Source of the DNA: an uncultured Marinobacter sp.
GTDB taxonomy: Bacteria; Pseudomonadota; Gammaproteobacteria; Pseudomonadales; Oleiphilaceae
Length of the DNA stretch: 64,000 nt
Direction: 5' to 3'
NCBI RefSeq assembly: GCF_947259545.1
Contig: NZ_CAMYMK010000003.1
Coordinates: forward strand, 121,469-185,468
In this document: in pieces, positions 1 to 64,000 of the stretch
Layout: every line of letters starts with the position of its first letter
How positions within the stretch are numbered: position 1 is the first letter of the stretch
Position numbers and translations under genes: made by a program
The notes under the pieces: generated by a model
Told to the model about the DNA's origin: nothing
The model's input: only the letters and a program-made list of their open reading frames with translations
The model's database searches: none

Positions 1-1
1 C

Positions 2-814
2 CAGTTGGCGCGTCTGGCTGACCTTTACACGTCGCAGCGGTTTGCCAAGGGTGTGAGTTCGGCGGAGGTGAGTCGTAAGAGTATCCTGTTTCTGGAAGAG
101 CTGCTGGGCGGTCACGAGGATTATTTGCTGAATCACCCGCTTTATCGCCTGAATGTGGTGGTGGTTCGAAGCCGCGGTCTGTTGGAGCATGACACCCGGG
201 GGCGGCTCAGTCTGGGGCTGATGAATGCCATCAGCGCGAATATGGTCAGCCGCCGTCATCTGGGGCGCTTTATGGAGCGGGGCATTATTCACGATGCCCG
301 TCTGAAAGCACCGGTGTCCAAGCTGGTGGATTTTCCCAGCCATGAGGTGGCGCTGACCCGCGATAATTTGCTGCCGGCGCTGCTGGCGTCAGCGTCGATC
401 CCGATGGTGATGTCCGGGGTGCGCAATATTCCCGGTGCGCCTGAGGGTGTCTACCGTGATGGCGGTCTGTTGGATTATCACCTGGATCTGCCCTATGAGC
501 AGCCGGGGATCATTCTGTACCCGCATTTCACCGATAAGGTGGTGCCGGGCTGGTTCGATAAGACGCTGCCCTGGCGTCGTGGTGATGCGACCCGTCTTCA
601 GGATGTGTTGCTGGTGGCGCCTTCACGGGAGTATCTGGAGGCTTTGCCGGATCGCAAGTTGCCGGACCGGAAGGATTTCGAGAAGTACGCTGGCGATGAT
701 GCCGGGCGTGAGCGGTCCTGGCGTAAGGCGATTGCCGAGAGTGACCGGTTGGGGGATGAGTTTATGGAGCTGGTTTCTTCCGGGCGGTTGGCTGAGGTGG
801 TTCGGCCGCTATAG
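2..814 (+). CDS. patatin-like phospholipase family protein (5' end outside window)
   Basis: This is the C-terminal part of a patatin-like serine lipid acyl hydrolase. The frame is open from the first bases of the window, so the gene starts upstream and the nucleophile motif GxSxG is not visible. What is visible is the segment PALLASASIP followed by VYRDGGLLDYH; the DGG motif carries the catalytic aspartate of the Ser-Asp dyad. The rest is a charged C-terminal helix region. Family members release fatty acids from phospholipids or other lipids; the substrate cannot be told here. It is transcribed towards a long hairpin element at 866-940, beyond which arsJ converges. Confidence 0.8.
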   Translation, partial: QLARLADLYTSQRFAKGVSSAEVSRKSILFLEELLGGHEDYLLNHPLYRLNVVVVRSRGLLEHDTRGRLSLGLMNAISANMVSRRHLGRFMERGIIHDARLKAPVSKLVDFPSHEVALTRDNLLPALLASASIPMVMSGVRNIPGAPEGVYRDGGLLDYHLDLPYEQPGIILYPHFTDKVVPGWFDKTLPWRRGDATRLQDVLLVAPSREYLEALPDRKLPDRKDFEKYAGDDAGRERSWRKAIAESDRLGDEFMELVSSGRLAEVVRPL

Positions 815-865
815 ATTGCCCGTTTTTACCGGCGGATTGGCGGGTAGCTTCTGGTTGGAGTTTCG

Positions 866-940
866 GGCGGGTGGGGTCACAGAGTCAAAAAGGAGAAACG
901 TGGTTTCTTTGAATTTTTTGACTCTGTGACCCCACCCGCC
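866..940. repeat. long perfect inverted repeat, family A copy 1
   Basis: Two 26-nt arms (866-891 and 915-940) are exact reverse complements. Inside them a second short stem, AGAAAC/GTTTCT (894-899 and 903-908), closes on a GTG loop. The inner core, 884-922, matches the core of the element at 3228-3299 when that one is read on the other strand, whereas the outer arms are unrelated. It lies between the convergent patatin and arsJ genes and could act as a bidirectional terminator or a REP-like mobile palindrome. Confidence 0.85.
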
Positions 941-973
941 CTCATTGGGCCGTGTGCTGAAACGCCTTGGGGG

Positions 974-2176
974 TTATATCTGTCCGGTTTGCTCTGCCCG
1001 CTTTTCAGGTAATCCGGAGGCCAGAGTGGCGGCCATTGCTACCAGGCTGGCGGATATCCAGAGGCAGGCTTCCAGGCCATAGGTCTGGTAAATCCAGCCG
1101 GACAGGATTGTGCCGAGAAGCCGCCCTGCGGCGTTGGACATGTAGTAAAAGCCCACATCCAGTGACACGCCGTCGCCTCTTGCGTAGCTGACGATCAAGT
1201 AGCTGTGGAGGGAGGAGTTGATGGCAAACAGTACGCCGAATAACAGCAAACCTCCGATCACCACCACCTGTGGCGACCAGCCCGCCATCAGGCCTATGGC
1301 GATCGCCGCAGGGATCAATGCCAGGGCGGCTGCCCAGAGCACTGCCGGTTGTTTGCCTTCCATGCTGCCGGTTATGCGTGGCGCGATGGTTTGGATGAAG
1401 CCGTAGCCGATGATCCAGGTGGCCATGAAGCCGCCGACTTTCCAGAAATCCCAGCCGAACACGGTGTGCAGGTAGACTGGCAGGGCCACGACGAACCAGA
1501 CGTCGCGGGCGCCGAACAGGAACAGGCGGGCGGCGGAGAGGACGTTGATGGCGCGGCTCTTAGACAGGATGTCGGTGAACTTGGGTTTGGCTTTGCTCTT
1601 GCCCAGTTCCTGTTTGAGCAGGAACAGGCTGGCCAGCCATACCAGCAGCAGGCCGGCGCCCATGATGATGACCGCACCTTTGAAACCGGCGGCCATCAGC
1701 AGTACCCCGCCCAGGAAGAAGCCGACGCCTTTCAGGGTGTTCTTGGAGCCAGTGAGGATGGCCACCCACTTGTACAGCTTGCCCTGTTGCTCATCGGGAA
1801 CCAGAAGTTTGATACCGCTTTTGGCGGACATCTTGTTCAGGTCTTTGGCGATGCCGGACAGCGCCTGGGCGGCCATGACCCAGGGCACGGTCAGCATGGC
1901 CGCGGGTACCGCGAGCATGCCCAGTGCAAGCACTTGCAGGAACAGCCCCAGGTTCATGGTGCGGTTCAGGCCGATGCGGGCACCGAGGTAGCCGCCCACC
2001 AGGTTGGTCACTACGCCGAAAAACTCGTAGAAAATGAACAGCAGGGCGATTTCCAGCGGTGAGTAGCCCAACTGGTGGAAATGCAGCACCACCAGCATCC
2101 GCAGGGCCCCATCCGTCAGGGTGAAGGCCCAGTAGTTGCCGGTGATCACCAGATACTGTCGGATGGCTGGCGTCAT
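974..2176 (-). CDS. arsJ: organoarsenical efflux MFS transporter ArsJ
   Basis: A 400-residue major facilitator protein with about twelve hydrophobic segments. Its N-terminal region (ITGNYWAFTLTDGALRMLV) and the GIAKDLNKMSAKSGIK segment are typical of ArsJ. ArsJ exports 1-arseno-3-phosphoglycerate, the unstable product that GAPDH makes when arsenate replaces phosphate, so arsenate is effectively extruded. Its start lies one base after the stop of the GAPDH gene (TGA-A-ATG), which implies translational coupling. It is the last gene of the leftward operon arsCR-acr3-gap-arsJ. The assignment rests on sequence character plus the diagnostic gap-arsJ pairing. Confidence 0.93.
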   Translation of the reverse strand: MTPAIRQYLVITGNYWAFTLTDGALRMLVVLHFHQLGYSPLEIALLFIFYEFFGVVTNLVGGYLGARIGLNRTMNLGLFLQVLALGMLAVPAAMLTVPWVMAAQALSGIAKDLNKMSAKSGIKLLVPDEQQGKLYKWVAILTGSKNTLKGVGFFLGGVLLMAAGFKGAVIIMGAGLLLVWLASLFLLKQELGKSKAKPKFTDILSKSRAINVLSAARLFLFGARDVWFVVALPVYLHTVFGWDFWKVGGFMATWIIGYGFIQTIAPRITGSMEGKQPAVLWAAALALIPAAIAIGLMAGWSPQVVVIGGLLLFGVLFAINSSLHSYLIVSYARGDGVSLDVGFYYMSNAAGRLLGTILSGWIYQTYGLEACLWISASLVAMAATLASGLPEKRAEQTGQI

Positions 2177-2177
2177 A

Positions 2178-3182
2178 TCAGGCGGAACCTACCCGGCGTG
2201 CCAGTTCGGCGGTGCGGTTGGCGTAACCCCACTCGTTGTCGTACCAGGCGTAGAGTTTCACCTGGGTGCCGTTAACCACCATGGTGGACAGGGCGTCGAT
2301 AATGGATGAGCGCGGATCGGTCTTGTAGTCGATAGACACCAGCGGGCGTTCCTCGTAACCCAGGATGCCCTTCAGGTCGCCTTCGGCGGCTTCCTTCAGC
2401 AACTGATTTACCGTTTCCCGGTCCGTAGGCTGGTTCACCTCGAACACGCAGTCGGTCAGCGATGCGTTGGTTAGTGGAACCCGCACTGCGTGACCATCCA
2501 GCCGACCCTTCAGTTCCGGGAAGATCTCGATGATGGCGGTAGCTGAACCGGTGGTGGTGGGGATCAGTGAACTGCCGCAGGCCCGGGCACGACGCAGGTC
2601 CTTATGGGGCGCATCGATAATGGTCTGGGTATTGGTCAGGCTGTGAATGGTGGTGATGGAACCATGCTTGATGCCCAGGTTCTCGTGAATCACCTTCACC
2701 ACCGGTGCCAAGCAGTTGGTGGTGCACGAGGCGGCAGTCACGATTCGGTCGTTGGCGGGATCAAAGATATTGTCGTTTACACCGACCACGATGTTTTTGG
2801 CTCCCGCCTCTTTGACCGGTGCGGTCACCACAACGCGTTTCACGCCCTGATCCAGATACTCCTGTAAGGCGCTGACTTTCTTGTTGACGCCACTGGCTTC
2901 AATCACCAGATCACAGCCAGACCAGTCGGTTTCCCCGATAGTCTGGTTATGAGTAACGCGGATTCTTTGATCGCCAATGACAATGTTGGTGCCATCCGTA
3001 GTGGCTTCGTGGTCCCAGCGCCCATGCACACTGTCAAAGTTCAGTAGGTGTGCCAGCGTTCCTGCATCGGCGCCAGGATCGTTGACGGCAATAAACTCCA
3101 GCTCCGGCCACCCCCAGGCAGCCCGAAGTGCCAGCCGGCCGATTCGACCGAAACCGTTGATACCCACTTTGATTCTGTTCAT
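2178..3182 (-). CDS. gap: ArsJ-associated glyceraldehyde-3-phosphate dehydrogenase
   Basis: A 334-residue type I GAPDH. It has the N-terminal NAD-binding motif [10 protein letters not shown], the nucleophile Cys153 in ASCTTNC, the HSLTNTQ segment and the C-terminal [10 protein letters not shown]. The ATG at 3182 is preceded by a good GGAGGG site; the frame stays open further upstream, but that part runs into the hairpin element and is not expected to be translated. Placed between acr3 and arsJ, it is probably the dedicated enzyme that uses arsenate to form 1-arseno-3-phosphoglycerate for ArsJ rather than the housekeeping glycolytic copy. Confidence 0.93.
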
Positions 3183-3227
3183 CACTGTTCCCTCCGGGGC
3201 AATTCGTGACTTAACTCTGGTGTGGCG

Positions 3228-3299
3228 GTTGTGGTGGTAATGGGTCAAAAACGTTCAAGGAAGCCACGGTTCCTGTTTTTGACCCATTACCACCACAAC
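3228..3299. repeat. long perfect inverted repeat, family A copy 2
   Basis: The 25-nt arms at 3228-3252 and 3275-3299 are exact reverse complements, with an inner AGGAA/TTCCT stem. Read on the minus strand, core 3244-3283 aligns with core 884-922 of copy 1 at roughly 33 of 40 positions, but the outer arms differ completely. It sits inside the ars operon, between the acr3 stop and the gap ribosome-binding site, so it could form a strong hairpin in the polycistronic mRNA and modulate gap-arsJ expression or processing. Confidence 0.85.
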
Positions 3300-3327
3300 T
3301 GCCGCGGACTCCGTACTGGCCCGCTTT

Positions 3328-4353
3328 TCAGACTGCAGGTTGCGGGAACCAGTGTCTGGTTCTGTTCGCGAATGCGACCAATGACAGCATCACCGGAACT
3401 TCCACCAACACGCCGACAACGGTGGCCAGTGCCGCTCCGGAAGTCAGTCCGAACAGGCTGATGGCCACGGCCACCGCCAGTTCGAAGAAATTGGAGGTGC
3501 CGATCAGTCCGGCCGGTGCGGCAACGTTATGGGGCAACTTCATTTTGCGCGCTGCAAAGTAGGCGATAAAGAAAATGCCGTAGCTCTGGATCAGCAACGG
3601 AATGGCAATCAGGCCGATGGCGTAGGGGTTGTCGAGAATCCGGTCCGCCTGCAGGCCGAACAGCAGCACTACTGTCGCCAGAAGCCCCATGATCGTGGTG
3701 GGTTTGCTGCGCTGTAGCCAGTGATTCAGTCTCTCCTGACCGTCACGCAGCAGCCACTTTCGGGTCAGGATGCCGGCAATCAACGGGGCGACGACGTACA
3801 GCAACACCGAAAGCACCAGGGTTTCCCAGGGCACGGTGATGGATGACAGGCCCAGCAGGAATGCCGCGATAGGGGCGAAGGCGAAGATCATGATGATGTC
3901 GTTTACCGATACCTGCACCAGGGTGTAGCCGGAATCGCCCCGGGTCAGTTGGCTCCAGACGAACACCATGGCGGTACAGGGGGCGACCCCCAGCAGGATC
4001 ATGCCGGCGATGTACTCGGTGGCGGTGGTCGGGTCCACCAGGTCGGCGAACAGGACCTTGAAGAACAGCCAGCCCAGCGCGGCCATGGTAAAGGGCTTGA
4101 TCAGCCAGTTGACCACCAGTGTTAACGCCAGCCCCTGGGGCTTACGGCCAACATTTTTGATGGCGGTGAAGTCCACTTGCACCATCATCGGGTAGATCAT
4201 CGCCCAGATGAATACCGCCACCACCAGGTTGACGTGGGCATAAGTCAGGCTGGCGACGAACTCGAACAGTCCGGGCAGCAGGGTGCCGGACGTGATGCCC
4301 AGAATAATTGCGAGGGCAACCCACAGGCTGAGGTAGCGTTCAAAATTTCCCAT
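3328..4353 (-). CDS. acr3: Acr3-type arsenite efflux permease
   Basis: A 341-residue membrane protein of the bile/arsenite/riboflavin transporter superfamily with about ten hydrophobic segments. The motif [15 protein letters not shown] in the middle carries the conserved cysteine of Acr3 arsenite pumps, and YPMMVQVDF near the N-terminus also fits that family. It exports As(III) produced by the ArsC domain encoded just upstream. The ATG at 4353 overlaps the stop of the ArsC-ArsR gene (TGATG). An in-frame extension to 4503 lies wholly inside that gene and was not used. Confidence 0.93.
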
Positions 4354-5123
4354 CAGACACAGTCCATTTTTACGGGGCGGTCGGGCATGGTGGCCAGTCG
4401 CGTCAGGAACGGTTGCAGGATAGCGCTGTTGGCATCGGCCGTTTCCCTTAGCACCCCAAGAACCCAGTCCGGTATAGCCGGGTGCAGGCGGTAGTAGACC
4501 CACTGGCCACGGCGCTCATCATCCAGCAGGGCCAGTTCACGGAGCTGAGCGAGGTGGCGACTGATCTTGGGCTGGGATGCCTCCAGTGCGGTGGTGAGTT
4601 CGCAGACGCACAGTTCGGTCTGTTGTCGGATCATTAGCATGATGGCAAGTCGGTTCTCGTCGCCCAATGCCTTGAACACCGCTGCAGGATCGTAACTGAC
4701 GGCCTGGCTGGTGGCTTTCTGGTGCACCATGACGAACAGGCTCAGCCGTTCCCGGAGTTCTTTCATCAGCAGCGAGAATACCGCATGCCGATTAGTGGGT
4801 ACGGGGTCCGGAAAATCCCAGGCGATGCGCTGGGCGGTCTCACCGATGGCGTGGCATTCCTGCGAGGCCTTGTCACACAGGGTGATGACATAGTCCCATT
4901 TCTCGTCACTCAAACTGCTCAACGGCTTGCTGTGCACTGTGTCGGGATTGATTCCAGCTTCGCGAATGCACTGCCGCGCCAGCGGGTGAGGTTGCGTCGG
5001 TTGGGTCCCCGCACTGGCGACGTCGAAATGATCCCCCGCCATGTCCCTGAGCAGGGCTTCGGCCATCAGGGAACGGGCGCTGTTGGCGGTGCAGACAAAC
5101 AGGACTTTACGGCGGGATGACAT
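4353..5123 (-). CDS. ArsC-ArsR fusion: arsenate reductase plus arsenic-responsive repressor
   Basis: A 256-residue two-domain protein. Residues 1 to about 140 form a low-molecular-weight-phosphatase type arsenate reductase: the P-loop Cys11-x5-Arg (CTANSAR) and the Cys83/Cys90 pair, spaced seven apart as in thioredoxin-coupled ArsC. Residues about 145-256 form an ArsR winged helix with the As(III)-binding ELCVCEL signature (Cys172, Cys174) followed by the recognition helix. The fusion puts the enzyme and the sensor of its product in one chain. It heads the operon, so autorepression is likely. The start at 5123 was chosen because the longer frame runs through AT-rich promoter DNA. Confidence 0.9.
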
Positions 5124-5175
5124 GCTTATCACCATATATAACAAAAAGTGAATATAATGATATTGGAATGTTTGG
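5124..5175 (-). promoter_or_regulatory. AT-rich upstream region of the ars operon, probable promoter/ArsR operator
   Basis: The 50 bp before arsCR are strongly AT-rich (ATATATAAC, GAATATAATGATAT) in an otherwise GC-rich neighbourhood. Since the first gene encodes an ArsR domain, an operator is expected here. I could not define a clear dyad or a convincing -35/-10 pair, so only the region is annotated. Confidence 0.4.
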
Positions 5176-5247
5176 GTGTTGGCAACGGGGTTGCGCATCA
5201 CGGCTATACTGCCCAAAGGACATGACATCAATGATGAGGAGTCTTCC

Positions 5248-5493
5248 ATGGCCGCTGCAAAGCCCGAAATCCCCAGGACAACGCCCTGTTCGGTTCTGGT
5301 AGAGGCAGGCAAGAGTTATTTCTGGTGTGCCTGTGGTCGCAGTCAGTCCCAGCCTTTTTGCGATGGCTCACACAAGGGGACCGGTTTTACCCCGATCAAG
5401 TACGTGGCGGAGAAAAAGGAATGGGTCTGGTTCTGCGGTTGCAAACAGACCGGTAGCGCGCCTCTCTGCGATGGTTCCCACAAAGCCCTGTAG
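5248..5493 (+). CDS. dual CDGSH iron-sulfur domain protein
   Basis: An 81-residue protein with two CDGSH-type zinc-finger-like motifs, CACGRSQSQPFCDGSH and CGCKQTGSAPLCDGSH. Each supplies the three Cys and one His that bind a 2Fe-2S cluster in mitoNEET/Miner2-type proteins. The ATG at 5248 has GAGGAG seven bases upstream, so a longer in-frame start at 5176 is unlikely. It is divergent from the ars operon and shares its upstream region. A role in redox or iron-sulfur transfer is family knowledge; the partner is unknown. Confidence 0.85.
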   Translation: MAAAKPEIPRTTPCSVLVEAGKSYFWCACGRSQSQPFCDGSHKGTGFTPIKYVAEKKEWVWFCGCKQTGSAPLCDGSHKAL

Positions 5494-5498
5494 CGATG

Positions 5499-6515
5499 CT
5501 ATGACGGCGCAGCTGTGCCCGGCCGCGCGCTGATCCGATAACCGGTAAAGCCATGGAGGGGATCCTGCAAAGCCAGGATACGGAGCGTCGCGGGTACAAC
5601 GTTTGCGTCCTGGTCGGCGGTCAGCAATGCCAGGTCGATCCGATGCATCTGTTTTTCGCTGCGTGCCGCTGCCAGGGCTTTGCGGAAGTTGGCGCGGTGT
5701 TCGGGAGCAACCAGGTCCTCAAAGGGTGTTCCCGACAAGTCAGCAGGTGCGCGCTCCAGCCAGTCTGCGGCATTGGCCGACATGAAACCAACGCAACCCT
5801 GCTCATCCAGTTCCCCGATCATGGCCCCGGAGAGTGCTACCAGATCCCGGCTACGGTGTTCGCTGTCATTCAGCGCCTGGCGCAGGATGGATTTTTCCAC
5901 CTGCATATTGCCCAGCTGCTGGTCCAGCTTTTCGTTGGCAAGTTGCCGGTCATTCAGCTGGTTACGGAGCGTGTAAATCCGGGCGCACAGCAGAAGTGTC
6001 AGTGCCACGCCGATGGCTGTAATCATGGTGCCCGCCGTCCAGGTGGCATATCGTGCGGTGTTGGCTCGTTGCTGGAAGACGGTGTTGTCCGGCATGGTGG
6101 TGATGAGCCAGTGATGCTTGTCGAGGTTGATCTCCGAGCGCAGGGAGCCCGATTCATCCAGTGGGACCGGGGACCCGGACTGGAACAGAGGCATTTTGGT
6201 GTGTCGTTCCAGAGTGTCCACCCGTATCGCTGCAAGGCTGGGGTAAGGCATGGAAAACACCGACGCCAGCCATTCTTCCACCTGCCGCTGGGGGGACTGG
6301 GCTACAGCCTCGGCGTGCAGGCGGTTGACGAGGGCGTCGTGCTGGGCACGATAGGCATGCTCCGCGAGGATGCGAGTATGGTTAGCCAGCTGTTCGGCAG
6401 TGAAAGCGGTGACGGTCAGGCCAGCAATCAACACCACCAGTGGCACCCAGAGGAACGGGCGCCATAGTGAACGAATATACTGCCCCGGGCTCCTGTTGAG
6501 ACTGGTGCTTTCCAT
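5499..6515 (-). CDS. membrane-anchored PAS-domain protein without recognised output domain
   Basis: A 338-residue protein: a transmembrane helix at about 20-40, a periplasmic segment of some 120 residues, a second helix at about 160-180, a coiled coil (about 185-215) and a C-terminal PAS-like fold starting near ALSGAMIGELDEQG. It looks like the sensory half of a signalling protein, but no kinase, GGDEF, EAL or methyl-accepting region follows. It may partner with another protein or be a truncated sensor. It converges with the CDGSH gene with only five bases between the stops. Function unknown. Confidence 0.65.
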   Translation of the reverse strand: MESTSLNRSPGQYIRSLWRPFLWVPLVVLIAGLTVTAFTAEQLANHTRILAEHAYRAQHDALVNRLHAEAVAQSPQRQVEEWLASVFSMPYPSLAAIRVDTLERHTKMPLFQSGSPVPLDESGSLRSEINLDKHHWLITTMPDNTVFQQRANTARYATWTAGTMITAIGVALTLLLCARIYTLRNQLNDRQLANEKLDQQLGNMQVEKSILRQALNDSEHRSRDLVALSGAMIGELDEQGCVGFMSANAADWLERAPADLSGTPFEDLVAPEHRANFRKALAAARSEKQMHRIDLALLTADQDANVVPATLRILALQDPLHGFTGYRISARPGTAAPS

Positions 6516-6616
6516 GGCTCCGTCCGTCTTGGCGATCGATAACGATCAGGGGGCGGGTTGTGCTCCCGCTGACCTACACTTTAGACCAACGGAGCACTGC
6601 AGGAAAAGCAGGACTG

Positions 6617-7429
6617 TCAGGTCTGGGTCTGTCGGGCTCCGCCATAAATCAGCAGGAACACACTGAATGCTGTTACTACCACCGAAGGTCCGGCCGGGGT
6701 ATCCAGGTTCCAGGACAGAGTCAGCCCGCCTCCGACCGCGACGAACCCAAAAATAACCGCCAGCAGGGTCATGTGCTCGGGACTTCGCGCCAGACGGCGT
6801 GCGGTGGCAGCCGGAATGATCAATAGTGCGGTGATCAGCAGTACACCGACGATTTTCATGGCCACGGCAATCACCAGTGAGAACATCAACATCAATACCA
6901 GCCGCAGACGTTCAACGGGAATGCCTTCCACCCGTGCCAGCTCTTCGTGGATAGTGCTCATCAGCAGGCTGCGCCAGAGCTTCATCAGCAGCAACAGGAT
7001 CAGCAGGGCGCCGCCGTAGATCCATAGCAGGTCATCACGGCTCATGGCCAGCAGGTCGCCGAACAACAGGCCGGTGAGGTCGACGCGGACATCGGGCATG
7101 AAGCTGAGGGTGACCAGACCAATAGCCAGCGCGCTGTGGGCGAGAATGCCCAGCAGGGTGTCGGTCGCCAGCGTGTGGCTGCGGGACAGCAGCACCAGGG
7201 CGATTGCAAGCACCACACAAGTGATAATGACACCGACGTTGAGAGGAACGCTGATCAGGAAGCTCAGGGCTATGCCCAGCAGCGCGGAGTGAGCCAGGGT
7301 ATCGCCAAAATACGCCATTCTCCGCCAGACCACGAAACAACCGAGGGGCCCGGCCACCAGGGCAACACCGAGTCCGCCCAGCAGCGCTCGCCAGAAAAAG
7401 TCGTCCAGTACCGCGTCAATGATGGGCAT
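6617..7429 (-). CDS. znuB: zinc ABC transporter permease ZnuB
   Basis: A 270-residue ABC-3 family permease with about eight membrane segments, including the characteristic RMAYFGDTLAHSALLGIAL stretch near the N-terminus and LLITALLIIPAATAR near the C-terminus. It forms the membrane channel for Zn(II) together with the ZnuC ATPase. The ATG at 7429 lies inside the end of znuC (14-nt overlap); an open extension upstream is only the znuC reverse frame and was discarded. Last gene of zur-znuC-znuB. Confidence 0.93.
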   Translation of the reverse strand: MPIIDAVLDDFFWRALLGGLGVALVAGPLGCFVVWRRMAYFGDTLAHSALLGIALSFLISVPLNVGVIITCVVLAIALVLLSRSHTLATDTLLGILAHSALAIGLVTLSFMPDVRVDLTGLLFGDLLAMSRDDLLWIYGGALLILLLLMKLWRSLLMSTIHEELARVEGIPVERLRLVLMLMFSLVIAVAMKIVGVLLITALLIIPAATARRLARSPEHMTLLAVIFGFVAVGGGLTLSWNLDTPAGPSVVVTAFSVFLLIYGGARQTQT

Positions 7430-8207
7430 GGTCGCACTCCTTGTGGCTGTCGTCGGTGACCACCCCGGATACCACGTCGCCGTGCAGGTCGTGGCGGTGA
7501 TTATGGTGATGGTGATACACCGCCAGACTTTCCGCCACGGGTTGACCAAAGGTTTCGATAAACGCGGGGTCGTGGGAAATATCCGCCGGATAACCGCTGC
7601 AGCAGATGTGCTGATTGAGGCAGATCACCTTGTCCGTGGCGGCCATCACCAGGTGAAGGTCGTGGGAGATCATGATCACGCCGCAGTGCAGCTGGTCCCG
7701 TAGCTGCCGAATGAGATCATAGAGCGCCGCCTGACCGTTGATGTCGACACCTTGCGCCGGTTCGTCGAGTACCAGCAGGTCCGGTTTCCTCGCCAGGGCG
7801 CGGGCCAGTAACAGGCGCTGCTTTTCGCCTCCCGACAGGTGATGGATCGAGGCGTCGATCAGGTGCTCCACGCCGGTCTTCTCCAGTGCGGCCCGACACT
7901 CCGGGTCGGAGCGTCCGCTCAGGGCCATGAAGCGTCTGACCGTCAATGGCAGGGTGGATTCCAGAGCCAGGTGTTGTGGCACGTAACCGACGGTGAGGTT
8001 ACGGGTAAGCTTCACCGATCCCTGCGTCACTCGCTGGATACCGAGCACGGCTTTGATCAGGGTGGTCTTTCCGGCGCCGTTGGGGCCGATAATGGTGATG
8101 ATGTCCCCGCGATGGACTTGCAGGTCCACCCGGTCCACCACCGGACGGTCGTCAAAGGCAATGGTCACCTGCTTGAGGGTTACCAGGGGCTCAGTCATGA
8201 GGGGCAT
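7416..8207 (-). CDS. znuC: zinc ABC transporter ATP-binding protein ZnuC
   Basis: A 263-residue ABC ATPase: Walker A GPNGAGKTT, signature LSGGEKQR, Walker B LLVLDEP and the switch histidine in MISHDLH. The C-terminal tail is rich in histidine (YHHHHNHRHDLH and HKECDHAHH), as in many zinc importers, and may bind or sense zinc. It overlaps the 3' end of zur and the 5' end of znuB, implying one transcript. The start may be 8207 or the ATG three codons later. It energises zinc uptake when Zur is de-repressed. Confidence 0.93.
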   Translation of the reverse strand: MPLMTEPLVTLKQVTIAFDDRPVVDRVDLQVHRGDIITIIGPNGAGKTTLIKAVLGIQRVTQGSVKLTRNLTVGYVPQHLALESTLPLTVRRFMALSGRSDPECRAALEKTGVEHLIDASIHHLSGGEKQRLLLARALARKPDLLVLDEPAQGVDINGQAALYDLIRQLRDQLHCGVIMISHDLHLVMAATDKVICLNQHICCSGYPADISHDPAFIETFGQPVAESLAVYHHHHNHRHDLHGDVVSGVVTDDSHKECDHAHH

Positions 8208-8682
8208 CCATGCGGCAGGCCGGACAGAGACCGGCGACCTCGATCATCACGTCTTCCGGTTGGAAGGCTTCGGCGGAGGCGGCGTCTGACACCGCTTGGG
8301 CCACCTTCGGAGCGGTCAGTTCCAGCACATTACTGCAGCTACGGCAGATCAGGAACATCCCGTTGTGGTGCTTGCCGGCGTGGGTACAGCCAACGAAGGC
8401 GTTCAATGAGGCAATACGGTGAACCAATCCATGTTGCTGCAGGAAATCCAGCGCCCGGTACACTGTTGGCGGAGCGGCGTTATGGCCGTCTTCGGTCAGC
8501 ACCGCCAGAACGTCATAGGCACCCAGCGGCTTGTGGGACTGCCAGATCAGTTCCAGTACCCGCTCACGGGTCGGGGTCAGCCGTGCATTCCGTTGCTGGC
8601 AGATCGCTCGGGCATCGGCCAGCGCCTGGGCAACACAGGCGTCGTGATTGTGCGGGCGATAGGGAAGAGCGCTGGTCGACAT
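8191..8682 (-). CDS. zur: zinc uptake regulator Zur (Fur family)
   Basis: A 163-residue Fur-family repressor: N-terminal winged helix (LTPTRERVLELIW, PPTVYRALDFL) and a C-terminal dimerisation and metal domain with paired cysteines CRSC and CPAC for structural zinc. It is assigned to Zur rather than Fur because it is the first gene of a znuCB operon preceded by a Zur-box-like palindrome. ATG at 8682 is preferred over a GTG two codons earlier because AGGA is better placed. Zn-Zur would repress its own operon. Confidence 0.92.
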   Translation of the reverse strand: MSTSALPYRPHNHDACVAQALADARAICQQRNARLTPTRERVLELIWQSHKPLGAYDVLAVLTEDGHNAAPPTVYRALDFLQQHGLVHRIASLNAFVGCTHAGKHHNGMFLICRSCSNVLELTAPKVAQAVSDAASAEAFQPEDVMIEVAGLCPACRMDAPHD

Positions 8683-8702
8683 GGCCACTGTCCTGGAGAA
8701 TT

Positions 8703-8723
8703 TGCAACATTATAACATTTGCA
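8703..8723. promoter_or_regulatory. predicted Zur box
   Basis: The 21-bp imperfect palindrome TGCAACATTATAACATTTGCA lies about 20 bp upstream of zur. Read on the minus strand it contains AAATGTTATAAT, the half-site of the gammaproteobacterial Zur consensus. Position and neighbouring genes support autoregulation of zur-znuC-znuB by zinc. Confidence 0.7.
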
Positions 8724-8820
8724 AACGTCCACGCCATGCCCCTATGTCTATGGAATCCCCCATAGGTCGGATTGGCAGGGCGTCATCCGACAAATCATGC
8801 CACCGGAGCTTCCAGCGTGA

Positions 8821-9282
8821 TCAGTGAGCGACTTCGGCGGCCAGTGATTCCAGGTATTCAAGGTTGGGAATCCAGGCGGTATCGCCTTCCACCTCAACCT
8901 GCATCAGATCAGCGGGGCCGGCTTCACCGTCCAGTTTGCGGATCTGCTCTTCGCTCAGGCGCGCCTGGCTGGGAATACCCTGGGTCACCAGTGCCATGAA
9001 CGGGACCTGCTGGTGCTCGTTGCCGATGGTATTGAGCACTACGATACGACCGCGGTTGTCGCCGGGGATCGTCAGGGTGGCCCCATTAGCCGCGTCGTAG
9101 GAGATGACCGGCAGGTTCAGCCCCCGCCAGTTCAGGTGCCCCACCAGCCACTCCGGCGTATTGGCGCCGGCGTCAGAGCTGGCGTAATCCACCACTTCGG
9201 CAATGGACACGTTCGGCAACAGGAGTTGTCTGCCGTTCATCGGGATCATGACGCAGGAGAGGGTTTGACTGTTATCACTCAT
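8821..9282 (-). CDS. chpC: CheW-like adaptor protein ChpC
   Basis: A 153-residue single CheW domain (LPNVSIAEVVDY, HLNWRGLNLPVISYD). CheW adaptors couple chemoreceptors to the kinase. Its place at the distal end of the Chp cluster, right after the methylesterase, corresponds to ChpC of Pseudomonas aeruginosa, a second adaptor that may link additional receptors to ChpA. GAGG overlaps the stop of chpB nine bases before this ATG; a GTG one codon upstream is also possible. Confidence 0.85.
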   Translation of the reverse strand: MSDNSQTLSCVMIPMNGRQLLLPNVSIAEVVDYASSDAGANTPEWLVGHLNWRGLNLPVISYDAANGATLTIPGDNRGRIVVLNTIGNEHQQVPFMALVTQGIPSQARLSEEQIRKLDGEAGPADLMQVEVEGDTAWIPNLEYLESLAAEVAH

Positions 9283-9293
9283 CACTCATTTCC

Positions 9294-10343
9294 TCAGGCG
9301 GAATCCCTTTTTTGCCGGCCCTTGAGCAGGCAGGATTCTTCAATCGTTTTGACTAGTTCCCGGGCCAGCTGTTCCGGTGTGCCGCAGAAGGAGGTGCACC
9401 CGGTCGCAGCGACCGATTCGGGCATCGAGCTGTTACCACAGCTGTTGCTTTCCTGGACCCAGATGCGGCTACCGTAGGCTTTCAGCAGTGGTGCTGCAAT
9501 CGCCCCGTCGTTACCCATGCCGGAAAACAGGATAGCATGGCAACGGTTGCCATAATGGTCGGCAATGTTCAGCAGGACCTGGTCAATGGAGGGGCCGTAA
9601 GGCCCGGGCCAGGGGGTATCCTTTTCCATCAGTGCGCCGTCTGCATCCAGTGCCCACTCCCGCTCCACTGGCAACAGCACGACATCCCCATTACGTACCT
9701 GGTAACCGGTTTCCGCGCCTTTGAGCTGGTAATGAGCGTGGCGCCCCAGGACCCGGGTCAGCACATCGGTGAAGTTACCATCGATATGCTGGGCGTAGAT
9801 AAAACCAACGGGTAATCCGGGGGGCAGGTGATCCAGAAAGGTTTTCACCGCTGCGGGGCCTCCCAGGGAAGCACCGAGAATCCAGATCTCCCTGGCGATG
9901 GAGCCTGCCGCCGCCGGTGGAATCCAGTGGGGTAACGGCGGTGCGTCCATCGGTGACTGTGCCGCCAGTTCCTGCAGGCTGGCTTCCGAATCCAGCTCTT
10001 CCAGGTGGCCCAGCTGCTGTTCCAGTTTGCTGATCAGACGCTGTTCCCAACGGAAATAGTCGGTGGTGCCGGGTTTGGGCGCCGGGTCGAGTCCGAACAG
10101 CACCGGCGCGTCGGTATTGCCAAGCAGGTGGTCGAACAACACCGGGTGGTCCGCTTCGTCTTCCAGGGTAACCAGCCAGAGGTCCGCCTCCGGAAATTCC
10201 GGGTAATCCTGCAGACGGTCCGGATCGCCGATAAAACACACGTTGAGGCCGACCTTTTCGGCGGCCGCCTGCAGACGATGCCTCTGCAGGACGATGTCCG
10301 ACACGATCCCGACCCTGGGCCGGCCTGACGGAAGGCCGGCCAT
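9294..10343 (-). CDS. chpB: chemotaxis methylesterase ChpB (CheB-like)
   Basis: A protein of about 350 residues whose C-terminal half is a CheB methylesterase with the catalytic triad in GASLGGPAA (Ser), YAQHIDGNF (His) and SGMGNDGA (Asp). The N-terminal 120 residues have the size of a receiver but lack the acidic pair and the obvious phospho-acceptor aspartate, so they look like a pseudo-receiver. It would remove methyl groups added to PilJ by PilK and tune adaptation. Start and chpA stop overlap as TGATG. Confidence 0.88.
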   Translation of the reverse strand: MAGLPSGRPRVGIVSDIVLQRHRLQAAAEKVGLNVCFIGDPDRLQDYPEFPEADLWLVTLEDEADHPVLFDHLLGNTDAPVLFGLDPAPKPGTTDYFRWEQRLISKLEQQLGHLEELDSEASLQELAAQSPMDAPPLPHWIPPAAAGSIAREIWILGASLGGPAAVKTFLDHLPPGLPVGFIYAQHIDGNFTDVLTRVLGRHAHYQLKGAETGYQVRNGDVVLLPVEREWALDADGALMEKDTPWPGPYGPSIDQVLLNIADHYGNRCHAILFSGMGNDGAIAAPLLKAYGSRIWVQESNSCGNSSMPESVAATGCTSFCGTPEQLARELVKTIEESCLLKGRQKRDSA

Positions 10344-13300
10344 CACTGCTTCCTGGTCAACCGGGTAATGGTCTCAAGCAGCTCGGTTTCCTGGAAAGGC
10401 TTGCCGAGGTATTCGTTGACACCAATCGCCAGCGCCCGCTCCCGGTGCTTTTCGCCGGTCCGGGAAGTGATCATGCAGATCGGGGTATCCTGCAGGTTAT
10501 CGTCATGGCGCACAAAGCTGGCGACTTCGAAACCGTCCATGCGCGGCATTTCGATATCCAGAAGGATGATGTCCGGCTTATGATCCTGCAGCTGTGCCAC
10601 GGCATCGAGACCATCCTTGGCGGTAATCACCTCCATGCCGTTGCGCTCGAGCAGGCGGGAGGTCACCTTGCGCACGGTTACAGAATCATCCACCACCATG
10701 ACCAGGGTCTCATGCTGCTCGTAGCGCGCGGATTCGCGGGCTTTTTCCAGGCTGGCCAGGCGTTGGCGTTCGGACAGGATGTCGGAACGGATCATTGCCG
10801 GCAGATCGAGAATCACCACCACGTTACCGTCACCCAGAATGGTGGCACCGGAAACACCCCGCACCGAGTTGAACTGTGGCCCCAGGGATTTCACCACGAT
10901 TTCACGGCTACCCATCAGGTTGTCCACCTGCAGGGCCATTGGCTGCTCGGTACCACGAACCAGAATGACCGGCAGTGGCAGCGCCTGTCCCTGGAGTTTC
11001 GGATGGTGATCACTGTTCAGCAGGTTGCCGAGGTACTGCAGCCGGTATTGCTGGCCGGCGTATTCATACAGCGGCGCGTCCGGTTTGTAGTATTCCTCAA
11101 GCTCATAGGTGCTGACCCGCACGATACCTTCGATGGTGTTCAGCGGGATGGCGTAGAAATCCTCGCCGGTGGACACCATCAGTGCCCGGTTCACCGAAAC
11201 GGTAAAGGGCAGACGTACGGTGAAGGTGGTGCCACGGCCTACGGTGGAGTCAATGTCGAGGCTGCCGCCCAGCTGTTTGATCTCGCTGGCAACCACGTCC
11301 ATGCCAACACCGCGGCCGGAGATCTGCGTGACCTGCTGTGCCGTGGAAAAGCCCGGCTGCAGGATGAATTGCAGGACTTCCCGCTCGCTCAGGTCCTCGT
11401 CCGGGGACAGCATGCCCTGACGAATGGCCTTGTCCCGGATCACGCTGGACGGAATACCGGCGCCGTCATCAATCATCCGCAGCACCACGTCGCCGCCTTC
11501 TCGGGTCAGTGACAGGGTCACTTCACCGGTTTCCGGCTTGCCGGACTTCAGGCGGTCAGCCGGCGTTTCGATGCCGTGGTCCAGGGCATTACGGAGCATA
11601 TGCTCGAGTGGGGCCACCATGCGCTCAAGGATGTTGCGGTCCATTTCCCCTTCCGGGTTACGGACGTCAAACTCGACTTTCTTGCCCAGCTCGCCGCTGA
11701 TCTGGCGGACGATACGACGCAGTCTCGGCACCATGGAGGCAAACGGAATCATGCGGGTCTTCATCAGACCTTCTTGCAGTTCCGTGTTGATGCGGGACTG
11801 CTGTACCAGCAGGGTCTCGGTATCCCGCACCCGGTCGGACAGGGTCTCACGGAGATCCGCAAGGTCCGATGAGGACTCGGTCAAGGCCCGTGACAGCTGC
11901 TGGATCGAGGAATAGCGGTCCATTTCCAGGGGATCGAAATCGTCGCCGTAGTCCGGTCCGTGTTCCTTTTCGGCGCGGAAAAGAATCTGGGTTTCGGTCT
12001 CGATATCCATCCGCCGCAGCTGTTCACGCAGACGTTCGATGGTGGCCGCCATCTCGTCCAGGGTGTAGCTGAAATCGCTGCTCTGCTGTTCCAGCCGGCC
12101 ACGGGTAATACTGGTTTCACCCGCGAGGTTGACCAGTTCGTCCAGCAATGGAGCCGATACCCGAATGGTTTCCTGGGCTGCCCGCTGGGCATCCGCCGCT
12201 TTCTTGCGGGGCTTGGCCGACGACTTTTTCGGCGTCGGCGCAGGCGCTGGCTGAGAGGGTTTCTCGGGTGCCGGTGCCGCTTCAGCGGCGGGCTGCTCTT
12301 GCGCCTCCGGCTTTTCGGGGGCCGGTTCGGAGGCTGGCGCTGGAGCGGCGTCATCCTGCCAGGCGCCTTCGCGGATCCGGTTGACCAACGCCACGATGGC
12401 GTCGTTATCATCAGTGATGGCTTGCCAGGTCTGGTCGTCCGGGGCGTTGCCACCCAGGTCGATCAGTCGGGTTTCAAAGGCGTGGGCCCGGTCACCCAGC
12501 TCTCTGAGCTGAGACAGGCGAGCGCCGCCCTTGAGGGTATGCAGCGCGCGTTGGGCTTCCTGGTTGAAATGGTGACTGGTCGGTTCCTTGCGCCAATCCT
12601 CCAGCAGATGCTCCAACTGGTCGAGGATTTCGCCGGCTTCCTCCAGGAAGATCTCCAGTACTTCGGGATCGACGTCCGATTCGGCGGTGGGTTCGGATGT
12701 GCTCTCCCCGGACACGTCCGCTGCCGCGGCCTTGTGCGCATCGAGCAGTGCCTGCACCAGAGTCTGGTTTGCCTCCGGTTTTTCGCCGTCTTCAAGACTG
12801 GCCAGCATCTGCTTGAGATTGTCCAGGGCCCGGTCGCTCAGTGCCAACATTGCAGCCTGACTACTGCCCCCGCTGATCAGCGGGTCCAGAGCGTCGGACC
12901 ATGCGTCCGCCAGATCGGCGATGGGGTCGACGTCGGACAGGCGGGCACCGCCTTTGAGCGTATGGAGTTCCTGCTGGAGCTGGGTAACGCCGGTAAATTC
13001 CTCCGGCTCATCCCGCCACTGCGCCAGGCACTCGCTGATGGCTGCCTGGATCTCCAGACCTTCATCAAGGAATATGCCGATCAATTCGTCGTCGCTGGCT
13101 TCCGGGATTGCCTCGCTCACATCCTGTCGTGGAGAGGCGGTTTCGCCCGAGAGGATAGCCTTCACCTCGGCGATAAGCTCATAGGCCGGGGGGCAGGGTT
13201 TCTGTGTGGCCACCTGCTCGACCATCTGTGCCAGCCGGTCATGACAGGCGAACAGCAGGTCCGTCATGTCACCGCTGGCCGCCAGCTGGCCTTCCGCAAC

Positions 13301-16300
13301 TTTCTCGAATAGGTCTTCGAGTACGTGGGTCAGGTCACCGATAGCGTCGGCGCCGGCCATGCGGGCACCACCTTTGAGGGTGTGCACGTCCCGTTGCAGC
13401 TCGGCCGCGACATCGCGGTTCGATGGATCCTCGCTCCAGGTATGCAGGGCGCTACCGGTGGAGTTGATCAGGTCGTAGGCTTCCTCCAGAAAGATGCCCA
13501 CCAACTCGGGATCAAGGTGCGACAAGTCGGTGGCTTCCAGCTCGCCGGGCTCGTCCGGGCTTTCCGGCTCTGGCGCTTCTTCCGCTTCCTGTGTGGTGAC
13601 ATCCGTCACCGGTCGCGATCCCCCGGTGGTATCCATATAGGCGCGGATTTCACTGATCAGATCCGGTGCCGGGCGCGGCGATTCCTGCTGTTCCAGTGCA
13701 TCCACCATACCGGCGAGGCGGTCATGGCTGCGGAACAACAGATCTGAGAGTTCGTCGGTGATCGACAGTCGTTGTTCGGTCAGGCCCTCGAACAGGGTTT
13801 CCAGTTCATGGGACAGATCACCCACCGCGGGAATATCTGCCAGCCGTGCACCCCCCTTAAGGGTATGCAGGTCTCGCTGAAGCAGTCTCAGCAACTCAAG
13901 GTTGTCGGTGTTGTCACTCCAGTTGTGCAGGGTGTCGGCCGAACTGTTGATCAGGTCGCGGGCTTCTTCCAGGAAGATCTCCGCGAGTTCCTGATCCATA
14001 TCCTCATCGGTTTCCGCCAACGGAGGCTGCTGCTCGCTGTCCTCGGCGGGAGGTGTCTCTTCCTCCATGTCGAAACTGAGGTCGATTTCTTCCAGGTCCC
14101 CGGTGAATTCCTGTTCGAATGCGTCCGGCTCCGACTCTTCAGGTTCGACGAGGTCGATGGTCAGCGCATCCAGCTCGGCAATCAGTTCGTCACCGGATTC
14201 TGTGGCCAACCCTGCGGCCACCTGGTCCATCATGTTGATCAACTGCTCGTGGGCAGCACGCACCGTGGTGAAGAAGCCTTCATCCGGTGTAAAACCTGGC
14301 GATCCGGCACGCTCATAGGTCTGGCCGAGGGCGTCCGATAACCCTGCCACATCGGTCAGGCCTGCTCCCTGAGCGCCATTGGCCAGTTGATGAAGTTCGG
14401 TGCGGAGTTTTTCGACCGCCGTTGTCTGCTGCGGATCCGCTGCCCATCCGTCGAGGATACGGTCGGCGTCCAGCAGGATGTCGAGCCCCTCGTTAAGGAA
14501 CAGTTGGACCAGTTGCGGTGCGGGTTGTTGCCTCGGGGCTTCGTCATCGACGCTGGCATGGCTGCGCAGGGTGGCGGCCGTTATGGTTTCGAGCCGCTCC
14601 AGGTACGTGTCGGTCCCTTCAAGGGGCGCCTGTGGATCCTGTCGGAGTTGGCGTAGACCCTGGGTCAAAAATTCACAGGCATCCGCGATCAGCGTGATGA
14701 CTTCCTGATTTGCGCGCTTGTTCTGGGCTCGTGATTCCTTGACGAAACGCTCCAGGGGCGTAATCACAGCCGCTATCGGCGCGATGCCCGCAGTGTGTGC
14801 ACTGCCCTTCAGGGTGTGCAGCGCGCGGGAAAGGTCATCGGTGTAGGCGACGGATGCCTTGTCACCTGCGGTCCCCAGGAATTCCCTCAGGGTTTGCAGG
14901 TGGGTTTCCGCTTCGCTTTCAAATATATCCAGCAACACCGGATCCACACCGGTGTCATTGTGTTCTTCCTCGATGGCGAATGTATCGGTAGTGTCCGCGG
15001 CCTGGGCGTCGAACGCCGGCATGGTGTCTGCGTCCGGGATTTCGCCATTGGCCAGGGAATTGGCGCGGGCCTCCAGTGGTGCAGGATCCTGGCTGGCTGG
15101 CCGCTGCTTCTCGAAGTCCTCTACCAGTGGGGGAAGGGCAGCGGTGACATCCTCCAGCAAGGTGGCGATGTCGTCATTCATGAAGATGCTGCCATCGATA
15201 ACGCGATTCAGCATGTTCTCCACGGACCAGGCCAGTTCGCCTACGACCAGCGCGCCCACCATGCGCCCGCTGCCTTTGAGGGTATGGAATGCCCGTCTGA
15301 CTTCCGACAGCGCCGTGCGGTCATCATGCTGTCGCAACAACATGGGCAGGTACTCACGGATCGTATCGAGGACTTCACCGGCTTCCTCGATGAAAATCTC
15401 AAGGATCTCGTCATCAATCAGGTCGTCTTCGTCAGCGGTGCCGGCGACCTCACGGTCCTCTGAGATGGACTCCGGTTGTTCCGGGGCCAATTCTGTCTCA
15501 GGCACTTCTTCCTCGGTTGTTGCCGGGGAATCATCATCCGTCTTGCGGGTGGTGGACATGGCCTCCGCCCGTGCGATCAGCTCAACTACATCGCCGTCTG
15601 ACTGGCCTTCCCGGAATTCGCGGATAAGGGACGGAATGCGGGCATTCACGTCGTCGATCAGGGAGAACAGGTCATCGTTGGGTTTGATGGTCTGATCGAT
15701 CACCCGGTTCAGCAGGTTTTCCACGGACCAGGCCAACTCACCGATACTGGTGGCGCCCACCAGTCGGCCACTGCCCTTGAGGGTGTGGAAGGCTCGGCGG
15801 ACTTCGCTCAGGGCTTCGCGATCATCGTGGTTCTGGCGCAGACGCGGGTAGAAGTCGTGGATGGTCTGCAGAACCTCTTCGGCCTCTTCCACGAAGATTC
15901 CGAGGATCTCATCGTCCAGCAGATCTTCATCAGAGCCTTTGGCGTCCTCCGCCATTGGCGGTTGTTCGTCAACGGTCGGTGCTTTGTCGTCGACCACTGG
16001 AGTGTCCTGTTCCCCGGGTTGCTGCCAGGTTGGCTCGGAACCCACGGGGAAGCCCAGGGAGGCCAGGCTTTCCTCGGCAACGTGCAGAATGCTCTCGTTT
16101 TCGCCGATACCTTCCGCCAAGCGTTCCAGATAATACTCAACGCTGGTCACTGCATCCGCCAGGGTATCGAGCTGCTTCCAGTCGGGTACCTGCTTGCCAC
16201 CCAGCAGGACATCGGTGATGTAGCGTTCCGCGGAGCCCAGCATGTCGGCCACGCGATCCAGGGGGATCAGGCTGAGGCCGCCACGAATGCTGTGCAGCAG

Positions 16301-17740
16301 GCCGGGCACATGCTCGATTTCCCGGGTATCCCACTGTGAGGCGATGAAATTGACGATCGCGGTCTTCACTTGTTCCAGAGTGTTTCTGGATTCACGTAGC
16401 AGTGCGCCACTGGCTTCATTGAGCTCGCGGTTGCCGAGGTTTACGCCCTGTTCAGCCTCGTCGGTTGCCGGCGTTTCCTGGTAGCGATCACTGTCCAGAC
16501 CGGCCAGGCTGGCTTCGATGTAGAGCAAGGCTCCGGCGATGTCCATCAGAGTGCCATCGTCGACAGCATCGCCCTGACGGGACAGACGTTCCACCAGTTC
16601 GATCTGCTCGGTTACCACCTTGCGGGGAATGCCGAGGCCAAGGACCGCCAGGGTATTGGCTACCTGTTTCAGCCCCGGCAACAGATCTTCCAGTTCATCG
16701 TTCTGGCGCAGTTCGGAGCGAACGAACAGGTCGAGCTGGTCCTTGAGTTTGGCCAGCTCCTCGTTGAGGGCACTGACTACGGAATGAATAGCCTCACGGC
16801 CAGGACCAGACACCCGCGTTCTGGCGGCATCGACGTCGTCTTCCGACGGCAGGGCCTGCTCCAGGTGGTAGCTCTTGCGGAGCTCCGACACCTGTGGGGT
16901 GTCCAGATCCCGGGCGCGTGCCACGTAGTACAGCAGGTTTTTCAGCAGTGCTTCAGGGATCGGCTGCTGAAGGATATCCACATGTTCGTCGCCCAGACGG
17001 CGGATTTCGGTATCCAGCTCCCGCAGCAGGGACTTGACCGCAGTGTTGATCGGGTTAACGTGGTGTTGCAGGGTTTCCAGAAAGGCCGAAGCGGCTTTCC
17101 AGAGTTCGCCTCTGGGGGTTTTCTGACACAGACGGATCAGCCGCTGGAGCACCTTCTGCATGTAGTCAAAGTGGGAGTCCAGATCCGCTTCACGTACCAC
17201 GCCGGCGAGGGCGAACTGGTACATCTGCCGCAGTTTGCGGATGTGACCGAGTACCTTGGGGTCCTGCAGCCGCTGGGAGGCATTGCTGGCGGCCCGCTGC
17301 TGTGACGGGCTCAGGTCGGGCTTGAACAGGGACGTGTCGGACAGCAGCGATTCGCCACGGGCAGCTCGCAGGTCATTCAGCAGTGGCAGCAGTACCATGG
17401 GGAAATCATCCTTGCTGGTGGCAAGGTGTTCCAGGTACTGGGGCAGTTGCAGGATAGCCTGCATCAGGACTTCAACGGCGTCGTCCACATTGCCGACGGT
17501 GTCATTCAGCACCGCCTGGGTCAGCTTTTCCATCTCCTCGGTGAGCAGGGCTGCGCCATACAACTCCACCATCTGCAAGGTGCCGTGCACCTGATGGAGG
17601 TAGTTCAGGCAAAAGCGCAGACGTGCGGTATCGTCGCGGTTCTCGACATACGCTTCCAGTGCCTGCTGACCCTGGGTCAGCGTGTCCTGTATTTCGTCCC
17701 GAACCCAGTCCAGGGCGATGCTGTCATGGTGATTGCCCAT
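10343..17740 (-). CDS. chpA: ChpA hybrid histidine kinase with many Hpt domains
   Basis: A 2465-residue CheA-type kinase governing type IV pili. Seven canonical HTLKG phosphotransfer sites lie near residues 652, 819, 975, 1292, 1453, 1593 and 1734, separated by acidic linkers. Three Hpt-like repeats keep the histidine but lose the motif: HQVHG near residue 49, HSIRG near 470 and HQLANG near 1120. An Ala/Pro/Lys-rich linker follows, then the dimerisation segment, CheA ATPase (LRNALDHGIE, MIDDGAGI, GRGVGMDVV), CheW-like domain and a C-terminal receiver with the LLDIEMPRMDG site. It would phosphorylate PilG and PilH. Start ATG has GGAG five bases upstream, overlapping the pilK end. Confidence 0.93.
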   Translation of the reverse strand: MGNHHDSIALDWVRDEIQDTLTQGQQALEAYVENRDDTARLRFCLNYLHQVHGTLQMVELYGAALLTEEMEKLTQAVLNDTVGNVDDAVEVLMQAILQLPQYLEHLATSKDDFPMVLLPLLNDLRAARGESLLSDTSLFKPDLSPSQQRAASNASQRLQDPKVLGHIRKLRQMYQFALAGVVREADLDSHFDYMQKVLQRLIRLCQKTPRGELWKAASAFLETLQHHVNPINTAVKSLLRELDTEIRRLGDEHVDILQQPIPEALLKNLLYYVARARDLDTPQVSELRKSYHLEQALPSEDDVDAARTRVSGPGREAIHSVVSALNEELAKLKDQLDLFVRSELRQNDELEDLLPGLKQVANTLAVLGLGIPRKVVTEQIELVERLSRQGDAVDDGTLMDIAGALLYIEASLAGLDSDRYQETPATDEAEQGVNLGNRELNEASGALLRESRNTLEQVKTAIVNFIASQWDTREIEHVPGLLHSIRGGLSLIPLDRVADMLGSAERYITDVLLGGKQVPDWKQLDTLADAVTSVEYYLERLAEGIGENESILHVAEESLASLGFPVGSEPTWQQPGEQDTPVVDDKAPTVDEQPPMAEDAKGSDEDLLDDEILGIFVEEAEEVLQTIHDFYPRLRQNHDDREALSEVRRAFHTLKGSGRLVGATSIGELAWSVENLLNRVIDQTIKPNDDLFSLIDDVNARIPSLIREFREGQSDGDVVELIARAEAMSTTRKTDDDSPATTEEEVPETELAPEQPESISEDREVAGTADEDDLIDDEILEIFIEEAGEVLDTIREYLPMLLRQHDDRTALSEVRRAFHTLKGSGRMVGALVVGELAWSVENMLNRVIDGSIFMNDDIATLLEDVTAALPPLVEDFEKQRPASQDPAPLEARANSLANGEIPDADTMPAFDAQAADTTDTFAIEEEHNDTGVDPVLLDIFESEAETHLQTLREFLGTAGDKASVAYTDDLSRALHTLKGSAHTAGIAPIAAVITPLERFVKESRAQNKRANQEVITLIADACEFLTQGLRQLRQDPQAPLEGTDTYLERLETITAATLRSHASVDDEAPRQQPAPQLVQLFLNEGLDILLDADRILDGWAADPQQTTAVEKLRTELHQLANGAQGAGLTDVAGLSDALGQTYERAGSPGFTPDEGFFTTVRAAHEQLINMMDQVAAGLATESGDELIAELDALTIDLVEPEESEPDAFEQEFTGDLEEIDLSFDMEEETPPAEDSEQQPPLAETDEDMDQELAEIFLEEARDLINSSADTLHNWSDNTDNLELLRLLQRDLHTLKGGARLADIPAVGDLSHELETLFEGLTEQRLSITDELSDLLFRSHDRLAGMVDALEQQESPRPAPDLISEIRAYMDTTGGSRPVTDVTTQEAEEAPEPESPDEPGELEATDLSHLDPELVGIFLEEAYDLINSTGSALHTWSEDPSNRDVAAELQRDVHTLKGGARMAGADAIGDLTHVLEDLFEKVAEGQLAASGDMTDLLFACHDRLAQMVEQVATQKPCPPAYELIAEVKAILSGETASPRQDVSEAIPEASDDELIGIFLDEGLEIQAAISECLAQWRDEPEEFTGVTQLQQELHTLKGGARLSDVDPIADLADAWSDALDPLISGGSSQAAMLALSDRALDNLKQMLASLEDGEKPEANQTLVQALLDAHKAAAADVSGESTSEPTAESDVDPEVLEIFLEEAGEILDQLEHLLEDWRKEPTSHHFNQEAQRALHTLKGGARLSQLRELGDRAHAFETRLIDLGGNAPDDQTWQAITDDNDAIVALVNRIREGAWQDDAAPAPASEPAPEKPEAQEQPAAEAAPAPEKPSQPAPAPTPKKSSAKPRKKAADAQRAAQETIRVSAPLLDELVNLAGETSITRGRLEQQSSDFSYTLDEMAATIERLREQLRRMDIETETQILFRAEKEHGPDYGDDFDPLEMDRYSSIQQLSRALTESSSDLADLRETLSDRVRDTETLLVQQSRINTELQEGLMKTRMIPFASMVPRLRRIVRQISGELGKKVEFDVRNPEGEMDRNILERMVAPLEHMLRNALDHGIETPADRLKSGKPETGEVTLSLTREGGDVVLRMIDDGAGIPSSVIRDKAIRQGMLSPDEDLSEREVLQFILQPGFSTAQQVTQISGRGVGMDVVASEIKQLGGSLDIDSTVGRGTTFTVRLPFTVSVNRALMVSTGEDFYAIPLNTIEGIVRVSTYELEEYYKPDAPLYEYAGQQYRLQYLGNLLNSDHHPKLQGQALPLPVILVRGTEQPMALQVDNLMGSREIVVKSLGPQFNSVRGVSGATILGDGNVVVILDLPAMIRSDILSERQRLASLEKARESARYEQHETLVMVVDDSVTVRKVTSRLLERNGMEVITAKDGLDAVAQLQDHKPDIILLDIEMPRMDGFEVASFVRHDDNLQDTPICMITSRTGEKHRERALAIGVNEYLGKPFQETELLETITRLTRKQ

Positions 17741-17751
17741 AACCACTCCGG

Positions 17752-18651
17752 TTATTCTTCGTCAGTCTGGCGCTTGATCCACGCCAGCACATGTTCCGAG
17801 GGTACCCTCTGTAAGCCAGGTGGCTGCCAGTCGGTCAGCTCTCCCTGGCCCAGGACCAGCAACCCCCCGGGCGCCAGCCTTTCTGCAAGCCGCTTTACGA
17901 TTTCCCGCCGACGCCAGCGCCGGAAATAAATCAGCAGATTCTGGCAGAAGATAATGTTCATCCCGTGCATCGGAGCTTCGTTCAGGTCCAGCACGTTCAA
18001 TTGGGTGAAACACACCCGTTCCCTGATATTTTCCGACATTTCCACGGCATTTCGTTCCGCTGGCCGAAAGTATCTGGCCTTGAGATCGTCGTTCACACCC
18101 GCCAGCTTGCGGGTATTGAACACGCCCTTGCGGGCTCTTTCGATCGCTGGCTTGCTGATGTCTGATCCGGTTACCCCGAACAGCGGTGGCAACGCCAGCT
18201 GGGTCATGCATTCGTTCAGAATCATCGCCAGTGTGTAGGGCTCTTCTCCGCTGGAGCACCCGACACTCCAGGCTTCCAGAGGTCGCCGTTTCAGTTGCTC
18301 CCGTGGCCGGGTCAGGACAAAGTCCGAGACGAACCGGAAGGCATCGGGATCCCGGAAGAACCGGGTCTCCTGAACGGTCAGGCGGTCAACCAGGGTTGCC
18401 CATTCCACAATGGCGTCGGGCCCGGAGACGATCCGCTCGTAGTAGGCCTGATAACTGTCACAGCCGATTTCACGCATCCGAATCCCGAGATTGGTCTCGA
18501 GAAAGGACTGGCGGCCAGAGGACAGGGTGATGCCGGTTCGCTGCTCCAGCAAGGTTTGCCACTGGGTAAACTGCGCCTCATCCATTTCCGGAAGTCGGCG
18601 CAGAGACCAGATGCCCTCGGCAGGTGAGCGGTCGTCGCGTGTTTCAGCCAT
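17752..18651 (-). CDS. pilK: chemoreceptor methyltransferase PilK (CheR family)
   Basis: A 299-residue SAM-dependent methyltransferase: an N-terminal CheR helical domain (residues about 25-90) and a catalytic domain with the SAM-binding motif SVGCSSGEEPYTLAM. FCQNLLIYF matches the CheR FCRNVLIYF motif with an R-to-Q change. Family knowledge says it methylates glutamates on the receptor, here presumably PilJ, encoded just upstream. It lies between pilJ and chpA as in P. aeruginosa. Confidence 0.9.
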   Translation of the reverse strand: MAETRDDRSPAEGIWSLRRLPEMDEAQFTQWQTLLEQRTGITLSSGRQSFLETNLGIRMREIGCDSYQAYYERIVSGPDAIVEWATLVDRLTVQETRFFRDPDAFRFVSDFVLTRPREQLKRRPLEAWSVGCSSGEEPYTLAMILNECMTQLALPPLFGVTGSDISKPAIERARKGVFNTRKLAGVNDDLKARYFRPAERNAVEMSENIRERVCFTQLNVLDLNEAPMHGMNIIFCQNLLIYFRRWRRREIVKRLAERLAPGGLLVLGQGELTDWQPPGLQRVPSEHVLAWIKRQTDEE

Positions 18652-18678
18652 AAACCGTCAATCGCCTCGGAACGTCGA

Positions 18679-20754
18679 TCAACTCACCACCGGGACGTCA
18701 CTGTCTTCCTCTTCCTGCTGTTCCGCTCCTTCTTCCTCCGGCAGGGTGAAGCCGGCAACGGAGGACCGCAGCTCGGACGCCATTTCTGCCAGGTTACCGA
18801 TGGACTTCGCGGTCGCATTGGTACCCGAGGAGGTCTGGGACGTGATTTCCTGGATAACATTCATGGTGTTGGAAATGTGCGCCGCAGACGACGACTGCTG
18901 ACGGGCGGCGTTGGAAATGTTCTGGATCAGTTCCGCCAGACTCATGGATACGTTCTCGATTTCCTCGAGCGCGATACCCGCGTCCTGGGCCAGACGGGCA
19001 CCACGGACCACCTCAGCGGTGGTGTGTTCCATGGAGATAACCGCTTCGTTGGTATCCGACTGGATCGTTTTAACCAGAGCTTCGATCTGCTTGGTCGCCG
19101 CGGAGGAACGTTCCGCCAGGCGCTGAACCTCGTCCGCAACCACCGCGAAGCCCCGGCCCGCGTCACCGGCCATGGAGGCCTGGATTGCCGCGTTCAGGGA
19201 CAGGATGTTGGTCTGGTCGGCGATGTCGTTGATCAGCGATACGATGTCACCGATTTCCTGGGAAGATTCACCCAGACGCTTGATCCGCTTGGAGGTCTCC
19301 TGGATCTGCTCACGAATGTTATCCATGCCGCGGATGGTGTTCTGTACCACTTCCGCGCCTTTCTTCGCGATCGCTACTGACCGCTCCGCAACCGCGGAGG
19401 ATTCGGCAGCGTTCGAGGATACCTGGTCGATGGACACCGCCATCTCGTTCACCGCGGCGGAGGCGCCGGCAATTTCCTGGGCCTGGTGCTCGGAAGCATC
19501 CGCCAGGTGCATGGCCGTGGCCTGGGTTTCCTGGGATGCCGAAGCAACCCGGACGGCTGTACCACGAATGGCCTGTACCAGTCCGCGCATCTGGTCGATC
19601 GCGTAGTTGATGGAGTCCGCGATGGCACCGGTGAAGTCCTCGGTGACTGTGGCCTCGGTGGTCAGGTCACCGTCCGCCAGATCGGCGAGTTCGTCCAGCA
19701 GTCGCAGGATCGCATTCTGGTTCTGCTCGTTCTGCTCCTGGGTGGTGGCAAGACGTTCCTGGGCTTCGCGGTAGAGCGCGACACCGATCAGGACAACAAT
19801 ACCGACCATGCCGGCAAGGATGATAAAGGCCAGAGTCGGGCTGATCAGGCGGGAGCCGGCCTGCCCGGTAAACTGGTCCGCCAGGACGGAAATATCGTCC
19901 AGCAGGATCTGGGAGTTCTGGAAGATGTCGGAGGCCGCAGTACGTACCTTGAAGAGGTCGGGAGAGGCTTCAAGGATCGCATCTACGTTCTGGGAAACGA
20001 ATTCGAACAGTTCGCCGACGGCCTCGAGGCCGTAGATGGCGTCTTCGTCATCCACCCGGGAGATGCCCATGGCCGGGTTGCCGTTCATCTGGCCTTCAAG
20101 AACCCGGCCGAAGAGGCTGGCGTCGCGACCGAAGCGGTCAGCGGCGATAACCGCGTCTTCGTCACCGGACAGTACGTTGTTAACCGAGCGCACAATACGC
20201 TCCGCCAACAGGGACTGACGCTGCGCCAGGGCCACCTGTTCCGCCGGTGCGTTGTTATCCAGCAGGATCTGTACGATGTCATCGTACTCCACCTGCAGCT
20301 GCGGGATGGTTTCGTTCAGCGTCCGGGCCACTTCGTGGAGACCAAGCACCGCGTCGCGGGTGGAGAGGATGCTGTCGGCGTTTTCACGGACCGCGTCCCA
20401 CTTGGCCTGAACACTGCTTTGCCGGGCAATCTCACTGGGCGGCAGGCCGGTTTCGGGGTTACCGTCAACCATATAGGACCACAGCTGCTGGAACTCGTCG
20501 CGGGACCGGCGCAGCTGGTCGAAGGCTTCGGCGGTGCCGCCGGCGGCTTCCGTCGCGTTCTTCGCAATCTCCTGTGACAGTACCCGCAGCTCAGAGGCGT
20601 GGGCGATGTATTCCTGGTCGTTCTGGCTGTCCTTGTTGATTATGAACAGGACCACAACAAGCAGGACGGTGAGTGCAATCAGTGCGGCAATCAGGCCGGC
20701 AACGAGTTTGTTGCCTCCCTGTCCCATACTGAATCTTCCGGCTCTGTTTTTCAT
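18679..20754 (-). CDS. pilJ: methyl-accepting chemotaxis protein PilJ
   Basis: A 691-residue receptor. A transmembrane helix at about 15-37 precedes a large periplasmic region of about 270 residues with type IV pili methyl-accepting features, then a second membrane helix near 305-330, HAMP and a cytoplasmic signalling hairpin containing the conserved tip with DQTNILSLNAAIQASMAGD and GRGFAVVADEVQRLAERS. It senses surface contact or pilin-related input and controls ChpA. The MGQGG region after the first residues may offer an alternative start. Confidence 0.92.
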   Translation of the reverse strand: MKNRAGRFSMGQGGNKLVAGLIAALIALTVLLVVVLFIINKDSQNDQEYIAHASELRVLSQEIAKNATEAAGGTAEAFDQLRRSRDEFQQLWSYMVDGNPETGLPPSEIARQSSVQAKWDAVRENADSILSTRDAVLGLHEVARTLNETIPQLQVEYDDIVQILLDNNAPAEQVALAQRQSLLAERIVRSVNNVLSGDEDAVIAADRFGRDASLFGRVLEGQMNGNPAMGISRVDDEDAIYGLEAVGELFEFVSQNVDAILEASPDLFKVRTAASDIFQNSQILLDDISVLADQFTGQAGSRLISPTLAFIILAGMVGIVVLIGVALYREAQERLATTQEQNEQNQNAILRLLDELADLADGDLTTEATVTEDFTGAIADSINYAIDQMRGLVQAIRGTAVRVASASQETQATAMHLADASEHQAQEIAGASAAVNEMAVSIDQVSSNAAESSAVAERSVAIAKKGAEVVQNTIRGMDNIREQIQETSKRIKRLGESSQEIGDIVSLINDIADQTNILSLNAAIQASMAGDAGRGFAVVADEVQRLAERSSAATKQIEALVKTIQSDTNEAVISMEHTTAEVVRGARLAQDAGIALEEIENVSMSLAELIQNISNAARQQSSSAAHISNTMNVIQEITSQTSSGTNATAKSIGNLAEMASELRSSVAGFTLPEEEGAEQQEEEDSDVPVVS

Positions 20755-20844
20755 CTTCTGGCTCCCGGCCTTTTCATTATATTGGCAAGTTTGCTTCTGC
20801 GTGCTTGGGTAGCAGGGATGATGCTCCTGCCATTGTCATCATCC

Positions 20845-21390
20845 TTACCACTGCGCAACGTCCAGAAACCGCTCGTCTTCCACCAGGTCGGCGGCGGAGA
20901 ACACTTTCCAGACCTCTTCATTTCGTTCGTAACCACCGTTCACAAACGGCCGAACGCTCGGCGGCACATCTCCGGGCGAAGCCACGAAGTTGTCCTGCGC
21001 GAAATACTGCATACCGGACACACTGTCGACCACGAGGCCGCTGAACACGTCGCCCTGTTCCACCACCAGAACCCGGCGCTCACGCAGACTGCGGGATGAG
21101 CGGGATACATCAAAGAAACCGGCGAGATCGACAAGGGGAAGGAGGCGGCCGCGAACATTGGCCGCGCCCATCATGAACGGCTTGACCCCCGGTATATGTG
21201 TAAACCGGGGAACATGGAGGATTTCTGTGACCTCACCCATGGGCGCCACATAGCGTTCGCCCGCCAGAACAAAGCCGATGCCATTCCAGAGCTCAACGGC
21301 TTCCTGCTGCTCCGGCAGGCCGGCCGCCATGGACCGGCTGCGCTGGGCGATATCCGTCAGAACGGCAAAAGGGGCGGCCTGGGCGGACAT
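20845..21390 (-). CDS. pilI: CheW-like adaptor PilI
   Basis: A 181-residue CheW domain protein (VAPMGEVTEILHVPRFTHIPG, NVRGRLLPLVDL, VSGMQYF). It would bridge PilJ and ChpA. Position between pilJ and pilH is identical to that in the Pseudomonas pilGHIJK-chpA cluster. About 90 bp with no evident gene separate it from pilJ. Confidence 0.92.
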   Translation of the reverse strand: MSAQAAPFAVLTDIAQRSRSMAAGLPEQQEAVELWNGIGFVLAGERYVAPMGEVTEILHVPRFTHIPGVKPFMMGAANVRGRLLPLVDLAGFFDVSRSSRSLRERRVLVVEQGDVFSGLVVDSVSGMQYFAQDNFVASPGDVPPSVRPFVNGGYERNEEVWKVFSAADLVEDERFLDVAQW

Positions 21391-21410
21391 GCGTACTCCA
21401 CGGTTGGGGA

Positions 21411-21773
21411 TCAGGCAATCAGACTGTTGATTGTTTTGATCAGGTCATCTTCGTTGACAGGTTTGACCAGGTAGCCCTTGGCGCCCTGACGGGTGCCCCA
21501 GACACGGTCGGTTTCCTGGTCCTTGGTGGTCACGATCACCACGGGGATGGAAGCGGTTTCCGGTGCGCGGGTCAGCTGCCGGGTAGCCTGAAAGCCATTC
21601 AGGCCCGGCATGACCACATCCATCAGAACCAGATCCGGAGTCTCAGCGCGGGCCTTTGCCACGCCATCAGCACCGTTATCAGCAGTCAGTACTTCGTGCT
21701 GGTGCTTTTCCAGAATGCTTGAGATTTTCTTCACCTCGGTGGGGGAGTCATCAACAATCAGAATGCGGGCCAT
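21411..21773 (-). CDS. pilH: twitching motility response regulator PilH
   Basis: A 120-residue single-domain CheY-like receiver: acidic pocket VDDSP, phospho-acceptor Asp52 in LMDVVMPGLNG, and the lysine of YLVKPVNE. In the Chp pathway PilH acts with PilG to set retraction versus extension motor activity and cAMP levels. Very close to pilI (20 bp), consistent with one transcript. Confidence 0.92.
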   Translation of the reverse strand: MARILIVDDSPTEVKKISSILEKHQHEVLTADNGADGVAKARAETPDLVLMDVVMPGLNGFQATRQLTRAPETASIPVVIVTTKDQETDRVWGTRQGAKGYLVKPVNEDDLIKTINSLIA

Positions 21774-21805
21774 GTTTTCCTCAATAGTTCGATACTTCGG
21801 CAGAT

Positions 21806-22198
21806 TTACTGTTCCGCCTGGGGTACGTATTGGCGGATGGTGTTGAGTAGCTCGTCCTTGCTGAACGGTTTGGTCAGATACTGATCAGAACCGACGATAC
21901 GGCCCTTGGCCTTGTCAAACAGGCCGTCCTTACTGGAGAGCATGATGACCGGCGTCTTCTTGAAAGAGGAATTGTTCTTGATCAGTGCGCAGGTCTGATA
22001 TCCGTCCAGGCGCGGCATCATGATATCGACAAAAATGATGTCCGGCTGGGAATCGGCGATTTTCGCCAGAGCATCAAAGCCGTCAGTTGCGGTGATGACC
22101 TCACAACCAACTTTTTTCAGAAGGGTTTCTGCGGTGCGACGAATGGTTTTGCTGTCGTCGATCACCATAATCTTCAGATTCTCGAAGTTGTCATCCAT
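21806..22198 (-). CDS. pilG: twitching motility response regulator PilG
   Basis: A 130-residue CheY-like receiver with VIDDSKTIRR, phospho-acceptor Asp58 in FVDIMMPRLDG and lysine in YLTKPFSKDE. First gene of the leftward Chp operon, as in Pseudomonas. It would be phosphorylated by ChpA and promote pilus extension and cAMP signalling. The divergent neighbour is gshB, 294 bp away. Confidence 0.93.
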   Translation of the reverse strand: MDDNFENLKIMVIDDSKTIRRTAETLLKKVGCEVITATDGFDALAKIADSQPDIIFVDIMMPRLDGYQTCALIKNNSSFKKTPVIMLSSKDGLFDKAKGRIVGSDQYLTKPFSKDELLNTIRQYVPQAEQ

Positions 22199-22492
22199 TG
22201 TCCAACTGCCTTGCGCTCAGCGACTGTCATTATTTTAAACGGGGGTTTTAACACAAACCTAAAGGTTCTTCTATAAATCCCGCTTATTTATAGAGGATCG
22301 ATGGCCGGATAAAAAGCACAACTTTGTGACTAAATGTACTTCTGCCCGCAATGTCACGTTATACACCCCGGATTTCTGCGGATGCATTACAAGCTCGGGT
22401 ACAATACCATCAGTGTTCACAGCATAGCACTTAATCTATCCTTCGCTCTGCTGACCGGTTCGTGTTTTTAACCCTGGAGCTCAAGACACATT
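22199..22492. other. divergent intergenic region pilG/gshB
   Basis: This 294-bp AT-richer spacer must hold the promoters of both the pil-chp operon and the gshB-tonB-yqgE-ruvX-pyr set. It contains an 8-bp inverted repeat, CTATAAAT/ATTTATAG (22271-22278 and 22286-22293). A TACAAT hexamer at 22400 could be a -10 for gshB, but no good -35 was seen. No gene was recognised in it. Confidence 0.5.
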
Positions 22493-23440
22493 ATGACAGT
22501 CCGACTCGGGATCGTGATGGACCCCATCGAGAAGATCCACTTCAAGAAAGACAGCTCACTGGCCATGTTGCTGGCGGCCCAGAAACGCGGTTGGCAGATT
22601 GAGTACATGGAGCTTCCGGACATGTACCTGAAGGGTGGACAGGCAAGAGCTCACACCCGCGACCTGACGGTGCACATGGACCCGGAGAACTGGTATGCCT
22701 TCGGCGCTTCCCAGGATCGTGCGCTGGGTGATCTGGATGTCATCCTGATGCGCCAGGACCCGCCGGTGGACCGGGAATTCCTGATGGCCACCTACATTCT
22801 CGATGCGGCGGAACAGCAGGGCGCGCTGGTGGTGAATCCGGCGGCCACTCTCCGTGACTGTAACGAGAAGCTGTTCGCGACGCAGTTCCATGACCTGACG
22901 CCACCGTTGATTGTGACCCGATCAGCCACCCGCTTCCGTGAGTTCTACGCTGAACATGGCGACATTATCATGAAGCCGGTGGACGGCATGGGCGGCCACT
23001 CCATCTTCCGCGTCAAGGAAAACGACGCCAATCTGGGGGTGATTATCGAAACCCTCACCCACTATGGCACGCACCAGGCCATGGCCCAGAAATTCATTCC
23101 CGAAATCAGCGACGGCGACAAGCGCATCCTGCTGATAGACGGCGAGCCGATACCCTACGCGCTGGCGCGGATCCCGTCCCACGGTGAAAACCGGGGCAAC
23201 CTTGCGGCCGGTGGTCGCGGCGAAGGTCGTGAACTGACAGACCGGGACCGTGAAATCTGTGCCCGGGTGGCGCCGGTGATCAAGGAGAAGGGGCTGATCT
23301 TCGTCGGGCTGGATGTGATTGGTGATTACCTCACCGAAATCAACGTCACCAGCCCCACCTGCATTCGTGAACTGGATACGGCGTTTGGTATCGATATTTC
23401 CGGGCAACTGATGGATGCCATCGAGAAGCGGTTGAAGTAG
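22493..23440 (+). CDS. gshB: glutathione synthetase
   Basis: A 315-residue ATP-grasp ligase joining gamma-glutamylcysteine and glycine. It opens with the typical LGIVMDPIEKIHFKKDSS segment; DIIMKPVDGMGGHSIFR and the glycine-rich loop ENRGNLAAGGRGEG are active-site elements, and EINVTSPTCIRELD closes the metal site. Length equals that of E. coli GshB. First gene of the rightward set; tonB follows two bases after its stop. Confidence 0.95.
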   Translation: MTVRLGIVMDPIEKIHFKKDSSLAMLLAAQKRGWQIEYMELPDMYLKGGQARAHTRDLTVHMDPENWYAFGASQDRALGDLDVILMRQDPPVDREFLMATYILDAAEQQGALVVNPAATLRDCNEKLFATQFHDLTPPLIVTRSATRFREFYAEHGDIIMKPVDGMGGHSIFRVKENDANLGVIIETLTHYGTHQAMAQKFIPEISDGDKRILLIDGEPIPYALARIPSHGENRGNLAAGGRGEGRELTDRDREICARVAPVIKEKGLIFVGLDVIGDYLTEINVTSPTCIRELDTAFGIDISGQLMDAIEKRLK

Positions 23441-23442
23441 CA

Positions 23443-24309
23443 ATGGCAGCGCAGGTAAGTGATTTCGACCGGTTTTCCTTTACCCTGTTCATGGCGCTGG
23501 CCGTGCATGCGGTGATTGTGCTGGGGATTACCTTTGCGCCGGAGCCCCCGCGCTCTTCCGCGCAAACCATGGAAATCACCCTGTCGCAGTTTGACGATGA
23601 AACCGATCCGGACGAGGCCGACTTTCTGGCCCAGACCAGTCAGCAGGGCAGCGGTTCCGAGGAAGAGGTACGTGAGCTGACCTCACCGCAGCCGACGGAC
23701 GTCAGCCAGCCGGAGATTGCCGAGGTGCAGCCGGAACCGCCGTCCCGGATTGAGCCGATGAAGCAGCAGGATCGTGAAGCGGTCAAGACCAAGGCGGCGG
23801 CCAGTCGCCAGGTCCAGGAACCGGAAGAGGCGGTGGAACCGACGGAAGAGCCGCTGCCGGAGCGTAAGAAAAAGAGTCTGATGGAGCGTAGCCTGGAAAT
23901 CGCCAGCCTTGAGGCCCGGTTTGACGCCCAGCGCCAGGCCTACGCCAAAAAGCCTCGCATCATGAGGGTAACGGCGGCGTCCACCCTGCGCTCAAGCAAT
24001 GCCTGGTACGTTCAGAACTGGATCTCCAAGGTGACGCGGGTCGGCAATATCAACTATCCAACAGAGGCGCGGCGAGCCGGTATCTATGGCACACTGAGGA
24101 TGCTGGTTTCTCTGAAAAAGGATGGCACAATCAAGGAAGTCGCCATTCTGCAATCTTCCGGCAGCACCGTGCTGGATGATGCCGCCATTCGTATCGTGCG
24201 CATGGCCGCACCATTCGCGCCGTTCCCGGACAGCATGAAAGAGGAAGTCGACGAGCTTGAAATCATTCGAACCTGGTCTTTCCAGCGGCGGGGGCTGACA
24301 TCGGGATGA
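23443..24309 (+). CDS. tonB: TonB-family energy transducer
   Basis: A 288-residue protein with one N-terminal membrane anchor (about residues 12-32), a long acidic and proline-rich periplasmic region (about 45-145) and a C-terminal TonB domain (about 190-285; YPTEARRAGIYGTL). It resembles TonB3 of P. aeruginosa, which lies in the same position and affects twitching motility. It probably transmits proton-motive energy to outer-membrane partners; linkage to the pil genes may be functional. Stop overlaps the yqgE start (ATGA). Confidence 0.85.
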   Translation: MAAQVSDFDRFSFTLFMALAVHAVIVLGITFAPEPPRSSAQTMEITLSQFDDETDPDEADFLAQTSQQGSGSEEEVRELTSPQPTDVSQPEIAEVQPEPPSRIEPMKQQDREAVKTKAAASRQVQEPEEAVEPTEEPLPERKKKSLMERSLEIASLEARFDAQRQAYAKKPRIMRVTAASTLRSSNAWYVQNWISKVTRVGNINYPTEARRAGIYGTLRMLVSLKKDGTIKEVAILQSSGSTVLDDAAIRIVRMAAPFAPFPDSMKEEVDELEIIRTWSFQRRGLTSG

Positions 24310-24872
24310 CGGCATCAAAACATTCTCCCAACAGTTTGCGGCACCACTTCCTGGTGGCCTCTCCCTACCTTGATGATCCGCGTTTTCACGGGGCGGTTAT
24401 CTATCTGTGCGAGCATTCCGATGAAGGTGCTCTGGGGTTGATGATCAATCACCCCCTGGACATTCACCTGGGGGAAATCCTGGAGCAGCTCGATATGGAG
24501 GGCGGTGAACTGGATCTGCCGGTTTTCAGTGGCGGCCCGGTGCAGCCCGAGCGCGGCTTTGTCCTGCATTCACCCGGCACCACCTGGCACAACACGGCCC
24601 AGGTGACGGATGATGTGATGCTCACCACGTCACGGGATATCCTGGAAGGCATCGGTTGTGAAGAGGGGCCGGAAGAGTTTCTGGTGGCTCTGGGGTATGC
24701 CGGCTGGGGTGAGGGGCAGCTGGACAGCGAGCTCGGCAGTAACTCCTGGCTGACCTGTCCGGCCAACACCGATATCCTGTTCCGCACCCCCTGGGACAAA
24801 CGCTACGAAGCCGTGCTGAAGCTGATCGGAATTGACCTGAACCAACTGAGCGAGTCCATCGGCCATGCCTGA
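24306..24872 (+). CDS. yqgE: YqgE/AlgH family protein
   Basis: A 188-residue member of the DUF179 family, with HFLVASPYLDDPRFHGAVIYLCEHSDEGALGLMIN shared by all members (only its start and end are diagnostic here) and GYAGWGEGQLD near the C-terminus. Biochemical role unsettled; the old link to alginate control (AlgH) is family history. It overlaps both tonB and ruvX by a few bases. Confidence 0.93.
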   Translation: MTASKHSPNSLRHHFLVASPYLDDPRFHGAVIYLCEHSDEGALGLMINHPLDIHLGEILEQLDMEGGELDLPVFSGGPVQPERGFVLHSPGTTWHNTAQVTDDVMLTTSRDILEGIGCEEGPEEFLVALGYAGWGEGQLDSELGSNSWLTCPANTDILFRTPWDKRYEAVLKLIGIDLNQLSESIGHA

Positions 24873-25290
24873 AGGGAGCAGCCGCCGGGTCATGGCGTTT
24901 GACTTTGGTACCCGCCGCATTGGTGTCGCGACCGGCCAGCAGCTGCTGGGCACTGGCCAGCCCCTGACACTGTTGCCGGCCCGGGACGGGATTCCGGACT
25001 GGGATGCCATCGGCCAGCTGCTGGACGAATGGAAGCCGGATCTGGTGGTGGTCGGCCTGCCCCTGAACATGGACGACAGCGAAAACGACATGTGTGCCCG
25101 CGCCCGCAAGTTCGGCAAACGCCTGCACGGCCGCTTCCATGTGCCGGTGGAAATGGTCGACGAGCGACTGACCAGCTTTGAAGCCAAGGGCGAGGTGATG
25201 GCCGGTGGTGGTAGCCGCGATTTTGGTCGCCACGGGGTGGATGACCGCGCCGCCGTGCTGATCCTGGAAACCTGGTTTCGCCAGCAGTAA
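24865..25290 (+). CDS. ruvX: Holliday junction resolvase-like/pre-16S rRNA nuclease RuvX (YqgF)
   Basis: A 141-residue RNase H-fold protein with FDFGTRRIGVATGQ (first catalytic aspartate), GLPLNMDDSEN and VDERLTSFEA motifs of the YqgF family. YqgF proteins process the 5' end of pre-16S rRNA. It overlaps yqgE by eight bases and is followed by pyrR, the conserved Pseudomonas order. Confidence 0.94.
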   Translation: MPEGSSRRVMAFDFGTRRIGVATGQQLLGTGQPLTLLPARDGIPDWDAIGQLLDEWKPDLVVVGLPLNMDDSENDMCARARKFGKRLHGRFHVPVEMVDERLTSFEAKGEVMAGGGSRDFGRHGVDDRAAVLILETWFRQQ

Positions 25291-25330
25291 ATCCCGCCGG
25301 ATATCGCCGGTGGCGTTAAGTGAGGAAATA

Positions 25331-25840
25331 ATGACCGCATTGCTTGATATGAACCGGTTACTGGACGAGCTGGAAGCTGGATTGCGCAACATCATGGCGG
25401 ACCGGGGCGTGACGTCCCCGGCGCTTATCGGCATTCGCACTGGCGGCGTCTGGCTCGCCGATGTTATGAGGAAGCGCCTGGGGCTGGAAGAGCCCTACGG
25501 CGAACTGGACATCTCCTTTTACCGGGATGACTTCAGCCGCATTGGCCTCAACCCGAAGGTCAAACCGTCCAGCCTGCCGTTCAGCACCGAGGATCGCGAC
25601 ATCATCCTGATCGACGACGTCATCATGAGCGGTCGCACCATTCGCGCCGCGATGAATGAAATCTTCGATTATGGCCGTCCAGCCAGTATCATTCTTGCCA
25701 CACTGATTGATCTGGGTGCCCGGGAACTGCCCATCCAGCCGGATGTGACCGGCAAGGTGCTGGCGCTGGAGAGTCATCAGCGGGTGAAACTCCGCGGCCC
25801 CGACCCGCTGCACATCGAATTGCAGGAAACCGGACAGTAA
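25331..25840 (+). CDS. pyrR: PyrR bifunctional regulator/uracil phosphoribosyltransferase
   Basis: A 169-residue type I phosphoribosyltransferase fold with the PRPP loop ILIDDVIMSGRTIRAAM. ATG at 25331 has GAGGAA upstream, better than an in-frame GTG at 25310. In Gram-positives PyrR attenuates pyr mRNA; in this lineage it sits directly before pyrB, but I saw no attenuator terminator in the 33-bp gap, so an enzymatic role is as likely. Confidence 0.92.
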   Translation: MTALLDMNRLLDELEAGLRNIMADRGVTSPALIGIRTGGVWLADVMRKRLGLEEPYGELDISFYRDDFSRIGLNPKVKPSSLPFSTEDRDIILIDDVIMSGRTIRAAMNEIFDYGRPASIILATLIDLGARELPIQPDVTGKVLALESHQRVKLRGPDPLHIELQETGQ

Positions 25841-25873
25841 CCACCGCGAAACTCTCTTGTGAACAGGCGACAC

Positions 25874-26887
25874 ATGACTGTAGACCAAGCTTCCAAACGA
25901 TCCCTGCAACTGACGGCGGACGGCCAGTTGCGGCACTTCCTGACCCTTGACGGGCTCGACCGCGCCCTGTTGACCGACATTCTCGATACCGCAGATTCCT
26001 TTATCGAAGTGGGTGAGCGCACCATCAAGAAGGTGCCCCTGCTTCGGGGGCGCACGGTGGTGAACCTGTTTTTCGAATCCAGCACCCGCACCCGCAGCAC
26101 CTTTGAGCTGGCCGCCAAGCGGCTGTCCGCCGACGTGCTGAACCTGGACATCAGTACTTCCGCGACCTCCAAAGGGGAGTCCCTGTCCGACACCCTGCTC
26201 AACCTGGAAGCCATGGCCAGTGACATGTTTGTGGTTCGGCATTCCCAGAGCGGGGCGCCGCATTTCATTGCCGAGAGCGTGACCCCGGGCGTCGCCATTA
26301 TCAACGCCGGTGACGGTCGCCACGCCCACCCCACCCAGGCAATGCTGGATATGCTGACCATTCGCCAGCACAAGGGCGGATTCGAAGGCCTGAAAGTGGC
26401 CATTGTCGGCGATGTGCTGCATTCCCGTGTGGCACGTTCCCAGATCCGCGCACTGAATGAGCTCGGTGCGGCGGAAGTACGGGTGATCGCTCCGGGCACG
26501 TTGTTGCCGAGAGACGTGGAAAGTCTGGGCTGTTCCGTGGAATACGACATGCAAAAAGGCATGAAGGATCTGGACGTGGTGATCATGCTGCGGCTCCAGA
26601 AAGAGCGGATGGAAGGGGCCCTATTGCCCAGCGAGCGGGAATTCTATCGCCTCTACGGCCTCAGCCGGGACAAGCTGGCGCTGGCCCATCCCGAATGCAT
26701 CGTGATGCACCCGGGGCCGATCAACCGCGGGGTGGAAATTGAATCCGCCGTGGCCGATGGCCCTCAGTCGGTGATCCTGAATCAGGTCACCAACGGCATC
26801 GCCATTCGCATGGCGGTTATGTCCATGGCCATGGGTGGGCAGGTGTCGGAACGCAATCAGAAACAGACCGGGAGGGAACAGGCGTGA
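25874..26887 (+). CDS. pyrB: aspartate carbamoyltransferase catalytic subunit
   Basis: A 337-residue enzyme transferring carbamoyl phosphate to aspartate, the committed step of pyrimidine synthesis. The carbamoyl-phosphate site [13 protein letters not shown], the loop STSKGES-like segment ([13 protein letters not shown]), [11 protein letters not shown] and HPGPINRG are present. Length and extension match the Pseudomonas class, in which PyrB forms a dodecamer with inactive PyrC'. The ATG at 25874 is chosen over a GTG at 25859 without a ribosome site. It overlaps the next gene by four bases. Confidence 0.94.
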
Positions 26888-28191
26888 CAGAGACAAGCAA
26901 CACTCCCGGTGCATCCCTGAAAATCATCAATGGCCGGCTGTTCCTGCCCGGCAGTGACGATCTGACCAAGGCCTCCGTTCACATCGTTGATGGTCGGATC
27001 AGCGCTATCGGGGAAGCCGCCGACGCCGCCCACAGCGATGAGGTGTTTGACGCCGCTGGTGGTATTGTCGCACCGGGTCTGGTGGATCTGTGCTGCAACC
27101 TGCGGGAGCCGGGCACCGGACAGAAAGGCAACATAGCCTCGGAAACCCGGGCGGCGGCCCGGGGTGGCTTCACCACGGTTTGTGCCTCACCGGAGACCTC
27201 GCCAGTCAACGACTCCGGCGCCGTCACCCATCTGATCCGGGACGTGGCGGAGGCTCGCTCACCGGTCCGGGTGTTGCCGGTAGGCGCGGTGACCCGCGGC
27301 CTGGAAGGTGATCTGCTCAGCGATATGGCGGGCCTGTCCTCCGCGGGTTGTGTGGCGTTGGGTAATGGCGGCCGTGGCGTGCGTAATGCGCGAATCCTGC
27401 GCCGGTGCATGGCCTACGCCAAAACCTTCGGGCTAACGGTGATGTTCAGCCCCGAAAACCAGGCCCTGGCGGCCGATGGTTATGCCCACGACGGCCTGGT
27501 GGCCTCGCGGCTGGGTCTGCTGGGTATTCCGGAAGTGGCGGAAACCGCCTCGGTCATGGAGATGCTGTTGCTGGCGGAGGAAACCGGTGTCCGCCTGCAT
27601 CTCAGTCAGCTGTCGTCGGCCCGCAGTGTGGAAATGGTGGCGGACGCCCGTCGTCGTGGCATCAGTGTGACCTCCGATGTGGCCATGCACCAACTGCTGT
27701 ATACCGAAGACGCCCTGGCCGGTTTTGACAGCCGCTTCCACGTGCGCCCACCACTGCGCGCCGAAGCTGACCGCCAGGCCCTGGTGGCCGGTGTCCGAGA
27801 CGGTGTCATCGATGCCATCGTCAGTCAGCACCAACCCCATGATACGGCAGCCAAGCAGGCGCCACTGGGCGCTACCGAGCCCGGTCTGTCCACCATTGAA
27901 AGCACCTTGTCTATGGGACTGATGCTGGTGGGCCGGGGTGAATTGACGCTGCCCGCCCTGTTGCGGTCACTGACTGCAGGTCCGGCTTCCATCCTGGGTC
28001 GGAATGCCAGCCTGGAAGTGGATGCGAGTGCCGACCTGTGTATATTCGATCCGGACGCGACCTGGACCCCGGGCGAGGGCACCCTGGTGTCAGCCGGGCA
28101 TAATGCGCCGATGCTTGATGATGCCATCCCTGGCGTCGTCAAACTGACTCTCTGTGAGGGGCGTGTGGCCTGGGGCGCGGGATCGTTCTGA
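26884..28191 (+). CDS. pyrC': dihydroorotase-like protein PyrC' (pyrX), metal ligands lost
   Basis: A 435-residue amidohydrolase-fold protein. The canonical DxHxHxR metal site of dihydroorotase reads [10 protein letters not shown] here (residues about 68-77), so the first two zinc-binding histidines are replaced. Such inactive DHOases are structural partners of PyrB in Pseudomonas-type ATCase, and the GTGA overlap with pyrB supports complex assembly. It still has HxxP-type segments such as VSQHQPHD. Probably non-catalytic; a true pyrC must lie elsewhere. Confidence 0.9.
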
Positions 28192-28217
28192 TCCCGCTCG
28201 CACCCTGGGGAAAATGC

Positions 28218-28241
28218 GGCAGAGGTTGCCATACCTCTGTC
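28218..28241. terminator. possible hairpin after pyrC'
   Basis: CAGAGGT (28220-28226) and ACCTCTG (28233-28239) form a stem with a six-base loop 27 bp past the pyrC' stop. No uridine tract follows, so intrinsic termination is uncertain. Confidence 0.35.
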
Positions 28242-28409
28242 GAGCCCATCACAGATTTCCATCTTTTTGCTGAAAAGCCCTTGAAGTCAGGCTCCAGTGC
28301 CAACGTATTCTTGTGCCCCCCGACCTAATCTCAGGTCAGGATCTCACGATGTGCGGGTACAAATGGATGTGCCTGAAACGTCTGACAATAATAATTCAGG
28401 AGTTATCCC

Positions 28410-29429
28410 GTGAAATCACCTAACCTCCGGCAACGGGTGGCCGCAGTCGCTGCCCTGTGTGCCAGTCTGTTGCTCGCGCCTGTCAGCCAGGCCGAAGAAT
28501 CCATCCTCGAACGAAGTTTTTGTGTCTTTGATCCGGTGGGTGCCAATGGCCCGCTGTTCGCCATTACCAAAACCTTCCAGCCGGTGGCTTTGAAGAAAGG
28601 TATCAAGCTTGACCTGCGTGCCTACACCGACGAGAAAGTGGCGGCCGAGGACTTCAAGGCCGGGCAGTGCGACGCCGTACTGCTGACCGGTACCCGAGCC
28701 CGTCAGTTCAACAAGTTCACCGGCTCACTCGAGGCCATGGGGGCCGTTCCGGGCGAAGAGGAAATGCGCCTGCTGTACAACACCCTGAGCCAACCCAAGG
28801 CCCGGCCGTTCCTGATTGATGGCCCCTACGAAGTGGCCGGCGTATTCCCGGGTGGCGCTGTGTACCTGCACACCCGCGACCGTTCCATCGATTCGGTGCA
28901 GGAGCTCCAGGGCAAGCGTATCGCTACACTGGATTTCGATACCGCTTCGGTGCGCATGGTGCGTCATGTGGGGGCTTCGGTCGTGGGCTCCAACTCCGCC
29001 AACTTTGCCGGAAAATTCAATAATGGCAGTGTCGATCTGGCCTATGCACCGGCGGTGGCCTACTCCCCGCTGGAGCTGTACAAGGGCGTGCAGCCTGATG
29101 GCGGCGTATTCAAGTACGCCCTGGCGTACATGAACTTCCAGGTCATCATCCACCGCGACCGTTTCCCGGATGACGCCGGCCAGATGGTGCGCGACCAGGC
29201 CATCTCGCGCATTGACGAAGCCTACAAAATCATTAACCAGGCTGAAGCCGACATTCCGGACGATGTGTGGATGTATCCCCCGCAGGAAGATGTGGCGGAA
29301 TACGACAAGATGCTGAGGAAGGTGCGTTTGTCCCTGCTTGAGGACGGTGTCTACGACGAACGCGCAATCAAACTGATGAAAGCGATTCGTTGTCGAGTGG
29401 ACGGTTCCCGGTCGGAGTGTGCTTCCTGA
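28410..29429 (+). CDS. periplasmic putative solute-binding protein, probably TRAP-associated
   Basis: A 339-residue exported protein. Residues 1-28 are a signal peptide ending APVSQA-E. The mature part begins with ILERSFCVFDPVGANGP and contains segments typical of binding proteins (AVLLTGTRARQF, GKRIATLDFDT). GTG at 28410 follows CAGGAG. The substrate is unknown. A TatT-like lipoprotein and a TRAP-type permease lie 0.6-1.6 kb downstream on the same strand, separated by the opposite-strand HU gene, suggesting one transport system. Assignment to a putative solute-binding family is from memory. Confidence 0.7.
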   Translation: MKSPNLRQRVAAVAALCASLLLAPVSQAEESILERSFCVFDPVGANGPLFAITKTFQPVALKKGIKLDLRAYTDEKVAAEDFKAGQCDAVLLTGTRARQFNKFTGSLEAMGAVPGEEEMRLLYNTLSQPKARPFLIDGPYEVAGVFPGGAVYLHTRDRSIDSVQELQGKRIATLDFDTASVRMVRHVGASVVGSNSANFAGKFNNGSVDLAYAPAVAYSPLELYKGVQPDGGVFKYALAYMNFQVIIHRDRFPDDAGQMVRDQAISRIDEAYKIINQAEADIPDDVWMYPPQEDVAEYDKMLRKVRLSLLEDGVYDERAIKLMKAIRCRVDGSRSECAS

Positions 29430-29444
29430 AGGTGTAGTAAGAGG

Positions 29445-29463
29445 GGGCCCGCATAGCGGGCCC
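29445..29463. terminator. bidirectional hairpin between convergent genes
   Basis: GGGCCCGC (29445-29452) pairs exactly with GCGGGCCC (29456-29463) around a three-base loop. It lies between the stops of the binding-protein gene and the convergent HU gene, the usual site for a shared terminator. The uridine tract is poor on both sides. Confidence 0.55.
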
Positions 29464-29470
29464 GTTCAGC

Positions 29471-29743
29471 TTAGCTGACTCCCTCTTTCAGAGCCTTGCC
29501 GGCTTTGAACCCGACGGTCTTGCTGGCAGGGATCTTGATAGTGGCACCGGTCTGGGGGTTGCGCCCATTGCGGGCTTCGCGAGTGCGGATATTGAATGTG
29601 CCGAATCCGATCAGTGTGGTGTCCTCGCCTCTGGAGGCTGCGGCTGAAACCTGGTCGGTGAAAGCGGTAATGACTTCGCTGGCTTTTTCGCGGGTCAGGC
29701 CGGTTTGGTCGGCAATGGCGGCTGCCAGTTCGGGTTTGCGCAT
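29471..29743 (-). CDS. hup: HU-family DNA-binding protein
   Basis: A 90-residue nucleoid protein: N-terminal RKPELAAAIADQTGL, GFGTFNIRTREARNGRNPQTG (beta arms) and basic C-terminus FKAGKALKEGVS. AAGGAG stands seven bases before the ATG at 29743; the open frame upstream is not expected to be translated. HU dimers bend and compact DNA. It is encoded against the flanking transport genes. Confidence 0.93.
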   Translation of the reverse strand: MRKPELAAAIADQTGLTREKASEVITAFTDQVSAAASRGEDTTLIGFGTFNIRTREARNGRNPQTGATIKIPASKTVGFKAGKALKEGVS

Positions 29744-30008
29744 CGGGTACTCCTTATTGTCGTTTTTGGTGTCACACCGGCGGCAAGCCAGCCGCAGGTT
29801 GCACAAATCTATAGTGGGTTCGGCGGCAATGTGCAAACCCTTGATGGCAAACGGTGGTGTTTTACCGCTTTTATTTGCGGTGCGGTTCTCATAAAAACAA
29901 AGGGTTGTCCGCCATAATGCGAGCCCGGTTACAAACTGTAACGATTCGCAGGCGGTGGTCCAGACGGCCCGGTTGGCTCTGAAAACAATAAAAGAAGGTG
30001 TAGAAGTT

Positions 30009-31073
30009 ATGAAACGTTTCCAGAAAGCTGCGGGACAGTGGTTGCCCGGAATGGCAAAACTGCGAGGTGTGACTGCAGCCGTGGTTGCCAGTGTTGCATT
30101 GAGCGGGTGTGGCGTGGTGAATCACATGGTTTACAAGACCACCGGCGATGTCCTTCAGGGGTTCTCCCGCAACCACACCGTGCCCTACCTGCTGGCCACT
30201 GATGATCTGGCTATGGGTTGCGCCATGAGCGAGGCCACGGCGCCGTTGTTGATGTCGTTTGGTCGGGTAACCAATGAGCCGGACCAGATTGCCGTGATGC
30301 TGTACCTGTCAGCCGCGGGCTGTGCCGATGAGCAGGCTCGTGAACACGAACTGACCGGACTGGCCGCTCTGGGAAACATGGATGGTGATGCCGCTGAGGA
30401 CGCGATGATTCGCCAGAAGCGTGCCCATGCTCTGGCTGCCAAGCGCTATTTCCGCAGCTGGCAGCATCACAATGCCTTCTACGGCGAGCCCGGTAATGGT
30501 GAATGCCCGGACTTCGATGACGACCTGGACGAATTCATCTACATGGCGGGCCTGTTGTCGGGGCTTCAGGCGCTGAACGCCGAGATTCAGTCCACCTCCG
30601 CGATTGGTGTGCCCAAGAATGTGGGCTCTATGGTTGGCAGGGCAACCAGCTGCCTGGACAACGAGAAGTGGTGGGGGGCGCCGATGGCGTTGCGAGCCAC
30701 CATCTGGGCGATGATCCCCGGCGCCATGCCCGAAGGCGAAAATGCCTTCGAGCGGCTGGAAATGTCCGACCGGCAGGGTGAACAGGCGGGTGTTCGCCTC
30801 AGCCATGTCTTCCACGCGATTGCTGCCATGAACAAGGGCGACAATGAGCGTCTGCGCGACGTGATCCGTCGTCATGCCGAGTCCATTGAGGAAACGCCCT
30901 CGAACGAGGATTGGGCCTTTGTCGATGCCATGTCGACGCAGTTGATCGTCGCCATTTCTGATCGCATGTGGGTAGAGAACAACGGCCATCGAACACCGCT
31001 GGGGCAGTTGGGTACTTTCTGGGATGACGAGCAGGAAGATGTTGAAACCATGGATCTGGACGATCTGTTGTAA
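30009..31073 (+). CDS. TatT-like TRAP-associated lipoprotein
   Basis: A 354-residue lipoprotein: after a basic start, a hydrophobic segment ends in the lipobox VALSGC (lipidated Cys near residue 34). The mature part contains DDLAMGCAMSEATAPLLMSFGRVT (only partly quoted family block), helical repeats and an acidic tail. It resembles the TatT component of TRAP transporters, a periplasmic helical ring that docks to the binding protein. It is six bases before the permease gene, so co-translated. Start at 30009 chosen because the lipobox then lies at a normal distance. Confidence 0.7.
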   Translation: MKRFQKAAGQWLPGMAKLRGVTAAVVASVALSGCGVVNHMVYKTTGDVLQGFSRNHTVPYLLATDDLAMGCAMSEATAPLLMSFGRVTNEPDQIAVMLYLSAAGCADEQAREHELTGLAALGNMDGDAAEDAMIRQKRAHALAAKRYFRSWQHHNAFYGEPGNGECPDFDDDLDEFIYMAGLLSGLQALNAEIQSTSAIGVPKNVGSMVGRATSCLDNEKWWGAPMALRATIWAMIPGAMPEGENAFERLEMSDRQGEQAGVRLSHVFHAIAAMNKGDNERLRDVIRRHAESIEETPSNEDWAFVDAMSTQLIVAISDRMWVENNGHRTPLGQLGTFWDDEQEDVETMDLDDLL

Positions 31074-31078
31074 CGCCC

Positions 31079-33163
31079 ATGTCTTCAGGTCGCGCTGTTA
31101 TGTCCCAGGTTGGATTCCGTCGTACCCGGCTGGAGTGGTTTTCCTCTTTGCCCGCTTGTTTGCTGTTGCTGGCGGTGGTGCTGTTTTCCACCAGCAGTGA
31201 TATCCATAACCAGATGCTGCAGGCAGGGGAGCAGATGTGGGGGAGCTATTACAAGCTCCGCACCGATTCGGTCCAGCCGACCTGCAATCCCAACCGGGAC
31301 ATCGAGGCTGCGATCCAGCAGGAGCTCTCCGAGGCGGGTGACTCTGACAACCCCATGGCTGCATTGTTGGGGGCGCAGGAGAAGGACCCGGCGGATGTCC
31401 GCCTCGCCATCGAGCGGTCAGTGGCGGATTGCAAGGCCAGTTTCGCCAGTTATGAGAGCCTGAAGGACAAACTGACCCCCGGGGTCAAAGCCTATCGGGC
31501 CGTCGAGTTGTTCGTCGCCGATCTGATTGCGTTCGGGTTGGAATCCCAGCGTTATATCCTGGTGATACTGGTTATGCTGTGTGCGGTGACCGCGACCCTC
31601 AGTCGCCACCATATCGCCATGCGGGCGATGGAAACCCGGCTCGATTACACCGTATCTCATGCCCTCCAGAGTGTTGCCAATGCGATGCTGCTGGGCTCGA
31701 GTCTGATTTTCCGGCAATCGAGCATGGGCGATGAAACCGCCATGTCTGCGGAGGCACTGCTCCTTCATAATCTGTGGATCATCGGCTTTGCCTGCCTCAC
31801 CCTCGCCAGCCTGTACCGATTGTTCCGCGTGCCGGATGATCTGCGTGACGGTGGCAGCTTCAACAAGGCGTTCCTTGCGGTGCCGCTGTATACGGTGATG
31901 TGTCTGATCTCCGGTACCTACTTCGTCCTCATCGGTCACGCCTCCGGCATCGGCATCTATCTTGGCAAGATGATGGAGCTGGCGGATATGTTCCTGAACG
32001 TCGGGCTTTACGTCTGGGTGGGGATGATGCTCAAGCAGACCCGGCTGGCGACACTGGTCTTTGACGTATTCCGCCCCTGGCGCATGCCGCCGGAGATGCT
32101 GGCCGTGGTTGCCGTTCTGGTAGCGGCAGTACCTACTGCCTATACCGGTGCTTCCGGCATTTTCGTCATCGCCGCCGGTGCGGTGATCTATGGTGAACTG
32201 CGTGCTGCCGGTGCCCGCCGGCATCTCGCCCTGGCCGCCACCGCCATGTCCGGTTCATTGGGGGTGGTGCTGCGCCCCTGCCTGCTGGTGGTGGTGATTG
32301 CCTATCTCAACCGGGAAGTGACCACTGACGAGCTGTTTGGCTGGGGTATCTGGGTGTTTGTACTGACGGCCCTGATGTTCATGTCCGTGGCGCTGACGGT
32401 CAACCGCCAGAGCAAGTTTAACCTGGCGCCTTCCGCAGAAGCCTTCCCGGCTATGATGAAAGCCCTGCGTCCGTTGATTCCCTACGCCCTGGTGATTGCC
32501 GGCGTGGTACTGCTTTACCGCTTTGCCTTGGACGTGCGCATGGATGAATTCTCGGCGCCGCGACTGCTGCCGGTGATCATGCTGGCGATACTGCTGTTTG
32601 AGCATGTGACCCTGAAGAAGACGGCCGGTCGCGCCAGTGAGGAGCAACCCCACCAAGGCATGGAGAGCAGCCTTCGCTCGGCCACCAACGACACTACCTC
32701 CGAGATAGGCGCGCTATTGTTATTGCTGGGCCTGTCGGTCAGCATCGGTGGCGTTATCGAACGTTCCCAGATCATGGAAGCTTTCCCCCAGGCCTTCGAC
32801 AGCGCCTGGTCCGCGATGCTATTGATGGTCGTCATCCTGGTGGTCCTGGGTATGATCATGGATGCGTTTGGTGCCGTTATTCTGGTCACCGCCACCGTGT
32901 CCACCATCGCCTACAGCAGCGGGATACACCCCATTCACTTCTGGATGGTGACTCTGGTGGCGTTCGAACTAGGCTACCTGAGTCCGCCCGTCGCATTGAA
33001 CCACCTATTGACACGGCAGGTCGTCGGTGAAGCAGAAGTGCTGGCCGCGCAACAGGAAGGTGGCACCTTCTATCAACGACACGAACGCATCATCATGCCA
33101 TTGATTGCCATGGGAATATCCCTGGTGCTGGTGGCCTTTGTGCCGCTGATATTCTACGCGTGA
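31079..33163 (+). CDS. TRAP-type transporter large permease subunit
   Basis: A 694-residue protein with about fourteen to sixteen membrane helices. After the first helix (about 22-40) comes an extracytoplasmic segment of about 100 residues with two cysteines (QPTCNPN, ADCKAS), then helices corresponding to a small-subunit-like part and a DctM-like part (AVPTAYTGASGIFVIAAG, LGYLSPPVALNHLL, the latter resembling the TRAP large-subunit signature). Probably a fused Q/M permease working with the upstream lipoprotein and binding protein. Substrate unknown. The start may be 31079 or the ATG at 31100. Confidence 0.72.
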   Translation: MSSGRAVMSQVGFRRTRLEWFSSLPACLLLLAVVLFSTSSDIHNQMLQAGEQMWGSYYKLRTDSVQPTCNPNRDIEAAIQQELSEAGDSDNPMAALLGAQEKDPADVRLAIERSVADCKASFASYESLKDKLTPGVKAYRAVELFVADLIAFGLESQRYILVILVMLCAVTATLSRHHIAMRAMETRLDYTVSHALQSVANAMLLGSSLIFRQSSMGDETAMSAEALLLHNLWIIGFACLTLASLYRLFRVPDDLRDGGSFNKAFLAVPLYTVMCLISGTYFVLIGHASGIGIYLGKMMELADMFLNVGLYVWVGMMLKQTRLATLVFDVFRPWRMPPEMLAVVAVLVAAVPTAYTGASGIFVIAAGAVIYGELRAAGARRHLALAATAMSGSLGVVLRPCLLVVVIAYLNREVTTDELFGWGIWVFVLTALMFMSVALTVNRQSKFNLAPSAEAFPAMMKALRPLIPYALVIAGVVLLYRFALDVRMDEFSAPRLLPVIMLAILLFEHVTLKKTAGRASEEQPHQGMESSLRSATNDTTSEIGALLLLLGLSVSIGGVIERSQIMEAFPQAFDSAWSAMLLMVVILVVLGMIMDAFGAVILVTATVSTIAYSSGIHPIHFWMVTLVAFELGYLSPPVALNHLLTRQVVGEAEVLAAQQEGGTFYQRHERIIMPLIAMGISLVLVAFVPLIFYA

Positions 33164-33275
33164 GTCCGGGGCCTGGCTAAGTAAAATGACTGGCCCCTTC
33201 CTCACTGTAGGGTTCCGCCTGCAACGGGCGGCTTACTTCGCCGCCTCGGGGTTTTCACTCATTGGTGATTGCGCC

Positions 33276-34013
33276 TTATTTCATTTTAAAACCCTTGCCA
33301 CGCAGGAAGTCCCGCATGTGGGGGCGTAGCTTGGACGTGAACAGCGGTTTGAGCTGTTCCGACCAGTTGGTGTCCTTGTTGCCCCCGGTGCGGACGTGGT
33401 AATAGGTGCGCATGGTGTTGTCGAATTCCGCCACCAGCTCCGGGTCGCGCTCGTCCTGGTAATAGTCCTCCTTGAGGACCGACGCCAGTGGCAGGCGTGG
33501 CTTGACCTCCGGATCCTGGTCCGGATAGCCCAGGCACATCCCGAACACCGGGTAGACATGCTCCGGCAGGTGCAGCAATTCGCTCACCTCGGCCGGGTTG
33601 TTGCGGATGCCACCGATGTAACACAGGCCCAGCCCCTCGGATTCCGCTGCTGTCGCGATGTTCTGGGCAACCAGTGCGGTATCGATACTGGCGACCAGCA
33701 GTTGCTCGGTCATACCACGAACCACCTCGGCACCGGCACGTTCGGCGGCATCCGTGGCCCGCTTCATGTCTGCGCAGAACACCAGGAAATCGGAGCACTC
33801 CGCCACATAGCGCTGGCCACCACTCAACTCCGCCAGGGTCTCACGATTCTCCGGGTTGACCACGTGGATGATGGAATAGGCCTGCACGTGGCTGGATGTG
33901 GCAGCACTCTGGCCGGCACGAATCAGCTCCTCGAACAGCTCGCGGGGAATCTTTCGATCCTGGAATTTGCGGATCGAACGGTGTGACTTGAGAAGTTCAA
34001 TGGTCGGGTTCAT
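33276..34013 (-). CDS. nfsA: oxygen-insensitive NADPH nitroreductase NfsA-type
   Basis: A 245-residue flavin reductase of the NfsA/Frp family: HRSIRKFQDRKIP at the N-terminus contacts FMN phosphate, and the C-terminal basic region (SKLRPHMRDFLRGKGF) fits NfsA. Uses NAD(P)H to reduce nitroaromatics, quinones or other electrophiles. ATG at 34013 is preceded by AGAGGG. It is the first of several small leftward stress or accessory genes. Confidence 0.85.
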   Translation of the reverse strand: MNPTIELLKSHRSIRKFQDRKIPRELFEELIRAGQSAATSSHVQAYSIIHVVNPENRETLAELSGGQRYVAECSDFLVFCADMKRATDAAERAGAEVVRGMTEQLLVASIDTALVAQNIATAAESEGLGLCYIGGIRNNPAEVSELLHLPEHVYPVFGMCLGYPDQDPEVKPRLPLASVLKEDYYQDERDPELVAEFDNTMRTYYHVRTGGNKDTNWSEQLKPLFTSKLRPHMRDFLRGKGFKMK

Positions 34014-34126
34014 GGCGCCCTCTAGCACGACATCAGAAAGCGCCTATCCTGCCACCGCCACACCGTTTTCGCAAAAGGGGCCAGCGGTGCCGTTAATGGA
34101 TCGTCGAGCAAACCTGCCCTCACTGC

Positions 34127-34459
34127 TCAGACGTTGCGCGGCGCAAACATAATGATCGCCATGCCCAGAATCGCCACCGATGAGCCCACGAAATCCCAGA
34201 CCGTTGGCCGAATGCCGTCCACCGCCCATAACCACAGAATAGCGGTAAAAATATAGACGCCACCGTACGCTGCATACACCCGGCCAGCCGCGGTCGGGTG
34301 CAATGACAGTAACCAGGCAAAGGCCGCCAGGCTCAAAGCCCCCGGCACCAGGAGCCAGATGGTTTTGCCTTCGCGCAGCCAGAGGTAGGGCAGGTAACAG
34401 CCAACAATTTCCGCAATGGCCGTGATGAAAAACAGGCCGGCAGTCTTTAGCTCGGGCAA
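34127..34459 (-). CDS. ynfA: YnfA family membrane protein
   Basis: A 110-residue protein with four membrane helices, opening with [20 protein letters not shown] and ending [10 protein letters not shown], characteristic of the YnfA/UPF0060 family related to small multidrug resistance exporters. The start codon is TTG (34459) with AAGGAA eight bases upstream. Function in this host unknown. Confidence 0.88.
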
Positions 34460-34474
34460 ATCGGAATTCCTTGG

Positions 34475-35149
34475 TTATGTGTCGTATTCGTCGTGCATAC
34501 GCCACCACTCGAACGGCGGACTCTGTGGCCACCCCTGGGGTGAGTCCTCCCAGGTTTCCTGACGGCCATAGGGTGTCAGGTCCAGCAACCGGAAATTGGT
34601 GTCGAATAGCTCGGCCCCGCGATCCGTGGTGAAGTAAGTGCGGTACACGCGGTTGTCATCATCACGAATGAACACGTTCACCGCAAACCCTTTTCCGGCA
34701 TCGAAGGCGTCGGCGAAGCGGCGGTCGTGATCCGTGTACCATGGCGTGTCCCAGCCCATCCGCTTCTGCAGGGCGATGATCTCGCCTTGCGGTGCCGGTG
34801 ACGTGAACACGAAGGTGGTGTCCCGGGCGTTGACGTGGACGATATTGTGACCAATGTTGTCCATGACCATTGAACAACCCTGGCAGGGCGCTGCACCGGG
34901 CTCCAGCATGGCACAGTAAACGATGAGTTGCCGACGTCCCTGAAACAGGTCAACCAGCGAAACCTCGCCCTCCGGCCCGGTAAAGTTGAAGTGCTCTTCG
35001 ACAGGGACCATCGGCAGTCTGCGGCGCTCGGCGGCCAGCGCATCCTGGGCGCGCGTCAGTTCCTTTTCCTTGACGAGGAGTGCCTGGTGGGCCTTTTGCC
35101 AGTCCTCGAGGGTACCGATAGGTGGAAGTGCAATCTTGTTAGCCGACAT
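34475..35149 (-). CDS. DUF899 thioredoxin-like fold protein
   Basis: A 224-residue protein: N-terminal helix with LLVKEKELTRAQDALAAERR, then a thioredoxin-like fold with PCQGCSMVMDNIG, a CxxC pair in place of the thioredoxin active site. The C-terminal YGRQETWEDSPQGWPQ block is typical of DUF899 proteins. Possibly a disulfide reductase; biochemical role unproven. AAGGAG precedes the ATG. Tail-to-head with ynfA, 15 bp apart. Confidence 0.8.
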   Translation of the reverse strand: MSANKIALPPIGTLEDWQKAHQALLVKEKELTRAQDALAAERRRLPMVPVEEHFNFTGPEGEVSLVDLFQGRRQLIVYCAMLEPGAAPCQGCSMVMDNIGHNIVHVNARDTTFVFTSPAPQGEIIALQKRMGWDTPWYTDHDRRFADAFDAGKGFAVNVFIRDDDNRVYRTYFTTDRGAELFDTNFRLLDLTPYGRQETWEDSPQGWPQSPPFEWWRMHDEYDT

Positions 35150-35179
35150 GATGGGAGCTCCTTGTGTTTGAGGTGCACT

Positions 35180-35422
35180 TCATAGTCGATTGGGAGAGGG
35201 CGAATTCGACAGCTCCTCGTATTCCCTTTGATAGGTTTCGTAATCCTGGTGATAGGCATTAATGCTGGCAGCATCCTGGCAGTGGTTCAGGCCTCTGGTG
35301 CTAGCAGCGGTATCGTGCTCACAACGATTCTCCACATATACCTGTCGACCACTGGTCGTAAAGAACGAACACCCAGATAATAAAATAAACAAAGTAATCG
35401 AGAGTGACTTATTAAGTCTCAT
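35180..35422 (-). CDS. small lipoprotein, unknown function
   Basis: An 80-residue protein with a short hydrophobic signal and lipobox LLSGCS, so residue 18 or so would be lipidated. The mature part is polar with two cysteines (NRCEHD, NHCQDA) and a Tyr/Glu-rich C-terminal stretch. AAGG lies six bases before ATG. Codon use is AT-richer than the flanks, hinting at an accessory origin. No family recognised. Confidence 0.6.
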   Translation of the reverse strand: MRLNKSLSITLFILLSGCSFFTTSGRQVYVENRCEHDTAASTRGLNHCQDAASINAYHQDYETYQREYEELSNSPSPNRL

Positions 35423-35449
35423 TTAAAACCTTCCCTGTACCTGAGTTTG

Positions 35450-36166
35450 TTAATCACCATTCCCACCTTCTGCGGGGAAAACTTCTGAAATCTTTTCTGT
35501 GAGCCCGTCAACTGCTCCATCAACGATAGGCGACATATACCCAGAGGCGCTTTCCAACAATGCCTCTCCGGTGTCTGATGCGACTTTACCAGCAACCTTT
35601 TTGAGGACGGCTTTCAGCACACCTTTAAAGGACTGGTCTGGAGCACCAGCCGCAACGAGCGCTTCCTTAACCGGCTGGCGTTCATGCTCAGGGATGTATA
35701 GTTCAATCAGTGCAACGACTGCGTCCAGAGGCAGTTTGACGATACTGGGTGAGAAAGAGCCGTCTGAAACGTGGCCGAGTAACTGGACTTTCGATCGTAA
35801 GTGGTCAGATATCAGCGGGTTTTCAATTTCTAAAACGAATTGGTCGCCAGACTTCTGAATGATCGGGCGCTTGAGAAGATTCTTTACTCGTGAATCTAAT
35901 TCCGACACTGAAAGCCTTCTCAGCTCTCTCTCATAGATTAATTTACGGGCTTTAGTTCTTGTAACACGAAGCGTTGATACGAGCTCATATACCCCGGGCT
36001 CAGATGAGATAGCCCCTATTTCTTCCAGAGCGTTCAATACGAGCAATTCAATTTCTGACTTTGGCAGGGCTCCGAAGGCTGGGTCTAAAAACCTCCGAAG
36101 CAGCCCCTTCAGAGCGATCGCAGATCGCTCATCACCGGCTTGTCGAACGACTTCATCCAGATCCAA
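35450..36166 (-). CDS. hypothetical protein, AT-rich accessory gene
   Basis: A 238-residue soluble protein with TTG start and a strong AAGGGGA ribosome site. The N-terminal half contains a helix-turn-helix-like region (VSTLRVTRTKARKLIYERELR); the C-terminal half is helical with an Ala/Val/Gly-rich stretch (LKAVLKKVAGKVASDTG) that could be membrane-active or a packing helix. Composition is AT-richer than the chromosome average here. I do not recognise the family. It is followed 27 bp later by the small lipoprotein. Confidence 0.6.
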   Translation of the reverse strand: MDLDEVVRQAGDERSAIALKGLLRRFLDPAFGALPKSEIELLVLNALEEIGAISSEPGVYELVSTLRVTRTKARKLIYERELRRLSVSELDSRVKNLLKRPIIQKSGDQFVLEIENPLISDHLRSKVQLLGHVSDGSFSPSIVKLPLDAVVALIELYIPEHERQPVKEALVAAGAPDQSFKGVLKAVLKKVAGKVASDTGEALLESASGYMSPIVDGAVDGLTEKISEVFPAEGGNGD

Positions 36167-36230
36167 AAGCTTCCCCTTCTATTGTTGTTGGCTAACGAGG
36201 ACGTAGAGAAAGACCGGGTTTATTGAACCA

Positions 36231-36641
36231 CTATTCATCTGCCGGCCCGACCCAGAACAACGGGTTATGTGCGATTTCCCAGAGATAACCGTCAGGATCG
36301 GAAAAATAGCCCGCGTAGCCACCCCAATCCGTTCTTTGGGCAGGCTTGGTGACAACGGCGCCGGCTGCGACCGCCTCGGCCATGACCTCATCCACCTCAT
36401 ACTCCGAGCTCACATTGTGGGCCAGACTGAACCCAGCAAACCCTTCTGAACGCCCAAGCACCAAAGCATCTTCCGCCAAAGCATCACGCCCATACAAGCC
36501 GAGCCAAGTGCCGTTCAGGGTAAAAAATGCCACCTCTGGTGGGGAATCCATTCTGGGAAGGCCCAACCCCTGCTCGTAGAACCTGATCGAACGTTGGAGA
36601 TCACTCACACCCAAGGTGATCATACTGATCCGTGGTTTCAT
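36231..36641 (-). CDS. VOC superfamily (glyoxalase/bleomycin resistance-like) protein
   Basis: A 136-residue vicinal-oxygen-chelate protein made of two beta-alpha-beta-beta-beta modules: MITLGVSDLQRSIRFYEQGLG at the start and YAGYFSDPDGYLWEIAHNP at the end, which contributes the conserved metal-ligand glutamate. Substrate unknown; proteins of this size are often annotated as glyoxalase-like. GGGAGC precedes the ATG. Confidence 0.82.
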   Translation of the reverse strand: MKPRISMITLGVSDLQRSIRFYEQGLGLPRMDSPPEVAFFTLNGTWLGLYGRDALAEDALVLGRSEGFAGFSLAHNVSSEYEVDEVMAEAVAAGAVVTKPAQRTDWGGYAGYFSDPDGYLWEIAHNPLFWVGPADE

Positions 36642-36761
36642 GATTGCTCCCGGTGTTAGTCAGCGCCATGCCGAAAAACGATAGAACAACAGCCTAGCCC
36701 ATTGCCCGGCACGCCGCCATCCGGTCGCGGAGGTCTTCTTGTCGCTCCAGGGAAGCCCGGT

Positions 36762-37466
36762 TTACTCGCTCATTATGGATTCCAGCAGGGTATCGAAATC
36801 CATATCGATCTCGCCTTCCTCCGCGCGTCTTGTCAGGACGACCACCGAGCCCTGAAGCTCCGGATCGTCATCAAGCATGAGCAGGTCGGGGTTGATGAGC
36901 GTATTGACGGTGTTCTTCACAACCCTGGGAGCCTTATTGAATTGGCGGCGAAGCAATCGGGTGAGGACCGACCCGTTCTTTACACCGCCGAGGGTTCGCT
37001 GAAGGGTGTATTCACGCTCAGTCACCAGGTAACGGCACAGCTTTCTCATCACCGGTGTGTCGGCATTGTTGAGGATGAGGGTGCCCCGGGAGACGAGCAT
37101 CTTGTCGACGTAGTAAATGGCTACCAGAGCCTGATCGAATGGGCCCACTTCATTAATGATGGCCAGGTTGATGGCCCGGTTCTGGAAATAGAAATCCGGA
37201 AGTACTTCATCGGCGGGCGTTCGGTTAAGTTCCACCAGATCCATCACCGTTTCCACGTTCCGTTTCCGGATCTCTTTCAGAAACTCGGAATGCTGAAGAA
37301 GGTTGGGGGTAAGCAGTGTCAGCGCAGAATTGTCCAGCGTGTTAAGCACACGGCAGACTGACAGCGTCAGGTCAAAATCACCCAGGCCGAGTTGCAGGAC
37401 TTCCTGGGGCGCCTGTTCTTCAATAATGGAGGTGACAAACGAGCTTCGTGGTTCTTCTGGAGTCAT
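36762..37466 (-). CDS. class I SAM-dependent methyltransferase-like protein
   Basis: A 234-residue protein in which FDQALVAIYYVDKMLVSRGTLIL and RAINLAIINEVGPF look like the central strands of a Rossmann methyltransferase (O-methyltransferase type). The glycine-rich SAM loop is poorly conserved, so activity is doubtful. The C-terminus is acidic. It stands alone with about 120-180 bp on either side. Exact family not recognised. Confidence 0.5.
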   Translation of the reverse strand: MTPEEPRSSFVTSIIEEQAPQEVLQLGLGDFDLTLSVCRVLNTLDNSALTLLTPNLLQHSEFLKEIRKRNVETVMDLVELNRTPADEVLPDFYFQNRAINLAIINEVGPFDQALVAIYYVDKMLVSRGTLILNNADTPVMRKLCRYLVTEREYTLQRTLGGVKNGSVLTRLLRRQFNKAPRVVKNTVNTLINPDLLMLDDDPELQGSVVVLTRRAEEGEIDMDFDTLLESIMSE

Positions 37467-37642
37467 GGTTCTGTCTGATGCAGTCTGTGTTCGTCGGAAA
37501 CGGACGGTCTGGCCGGGCAGGGTAGCAGTGAACCCAGGCCAATCCCTTGGCTTGGGGCTGCAACATTCGCGGTCAGTCCCGCGAGTCGGGAAGGTAATTC
37601 TTCAGCATCCCCAGGCATGGATCGCCTCATGCCAAAACTCGG

Positions 37643-38620
37643 CTATCTCCCCGTGAGCAGGCCGGCCTCACGGTGGACCACATCCATAATGCGCTGGCTG
37701 GCCAGGGTTCGTTCGTGGGTCATAAGGTCGCTTTCAGGCTTTCCCTCTGCGATGCATCTGACCACGTGCCTGATCTGATACTCAAAGCCGTTGACCTCGA
37801 ACGGACAATCAACCGTGTGCACGCTATCGTCATTTTCCACCAGGCTGATCTTTTCCGACTGCCAGAAGTTGCTGGGAATAACGATACGTCCTTTGCTGCC
37901 AAAAACGGTTAATTCGTTGTCGTATTTGTTCTCAAAGCTGCAAAGCAACTGGCTGACTTTGCCATTGGGATAATGCAGCTGGATAGCGCAGGTTTCATCG
38001 ACCCCGGTTGGCCCCACGCGGACCTGTGAAACGATCGTTTCGGGATCCGCCCCCATGAACCACTGCGATGTGGCGACGGTATAGATCCCCATATCCAGCA
38101 AAACGCCGCCGGCCAGAGCGGGGTTCAGCAGGCGGTCGTCAGGTTTGCGTGGCACAACAAAACCGAAGGAGGATCGCACACCGCTGACCTCGCCTATTTT
38201 CCCCCCGGCCAACCAGGCGTTGGCCTGTTGATAAGCGGGCAGAAATAGTGACCACATTGCCTCCATCACAAAGACTCCTTTGGCCCGGGCGGCCGCGAAC
38301 AGGCGCTCGGAATCGACAGCGGTGATGGTCAGAGGCTTTTCAACCAGAAGGTGCTTGCCGCAGGCTATCGCTGCGAGCGCCTGTTCGAGATGAAAATTAT
38401 GCGGGGTGGCAATGTAGATGGCATCCAGGCCGTCATCCCGGTACAGCTTTTCATAATCGTCGTAGGCGGTGTCGATCTGATGAGCATCGGCAAACGCGCG
38501 ACCGCGATCAGCGTTACGGCTGGCAACGGCCTTGAGCGTGCCAACGCCCTCAGCTTGCATCGCCTGAGCAAATTTCTCGGCGATCCGTCCTGGCCCTAGG
38601 AGCCCCCAATTGAAATCCAT
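37643..38620 (-). CDS. Gfo/Idh/MocA family oxidoreductase
   Basis: A 325-residue NAD(P)-dependent oxidoreductase: N-terminal Rossmann motif GLLGPGRIAEKF, the catalytic EKP motif in HLLVEKPLT, and the C-terminal alpha/beta domain with DMGIYTVATSQWF. Such enzymes oxidise or reduce sugars, dihydrodiols or related alcohols; the substrate cannot be inferred. The ATG at 38620 is used; a GTG three codons earlier lacks a better ribosome site. Confidence 0.88.
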   Translation of the reverse strand: MDFNWGLLGPGRIAEKFAQAMQAEGVGTLKAVASRNADRGRAFADAHQIDTAYDDYEKLYRDDGLDAIYIATPHNFHLEQALAAIACGKHLLVEKPLTITAVDSERLFAAARAKGVFVMEAMWSLFLPAYQQANAWLAGGKIGEVSGVRSSFGFVVPRKPDDRLLNPALAGGVLLDMGIYTVATSQWFMGADPETIVSQVRVGPTGVDETCAIQLHYPNGKVSQLLCSFENKYDNELTVFGSKGRIVIPSNFWQSEKISLVENDDSVHTVDCPFEVNGFEYQIRHVVRCIAEGKPESDLMTHERTLASQRIMDVVHREAGLLTGR

Positions 38621-38692
38621 AGTTGTCACTGCATTGTCTCAACGTAGCGCAGAGCGCGTTGGTGACTTTCGGCCGCGTACTGATGCGGTTGG

Positions 38693-38911
38693 CTATATTT
38701 TGCTGGCTTTGGCTTCGGACTCTTGCCGACCACGCAGCATCAAATATAGCAGCGGACCTGCCGATACAAATACCGCTGTCAGAACGAAGAACGGGATGAG
38801 ATAGCCCAACCCTTTCCCACGGCTTTTGCCGTCTTGATACATCCAACCACAGGCCAACGCGGCGAGAATGTAGAGATCTATGACAACCGCCCATGAACAG
38901 GCAGAGGATGA
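38693..38911 (-). pseudogene. possible truncated small membrane-protein gene
   Basis: A 72-codon open frame whose translation, YILAALACGWMYQDGKSRG then YLIPFFVLTAVFVSAGPLLY, reads as two membrane helices with a charged tail. The composition is protein-like, unlike the overlapping frame. There is no ATG before the first helix; possible starts are a TTG at 38857 or ATG at 38842. It may be the 3' remnant of a longer DUF2834-like gene or a short gene with an unusual start. Confidence 0.35.
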
Positions 38912-39092
38912 TTAGGGGGCTATCGATGCTTTCTTTCGCAACTCAGTTCGCCAGCGAACAGACCATAAGAAGCCGATAATCTATTGTGAACTGAGATGAA
39001 ACAAAGGAGTAGCCTCCGCGTGAAGTTATAATCGCGCGCCACACGGAAGGGGACAAGCGCGATGTCGGGTTGATGAAAAGGAGTATCTACTA

Positions 39093-39167
39093 ATGAACAA
39101 TATCGTCTATATCATCGGTGCAGTCGTTATCATTGTCGTGGTTCTTTCCTTTCTTGGTTTTGGCTAG
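39093..39167 (+). CDS. 24-residue single-helix membrane protein
   Basis: ATG at 39093, with AAGGAG about ten bases upstream, opens a 24-codon gene ending in TAG. The product (MNNIVYIIG...SFLGFG) is one hydrophobic helix, a size and composition seen in widely distributed unannotated bacterial small membrane proteins. A TATAAT hexamer lies at 39027-39032 and a hairpin follows at 39207-39235, so it looks like a self-contained transcription unit. Function unknown. Confidence 0.65.
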   Translation: MNNIVYIIGAVVIIVVVLSFLGFG

Positions 39168-39206
39168 AACTTCGCTATTACAGGTTTTCTCTAGAGATCC
39201 TTACCA

Positions 39207-39235
39207 GGCCTGCGATTGCTATGTATTCGCAGGTC
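39207..39235 (+). terminator. hairpin after the 24-residue protein gene
   Basis: CCTGCGA (39209-39215) pairs with TCGCAGG (39227-39233) about 40 bp past the small-gene stop, followed by TCCTTCCT. A weak intrinsic terminator is plausible. Confidence 0.45.
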
Positions 39236-39358
39236 CTTCCTCATAGTACTGAGTTACTGCGTCGGGCAGGATTTTCCACGCTGCTTTCGATTCGCACAAC
39301 CTGAAGTCACACCATGAATTAGACTAGCTGTGCTTGGCCATCTTCAGCCTGCGGATGC

Positions 39359-39769
39359 TTATAGTTGCGCCAGCCTTAGTAATGGAACCAGCCCAAACCA
39401 CACCACGTAGCCAAGCGAAGCAACCATCAACCGATCAATGCGGCCGGGCGCGGTATCCATCCGGACATGTCGATACAAGAGCCACGTCAGCACAGTGGCG
39501 TGAGGGACGACCAGCCACGCAATGCCGGTGTAGGCACCACCGGCCAGTCCCCAAAAGTCCCATGCCAGCGCGGCTGCGGCGGATAGCGAAAGCAGCCAGA
39601 TCGTGCTGGCCAACAGGCCCGATAGCGCAACGCCAATCCCGGCCTTGACCTCCCGAGCACTGGGCTGCCGGGGTAGGCCGCGAGCGCGCCAGGGTGTAAC
39701 GGTCGTAGTTTCTCTTGTGGGTCTGCCCCATGATGGGCCCCCTCTAGTGTTCGGTAAATGACCGTCCAC
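39359..39769 (-). CDS. hypothetical membrane protein
   Basis: A 136-codon frame whose residues about 42-135 form three membrane segments (IGVALSGLLASTIWLLSLSAAA, LAGGAYTGIAWLVVPHATVL with LTWLLYRHV, and VASLGYVVWFGLVPLL), which supports real coding. The first 40 residues are polar and arginine-rich, the GTG start has no clear ribosome site, and the true start may be further in. No family recognised. Confidence 0.5.
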   Translation of the reverse strand: MDGHLPNTRGGPSWGRPTRETTTVTPWRARGLPRQPSAREVKAGIGVALSGLLASTIWLLSLSAAAALAWDFWGLAGGAYTGIAWLVVPHATVLTWLLYRHVRMDTAPGRIDRLMVASLGYVVWFGLVPLLRLAQL

Positions 39770-39788
39770 TAAAGAGGTGCAAGATCAG

Positions 39789-39804
39789 CGCCCCGACAGG
39801 GGCG
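39789..39804. terminator. short GC hairpin
   Basis: CGCCCC-GACA-GGGGCG forms a six-pair stem about 40 bp downstream of the minus-strand gene ending at 39843. No T-tract; it may be a terminator or part of a decayed recombination site. Confidence 0.35.
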
Positions 39805-39842
39805 TCCGGTGGGGGAAGTGCAGAACGTACTTGAGCGACTTG

Positions 39843-40175
39843 TTATGTTCGACCAAGTTTATTGCTCCATTCTTTAAGCCAAAGACTTTCTCCAAAGGCT
39901 TCTGCTGAGTCGCCAGCAGCGAGCTGCTCGACAATATAAAAACACTGGTTTTCAATTTCGAGCGGCAGATTATGCAGCTCTACAAGTTGATGTGCTAACC
40001 AACGCTTAGATAATGGATCTTCGAGGAGTGGAAACAGCTGCTTGAGCGATTCGCTATCTGCATTGCGAACAATCGAGTACATTTCGTCTACTGCTCGATT
40101 TGATCTTTTTACCGAAGAAGCGTCTTCATAAGCTATTGAATTAGCGACTTTTGAAAGTTCAATGTAGCTCTTCAT
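39843..40175 (-). CDS. hypothetical protein, AT-rich
   Basis: A 110-residue soluble, mostly helical acidic protein starting MKSYIELSKVANSIAYED; it is AT-richer than its surroundings. The frame remains open up to 40298, but codons beyond about 40203 are antisense to a decayed DUF6670-like fragment and should not be native to this gene. Such isolated AT-rich genes of about 110 residues are common in integron cassettes and toxin-immunity sets; no partner is visible. Function unknown. Confidence 0.5.
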   Translation of the reverse strand: MKSYIELSKVANSIAYEDASSVKRSNRAVDEMYSIVRNADSESLKQLFPLLEDPLSKRWLAHQLVELHNLPLEIENQCFYIVEQLAAGDSAEAFGESLWLKEWSNKLGRT

Positions 40176-40203
40176 TCTTCGAAGCTTCCAGGCACTAACC
40201 TGT

Positions 40204-40320
40204 ACGAGTCGACACAAATCCTGCAGGTGGCGGTGCTTCTGCCGGTATGCCGAGGATGATGCAGGTAACGAGTTGCTCTCGTTGGATTGCACCGTCAAAG
40301 GCGAGCCGGTATCGGGTCAG
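40204..40320 (+). pseudogene. decayed fragment of a second DUF6670-like gene
   Basis: Three pieces of the gene at 42739-43806 are joined here: 40204-40245 matches 43421-43462 (41 of 42 bases), 40246-40301 matches 43621-43676 (about 51 of 56), and 40301-40320 matches 43742-43761 (19 of 20). Relative to the intact gene, about 158 bp and about 65 bp are missing; the second deletion lies between direct repeats GTGAAAGG and GTCAAAGG. The first joint shifts the frame. Most differences are silent, pointing to a diverged homologous copy that later decayed. The MerR stop codon lies inside it. Confidence 0.8.
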
Positions 40321-40697
40321 ATCAGGCGCCCGCTTTCTCGCAGGGCCGCCGCACTTTCTTCGAGCCGTTGCTGTTCCCGCCCAAGCAGGGTGCTGACCTG
40401 TTTCAGCTCCCGAATCCTGGCCTCTACCTGCGCCTTCTTTTCCGCCATCAGCGCGGCGCCCCGTTCACAGTCAATGCTGTCGCTGCGCAGGGCATTCAGT
40501 ATGTCCCGAATCTCCCGCAGGGAAAACCCGAGTGCCTTAAGCTGGCGCACCATGGTGACTCGTTCCACCGCTTTTTGCGGGTAGTCCCGGTAATTGTTGC
40601 CGCGCCGTACTACTTCCTGCAGCAGGCCGGCCTTTTCGTAATATCGCAGGGTGTGGCGGTTTACGCCGGTGCGCTGCTCGAGTTCCGCAATCTGCAT
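40317..40697 (-). CDS. MerR family transcriptional regulator
   Basis: A 126-residue MerR protein: N-terminal winged helix (IAELEQRTGVNRHTLRYYEKAGLL), the linker with LRALGFSLREI-type sequence (LKALGFSLREIRDIL) and a long coiled-coil dimerisation helix. It has a single cysteine (DCERG), so a non-metal inducer is likely. It is divergent from the SDR gene across an 81-bp spacer that holds a MerR-type promoter. The stop codon falls within the pseudogene fragment, so the C-terminus may have been altered. Confidence 0.85.
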   Translation of the reverse strand: MQIAELEQRTGVNRHTLRYYEKAGLLQEVVRRGNNYRDYPQKAVERVTMVRQLKALGFSLREIRDILNALRSDSIDCERGAALMAEKKAQVEARIRELKQVSTLLGREQQRLEESAAALRESGRLI

Positions 40698-40717
40698 GAT
40701 GGCCTCTCAACCGGGTG

Positions 40718-40751
40718 TTGACCTTTGAGTGTACTCTAACCTTTAAGGTGT
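40718..40751 (+). promoter_or_regulatory. predicted MerR-type operator/promoter
   Basis: TTGACC at 40718 resembles a -35. It is followed by the dyad TTTGAGTGTACTCTAA (centre GAGTGTACTC) and then CTTTAAGG. A dyad within a long spacer is the hallmark of MerR-activated promoters, and the site lies between divergent merR and SDR genes. Confidence 0.5.
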
Positions 40752-40778
40752 TGGCAGACCCCACAAAGGAGACCTGTC

Positions 40779-41816
40779 ATGACCATACTTATCACCGGCG
40801 CTACCGGCTTTATCGGCCGTCATGTATGCGCCCAGTTAACCCGAAGCCACGACCTGTATGCGGTATTGCGTCAACCGGAGACCCAACTCCCGACTCTGCG
40901 ACAACAGGTGAGTGATCTTGGCGGTCAGGGTGACCGCCTGCATGCAGTAAAAGGAGACCTGGACCTGCCCGGATTGGGCCTGCCGGAGGATCTGGAAGCG
41001 CCGGAAGCCATCATTCATCTAGGGGCCCGGTTTGCGTGGCAGTTGGATCCCGCCACCGCTCACCGCACCAACGTGGCCGGTAGTCTGGCGGTGGCCGAGC
41101 TGGCCCGGCGTCACCAAAGCCGTCTGGTGTTTGTCAGCGGGTTCATGTTGGAAAACTATGATCACCTGCAGCGACTGGGTATTAACAACGATGATCCGGA
41201 ACGGGTGGACTGGCGGCGGGTATATCGTCTGGTCGGTGGTTATGAAGCCAGCAAACTGGAAGCAGCGATCCGGGTGCGTGCGCTGGCAAGTTCAGGCGAT
41301 CTGGATCTGGTGGAAGTGCAGCCCGCTACTGTCGCGGGCCACAGTGATACTGGCAGTCTCGATACCAGTCAGCCACTGTTTGCCCTGCTCGATAACCTGG
41401 CCCGGGGACGCATGGCGATGATTCCCGGCAGCCCCGAGCATTGGCTGCCATTGGTTGCGGTGGATCATCTGGCCTCGTTGATGGCTGTTGCCGCCACCAG
41501 TGACCGTGTGCCGGAGCGGTTGCTGGCTCTGGACCCGGCCACGCCCAGCTTGAAGGGCTTGCTCGCTATTGCCGCCGACCTGCTGGGCCGGCGGGCGCCG
41601 CAACGCCATGTGCCAATCCCTTTACTGGCGGCCCTGTTGCGACTGCCCGGTCTGCCGCGTCTGATGAATACCTGGCCGGAGGCGCTGAACTTTATTCAGC
41701 CCACTCGCTTCGACACCGCCATCACCGATGCCTTCCTGCGGGAGCAGGGACTGGAACGCCCCTCCATGGAGGCGGTCATCGTGGCCACCGCCCGCTGGTA
41801 CCGGCGGAGACAATGA
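40779..41816 (+). CDS. NAD-dependent epimerase/dehydratase family protein (extended SDR)
   Basis: A 345-residue extended short-chain dehydrogenase: ITGATGFIGRHVC cofactor loop, HLGARFAW segment and catalytic Tyr/Lys in YEASKLEAA. It resembles dihydroflavonol-4-reductase-like proteins, which reduce aldehydes or ketones or modify nucleotide sugars. AAGGAG stands before the ATG. Control by the divergent MerR protein is likely, suggesting induction by an electrophile or aldehyde. Confidence 0.82.
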   Translation: MTILITGATGFIGRHVCAQLTRSHDLYAVLRQPETQLPTLRQQVSDLGGQGDRLHAVKGDLDLPGLGLPEDLEAPEAIIHLGARFAWQLDPATAHRTNVAGSLAVAELARRHQSRLVFVSGFMLENYDHLQRLGINNDDPERVDWRRVYRLVGGYEASKLEAAIRVRALASSGDLDLVEVQPATVAGHSDTGSLDTSQPLFALLDNLARGRMAMIPGSPEHWLPLVAVDHLASLMAVAATSDRVPERLLALDPATPSLKGLLAIAADLLGRRAPQRHVPIPLLAALLRLPGLPRLMNTWPEALNFIQPTRFDTAITDAFLREQGLERPSMEAVIVATARWYRRRQ

Positions 41817-41866
41817 GCCCATCATCGGATACCTGCCGGAACGTACTTATATGATTAGTTATGAGG

Positions 41867-41965
41867 CTAGGACGCAGAAGACAGCGCTGGCTCTGGCAAT
41901 ACGCTTTGAGCCAACGTGAAGCTGGTTCGCGAAATAGGCCCGAAGCCTTCGGGTAATTCACTCAT
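41867..41965 (-). pseudogene. short fragment resembling the start of a PaaI-type thioesterase
   Basis: A 32-codon frame begins MSELPEGFGPISRTS behind AAGG, a start reminiscent of hotdog-fold thioesterases, but it ends after unrelated sequence. It lies 18 bp after the 28-codon membrane-protein frame on the same strand. Either a decayed thioesterase 5' end or a short gene of its own. Confidence 0.3.
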
Positions 41966-41983
41966 GTTCGACACCTTTCTGAC

Positions 41984-42070
41984 TCATAACGCCGTCAGCA
42001 TGCCCATTACGACCACGGCAGCTAACGCTGCGGTGGCGCTAATAATGAATGCGAGCAACAGTCTGAACAT
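41984..42070 (-). CDS. 28-residue predicted single-helix membrane protein
   Basis: ATG at 42070 with AAGG eight bases upstream opens a 28-codon gene for MFRLLLAFIISA...VVMGMLTAL, one hydrophobic helix after a basic residue. The non-random hydrophobic composition and the ribosome site support translation. It follows the GNAT gene on the same strand after about 47 bp. Function unknown. Confidence 0.45.
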   Translation of the reverse strand: MFRLLLAFIISATAALAAVVVMGMLTAL

Positions 42071-42117
42071 GAGCAAAGCCTTACGCGGAGCACAGCGGCG
42101 GCCGCTGCTGCATATTG

Positions 42118-42534
42118 TTAATCGCCAATGGGCACCCCCGGTTCCAGAATCCAGCACCGGTCATTGTGCGTGTACCCTATTGGACCATAGTACGAATCGG
42201 CCGCTGGTGCCGCGATGAGTATTAGCTTGCATCGGGATCCGAGCTGTTGCTGAGTGAGAGACTGCAAGCGTTTACCAATGCCTGACTTTTGGTAAGCCTT
42301 ATGAACGGCCAGATCGGATAGATAACACGCATAGTGAAAGTCCGTGACGCTGCGGGCAATGCCTACCAGCATAGCCCCATCCCAAGCGCTTACGATGAGG
42401 TTGGAGTTGGAAACCATGCCCTCCATACAATCTCGGTCGTGAATTGGCCGACGCTCCCCGAGGGTAGAACTCTCCAACAAACCGATGAACTGGTTAGTGG
42501 TAATGGGGTGATTTACCTTGAAGCTGATAGCCAT
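42118..42534 (-). CDS. GNAT family N-acetyltransferase
   Basis: A 138-residue acetyltransferase: LSDLAVHKAYQKSGIGKRL contains the acetyl-CoA pyrophosphate loop (Q/R-x-x-G-x-G/A), followed by helix and the terminal strand LILIAAPAADSYYGPIGY. The substrate is unknown. AGGAAAGG precedes ATG at 42534; an upstream TTG is less likely. The gene lies in the accessory patch and is AT-richer than the core genes. Confidence 0.8.
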   Translation of the reverse strand: MAISFKVNHPITTNQFIGLLESSTLGERRPIHDRDCMEGMVSNSNLIVSAWDGAMLVGIARSVTDFHYACYLSDLAVHKAYQKSGIGKRLQSLTQQQLGSRCKLILIAAPAADSYYGPIGYTHNDRCWILEPGVPIGD

Positions 42535-42738
42535 ACCTTTCCTTGGCAATTAACGCGAAAACGAAGCGGCGCGTCTCACGCGTCCGCCTTTCCGGTAACG
42601 GTGAGCTTACAGCTTCGGCCCGAATTGCAGCATGGCGCCGCTTTCACTGATTTCAATGCCGCTGTAATGTGAGGAATAGAATCTTACCGGAAAATCATCT
42701 CCGCATCGTGACCATCACCACATCTGAGCCCCAATACC

Positions 42739-43806
42739 ATGAGCATCGTCAAGCGCCTGCTGGAGCGCTCTCCCAGTCTTTTAAACCATTCATACCGGTT
42801 GAATGGCGAACCTTTCGATCCGGCTACAAGCCTTGCGCCCCCTGAAGGGCGCAAACGTAGCTGGGTGCATTACGGGGTCATGGTTCCGGATTTGCCGGCG
42901 CCTCATCACACCTTCAATGTGCTGTCGATTGTAGGCACTCCGGGCGCCACGGTGTTTGATAACGATTTCGCGGTGAGAACCACCCCCCGGGACACCGCCT
43001 ATCTGCTATCGACCATGGCGTCATTGCCGGCCGGCCAGTTCCGCAGTTATAGCATTGAGCAGGAGTGCGAGTTCTCAGCCGACGGCACCCGTCTTCGCTT
43101 CGGTCATGACCTGGTGATCGAGGGCTGCTACCCGCACTGGACCGTCACCCGTACGCTGCCGGGTACCACTATCCAGCTCACACTCGAAGCCACGGGTTGT
43201 GTTTCTCACTTCGCCCATATTCCCGGCCTGTACAGTCATTGGAGCCTGCTCAGCCGTTACACTGGTACCATCGATCACGACGGTGAAAAAACGGAGGTCA
43301 GCGGGCTGTGTACCTTCGAGTACGCCGCCGGCGTTGGCGCCTATAGCGTGCCCGGGCGCTCTTTCCCCGTGGCTCACAAGATTCCGCTCAACTACTTCAC
43401 CTATCAGATCATCAATCTGGACGAGTCGACACAAATCCTGCTGGTGGCGGTGCTTCTGCCGGGCGACTTTCCCCTGCAGAAATCCGTCTATATCCGGAGC
43501 CTGAACGATCTGGGAGAAGTCTATACCCGCAACGTCGACTTCAGCGTGACCGAGTTCCAGCCGGAGCCTTCGATAACGCCGGATGGCTTCACCATGGATC
43601 TGCCGCGGCGCTTCCGCTGGTATGCCGAGGATGATTCGGGTAACGAATTGCTGTCGTTGGATTGCACCGTGAAAGGTAAATATGAATATGGCCTGGGGGC
43701 CGGGTACACCAGCTGGTATGGGTTCGATGGCCGCGTCAAAGGCGAGCCGGTATCGGGCCAGGGCTACCTGGAGTTCATCGATCGCAGGCCGAAGGCTGAG
43801 GGTTGA
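42739..43806 (+). CDS. DUF6670-like protein, unknown function
   Basis: A 355-residue protein with no signal peptide or membrane helix. Its all-beta character (HTFNVLSIVGTPG, RYTGTIDHDGEKTEVSG, YEYGLGAGYTSWYGFDG) recalls lipocalin-like or tocopherol-cyclase-like hydrophobic ligand barrels; I associate it from memory with DUF6670. Its stop overlaps the region before an AraC regulator gene, with a hydroxylase-like gene behind. A decayed paralogue lies at 40204-40320. Possibly a lipid- or sterol-related protein, but this is only inference from fold impression and neighbours. Confidence 0.6.
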   Translation: MSIVKRLLERSPSLLNHSYRLNGEPFDPATSLAPPEGRKRSWVHYGVMVPDLPAPHHTFNVLSIVGTPGATVFDNDFAVRTTPRDTAYLLSTMASLPAGQFRSYSIEQECEFSADGTRLRFGHDLVIEGCYPHWTVTRTLPGTTIQLTLEATGCVSHFAHIPGLYSHWSLLSRYTGTIDHDGEKTEVSGLCTFEYAAGVGAYSVPGRSFPVAHKIPLNYFTYQIINLDESTQILLVAVLLPGDFPLQKSVYIRSLNDLGEVYTRNVDFSVTEFQPEPSITPDGFTMDLPRRFRWYAEDDSGNELLSLDCTVKGKYEYGLGAGYTSWYGFDGRVKGEPVSGQGYLEFIDRRPKAEG

Positions 43807-43829
43807 CCAGAAAAGGTGCGGTTATAAAG

Positions 43830-44834
43830 ATGGATGAAGCGACCTCTGATGCCGGTATATTCCTTAATATGACCTACCATGCACTGGGTCGGATGGGTGT
43901 TGATCGTGGGGTGATCTTTGCCAGCGTCAACTTGCCTGACGAAGCGCCAGATCCGGAGGTTCGTCGTGATAACTCGACGCAGGCAAGGTTTTGGCGCGCT
44001 GCGGAAGAGGTGACTGGCGATGTTGATATCGGGTTGCGCGTGGGTGGTCACCTTGAGGAGTTCCGGGGCGGTCTGCTTGAGTATCTGATGCTCAGCAGCA
44101 AAACCTTCGGTGAAGGTCTGAGGGCGGCTCTACATTATGGAACCTTATACACCAATGCCATGGATCTGCAGCTGCGGGTGGATGGCAAGGTTGCGGTGCT
44201 TTCCGGGCTGGTTCATCCAGTCAGGCATTATCTTGAAAGTTTCGTGTGCCCCATACTCAGCTGTCTGAAACGCGTGACTGACGGAGACTTTCGCCCGTTG
44301 GTCATTACCTTCGAGCATGGCGAGGGTGCATCCCCCAACCTGTACGAGCAAGTATACGGAGCTCCCGTTCAACTGAATGCTGCCGAAGGCGCCATTCACT
44401 TTGATGCAAAGTTGCTCGAGCGCCCGTCGCTGTCGGCAGATGCTCAACTCTTTGCGGTGATAGAGGCACACGCGGCCCAGCGACTTGCCGACCTTGGGCG
44501 GGCCTCCATCATTAATATTATCGAGCATGAGTTGGCCGGCATGGTGGAGGCGGGAGACGTTTCCCTGACGAACATGGCTGCCCGTTTACAGCGAAACCCG
44601 AGAACCTTGCGGGCAGATCTTGCGGCCCAGGGAACCAACTTCAACCGAGTGGTTGCCAGTTATCGGGAGCGCCTGGCCAGGCGACTGTTGTCCCGGACTT
44701 CCCACAGCATCGACCAGATTGTCTACCTGACGGGGTTTTCGGAACCTTCTGCCTTTGCCCGCGCTTTCAAACGCTGGACCGGAGAAACGCCTACCGATTA
44801 TCGGACTCGAAAGCAGGCTAACCGCAGCGGTTGA
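43830..44834 (+). CDS. AraC family transcriptional regulator (OruR/ArgR-like)
   Basis: A 334-residue regulator. The N-terminal two-thirds resembles the arabinose-binding-like domain (LRVGGHLEEFRGGLLEYLMLSS), and the C-terminal 90 residues form the AraC double helix-turn-helix (VSLTNMAARLQRNPRTLRADL, then SIDQIVYLTGFSEPSAFARAF with KRWTGETP). Regulators of this type often control catabolism of hydrophobic compounds or amino acids. It lies between the DUF6670-like and hydroxylase-like genes and probably controls them. An upstream TTG at 43803 would add nine residues. Confidence 0.85.
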   Translation: MDEATSDAGIFLNMTYHALGRMGVDRGVIFASVNLPDEAPDPEVRRDNSTQARFWRAAEEVTGDVDIGLRVGGHLEEFRGGLLEYLMLSSKTFGEGLRAALHYGTLYTNAMDLQLRVDGKVAVLSGLVHPVRHYLESFVCPILSCLKRVTDGDFRPLVITFEHGEGASPNLYEQVYGAPVQLNAAEGAIHFDAKLLERPSLSADAQLFAVIEAHAAQRLADLGRASIINIIEHELAGMVEAGDVSLTNMAARLQRNPRTLRADLAAQGTNFNRVVASYRERLARRLLSRTSHSIDQIVYLTGFSEPSAFARAFKRWTGETPTDYRTRKQANRSG

Positions 44835-44926
44835 TTAAAGAGGCAGCGCTCTCGCTGACGTTGCGGTCAAAGGGATTGTGTGCTGGCGGCTTAAAATCAA
44901 GTCTGATTCTTGATGGAGCGAGCAGC

Positions 44927-45562
44927 ATGATTGGTTTTCCGATAGGTGTCTTCGCGTTTAACGCTTTTGAATGGTATGCCCATAAGACCTGGTTGCACGA
45001 GTACCCTTCCAGGCATAGGAATAGCCCCTTTTTCACTCATATTCGCCACCACAAGCGTGCGCGTCTGAATGACTTCGTCGATGATGGTTATAAAAACTCC
45101 CTGTGGAATGATCAGGAAATGTTCAATGAGAAGGTGGGACTGATCGGCGTTGCTGGTGCAGCAGCGGTTGTGGCGCCGGTGGCTCCCTTCTTTACCCTCG
45201 GTATCTGGTACGGTGCGTGGAACTATTGGAGCGTGCACAAGAAGTGCCATTTGGACCCCGAGTACGCTAAGTCCAGAATCCCCTGGCATTTCGATCACCA
45301 CATGAATGCAAACCAGGATGCCAACTGGTGTGTTACCCGCCCCTGGTTCGATTACATCATGGGCACACGAGTGATGTCTGACCCGCAGATTGCAGAAAGT
45401 AATCCCCTGGGGATGGATCTGCCCAATTGGTTGGAAAGTCGGGTGAACCGACTCGCGCGTCGACTTTTGCCGGGCGCCTATGAAAGCATCGACCACAGTT
45501 CCAGAATTGACGCAGGCAGGCGCCACGAAGGAATAGAGATTCCCGTTGCAGGGGTTGCCTGA
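44927..45562 (+). CDS. fatty-acid-hydroxylase/sterol-desaturase-like membrane protein
   Basis: A 211-residue membrane protein with histidine clusters as in di-iron hydroxylases: EWYAHKTWLHE, FTHIRHHKRA, HKKCHLD and WHFDHHMNANQD. Two to four membrane segments surround them (IGFPIGVFAFNAF, VAGAAAVVAPVAPFFTLGI). Such enzymes hydroxylate or desaturate lipids. ATG at 44927 with GGAG eight bases upstream is preferred to the TTG-led 243-codon frame. Final gene of the DUF6670-araC-hydroxylase set. Confidence 0.72.
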   Translation: MIGFPIGVFAFNAFEWYAHKTWLHEYPSRHRNSPFFTHIRHHKRARLNDFVDDGYKNSLWNDQEMFNEKVGLIGVAGAAAVVAPVAPFFTLGIWYGAWNYWSVHKKCHLDPEYAKSRIPWHFDHHMNANQDANWCVTRPWFDYIMGTRVMSDPQIAESNPLGMDLPNWLESRVNRLARRLLPGAYESIDHSSRIDAGRRHEGIEIPVAGVA

Positions 45563-45577
45563 CAAGACGCAAGCCAC

Positions 45578-45616
45578 AAAAAAAGCGCCGTGCTCAAAGA
45601 GCAGGGCGCTTTTTTC
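45578..45616. terminator. bidirectional rho-independent terminator
   Basis: AAAAAAGCGCC-GTGCTC-AAA-GAGCA-GGGCGCTTTTTT is a near-perfect hairpin flanked by A and T tracts, between the hydroxylase-like gene and the convergent pckA. It can terminate both transcripts. Confidence 0.9.
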
Positions 45617-45629
45617 GTCAAGGCTGGCC

Positions 45630-47162
45630 TTATGCTTTTGGCCCGGCCTCCACGATGGCGTCAGAGACGTCGAACTTCTTGAAGTTCTCGACGAACTGGC
45701 CGATCAGTTCGGCGGCCTTGGCGTCGTAGTCTTCGGTGCTGGCCCAGGTGTTGCGCGGGTTCAGCAGGTTGCTGTCTACGCCGGGCACGCTGACCGGAAC
45801 GCTCAGGTTCAGGGTGGGCAGGTGCTCGGTCTCAGCGTCGTCCAGGTCGCCGTTCTGGATGGCGCTGATGATGCTGCGGGTGGTCGGGATGCTGAAGCGC
45901 TCGCCGACACCGTAGGAGCCACCGGTCCAGCCGGTGTTGACCAGGAAGACCTTGCTGCCGAATTCGTCCATGCGCTTCATCAGCAGTTCGGCGTAAACGC
46001 CGGCCGGGCGCGGGAAGAACGGTGCGCCGAAGCAGGTGGAGAAGGTGGACTTCAGCTTGGAGGAGGAGCCCATTTCAGTGGAGCCCACCAGCGCGGTGTA
46101 GCCACTCAGGAAGTGGTAGGCCGCGGCTTCCTTGCTGAGGATGGACACGGGCGGCAGTACGCCGGTCATGTCGCAGGTCAGGAATACAATGTGCGACGGC
46201 TCGCCGGCGCGGTTCTCGATCACGCGCTTCTCAACGTGCTCCAGCGGGTAGGCGCAGCGTGAGTTTTCGGTGAGGGAGACGTCGGTGTAGTCCGGCTCGC
46301 GGGTTTCCGGGTCGATCATCACGTTCTCGACGATGGCGCCGAAGCGGATGGCGTCCCAGATAATCGGCTCGTTCTTCTGGCTCAGGTCGATGCATTTGGC
46401 GTAGCAGCCACCTTCGATGTTGAAGACAGTGCCGGGACCCCAGCCGTGCTCGTCGTCACCGATCAGGAAACGCTCGGGATCGGCGGACAGGGTGGTCTTG
46501 CCGGTGCCGGACAGGCCGAAGAACAGGCAGGTCTCACCGTCTTCGCCAACGTTGGCGGAGCAGTGCATCGGCAATACGTCTTTCTCGGGCAGCAGGAAGT
46601 TCTGGACCGAGAACATCGCCTTTTTCATCTCACCGGCGTAGTGCATGCCGGCCAGCAGCACCTTGCGCTTGGCGAAGTTGATGATCACGCAGCCATCACT
46701 GTTGGTGCCGTCACGCTCGGGCACGCACTGGAAGTTGGCAGCATTGAGGATCTGCCACTCCTGCTTGTCGGCCTGGTTGTAGCTGTCCGGGCGGATGAAC
46801 AGGTTGCGGCCGAACAGGTTCTGCCAGGCGGTTTCGGTGGTCATCTTGACCGGCAGGTAGTGTTCCGGGTCAGAGCCCACGTGTACGTTGGAGACAAAAC
46901 GCTCTTTTTCCGCGATGTAGGCTTCAACACGATCCCAGAGGGCATCGAACTTGTCAGCGTCGAATGGACGGTTGATCGGACCCCAGTGGATATCGTCAGC
47001 CGTGCTGGGCTCCTCGACAATAAAGCGGTCCATCGGGGAACGGCCTGTGCGTTCGCCAGTGCGGACGACCAGTGAACCGTTGGATGCCAGTTGGCCTTCA
47101 CGTCTTTCCAGTGCCAGCTCGACCAGTCGTGCTGAACTCAGATCATTATAAGTGTTACTCAC
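45630..47162 (-). CDS. pckA: phosphoenolpyruvate carboxykinase (ATP)
   Basis: A 510-residue ATP-dependent PEP carboxykinase turning oxaloacetate into PEP for gluconeogenesis. Residues 216-226 are the kinase loop [11 protein letters not shown]; other family motifs are [26 protein letters not shown] and [13 protein letters not shown] at 47162 is preceded by GAGG. Monocistronic, with a strong terminator after it. Confidence 0.96.
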
Positions 47163-47335
47163 TTCGACCTCGCCCTCGGGGTGTCTTCATGATTGCCCAG
47201 ACCGCACGGTGAAAATTGGCGGAAATCTGAGCAATCGGGTCAATTCAGGCGCGCTATTATGCCAGAGACGCCGGTAAAAAACGACTGCCCCGAAAGCCGC
47301 GCCAATACTGGCATTGGGGCTAATTCATCAAAGCC

Positions 47336-48190
47336 TCAGTGTAACGTATGGCCGGTGAAAAGATGATCAATGTCATTTCTATCGAATCGATAGTGAGCAT
47401 GACAGAACTGGCAATCCATTTCGATGCTGCCCTGTTCTTCGAGGATGCTGTAGCACTCTTCCTGGCCAATGCCTTCCAGGGCGCCGAGGGTGCGCTCCCG
47501 TGAACAGCTGCAGTGAAAGGTGACCGGTTCGGCATCGAACACGCGCACGGTCTCTTCGTGGAACAGGCGGTGCAGCAGGGTTTCGCTGTCCAGCTCCAGC
47601 AGCTCTTCCGCTTCCACGGTGCGGGCCAGGTGATTGATGCGGTCCCACAGATCTTCATCATGATCGCTGGCGCCCGGCAGGCGCTGCAGCAGCAGGCCGG
47701 CGCAGCGCTGCTCGTCGGCAAAGATCAACAGGCTGGTGGCCAGCTGTTCCGAGCGCTGGAAATACTCTTCCAGGCAGCCCGCCAGGGTGTCTGCTTCCCG
47801 GGGCACCACGCCCTGGTAACGCTGGCCCTGGTCCGGAGTGATGGTAATGGCCATGCGCCCCTGGCCCAGCAGGTTGTGGAAGTCGTCTTCCATCACCGCG
47901 TGTTCGTCGAAGCGCGCCAGGCCGCGGATCTTGCGGTCGTGGCTGCACTCGGCCATCAGGGTGCGCAGCGGGCCTTCGCCCTGAGCCTGGAGCGATAGGG
48001 TGCCCTCGAATTTCAGGGTGCTGCTCATCAGTACGCTGGCTACCAGGGATTCTCCCAGCAGCTGGCGCACGGTATCGGGGTAGGGGGCCTGGCTGACGAT
48101 TTCCCGGTAACTCTCACCGAGTTGCACCCAGGCACCACGAACCTGGCTGTGCTCGAAAATAAATCGCTGGAACTGGTCCCGGGATGCCAT
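47336..48190 (-). CDS. hslO: redox-regulated chaperone Hsp33
   Basis: A 284-residue Hsp33. The C-terminal zinc switch is CxC (FHCSCSRERT) plus CxxC (DCQFCHAHYRF); oxidation releases zinc and turns on holdase activity during oxidative or heat stress. AGGAGA precedes ATG at 48190. The adjacent hslR (Hsp15) is the usual partner, also present in E. coli next to yrfG. Confidence 0.95.
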   Translation of the reverse strand: MASRDQFQRFIFEHSQVRGAWVQLGESYREIVSQAPYPDTVRQLLGESLVASVLMSSTLKFEGTLSLQAQGEGPLRTLMAECSHDRKIRGLARFDEHAVMEDDFHNLLGQGRMAITITPDQGQRYQGVVPREADTLAGCLEEYFQRSEQLATSLLIFADEQRCAGLLLQRLPGASDHDEDLWDRINHLARTVEAEELLELDSETLLHRLFHEETVRVFDAEPVTFHCSCSRERTLGALEGIGQEECYSILEEQGSIEMDCQFCHAHYRFDRNDIDHLFTGHTLH

Positions 48191-48270
48191 GGTGATGTCT
48201 CCTGAAATAAATAATGTAATAAGCGGGCAGTGGATAACAGGGTTGTGGTGTTCCTGGCCGGAACGGCGGT

Positions 48271-48678
48271 TCAGATGCCGTTCTGTTCCCGGAAACGCTG
48301 GATATCACGGCGATCTTTCTTGGAGGGTCGCCGCGCCGGCGGAAGTTGGGCTGCCTGCATGGTCTTGCGTTGCCAGGCCATTTCCTCACGACGTTTCACG
48401 CTGTCATCGGTTTCGTGGTACAGCTTCTGGGCTTCGGGGGCACCCCGGCGGCGGTCGCTGATGTCATCGATGATGACGATGCGTTCCTGCCAGCCCAGCC
48501 TCACGGTCAGCTTGGCGCCGGTTTCCACGAGTTTTCCGGGTTTGCAGCGCTGGCTGTTGTAGTGGACCTTGCCACCCTCGATTGCTTCCTTGGCCAGCGA
48601 GCGGGTTTTGTAGAAGCGTGCGGCCCATAACCACTTGTCGAGCCGGACACGGTGATCGTTGGTGTTTTTCGCCGTCAT
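48271..48678 (-). CDS. hslR: ribosome-associated heat shock protein Hsp15
   Basis: A 135-residue S4-domain RNA-binding protein (VRLDKWLWAARFYKTRSLAK, AIEGGKVHYN) with a basic tail. Hsp15 recycles stalled 50S subunits carrying peptidyl-tRNA. GAGGAG precedes the ATG. Gene order yrfG-hslR-hslO agrees with E. coli. Confidence 0.94.
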   Translation of the reverse strand: MTAKNTNDHRVRLDKWLWAARFYKTRSLAKEAIEGGKVHYNSQRCKPGKLVETGAKLTVRLGWQERIVIIDDISDRRRGAPEAQKLYHETDDSVKRREEMAWQRKTMQAAQLPPARRPSKKDRRDIQRFREQNGI

Positions 48679-48719
48679 GTCTCCTCACCTGATGAGCGTA
48701 TGGTCATATTATAACCGGC

Positions 48720-49409
48720 TCATTCGCCCGATGGCAGGGGCTGTCGTTCACGCAGTGCTGGCAGCACTTCACTGAAGTGGTGAATAGAGGGTATTTCCGG
48801 GTGCTTTTCCCGGGCCTGCTGGCGGCTGTCGGGGGCCAAGATCGCCAGGCACTGGCCGATGCCGGCGGCACGGGCACTTTCCAGTACCGGGAAGCTGTCG
48901 TCCACCATCAGGGTGCTCTCGGGCTGGTAGGGCTCCCGTAGGGCGAGGTCTCGCCAGAATTCGGGGTCTTCCTTGGGTTTGCCCAGCTCGTGGCTGGAGA
49001 TGATGCCATCCACCCGTTGCTCCAGTTGGGTGTGGCGCAGTTTCAGCGCCAGCGGATCGGGGTGGCAATTGGTGACGATCACCGAGCGCAGCCCGGCCTG
49101 ACGAATGGCGTCGAGAAAGTCGGTCACGAAGGGGCGATAGCCAATGCGATCGCCCACCTCGGCCTTGAGGCCGGTAATGTCGAGCTTCAGGCGGTCGCTC
49201 CAGTAATCGGTGCAATACCACTGCAGTGAGCCGCGCTCGGCCATGATCATCGGAACCACGGTTTCGCGGGCTTCTTCCGGGCTGAGGTCGTAATGCTCTG
49301 CGTAGCGAGCCGGCAGGTGCTCGAGCCAGAAGTGGTTGTCGAAATGCAGGTCCAGCAGTGTTCCGTCCATATCCAGAAACACTGTGTTGAGGGAAGACCA
49401 GTTCACCAT
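48720..49409 (-). CDS. yrfG: HAD-superfamily GMP/IMP nucleotidase YrfG
   Basis: A 229-residue haloacid dehalogenase-type phosphatase: nucleophile motif FLDMDGTLLDLHFDN, motif II VIVTNCHP and motif III/IV KPKEDPEFW with VDDSFPVLESA. YrfG of E. coli dephosphorylates GMP and IMP. Clustering with hslR-hslO supports orthology. The start has no strong ribosome site. Confidence 0.9.
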   Translation of the reverse strand: MVNWSSLNTVFLDMDGTLLDLHFDNHFWLEHLPARYAEHYDLSPEEARETVVPMIMAERGSLQWYCTDYWSDRLKLDITGLKAEVGDRIGYRPFVTDFLDAIRQAGLRSVIVTNCHPDPLALKLRHTQLEQRVDGIISSHELGKPKEDPEFWRDLALREPYQPESTLMVDDSFPVLESARAAGIGQCLAILAPDSRQQAREKHPEIPSIHHFSEVLPALRERQPLPSGE

Positions 49410-49417
49410 AAACGAAA

Positions 49418-49448
49418 GCAGCCTGAAGTAAGTGTCACTTCAGGCTGC
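49418..49448 (-). terminator. terminator of the gene at 49487-49819
   Basis: GCAGCCTGAAGT (49418-49429) and ACTTCAGGCTGC (49437-49448) form a perfect 12-bp stem; on the minus strand it is followed by TTTCGTTT. It sits just upstream of the yrfG start. Confidence 0.75.
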
Positions 49449-49486
49449 CGAATCCGCCGGGTTTTGGCAAGCCAGGATAATACGGA

Positions 49487-49819
49487 TCAGTTGGTTTCCT
49501 GCGGAACCGTTTCGGGCTTGCGGCCTGAGCGGGTGCAGCCGAGGCAGCGCACAAACGTGGCCTTGGCGGGACCAACCACCAGGACTTCGCCCGCTTCGCC
49601 GGCGTTACCGCCCAGTGCGGAGAATGGCAGGGACACCAGGTAAACGGCGCTGCCAATAATGGTGGTGGCCAGCAGGGCCGGGCGAACGAAGATCGCGTCA
49701 CCGGTCATGGCGAGCGCGGTGGGCTGCTCATCAACCGCCCGGGCGTGGCCAAGAGAGGAGAAGGCCAGCAGGCAGGCTGCCAGGGTTGTCATTGCGATGC
49801 GGGAAAATGTGCCGGTCAT
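49487..49819 (-). CDS. exported small membrane protein, unknown function
   Basis: A 110-residue protein: signal peptide (about 1-27, ending GHARA), one membrane segment (LLATTIIGSAVYLVSLPFSAL) and a C-terminal region with two cysteines (FVRCLGCTRSG). GGAGA precedes the ATG and an intrinsic terminator follows. Similar small proteins occur in pseudomonads as hypothetical multiple-resistance-like proteins; no function is known to me. Confidence 0.7.
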   Translation of the reverse strand: MTGTFSRIAMTTLAACLLAFSSLGHARAVDEQPTALAMTGDAIFVRPALLATTIIGSAVYLVSLPFSALGGNAGEAGEVLVVGPAKATFVRCLGCTRSGRKPETVPQETN

Positions 49820-49900
49820 TTCTTGTGTCTCCTGAGATCCTGTCTGTAACTATGGATCATATTGGCGTATTTTCAAACGATTTCGTTCTTTGCGCGCGCC

Positions 49901-50713
49901 TCATCGCTGGCAGCGGCCACAGTACACCGTGGAGCGCTGGTTCATGCGGATTTCCTTCAATGGCGTGCCGCATTCCTCGCAGGGTAGCGCTGCGCGGCCA
50001 TAAACCAGCAATGATTGCGCGAAGTAGCCGGGCTTGCCTTCACTGTTAACAAAGTCGCGCAGGGTGGTGCCGCCCATAAGGATGGCCGCGCTGAGGGTTT
50101 CGCGGATGGCGTCCACCAGGCGGTTGTAGCGATCCAGGCTGATGCGGCCGGCCTTGCGTTTGGGGTGGATGCCGGCCTTGAACAGGGCTTCATTGGCGTA
50201 GATGTTGCCCACGCCCACCACCACGCGGTTGTCCATAATGAAGGATTTCACCGGTGTCTGTTTGCCCCGGGACAGGCGGAACAGCAGCGCTCCGGTAAAT
50301 TCCGGGGCCAGAGGTTCGGGGCCAAGACTGGCCAGCAACGGGTGCGCTTCGGGCGTGTCCGACCACAGCCAGCAGCCGAATCGCCGGGGATCGTTGAATC
50401 GCAGGCGGATGCCGCTGTCCAGTTCCAGCTCGACATGGTCGTGGGGCAGTAATGGCGCGTTGTCGGTAATTACCCGCAGACTGCCGGACATGCCCAGGTG
50501 TACAATGGCGCTGCCCTGATCGACCTTTAATAACAGATATTTGGCGCGCCGTTCCACGCTGCGGATGGTGGCGCCGGTCAAATGCTCGTCCAGTTCCCGC
50601 GGAATCGGCCAGCGCAGGCTCCGATTACGAATGGTTACCCGTTGAATGGTGTGTCCTTCGCAGTGGGGCGCAATGCCACGGCGTGTGGTTTCGACTTCCG
50701 GTAATTCTGGCAA
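49901..50713 (-). CDS. mutM: formamidopyrimidine-DNA glycosylase
   Basis: A 270-residue Fpg/MutM. After the initiator, Pro2 and Glu3 (PELPEVET) form the catalytic N-terminus; the H2TH domain has [13 protein letters not shown], and the zinc finger CEECGTPL...YCGRCQR closes the protein. It removes 8-oxoguanine and cleaves the strand. The start codon is TTG (50713), preceded by GGAGAG. Divergent from desA. Confidence 0.95.
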
Positions 50714-50889
50714 GCGGAGCTCTCCGGTAGCAGGGGGATGCTTGAACGGTTTGAAACGGGATAAGTGTAATCAGTAACAAATTTTCGTCCAAATGCAGTT
50801 GTTGGGGCTTACAACTGTACGCTAAAGTGCCCAATACGGTTCGCTGGTTTTCATACCGGTCGAACCACGATTTTGATTGAGGATTGAAT

Positions 50890-52071
50890 ATGTGGTTTAA
50901 CGGTCTCCTTGACCTTTCGGTGATGCAACTGATTCTGGTTGTACTGGGTATGACCCACGTCACCATCGTAAGTGTAACGCTCTACCTGCATCGCCATTCG
51001 GCTCACAACTCGCTGGATCTGCATCCGGTGCTGAAGCATTTCTTCCGTTTCTGGCTGTGGCTGACCACGGCTCAGAATACCAAGGAATGGACAGCCATCC
51101 ATCGTAAGCACCACGCCAAGTGTGAAACCGAGGAAGACCCCCACAGCCCGGTGGTTCTGGGTATTCGCAAGGTTCTGTTCCAGGGCGCAGAGCTTTATGC
51201 CGAGTCCGCCACGCCGGAAACTCTGGAGCGTTACGGCCAGCGCACGCCGGAAGACTGGATCGAGCGCAACGTCTACAGCCGTTATAAAATGCTGGGCGTC
51301 GCGATTCTGGCGGTGATCAACCTGTTGCTGTTCGGTGTTCACGGTATCTGGATCTGGGCGGTGCAGATGATGTGGATTCCAGTTTGGGCGGCGGGTGTTG
51401 TCAACGGCATCGGCCACTGGTTCGGGTACCGCAATTTTGAATGTGCGGACAACGCCCGCAACATTTCACCGCTGGGTATCCTGATCGGTGGTGAAGAGCT
51501 GCATAACAATCACCATACCTATCCGAACTCCTCCAAGCTGTCCCGTCGCTGGTTTGAGGTGGATATCGGCTGGGGTTACATCCGTCTGTTCCAGCTGTTC
51601 GGTCTGGCCAAGCCCAAGGGGTTCAAGCCGATTGCCCATTTCGTTCCGGGCAAGCAGGTTGTGGATGTGGAAACCGTGCAGGCGATTTCCAATAACCGTT
51701 TCGCCATCATGCGTCAGTACCGTAAGCGTGTCATGGAGCCGGTACTGCGTCAGCAGAAGGCACTGATGGACGACGAGATTCGCCCCCGTTACCGCAAGCT
51801 GAAGCAGTTGCTGTCCCGTGAGGTGTCTCTGATCGAGCCGAAGGATCAGGAGCATCTGGAGACCGCGCTGGAGAAAAACGCAGCGTTGCGTAAGATTTAC
51901 GAGATGAGTCATGAGCTGCAAGCGCTGTGGCGTCAGCGCGGCGTGAAACCTCAGGAGAAAATGCAGGCCCTGGCGGACTGGTGCCGTGAGGCTGAGGCCA
52001 GTGGTAACCGCTACCTGGCAGAGTTCGCTGAGCACCTTCGGGCTTATTCGCTCAGAAGCCCCTCCGCTTAA
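50890..52071 (+). CDS. desA: acyl-lipid delta-9 desaturase DesA
   Basis: A 393-residue membrane fatty-acid desaturase with three histidine boxes: HRHSAH, HRKHHAK and HNNHHTYP, which bind two irons, and four hydrophobic segments. Sequence and length match the Pseudomonas DesA that introduces a double bond into phospholipid acyl chains for membrane fluidity. The C-terminal third is charged and helical. ATG at 50890 with GAGG upstream. The 176-bp upstream region should hold the promoter, but no regulator site was recognised. Confidence 0.92.
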   Translation: MWFNGLLDLSVMQLILVVLGMTHVTIVSVTLYLHRHSAHNSLDLHPVLKHFFRFWLWLTTAQNTKEWTAIHRKHHAKCETEEDPHSPVVLGIRKVLFQGAELYAESATPETLERYGQRTPEDWIERNVYSRYKMLGVAILAVINLLLFGVHGIWIWAVQMMWIPVWAAGVVNGIGHWFGYRNFECADNARNISPLGILIGGEELHNNHHTYPNSSKLSRRWFEVDIGWGYIRLFQLFGLAKPKGFKPIAHFVPGKQVVDVETVQAISNNRFAIMRQYRKRVMEPVLRQQKALMDDEIRPRYRKLKQLLSREVSLIEPKDQEHLETALEKNAALRKIYEMSHELQALWRQRGVKPQEKMQALADWCREAEASGNRYLAEFAEHLRAYSLRSPSA

Positions 52072-52086
52072 CGCTTAACATCCCCT

Positions 52087-52104
52087 CCGGCCATGGATGG
52101 CCGG
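52087..52104. terminator. palindrome between convergent desA and rsmD
   Basis: CCGGCCAT-GG-ATGGCCGG is a perfect eight-pair hairpin in the 40-bp gap between the two convergent stops. No long U tract; probable bidirectional termination or mRNA stabilisation. Confidence 0.5.
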
Positions 52105-52111
52105 GACTTAC

Positions 52112-52726
52112 CTATTCCCCTACCTGAAACAGGCAATACGTAACCTGGCCGGCGGATTTCTGTCTGTGCAGGGTCCAGTTCTCGGGTGCTTCCGGGCTTG
52201 CCAGCTCGCTTTCATGTTCCACGTAGACCCAGCCGCCGGGTCTGATCCAGCCATGATCGGCGATTATCGGGAGCAGTTTTTGTAGCCAGCCCTGCCGGAA
52301 GGGCGGGTCCATGAACAGGATGTCGAAGGGTTCGGCCGGTGGTTGGGCGAGGAACGTATCGACACTCTGGCAGACTACATCGCCTTTCTCCGATTTCAAT
52401 AACCGCAGGTTGCCGCGCAGGGCCTGAGCCAGCGCCGGTGTATGGTCGACGAACACGGTTGTGCCGGCGCCCCGGGACAGCGCTTCCAGACCCAGGGCGC
52501 CGGAGCCGGCGAACAGGTCAAGGCAGCGGCTCCCAGCCAGTTGATAGTTCAGCCAGTTGAACAGGGTTTCGCGGGTGCGGGCGGGGGTGGGGCGTACCCC
52601 TCCGGTTTCCGGGAAGCGCAGTTTGCGGCTGCGCCAGTCGCCGCCGATGATGCGCAGTTCGCCATCGCCGGAGGCTCTCTCGGCGGTGCCGCGACCGCCT
52701 TTCTGATGCCTTGGTTTCTGCCCCAT
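52112..52726 (-). CDS. rsmD: 16S rRNA (guanine966-N2)-methyltransferase RsmD
   Basis: A 204-residue class I methyltransferase: IIGGDWRSRKLRFPE and TRETLFNWL before the SAM loop DLFAGSGALGLEALSRGA, catalytic motif MDPPF. It methylates G966 in 16S rRNA. Divergent rsmD/ftsY order is conserved in gammaproteobacteria. The frame extends 13 codons further upstream (52765), but the ATG at 52726 gives a normal N-terminus. Confidence 0.94.
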   Translation of the reverse strand: MGQKPRHQKGGRGTAERASGDGELRIIGGDWRSRKLRFPETGGVRPTPARTRETLFNWLNYQLAGSRCLDLFAGSGALGLEALSRGAGTTVFVDHTPALAQALRGNLRLLKSEKGDVVCQSVDTFLAQPPAEPFDILFMDPPFRQGWLQKLLPIIADHGWIRPGGWVYVEHESELASPEAPENWTLHRQKSAGQVTYCLFQVGE

Positions 52727-52889
52727 GATCTTTACTGTCCGTCTCGGTTTCTGGAATGGCGACATGGTAGCGGAAAATCATGCCGTCGCCATCGGGTGTG
52801 CTGTATTGTGAGCAACCCAATTACCGCCGACAGTCTGCTAGAATGTCGGTTTTCTTTTGTCCCGCCAATTTTCAACCGATGGAATGAGT

Positions 52890-54074
52890 ATGACCGCAGA
52901 GTGGATTTCAATTGGCCTGTTGGCCCTTCTTGTCTTCGTTTTTGCTCTGGATCTGGCCGGCAACCGGAAGCGTATTCCCCGCCCGAAGCCGGTTCTCCAG
53001 AAAAAGCCGGAGCCCCAGCGCGGCGCAAAACCGGCCGCTGAGCAGGAAGAAGCGCCCGCACCGGAGGCGCCTGCTGCAGAAGCGCCTGTTGCGGAAGTGG
53101 AAGAAGCTCCTGCGGCTGTCGCCGAACCGGAACCGGCTCCGGAAGAGCCTCAGGTCAGTGTCTTCGAGCGTATCCGCCAGGGCCTGGGTAAAACCCGTGC
53201 GACGCTGTCCTCCGGGTTATCCGATCTGTTCGCCGTCGGCAAGAAAATCGACGAGGATCTGCTGGAAGAGATTGAAACCACGCTGCTGATGGCGGATGTG
53301 GGCGTCACCGCCACATCGGAAATCATTGAATCTCTTACCGACAAGCTTGAGCGTAACCAGCTCAAGGATGGCGCTGCTCTGCGTCAGGCCCTTCGCGAGG
53401 AGCTTCACGGTCTGCTGAAGGATGTCACCAAACCCCTTGAACTGGATTCGACCAAACAGCCCTATGTGATCCTGATGGTGGGTGTGAATGGTGTTGGCAA
53501 GACCACCACCATCGGCAAGCTCACCAGGAAGTTCCAGGATGAGGGCAAGTCGGTGATGCTGGCAGCGGGTGATACCTTCCGTGCCGCCGCCGTGGAGCAG
53601 CTGCAGGTCTGGGGCGAGCGCAATAACGTGCCGGTGGTGGCTCAGCATACCGGTGCGGACAGTGCGTCGGTGATCTTTGATGCTATCCAGTCCGCCCAGT
53701 CCCGCGAGGTGGATGTGGTGATTGCCGATACCGCCGGCCGCCTGCAGAACAAGGAAAACCTGATGAACGAGCTGGAAAAGGTCGTTCGGGTGATGAAAAA
53801 GCTGGACGACACCGCCCCCCACGAGGTGATGCTCGTGCTGGATGCCGGTACTGGACAGAACGCACTGAGTCAGGCCCAGGTATTCCAGCAGGCCGTGGGT
53901 GTCAGCGGCATTACTTTGACGAAACTGGACGGCACCGCCAAGGGTGGTATTGTGTTCGCTATCGCGCGTCAGCTGCAGCTACCCATCCGCTTTATCGGCG
54001 TGGGTGAACAGGTGGCGGACCTGCGCAGTTTCGATGCGGAAACCTTTGTGGATGCCCTGTTTGACGACCAGTAA
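52890..54074 (+). CDS. ftsY: signal recognition particle receptor FtsY
   Basis: A 394-residue SRP receptor GTPase. A hydrophobic N-terminus and an acidic, Glu/Pro/Ala-rich A domain (about 30-90) precede the NG domain: GVNGVGKTT (G1), DTFRAAAVEQL, DTAGRLQ (G3), TKLDGTAKGG. It receives ribosome-nascent chains from SRP at the membrane. First gene of ftsY-ftsE-ftsX. Start may be 52884 or 52890. Confidence 0.95.
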   Translation: MTAEWISIGLLALLVFVFALDLAGNRKRIPRPKPVLQKKPEPQRGAKPAAEQEEAPAPEAPAAEAPVAEVEEAPAAVAEPEPAPEEPQVSVFERIRQGLGKTRATLSSGLSDLFAVGKKIDEDLLEEIETTLLMADVGVTATSEIIESLTDKLERNQLKDGAALRQALREELHGLLKDVTKPLELDSTKQPYVILMVGVNGVGKTTTIGKLTRKFQDEGKSVMLAAGDTFRAAAVEQLQVWGERNNVPVVAQHTGADSASVIFDAIQSAQSREVDVVIADTAGRLQNKENLMNELEKVVRVMKKLDDTAPHEVMLVLDAGTGQNALSQAQVFQQAVGVSGITLTKLDGTAKGGIVFAIARQLQLPIRFIGVGEQVADLRSFDAETFVDALFDDQ

Positions 54075-54088
54075 TGCAGTAACGGCCG

Positions 54089-54760
54089 ATGATTGAATTC
54101 CGTCAGGTCACCAAGCGCTATGACAGCGACCATACCGCCCTGCGACAGGTGAATTTCAGCCTGGCGCGGGGTGAGCTGGCGTTCCTGACCGGCCATTCCG
54201 GTGCCGGCAAGAGTACTCTGCTCAAGCTCATCATGGTGATGGAGCGCCCCACCGCCGGTGAGGTGGTTGTCGGCGGGCAGATGCTGAACAAGCTCCCCAA
54301 ACGCCAGATTCCCTACATTCGTCGTCATATTGGCGTGGTATTCCAGAATCACCAGCTGCTGTTCGATCGCACGGTGTTCGACAATGTCGCCATGCCCCTG
54401 GAAGTAATGGGGGTGCCGGCACGGGACATTGGCCGCCGGGTGCGCGCGGCCCTCGACAAGGTCGGGCTGCTGAGCAAGGAAAAGATGAACCCCCTGCAGC
54501 TGTCCGGCGGTGAGCAGCAGCGCGTCGGCATTGCCCGCGCTGTGGTGAACAAGCCGCCGGTGCTGCTGGCGGATGAGCCTACCGGTAACCTGGACCCGGA
54601 GCTGTCGGCTGACATCATGCACCTGTTTGGTCAGTTCAGTCAGGTGGGAGTGACGGTGCTGATTGCCAGTCACGATATTGCCCTGATCAACGATATGCAG
54701 CGCCGCACCCTGACCCTGGATCATGGCCGGCTGATTGCGGGAGGTGGTCATGGCACCTGA
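54089..54760 (+). CDS. ftsE: cell division ATP-binding protein FtsE
   Basis: A 223-residue ABC ATPase: Walker [10 protein letters not shown], signature LSGGEQQR, Walker [13 protein letters not shown]. With FtsX it activates septal amidases via EnvC during division. It overlaps ftsX by 11 bases. Confidence 0.95.
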
Positions 54761-55742
54761 ACCGCGCAAACAGACAGGGGCCAGAAAGGCTTCTTCGCCC
54801 TGGCAGGAACTGGCTGAAAGTTATCTGGTGCATCACCGCAAGGTGGCCCGGGACAGTGCCGAGCGGCTCTGGCGTACGCCGGTTGCCAGCTCCATGACCT
54901 GGATGGTGATGGGCGTGGCCCTGGCACTGCCGGTCGCCCTGTTATTACTGCTGACCAGTCTGCAGGGTGTCAGTGCCGGCTGGGAGAGCAGCGCTCGCAT
55001 TACCGCTTATTTGAAAGACGATGTCCCGCTGGAGCGCGCTCGCGAACTGAAGGCCGAAGTGCTGGATGACAGCCGTATCCTGGAGGTGGAGCTCATTGAT
55101 AAGGAGCAGGCGCTGGCGGAGTTCCGGGTCTCCTCCGGGATGGAGGATGCGCTGGATTACCTGGAAGGTAACCCGCTGCCCCATACGCTGGTCGTGACGC
55201 CGGACAAAGCCTCCCGCAGCTCCAGTGGGGTAGAAACCCTGGTCACCCGCTTGCAGGGCCTGGACGGCGTTGAGCGGGTGCAGGTGGACCTGGGCTGGCT
55301 GCAGCGCCTGAATGCGATGACGGACCTGCTGGCCCGTGCGGTCTGGGCGTTGGCTCTGTTGCTGGCGGCGGCCGTGGTGCTGGTGATTGGCAATACCGTG
55401 CGGCTGGCGATCGAGAACCGTCGTGACGAGATCCTGGTGGCCAAAATGGTCGGGGGCACGGATGCTTTTGTGCGTCGCCCGTTCCTGTATACGGGGGCCT
55501 GGTTTGGCCTGGGCGGCGGTGTGGTCGCCTGGGTGTTGCTGCAGTTGTCGTTATGGTGGCTCAGTGGCCCGGTCGGGCGGCTGGCGGAGCTGTACCGCAG
55601 TGACTTTTCCCTCAATGGCCTGACCTTTGATGGCGCACTTGCGTTGCTTATTGTGGCCATGCTGTTAGGCTGGTTGGGTGCCTGGGTGGCGGTCAAGCGC
55701 CATCTGGATGACATTGAGCCGGGGGAAATCGCCGGGGGCTAA
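54750..55742 (+). CDS. ftsX: cell division protein FtsX
   Basis: A 330-residue FtsX: basic cytoplasmic N-terminus, first membrane helix near residues 50-75, periplasmic domain with ARITAYLKDDVP, then three further helices (LALLLAAAVVLVIGNTVRL, FGLGGGVVAWVLLQLSLWW and the terminal segment). ATG at 54750 follows GGGAGG. Partner of FtsE. Confidence 0.94.
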   Translation: MAPEPRKQTGARKASSPWQELAESYLVHHRKVARDSAERLWRTPVASSMTWMVMGVALALPVALLLLLTSLQGVSAGWESSARITAYLKDDVPLERARELKAEVLDDSRILEVELIDKEQALAEFRVSSGMEDALDYLEGNPLPHTLVVTPDKASRSSSGVETLVTRLQGLDGVERVQVDLGWLQRLNAMTDLLARAVWALALLLAAAVVLVIGNTVRLAIENRRDEILVAKMVGGTDAFVRRPFLYTGAWFGLGGGVVAWVLLQLSLWWLSGPVGRLAELYRSDFSLNGLTFDGALALLIVAMLLGWLGAWVAVKRHLDDIEPGEIAGG

Positions 55743-55877
55743 TCCGGGATAGCGGGAAAACCGTATTGAAGAATGTACGGCGAAAGGCGTAGTGTCATAA
55801 ACCAAGGTACAAAGCGGGATTTGCCAGTTTATTGTTTTTAAAGGTTTTACTGGGAGTTTCTGGAACTTTTTAAGGTC

Positions 55878-55906
55878 TTGGCGGTCAAAGAATCACTTGG
55901 TATATT
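55878..55906 (+). promoter_or_regulatory. predicted sigma-70 promoter of rpoH
   Basis: TTGGCG (55878-55883) and TATATT (55901-55906) are separated by exactly 17 bp and end about 30 bp before the rpoH start. The 194-bp spacer from 55743 holds no gene. Confidence 0.6.
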
Positions 55907-55936
55907 TAACGGTCGTCAGGTTCGGAGGTTAAAAGC

Positions 55937-56803
55937 ATGGGTACGAGTTTACAGCTGATTGACAGACTGGTTCCGGGTGCCAATCTCGAGTCTTACATCC
56001 AGGCTGCGAGCAGGATTCCGGTATTGTCTGCCGATGAAGAGCGTGAGCTTGCCGAACGTCTCCATTACGAGGGTGACGTGGAAGCAGCGCGTCAGCTGGT
56101 GCTCTCTCATTTGCGGTTTGTTATTCACATTGCCCGCAGCTATTCCGGCTATGGGTTGTCCCAGTCCGACCTGATTCAGGAAGGCAACGTGGGGCTGATG
56201 AAAGCCGTCAAGCGTTTTAACCCGGAGTACGGCGTACGTCTGGTGTCGTTTGCGGTGCACTGGATCAAGGCGGAGATCCACGAGTTCATTCTGCGCAACT
56301 GGCGTATCGTGAAAGTGGCTACCACCAAGGCCCAGCGCAAACTGTTCTTTAACCTGCGCAGTCAGAAGAAGCGCCTGGCGTGGCTCAGCCACGACGAGTT
56401 GCATGCCGTGGCGGAAGATCTCGGCGTGGAGCCGAAGGTCGTGCGTGAAATGGAAGGCCGGCTGGCCTCCCAGGATACCGCCTTCGACGGCCCCCAGGAC
56501 GATGACGATGATCACGCCTACCAAGCCCCGGCGTATTACCTGGAGGACCGGCGCGGCGATCCGGCGGTTCAGCTGGAGAACGCGGACTGGTCGGAGGATT
56601 CCAACGGTCGCCTGATGCACGCGATGGGGTCTCTGGACGAGCGCAGCCAGGATATCCTGCGGGAGCGCTGGTTGACGGAGAGCAAGTCCACGCTGCATGA
56701 GTTGGCGGACAAGTACGGTGTATCCGCCGAGCGGATCCGGCAGCTTGAGAAGAACGCTATGAAGAAGATCAGGACGAGTATGGGGGAGGCCATACCGGCC
56801 TGA
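55937..56803 (+). CDS. rpoH: RNA polymerase sigma factor RpoH (sigma-32)
   Basis: A 288-residue heat-shock sigma factor: region 2 ([37 protein letters not shown]), the RpoH box QRKLFFNLR unique to sigma-32, and region 4 helix-turn-helix ([22 protein letters not shown]). ftsX-rpoH order is conserved. GGAGG before ATG is moderate; temperature control by mRNA structure is usual in the family but was not assessed. Confidence 0.96.
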
Positions 56804-56828
56804 TACTGACGCACCCTGGATGTTCCAG

Positions 56829-56866
56829 AACGCCACCATCCTGATTCAGGTTGGTGGCGTTTTTGT
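56829..56866 (+). terminator. rho-independent terminator of rpoH
   Basis: AACGCCACCA (56829-56838) pairs with TGGTGGCGTT (56852-56861), followed by TTTTGTTTGT. It lies about 25 bp after the rpoH stop. Confidence 0.88.
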
Positions 56867-56908
56867 TTGTATAATCTGCCAAAGTACAAGAGTTCAAACT
56901 TCGGGGTA

Positions 56909-57017
56909 GAAGCGAGTGGATAGGCTGTTCCAAAACACGCTGTGAATACGTCCTTGTACGCTCCGCTCCGCCATCCATGGCTCCGCAGGGTTTTGGAACA
57001 GCCTATCCACTCGCTTC
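56909..57017. repeat. long perfect inverted repeat, family B
   Basis: Arms of 28 nt (56909-56936 and 56990-57017) are exact reverse complements and flank a 53-nt centre that includes its own palindrome (CCATCCATGG-type, 56971-56980). Located between the rpoH terminator and the next gene's start. It differs in sequence from the family A elements but shares their architecture: a structured core inside long perfect arms. Confidence 0.85.
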
Positions 57018-57046
57018 CCATAATTTCGGAATAAGGCTAAGCAAAG

Positions 57047-57955
57047 ATGACTGTAGATAGTCCCCATATCGCGTTCCTCGGCATTGGTTTGATGGGTGCG
57101 CCCATGACACGGAATCTTCTGGATGCCGGGTTTTCCATGGTGTTGTGGAACCGCACGGCCAGAAAGTGTGATCCTTTCAAGGATGAAGCCACCATTGCGA
57201 ATTCACCGGAACAGGCGGTCCGTGATGCAGACGTCGTCATCACCATGCTGGAAAACAGCGATGTGGTGGAGCAGGTCCTGGTAGAGCAGGGCGCGATCGC
57301 AGCCCTGAAATCCGGCGCCCTGGTGATCGATATGAGTTCTGTTCAGCCTTCCGTCGCGCGCCGCCATGCGGAATTGGCAGCGGAACGGGGCGCGGGATAT
57401 GTGGATGCGCCGGTGTCCGGTGGTACCGTCGGGGCCGCTGAGGCGCGCTTGAGTATTATGGCCGGTGGGTCGGAACAGGATGTGGATCGGGCTCGCCCGG
57501 TGTTTGAAACTTTGGGTAAATGTACCCGGATTGGTCCCGTTGGCTCCGGACAGCTGGCCAAGCTGGCCAATCAGGCGATTGTGGGCATTACTATTGGGGC
57601 GGTGTCTGAAGCTCTGTTGCTGGCGGCGAAAGGCGGTGCCGATCCGGCGGCGGTGCGGGAGGCGCTGATGGGTGGGTTTGCCGGCAGTCGTATCCTGGAG
57701 CTGCATGGTCAGCGTATGATTGATCGTGATTTCGCGCCCGGTGCGCCGGCCCGTATCCAGCTCAAGGATCTGCGAATGATTCTGGATGAGGCCAGGGCGG
57801 AGAATCTGACCCTGCCCCTGGCCCAGCAGGTGCACAATGAATATCAGTCTCTGGTGGCCAATGGTCACAGTGATGTTGATCACAGTGGCCTGTTGCTGGA
57901 GCTGGAACACCTGAACGGTGCCCTGCTGGGCTCTCTGGGAAAACCGGGAAAATAA
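57047..57955 (+). CDS. glxR: beta-hydroxyacid dehydrogenase, likely tartronate semialdehyde reductase
   Basis: A 302-residue NAD(P)-dependent beta-hydroxyacid dehydrogenase: FLGIGLMGAPMTRNLL cofactor loop, substrate motif DAPVSGGTVGAAEARL and catalytic lysine in GQLAKLANQ. The hydroxypyruvate-isomerase-like gene begins two bases after its stop, which favours the glyoxylate-to-glycerate role (2-hydroxy-3-oxopropionate reductase). No glyoxylate carboligase is present here, so another hydroxyacid substrate is possible. Confidence 0.8.
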   Translation: MTVDSPHIAFLGIGLMGAPMTRNLLDAGFSMVLWNRTARKCDPFKDEATIANSPEQAVRDADVVITMLENSDVVEQVLVEQGAIAALKSGALVIDMSSVQPSVARRHAELAAERGAGYVDAPVSGGTVGAAEARLSIMAGGSEQDVDRARPVFETLGKCTRIGPVGSGQLAKLANQAIVGITIGAVSEALLLAAKGGADPAAVREALMGGFAGSRILELHGQRMIDRDFAPGAPARIQLKDLRMILDEARAENLTLPLAQQVHNEYQSLVANGHSDVDHSGLLLELEHLNGALLGSLGKPGK

Positions 57956-57957
57956 CC

Positions 57958-58737
57958 ATGCCGAAGTTTGCTGCCAATCTGTCCATGTTGTTCACCGAAG
58001 TGCCGTTTATGGAGCGCTTCGAGCAGGCCCGCCTGGCTGGCTTCACGGGTGTGGAGTATCTGTTCCCCTATGAGTGGCCGGCGGCAGAGCTTAAGCAGGC
58101 TCTGCGGACGAACGGCCTGACTCAGGTGCTGTTCAATCTGCCGCCGGGGGACTGGGATGGGGGCGAACGGGGTATTGCCTGTCTGCCGGGCCGGGTGGAA
58201 GAGTTTCGCGAGGGTGTGCTGAAAGCCATTGAGTATGCCCGTGCCCTGGAATGCACCCGCGTTAACTGTCTGGCGGGCCTGAAGCCGGCGGAACTGGATG
58301 AGGATCTGGCCTGGCAGACGTTGGTGGAGAATGTTCGTTGGGCCGCGGAGCAGCTGGAGCCGGAGGGGATCACTCTGTGTCTGGAAGCGATCAATTCACG
58401 GGTGGATATGCCGGGGTTCTTTCTCGATACCTCCGCCAGGGTGATGGGCCTGCTTGAAGAGGTCGATATGGATAACGTGCGCTTGCAGTATGACCTCTAT
58501 CATATGCAGATCATGGAGGGGGATCTGCTGCGCACGGTGGAGTGCCTGTTGCCGTGGATCGGCCACATCCAGTTTGCGGATAATCCGGGGCGACACGAGC
58601 CCGGAACCGGGGAAATTAACTTTTCGAATGTTTTTCGGGAGTTGGATAATCTGGGCTACAAAGGCTGGCTGAGTGCAGAATACCGCCCTGCAGCCACGAC
58701 CGCTGAGAGCCTGGACTGGTTTCGGGGTCTGTCGTGA
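57958..58737 (+). CDS. hyi: hydroxypyruvate isomerase family protein
   Basis: A 259-residue TIM-barrel isomerase of the xylose-isomerase-like fold: ANLSMLFTEVPFMERF, GFTGVEYLFPYEWP, metal ligands in LCLEAINSRVDMPGFF and QYDLYHMQIMEGDL, IQFADNPGRHEPGTGEI. Interconverts hydroxypyruvate and tartronate semialdehyde, or related tetronates (OtnI). Coupled to glxR. Confidence 0.88.
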   Translation: MPKFAANLSMLFTEVPFMERFEQARLAGFTGVEYLFPYEWPAAELKQALRTNGLTQVLFNLPPGDWDGGERGIACLPGRVEEFREGVLKAIEYARALECTRVNCLAGLKPAELDEDLAWQTLVENVRWAAEQLEPEGITLCLEAINSRVDMPGFFLDTSARVMGLLEEVDMDNVRLQYDLYHMQIMEGDLLRTVECLLPWIGHIQFADNPGRHEPGTGEINFSNVFRELDNLGYKGWLSAEYRPAATTAESLDWFRGLS

Positions 58738-58851
58738 CCGTCGCCATAGGCGACACCCTCTTACAAGATCGTAACTGGCCGGGTTACCAAGTTCTTCGTA
58801 CCCTGTTTGTAATGTAATGCTTAAAGTAATCCGCTATCGGGAGGATAACCG

Positions 58852-59532
58852 GTGAAAGCGCTGGTAATTGAAGACGATCAGGATGTAGCAAACTACCTTG
58901 TCAAAGGCCTTAAGGAGTCGGACTTTGTGGTCGACCATGCGGCTGATGGCAAGGAAGGGATGATGATGGCGGCCAGTGAGGATTACGACATCATGATCGT
59001 GGATCGCATGCTGCCCGGTATGGATGGCCTGTCCATTATCAAGACCGTTCGCGCCACCGGGAACCAGGTGCCGGTGCTGATCCTCAGCGCCCTGGGCGAT
59101 GTGGATGACCGGGTCGAGGGGCTGCGTGGTGGTGGTGATGATTACCTCACCAAACCCTTCTCCTTTACCGAACTGCTGGCTCGCATTGAATCACTGGTAC
59201 GCCGTAACCGCCAGTCGGCGGAGACCGAGACCGTGTTGCGGGTGGCGGACCTGGAAATGGACCTGCTGGCGCGAACCGTCAAGCGGGCGGGTCAGAATAT
59301 TGATGTGCAGCCCCGGGAATTCCGTCTGCTGGAGTACCTGATGCGCAACGCCGGGCAGGTGGTAACCCGCACCATGCTGCTGGAGAAAGTCTGGGACTAC
59401 CATTTCGACCCCCAGACTAACGTGATTGATGTGCATATCAGCCGGCTGAGGGCCAAGATCGACAAGGAATTCGAGACTCCGTTGCTGCAGACCATACGGG
59501 GTGCAGGGTACATGTTGCGTGAAACTGCTTAG
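58852..59532 (+). CDS. OmpR-family response regulator
   Basis: A 226-residue regulator with receiver (EDDQD pocket, Asp51 in IMIVDRMLPGMDG, lysine in LTKPFSFTE) and C-terminal winged helix (PREFRLLEYLMRNAG, RTMLLEKVWDYHFDP, VIDVHISRLRAKID). It resembles copper- or membrane-stress regulators of the CusR group. GTG start. It overlaps the kinase gene by 14 bases. Targets unknown. Confidence 0.92.
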   Translation: MKALVIEDDQDVANYLVKGLKESDFVVDHAADGKEGMMMAASEDYDIMIVDRMLPGMDGLSIIKTVRATGNQVPVLILSALGDVDDRVEGLRGGGDDYLTKPFSFTELLARIESLVRRNRQSAETETVLRVADLEMDLLARTVKRAGQNIDVQPREFRLLEYLMRNAGQVVTRTMLLEKVWDYHFDPQTNVIDVHISRLRAKIDKEFETPLLQTIRGAGYMLRETA

Positions 59533-61003
59533 TCAGCTCCGGACCTCGTCCTTTCAGCTAGCACTGTTGTACATGGTGGTGTTTGCCACCTCGGTGTTCC
59601 TGCTGTTGGCGTTCATATACTGGCGCACCGCCGGTTTCATGACCGCCCAGACGGACGAAACCATCGAGGCCGAGATCGCAGGCCTCGCGGAGCAATACCG
59701 CGGTCGCGGCATCAATGGTCTGATTACCATTATCCGCGAGCGTGTGGCGCGGGATCCCAACGCCAAATCCATTTATCTGCTCACCACCGATGACTTCCTC
59801 AAGCTGGCCGGCAATATCGAAACCTGGCCGGAGGGCGCCCGCTCGGAAAGTGGCTGGATCAATTTTACCCTGAACGAGGCTGTGGGCTGGCGAGGCCCGG
59901 AACGCCTGGCCCGGGCCCGAATTTTCGAGGTGCAGGGCGGCTTGCGGTTGCTGGTCGGCCGTGATGTTGATGAGCTCACCAATCTCAAGCGGGTGATCGA
60001 AACCGCCATCAACTGGGGGATGGGCATTACCCTGGCCCTGGCCCTGCTGGGTGGGTTCCTGATGAGCCGGAGTACCACCCGGCGCATAGAAGTGATTAAC
60101 AGTACCTCCCGGCGAATCATGAACGGCCACCTGTCCCTGCGAATACCGACCCGCGGCACCGACGATGATTTTGACCAGCTGGCGGAGAACCTGAACCAGA
60201 TGCTCGACCGGATTGTCTATCTGATGGAAGGCATCCGCCACGTCTCCGACAGCATCGCCCACGACCTGCGAACCCCGTTGACCCGCTTGCGCAACCAGCT
60301 TGAAAACACCCTGATGTCCGTCGACAACGACGAGGCACGGGAGCAGGCCGGTCGTGCGGTGGCGGAGGCGGATCAACTGCTGGCCACGTTCAACGCCCTG
60401 CTGCGGATTGCACGGCTGGAAACCCGGGGCAACACCGCGGACATGAAGCCCGTGTCGCTGGACGGGCTGGTGAGCGATGCCTGCGAGTTGTACGAAGCCC
60501 TGGCGGAAGACAAGGAGCAGGTGTTCGAGCAATCCCTGGAACCTCAGGTGATGATTGAAGGCGATCGGGACCTGTTGTTCCAGATGGTCAGCAACCTGAT
60601 CGACAATGCCATTAAATATACCCCGGAAAAGGGCGCGATCCGGGTGGTGGTCCGCCGTGACGGGGAGGATTGCCTGTTTGAAGTCAGCGACAGTGGGATC
60701 GGTATCCCGGACGACGAGAAGGATCAGGTCTTCCAGCGTTTCTATCGGGTCGGCAAGAGCCGTTCATCTCCCGGTAACGGGCTGGGGCTGAGCCTGGTGA
60801 GTGCGGTAGCGGAAATTCATCAGGCAAGGATTGAGCTGTCTGACTATCGGCCAGGTGAGGAAAACCCCGGGCTAACGGTGACTATTCGCCTGCCGGCCTA
60901 TGTGGTCGAGAAAAAACGTATTCGCACAACCCAGATTGATGCGCCGGGTGAGGTCGGTGGCGGGGAGCAGAGAAGCTCCCCGTCGGAACCGTCAAAGACC
61001 TGA
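59519..61003 (+). CDS. sensor histidine kinase
   Basis: A 494-residue kinase: membrane helices near 12-35 and about 165-185 bound a periplasmic sensor of about 130 residues; HAMP, then HisKA with phospho-acceptor His in DSIAHDLRTPLTRLR, and HATPase with NLIDNAIKYTP, DSGIGIPDDEK and GNGLGLSLV. Pairs with the response regulator upstream. GTG at 59519 starts before that gene ends. Signal unknown. Confidence 0.92.
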   Translation: MKLLSQLRTSSFQLALLYMVVFATSVFLLLAFIYWRTAGFMTAQTDETIEAEIAGLAEQYRGRGINGLITIIRERVARDPNAKSIYLLTTDDFLKLAGNIETWPEGARSESGWINFTLNEAVGWRGPERLARARIFEVQGGLRLLVGRDVDELTNLKRVIETAINWGMGITLALALLGGFLMSRSTTRRIEVINSTSRRIMNGHLSLRIPTRGTDDDFDQLAENLNQMLDRIVYLMEGIRHVSDSIAHDLRTPLTRLRNQLENTLMSVDNDEAREQAGRAVAEADQLLATFNALLRIARLETRGNTADMKPVSLDGLVSDACELYEALAEDKEQVFEQSLEPQVMIEGDRDLLFQMVSNLIDNAIKYTPEKGAIRVVVRRDGEDCLFEVSDSGIGIPDDEKDQVFQRFYRVGKSRSSPGNGLGLSLVSAVAEIHQARIELSDYRPGEENPGLTVTIRLPAYVVEKKRIRTTQIDAPGEVGGGEQRSSPSEPSKT

Positions 61004-61255
61004 TCAGCTGGCAGCGCCACGGAAGCGGTTGACCTGATTCAGTACAGGGCGCACAAGGCTCTCAACCTGGGCACGACGGCGGTCCAGTCGAACCTGAATG
61101 CTATCCCACTCACCTTCCAGGTGCTTTTGTTCCAGCATAATGAAGGCGGCCAGGTTGTGGCGGTTTACCTTACCGGTGATGCCGTATTGGTCCAGGCGGT
61201 AGCCGATGGCATCCAGGCTGTTCAGGGCAGTGTTCATCAGTTTTTGGGTGTTCAT
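61004..61255 (-). CDS. small hypothetical protein
   Basis: An 83-residue, mostly helical protein: MNTQKLMNTALNSLDAIGYR, then a basic helix with VRLDRRRAQVESLVRPVLNQV. No membrane segment or metal motif. It could be a phasin-like or coiled-coil accessory protein, but I do not recognise the family. It begins just before the region holding the sRNA candidate and converges with the kinase. Confidence 0.65.
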   Translation of the reverse strand: MNTQKLMNTALNSLDAIGYRLDQYGITGKVNRHNLAAFIMLEQKHLEGEWDSIQVRLDRRRAQVESLVRPVLNQVNRFRGAAS

Positions 61256-61412
61256 GGTGTGTTCCCCGTGATCAACGTTGAAAGGGTCTTTAAATACTGA
61301 TATCGAACGCTATTCCCAATCTCTAGAGTGCGCAACCTAATCTGCGCGCCGGTTGCTGATTCCCTGACCAAAACGTAATTCCCCGGCCACGCCGTTGTAA
61401 CCCCTCCCTGTG

Positions 61413-61510
61413 CATAATGAACACTGTAGATTTGGAGGCCGGCAGTTATTACTGCTTGCTTCTCCCTCCAGCACAGCGCTAGCCTTACCCCGTTTTTACG
61501 GGGTTTTTTT
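61413..61510 (+). ncRNA. candidate small RNA
   Basis: No protein gene occupies the plus strand between 61004 and 61555, yet a strong intrinsic terminator stands at 61487-61510. CATAAT at 61413 could be a -10, giving a transcript of about 80-90 nt with GGAGG-containing sequence. The kinase transcript reading through is the alternative. No known RNA family was recognised. Confidence 0.35.
61487..61510 (+). terminator. rho-independent terminator
   Basis: ACCCCGT (61487-61493) pairs with ACGGGGT (61498-61504), followed directly by six T. Strong only on the plus strand. It precedes greB. Confidence 0.85.
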
Positions 61511-61554
61511 ATGCCCGCCCACACCACTTCTGCAACTGATGACAGGTCCTTGAT

Positions 61555-62070
61555 ATGAAACAGCAATCTGGCGCTGCACGGGGGCGAGCCCGGTACATTA
61601 CCCCTGACGGGGAGCGGGCCTTGCGGGAAGAGCTGCGTTACCTGTGGAAGGAAAAGCGCCCGGAAGTGACCCAGGCGGTACGTGAGGCGGCGGCCCTGGG
61701 CGACCGTTCTGAAAACGCCGAGTATATTTACGGCAAGAAACAGTTGCGTGAAATCGACCGGCGGGTCCGCTTTTTGACCAAGCGACTGGACGAACTGACG
61801 GTGGTGGATCGCTTGCCCGATGATCGTGGCAAGGTGTTCTTCGGCGCCTGGGTGACCATTGAGCATGAGGATGGCGATGAGCAGCGCTACCGGCTTGTGG
61901 GACCGGACGAGTTTGATCTCGGTCGCGGTTACCTGAGCATTGATTCGCCGATGGCCCGGGCGCTGATTGGCAAACGTCTGGATGACGAGGTCAGTGTGCG
62001 GACGCCGGAAGGCTGGCAGACGGTCGTGATCACAGATATCCGTTACGAGGAACCCGAAGCAAACCAGTGA
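61555..62070 (+). CDS. greB: transcription elongation factor GreB
   Basis: A 171-residue Gre factor: coiled-coil N-terminus with the tip acidic residues (ALGDRSENAEYIYGKK) and C-terminal FKBP-like domain (IDSPMARALIGKRLDDEV). GreB rescues backtracked RNA polymerase by stimulating transcript cleavage. GreB rather than GreA by the YGKKQLREIDRR sequence and the basic patch. Confidence 0.95.
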   Translation: MKQQSGAARGRARYITPDGERALREELRYLWKEKRPEVTQAVREAAALGDRSENAEYIYGKKQLREIDRRVRFLTKRLDELTVVDRLPDDRGKVFFGAWVTIEHEDGDEQRYRLVGPDEFDLGRGYLSIDSPMARALIGKRLDDEVSVRTPEGWQTVVITDIRYEEPEANQ

Positions 62071-62158
62071 AAACTGTCACAAACCTGACGACTCGTTGAG
62101 TTTTTCGTCGCCTTTGACGATAGACTGATCAAAAATTGACTCACGGATCGGGTTTGGT

Positions 62159-62596
62159 ATGGGTTCTTTCTGTAAGATCAAGACGGCTTTCGTGCTGGGG
62201 CTGACTCTTATGCCTGTGTTGCTGTTGGCGCAGACAACAGCAGAAGGTGAGGGTGGTGACGTGTTTGACTATCGCGAGCGTTCAACGGTGGACAACATTC
62301 CCCTGCGCTCCATGGAAGAGGAAACGCTGGCGAATACCGTCATTGAAGGTGGGCTGGCAGCGCCTGCGGCCGGCGTGCCGGTTCAACCCCGCACCGAAGA
62401 GGATTTCTACCTTGATCCGCTGGCGCTGCAGCCACGGGATCCTCGTACCGACCTGGGACGAAGCGAAATTCCGGTGGAATTCCGCTTCAGTAACCCCAAG
62501 GAGGTTCCCGGCCAGAATCACAGCAACAACTACCTGATTCGACCGCCCGAGAACCGCACCTATGAGGCGCAGAACATCAATATGATCGAGCGCTAG
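62159..62596 (+). CDS. secreted hypothetical protein
   Basis: A 145-residue protein with a signal peptide (about 1-25, ending LLAQ) and a polar, proline-rich mature part without cysteines. No family recognised. Its stop overlaps the convergent integrase-domain gene stop by two bases. Confidence 0.6.
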   Translation: MGSFCKIKTAFVLGLTLMPVLLLAQTTAEGEGGDVFDYRERSTVDNIPLRSMEEETLANTVIEGGLAAPAAGVPVQPRTEEDFYLDPLALQPRDPRTDLGRSEIPVEFRFSNPKEVPGQNHSNNYLIRPPENRTYEAQNINMIER

Positions 62597-62904
62597 GCGG
62601 CAACAATCTGCTCCGCCTCGGTTTTGCCGAGTACTTCCTCGTAGAAAAACGTCAAAGCCTGACTCGCCTGATTCAGGCGCGCCCGTGACAACTGGATTCT
62701 GTCTTTCAGGTAGGTGAGAAACAGCTGGCGGTCATCGGATTCCAGGTTTTGCGGATCTTTCAGCTCGTGAAAAAGCACAAACCTCGAAATCCAGTGCAGA
62801 TAAGTCTGCTCTGCCCGCTGGTTCAACTGACGTTTCTGAATTGCTTTGTTAACGCGGCCAACAAGGCCCGGCTGGGATTGTTCCAGCGCCTCGGTAATGT
62901 CCAT
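62593..62904 (-). CDS. stand-alone phage-integrase SAM-like (core-binding) domain protein
   Basis: A 103-residue helical protein resembling the N-terminal arm-binding/core-binding domain of tyrosine recombinases: QRAEQTYLHWISRFVLFHEL and ALTFFYEEVLGKTEA. The catalytic domain (R-H-R-Y) is absent and the gene ends cleanly in TAG. GGAAGAG precedes ATG. Either a remnant of an integrase or a domesticated DNA-binding module. Confidence 0.65.
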   Translation of the reverse strand: MDITEALEQSQPGLVGRVNKAIQKRQLNQRAEQTYLHWISRFVLFHELKDPQNLESDDRQLFLTYLKDRIQLSRARLNQASQALTFFYEEVLGKTEAEQIVAA

Positions 62905-63057
62905 GATTACTCTTCCGGATGCGTTGTTGTTTTTATGTTGCGCGCATCTTATGACAATCGTTTGAATGTCGCAAAATTTTTATAGCAGCTTGCCGGAACC
63001 AGGGGTGGGTCGCTTTTGGAATGGCGAGTACCCCAGACCGGCAAGGCGTTGGCGGGC

Positions 63058-63318
63058 TTATTTCAGGGAGTTGAGTTTGTCGATGTACTTCTGCATGGCT
63101 TCATCGCTGGAGGTCCCTTTCAGTTCCGCCCAGGCGTCGTACTTGGCGCGGCCCACGAAATCCATCATGCCCGGACGCTTGCCGCTGACATCCCCTTCGG
63201 TTGCCTGCTTGTAAAGTGCGTAGAACTCCAGTTTCATCTCGTTGGACGGTTTGAAATCGCCTTCCGCGGACTGGATGTAATTCACGGCCTCGTCGAACTG
63301 GGTTTTCAGGTCACTCAT
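63058..63318 (-). CDS. acyl-CoA-binding protein
   Basis: An 86-residue four-helix [52 protein letters not shown], then [13 protein letters not shown]. Binds medium- and long-chain acyl-CoA esters, buffering them for lipid metabolism. A bacterial ACBP is uncommon but present in several proteobacteria. Nearby DUF4442 thioesterase-like gene is a plausible metabolic neighbour. Confidence 0.92.
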
Positions 63319-63473
63319 GTCTCTTTCCTTTTTTATTGAGGGGTTGGTGCTTTAGTTATGTTTTTGCCGAGTATAGCCAGAGAGGTTTCGGGCGTCATTG
63401 ACCGATCGTTCCTTTCCTCCGACGAATGGGTTATTGTCCTGCCTCAAAATTTCAGATAACCGGAGTAAAGTCC

Positions 63474-63965
63474 ATGGCCACCACCAACAAACTGGCCGGT
63501 ATAGTCGGCAAGATCAACAGCTTACCTACCTTTGCCCGGTCGCGGGCGCTGACCCTGTTTTTCGGCAAGGTGGTGCCTTTTACTGGTACCGCCGGCATTC
63601 GCATTGAGCATCTGGACGCGGAGCGTTGTGTGATCAGTATCGCCAACAAGCGCCGGGTGCAGAATCACATTGGTGGTGTTCACGCCGTGGCCTCCCTGTT
63701 GCTGGCGGAGTCTGCCACCGGTTTCCTGGTGGGCCTGAACGTACCGGACGACAAGGTTCCCGTGATCAAGACTGCTCATGCGGAGTACACCCGTCGCGCC
63801 AAGGGTGACATGACCGTGGAAGCCCGCCTGACCCCGGAGCAGCGGGAGCGCATGCGAGTGGAAGACAAGGGAGAAACCTCGGTACCGGTCACTATCCGTG
63901 ATGGTGAAGACAAAGAGCCCATCGAAATTGAGATGATCTGGGCCTGGACACCAAAGCGTCGCTAA
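63474..63965 (+). CDS. DUF4442 hotdog-fold protein
   Basis: A 163-residue hotdog-fold protein: FFGKVVPFTGTAGIRIEHLD, RVQNHIGGVHAVASLLLAES (the helix typical of PaaI/DUF4442 thioesterases) and KTAHAEYTRRAKGDM. Likely acyl-CoA thioesterase or acyl-CoA-binding; activity not demonstrable here. CGGAG precedes ATG at 63474; the frame extends to 63426 but that segment is poorly supported. Confidence 0.78.
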   Translation: MATTNKLAGIVGKINSLPTFARSRALTLFFGKVVPFTGTAGIRIEHLDAERCVISIANKRRVQNHIGGVHAVASLLLAESATGFLVGLNVPDDKVPVIKTAHAEYTRRAKGDMTVEARLTPEQRERMRVEDKGETSVPVTIRDGEDKEPIEIEMIWAWTPKRR

Positions 63966-64000
63966 AGGCGACATCGCTTGTCTGCGTTATGGTGTTGATC

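Follow-up and report, generated by a model that had tools for sequence, protein, structure and literature searches.

The palindromes that flank the arsenic genes of this uncultured Marinobacter sp. belong to one of two kinds of hairpin with a common build, about 28 near-perfect base pairs of free sequence closed by a small conserved core. The other kind is present in dozens of copies in the genome, its two arms change together between orthologous sites, its wobble pairs are biased to one strand, and different cores can stand under the same arms. The window, by which we mean the whole stretch of 64,000 nucleotides that was analysed, contains three of these hairpins (elements 1, 2 and 3). An earlier sequence-only reading had drawn attention to elements 1 and 2; its observation is confirmed, and is much more general than was stated. 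The explanation that we favor, and consider rather probable, is that the elements are RNA hairpins under selection on one strand, whose arms are changed together by templated copying, namely template switching. One strand would be the functional folded strand, most likely as RNA, and selection on that strand would keep the stem paired. A templated process, for which intrastrand template switching during replication (quasipalindrome correction) is the likeliest candidate, would carry a mutation from one arm into the other. The arms would drift as a unit until they can no longer be recognised from one site to the next or, at many sites, from one species to the next, with their palindromy kept, and the cores would be exchanged or homogenised between copies.

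Elements 1 and 2 are the third and the first among the 10 inverted repeats listed for the window. Their parts are:

865 to 891, no strand: left arm of element 1, 27 nt, 100% complementary to 915 to 941.
892 to 914, minus strand: core of element 1, ATTCAAAGAAACCACGTTTCTCC on the minus strand, in the orientation opposite to element 2.
915 to 941, no strand: right arm of element 1, 27 nt, from the inverted-repeat search.
3224 to 3252, no strand: left arm of element 2, 29 nt, one G.T mismatch, 97% complementary.
3253 to 3274, plus strand: core of element 2, GTTCAAGGAAGCCACGGTTCCT, conserved among three species that differ in their arms.
3275 to 3303, no strand: right arm of element 2, 29 nt, from the inverted-repeat search.

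The spacer between the arms is 23 nt in element 1 and 22 nt in element 2, and RNA folding of the two gives z-scores of -10.0 to -12.4. As the earlier reading had it, the two cores can be aligned when one is reversed and the outer arms are unrelated. It had described arms of 18 and 16 nt that were exactly self-complementary; the pairing stands, and the arms are longer, 27 and 29 nt, because the GTCAAAAA...TTTTTGAC boundary belongs to the stem; over this full length element 1 is exactly complementary and element 2 has one mismatch. Two matches to the pattern GTCAAAAAN{12,36}TTTTTGAC lie in the window, where 100 shuffles give an expectation of 0.00, and the 4.08-Mb genome has no others. The boundary pattern GTCAAAAA was too narrow for a family query and retrieved just the two window copies.

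The start of the window is an arsenic-gene region with a patatin-like gene, arsJ, gap and acr3, followed by an arsR/arsC-type gene; all of these names are putative and come from the earlier reading and from the translations. Element 1 sits between two convergent genes and element 2 between acr3 and gap. The bracketing of the gap-arsJ pair that had been pointed out is also found in the two closest relatives, G027 and G060. When the best 30 arsJ loci from the 92 genomes with a match were compared, hairpins were found there in three (the source genome, G027 and G060) and the bracketing was missing at the other 27; outside those 30, and by coordinates, a CCACG core stands on either side of gap-arsJ in G074 and before gap in G065. 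By ArsJ, the closest named relative is Marinobacter lipolyticus SM19 (98%). Element 2 has the same core and wholly different near-perfect arms in the source genome, G027 and G060. Element 1 is single in the source genome and is present as three tandem copies in both relatives, where the last copy has perfect arms that differ from those in the window by matched changes.

The small kind of hairpin, to which elements 1 and 2 belong, has a short CCACG hairpin as its core. The earlier reading had named the absence of any other copy as a result that would speak against it; with the core query GAAMCGTGGYTTCYTTGAA and one mismatch allowed, we found 8 sites in the source genome, and the core is present in 6 of 100 members of the genus. 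At seven of the 8 sites the arms are near-perfect, 21-28 nt long, and vary with the site. The eighth, L317, consists of a perfect inverted run of 70 nt that extends to the contig end; it may be an assembly artefact and was left out of the evidence, and the place in genome G100 that matches the core has no hairpin. In another member of this family, followed in four species, the outer arm GTGAGGGT is kept and some ten bases further in have been replaced in both arms.

Element 3 lies downstream of rpoH, where such a hairpin was found at 20 of the 30 loci read, and has the same build as elements 1 and 2, with perfect arms around a 53-nt core:

56909 to 56936, no strand: left arm of element 3, 28 nt, 100% complementary to 56990 to 57017.
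56937 to 56989, minus strand: core of element 3, with two CANGGANG-type hairpin loops, repeated in the genome.
56990 to 57017, no strand: right arm of element 3, 28 nt, from the inverted-repeat search.
56972 to 56979, minus strand: CANGGANG-type motif CATGGATG, read from the sequence.
56949 to 56956, minus strand: CANGGANG-type motif CAAGGACG, read from the sequence.

When up to 3 mismatches are allowed, its core is found 29 times in the 4.08-Mb genome, and 27 of these matches are flanked by complementary arms that differ between sites. The other two, L006 (decayed) and L015 (broken), were left out of the covariance model that was built from the 27 copies. Covariation of the arms among genomic copies, which the earlier reading had proposed as a check for elements 1 and 2, is present in this family: 99.1% of the cells of the outer helix are paired in the 27-copy alignment, both-side changes are seen in 25 of its 26 pairs, and the structure as a whole scores 0.72 for covariation, compared with 0.17 after shuffling. 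With the covariance model this large family has at least 92 copies in the source genome (150 of 1369 candidates scored) and 3-145 copies in each of 12 other genus members sampled, for which 150 candidates were scored each and the largest counts are lower bounds. Two other families of the order have 24 and 25 copies and the model found none in four others; a class-wide search of one genome per genus, under tighter filters and with no more than 27 candidates scored in each, found copies in 27 of 143 genomes, the source genome included.

For a closer look at the stems, 243 elements were parsed in three genomes, the source genome and its two nearest relatives, with an element finder that needs two GGA motifs and that parsed 87 of the at least 92 copies in the source genome. 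The edge of the stem is sharp: at least 94% of the elements are Watson-Crick paired at each of positions 0-22, whereas the share is 76% at position 27, 48% at position 28 and about a quarter further out. On average, the arms of paralogous elements are just as alike as column-shuffled arms (7.958 of 20). The upper tail is slightly overfilled, with 82 of 3741 pairs scoring at least 13 where 59 are expected. All 13 close pairs of elements in the loci fetched from the source genome are divergent.

The pairs in these stems are not symmetrical between the strands. Over 20 stem positions in each of the 243 elements there are 4687 Watson-Crick pairs, 108 G-U pairs when read on the core strand, 5 A-C pairs and 60 other mismatches; A-C is rarer next to the other mismatches than a plain purging of all mispairs would give, which we count against our explanation, and from position 31 outward, past the stem, A-C exceeds G-U. 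Because arm copying alone should not give an asymmetry between G-U and A-C, it is the folded core strand that is probably under selection, most simply as RNA, although selection may act on single-stranded DNA instead. We infer that the elements are transcribed. Among the elements with co-directional neighbours in the three genomes, 37 have the core strand in the sense and 44 in the antisense orientation, a tally that rests on a crude ORF caller whose 42 'inside' cases we do not trust. With this mixed orientation the large-family element is unlikely to be a mere 3'-UTR structure of the host gene, and its transcript would need a promoter of its own or antisense read-through.

Orthologous elements were identified by matching both flanks within 500 nt on each side, which gave 114 pairs between the source genome and a relative. 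For 76 of the 87 parsed elements of the source genome, at least one of the two nearest relatives has an element at the corresponding position, so most elements are shared with them by descent, and the identity of orthologous arms is a continuum from 20% to 100%. The main set is comprised of 76 orthologue pairs, not mutually independent, with an arm identity of at least 0.6 and 1520 outer stem positions, after 4 pairs with low pairing, 5 with shifted arms and those with N had been dropped. In this set 178 positions carry double changes that are still Watson-Crick (108 transitions and 70 transversions) and 7 carry other double changes, against 46 single changes (29 to G-U on the core strand, 2 to A-C, 14 to another mismatch and 1 other). 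Without the identity limit there are 260 double changes (145 transitions, 115 transversions) in 84 pairs and 1680 positions, with 8 pairs dropped for low pairing, 21 for shifted arms and again those with N. The 48 least diverged pairs have 22 single and 36 double changes. The adjoining 60-nt flanks of the 76-pair set have a mean divergence of 18%, and the divergence time is uncertain because many flanks right beside diverged arms are themselves diverged.

Ordinary compensatory evolution, in which mutations in one arm are compensated independently in the other under selection for an RNA stem and nothing is copied, is a rival explanation. The strand-specific G-U bias agrees with it to the extent that selection on a folded strand exists, and the increase of G-U toward the outer end of the stem resembles relaxed RNA selection. 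Its expectation was computed with an origin-fixation Markov model of independent mutation and selection, which leaves out stochastic tunnelling and recombination; tunnelling, in which double mutants arise on an unfixed intermediate, was judged small by hand reasoning. At two settings that come near the observed mispair frequencies, with t = 0.12-0.5, the model gives 0.02-0.34% double transversions where 4.6% are observed, 0.1-1.3% double transitions where 7.1% are observed, and 0.1-1.7% double changes in total against the 178 in 1520 positions. The observed double Watson-Crick changes are 7 to 25 times the prediction (t = 0.5 to 0.25), and even two looser settings, which have too many mispairs, reach only 0.8% double transversions and 2.4% double transitions. 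Under the model, single changes should also outnumber double Watson-Crick ones by a factor of about 3 to 19, against the 46 single and 178 double changes observed; double changes are in excess even in the 48 least diverged pairs. For these reasons we regard compensation with no copying as unlikely.

Under selection combined with templated copying of the arms, the reading that we prefer, a paired change is the outcome that copying one arm from the other would give. The ratio of transitions to transversions in paired changes (112:75 in 80 pairs and 26 positions) is near that in the flanks (388:321), as if each paired change were one mutation. Template switching is a known process of this arm-copying kind (PMC8794818, PMC8604942, PMC7202029), and the sign by which it is recognised, coincident changes in the arms beyond the single-mutation expectation, is found here; it is most likely the route of copying. 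Matched length changes in both arms are convincing at 2 sites found by script and 1 more found by eye; 4 of the 7 script matches were boundary mis-assignments and the other three represent the 2 sites. An inverted element is present at the orthologous site at 3 sites in the three genomes, all with changed arms, and at the rpoH locus L128. Most of the 55 apparent inverted-orientation orthologue pairs were artefacts of neighbouring opposed elements, and the 4 pairs that survive the filter are the 3 sites. The matched length changes and the few inverted elements lend template switching weak further support. Template switching should also invert the core, however, and we count the small number of inversions against it, as we do the scarcity of convincing matched length changes. 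One orthologous pair (own_46 and G060_97) has identical arms and a differing core subtype, so an exchange of cores could explain how alike cores come to stand in unlike arms.

A mobile core that inserts by REP/RAYT-like or other single-strand transposition and makes palindromic arms from the target by fold-back synthesis was considered because, within one genome, unrelated arms can enclose cores of one subtype that are identical along 54 nt (one such core was counted by eye in 5 copies). The copy number, which ranges from 3 to 145 among species, implies that elements come and go by some route and would suit such a core, as would the mixed orientation to genes and weak motifs in the flanks, among them CAGGCTA 3' of the stem, found in 31 of 241 elements against 1 of 241 further out. 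Among 242 elements, no flank position exceeds 0.64 bits and none on the 5' side exceeds 0.34 bits. The search for a RAYT-type transposase elsewhere in the genome that had been suggested was run with the Y1_Tnp profile (PF01797), and it gave no match at E <= 0.001 in the source genome, with a positive control in 5 of 14 genomes. Three observations speak against attributing the elements mainly to a mobile core: the lack of a Y1_Tnp match, the shared positions of 76 of 87 elements in relatives, and the occurrence of different cores between identical arms. The continuum of orthologous arm identity is what drift would give; we hold this explanation to be quite improbable. The choice that the earlier reading had offered, between selection that keeps the hairpin and a mechanism that makes arms around a mobile core, is best answered by both together: selection and the joint change of the arms are retained, and mobility of the core is improbable.

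REP/BIME and REPIN elements are high-copy intergenic palindromes with a conserved stem, a tag at the foot and RAYT transposases. The elements described here are like them in being high-copy intergenic palindromes, some in opposed pairs, and unlike them in that the sequence of the stem is unconserved, no invariant tag is found at the foot and no Y1_Tnp gene was found; the GTAG/CGTC tag with a conserved stem is absent and the arms are unrelated. Terminal inverted repeats shared by the copies, as in a MITE, were also not found, because the repeats differ between sites.

It is very improbable, in our judgment, that the elements are ordinary bidirectional transcription terminators with long stems. 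The position of element 1 between convergent genes and of many sister elements near gene ends, according to crude ORF calls, is what terminators would give, whereas elements 1 and 2 have their T run inside the stem and none past the outer end of the stem on either strand, unlike an intrinsic terminator, which has a U run straight after its G+C-rich stem. Terminators would explain neither the strand-specific wobble nor the retention of both CANGGANG loops in the large family.

The loops of the large family point to a partner. The CANGGANG motif is present in loop 1 of all 81 copies counted and in loop 2 of 79 of them, the count being taken on model matches and on the earlier alignment since the element finder itself demands two GGA motifs. 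The consensus (A/U)CANGGANG(U/A) in hairpin loops is that of CsrA/RsmE (PMC6692469); the large family carries its CANGGANG core, with the outer A/U uncounted, while element 1 does not have such a loop and element 2 has a single CAAGGAAG. The source genome has one CsrA gene, and judging from its loops the core of the large family most probably binds a CsrA/RsmA dimer.

A bolder form of our explanation is that arm copying is a dedicated process, or an unusually strong one, by which entire stretches of the two arms are rewritten in one go and the core is spared, which would leave about a hundred self-renewing, site-specific palindromes whose arms may even be locus identities. The arms of element 2 in three species and the GTGAGGGT member are examples of what such whole-stretch rewriting would give, and we put the idea forward as doubtful but conceivable.

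The persistence of perfect pairing in long RNA stems is an old question, and the case for template switching as the process that maintains short RNA stems has been called circumstantial (PMC8794818). About a hundred near-perfect 28-bp stems per genome that can be aligned across species allow paired and single changes to be measured directly. If our explanation is true, covariation, the usual proof of RNA structure, can partly be produced by mutation, and the family would point to many CsrA-type sites across gammaproteobacterial genomes. The literature searched gave no account of TwoAYGGAY elements in high copy number or of palindromes with variable arms in Marinobacter, which is no proof of absence.

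The nearest known structure is the TwoAYGGAY RNA of Rfam (RF01731, clan CL00106). Element 3 scores 33.1 bits against it, with a gathering score of 43. Matches of 27.7-35.4 bits, all under the gathering score, were obtained at 6 of the 12 large-family loci scanned in the source genome, and 1 of 8 loci scanned in other genera is above it (L330, 45.2 bits). Elements 1 and 2 do not match TwoAYGGAY, and the Rfam scan of the window at gathering scores gave nothing; matches at lax scores, mostly microRNA precursors and a Yersinia sRNA, were rejected since any long hairpin matches them. CsrB/RsmX/Y/Z-type sRNAs, which sequester CsrA, have GGA-loop hairpins in pairs. The large family resembles them in this pairing of GGA-loop hairpins (PMC4333381), and differs in being dispersed over about a hundred loci, where each element has a single pair of sites and a long closing stem. 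The same text describes the outer stem of TwoAYGGAY as not well conserved and proposes that it binds CsrA (PMC4333381). An outer stem of unconserved sequence is also what the large family has, with two GGA-loop hairpins on the same strand inside it, while elements 1 and 2 have the stem only and lack two such loops. The large family is unlike TwoAYGGAY in its dozens of copies per genome, its nearly fixed stem of about 28 bp and its site-specific arms. Both of its loops have CANGGANG in 79 of 81 copies counted, with the second position of AYGGAY often no pyrimidine (AAGGAC in element 3). With the hairpins attributed to template switching (PMC8794818, PMC8604942, PMC7202029), the elements share coincident arm changes and homogenised inverted-repeat arms, and may share an occasional inversion of the spacer; those hairpins are in rRNA, microRNA, yeast genes or reporters, whereas here about a hundred natural loci are found per bacterial genome. 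The elements can be placed as a variant of both TwoAYGGAY-like RNA and template-switch hairpins, and they offer a test, made by nature, of how stems stay perfect.

When two members of the large family of hairpins (a stem of about 28 bp, site-specific arms and a two-loop core) lay less than 800 nt apart inside one fetched locus, we treated them as a close pair. All 13 of the close pairs in the own genome of the window (loci L027, L062 and L064 to L074) were divergent, a minus-strand element being followed by a plus-strand one, with a spacing of 74 to 213 nt in 12 of the pairs and of 627 nt in the other. The orthologous elements own_46 and G060_97, parsed from the own genome and from its close relative G060, share all 20 of their outer arm bases and differ in core subtype, which suggests conversion of the core alone.

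Within the stems of all 243 large-family elements from the three genomes (20 outer positions each), A-C mismatches were far rarer than other mismatches (5 and 60, respectively), a rarity that simple purging of mispairs leaves unexplained. Of 241 elements from the three genomes, 31 have the motif CAGGCTA within 70 nt on the 3' side of the stem, whereas further out it occurs in 1 of 241; by eye, the reverse complement of the motif adjoins some members of the small CCACG-core family.

At the start of contig 6 of the own genome (L317), a CCACG-core site carries a perfect 70-nt inverted run that extends up to the contig end and is either a real long palindrome or an assembly artefact. Downstream of arsJ at L134 and L135, in the two closest relatives, element 1 of the same small family forms a tandem array of three units, each about 73 nt long, the right arms matching poorly in the first two.

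The window also contains, at 45576-45618, an inverted repeat with 20-nt arms that are 90% complementary, include runs of A and T and are separated by a 3-nt spacer; it looks like an ordinary bidirectional terminator.
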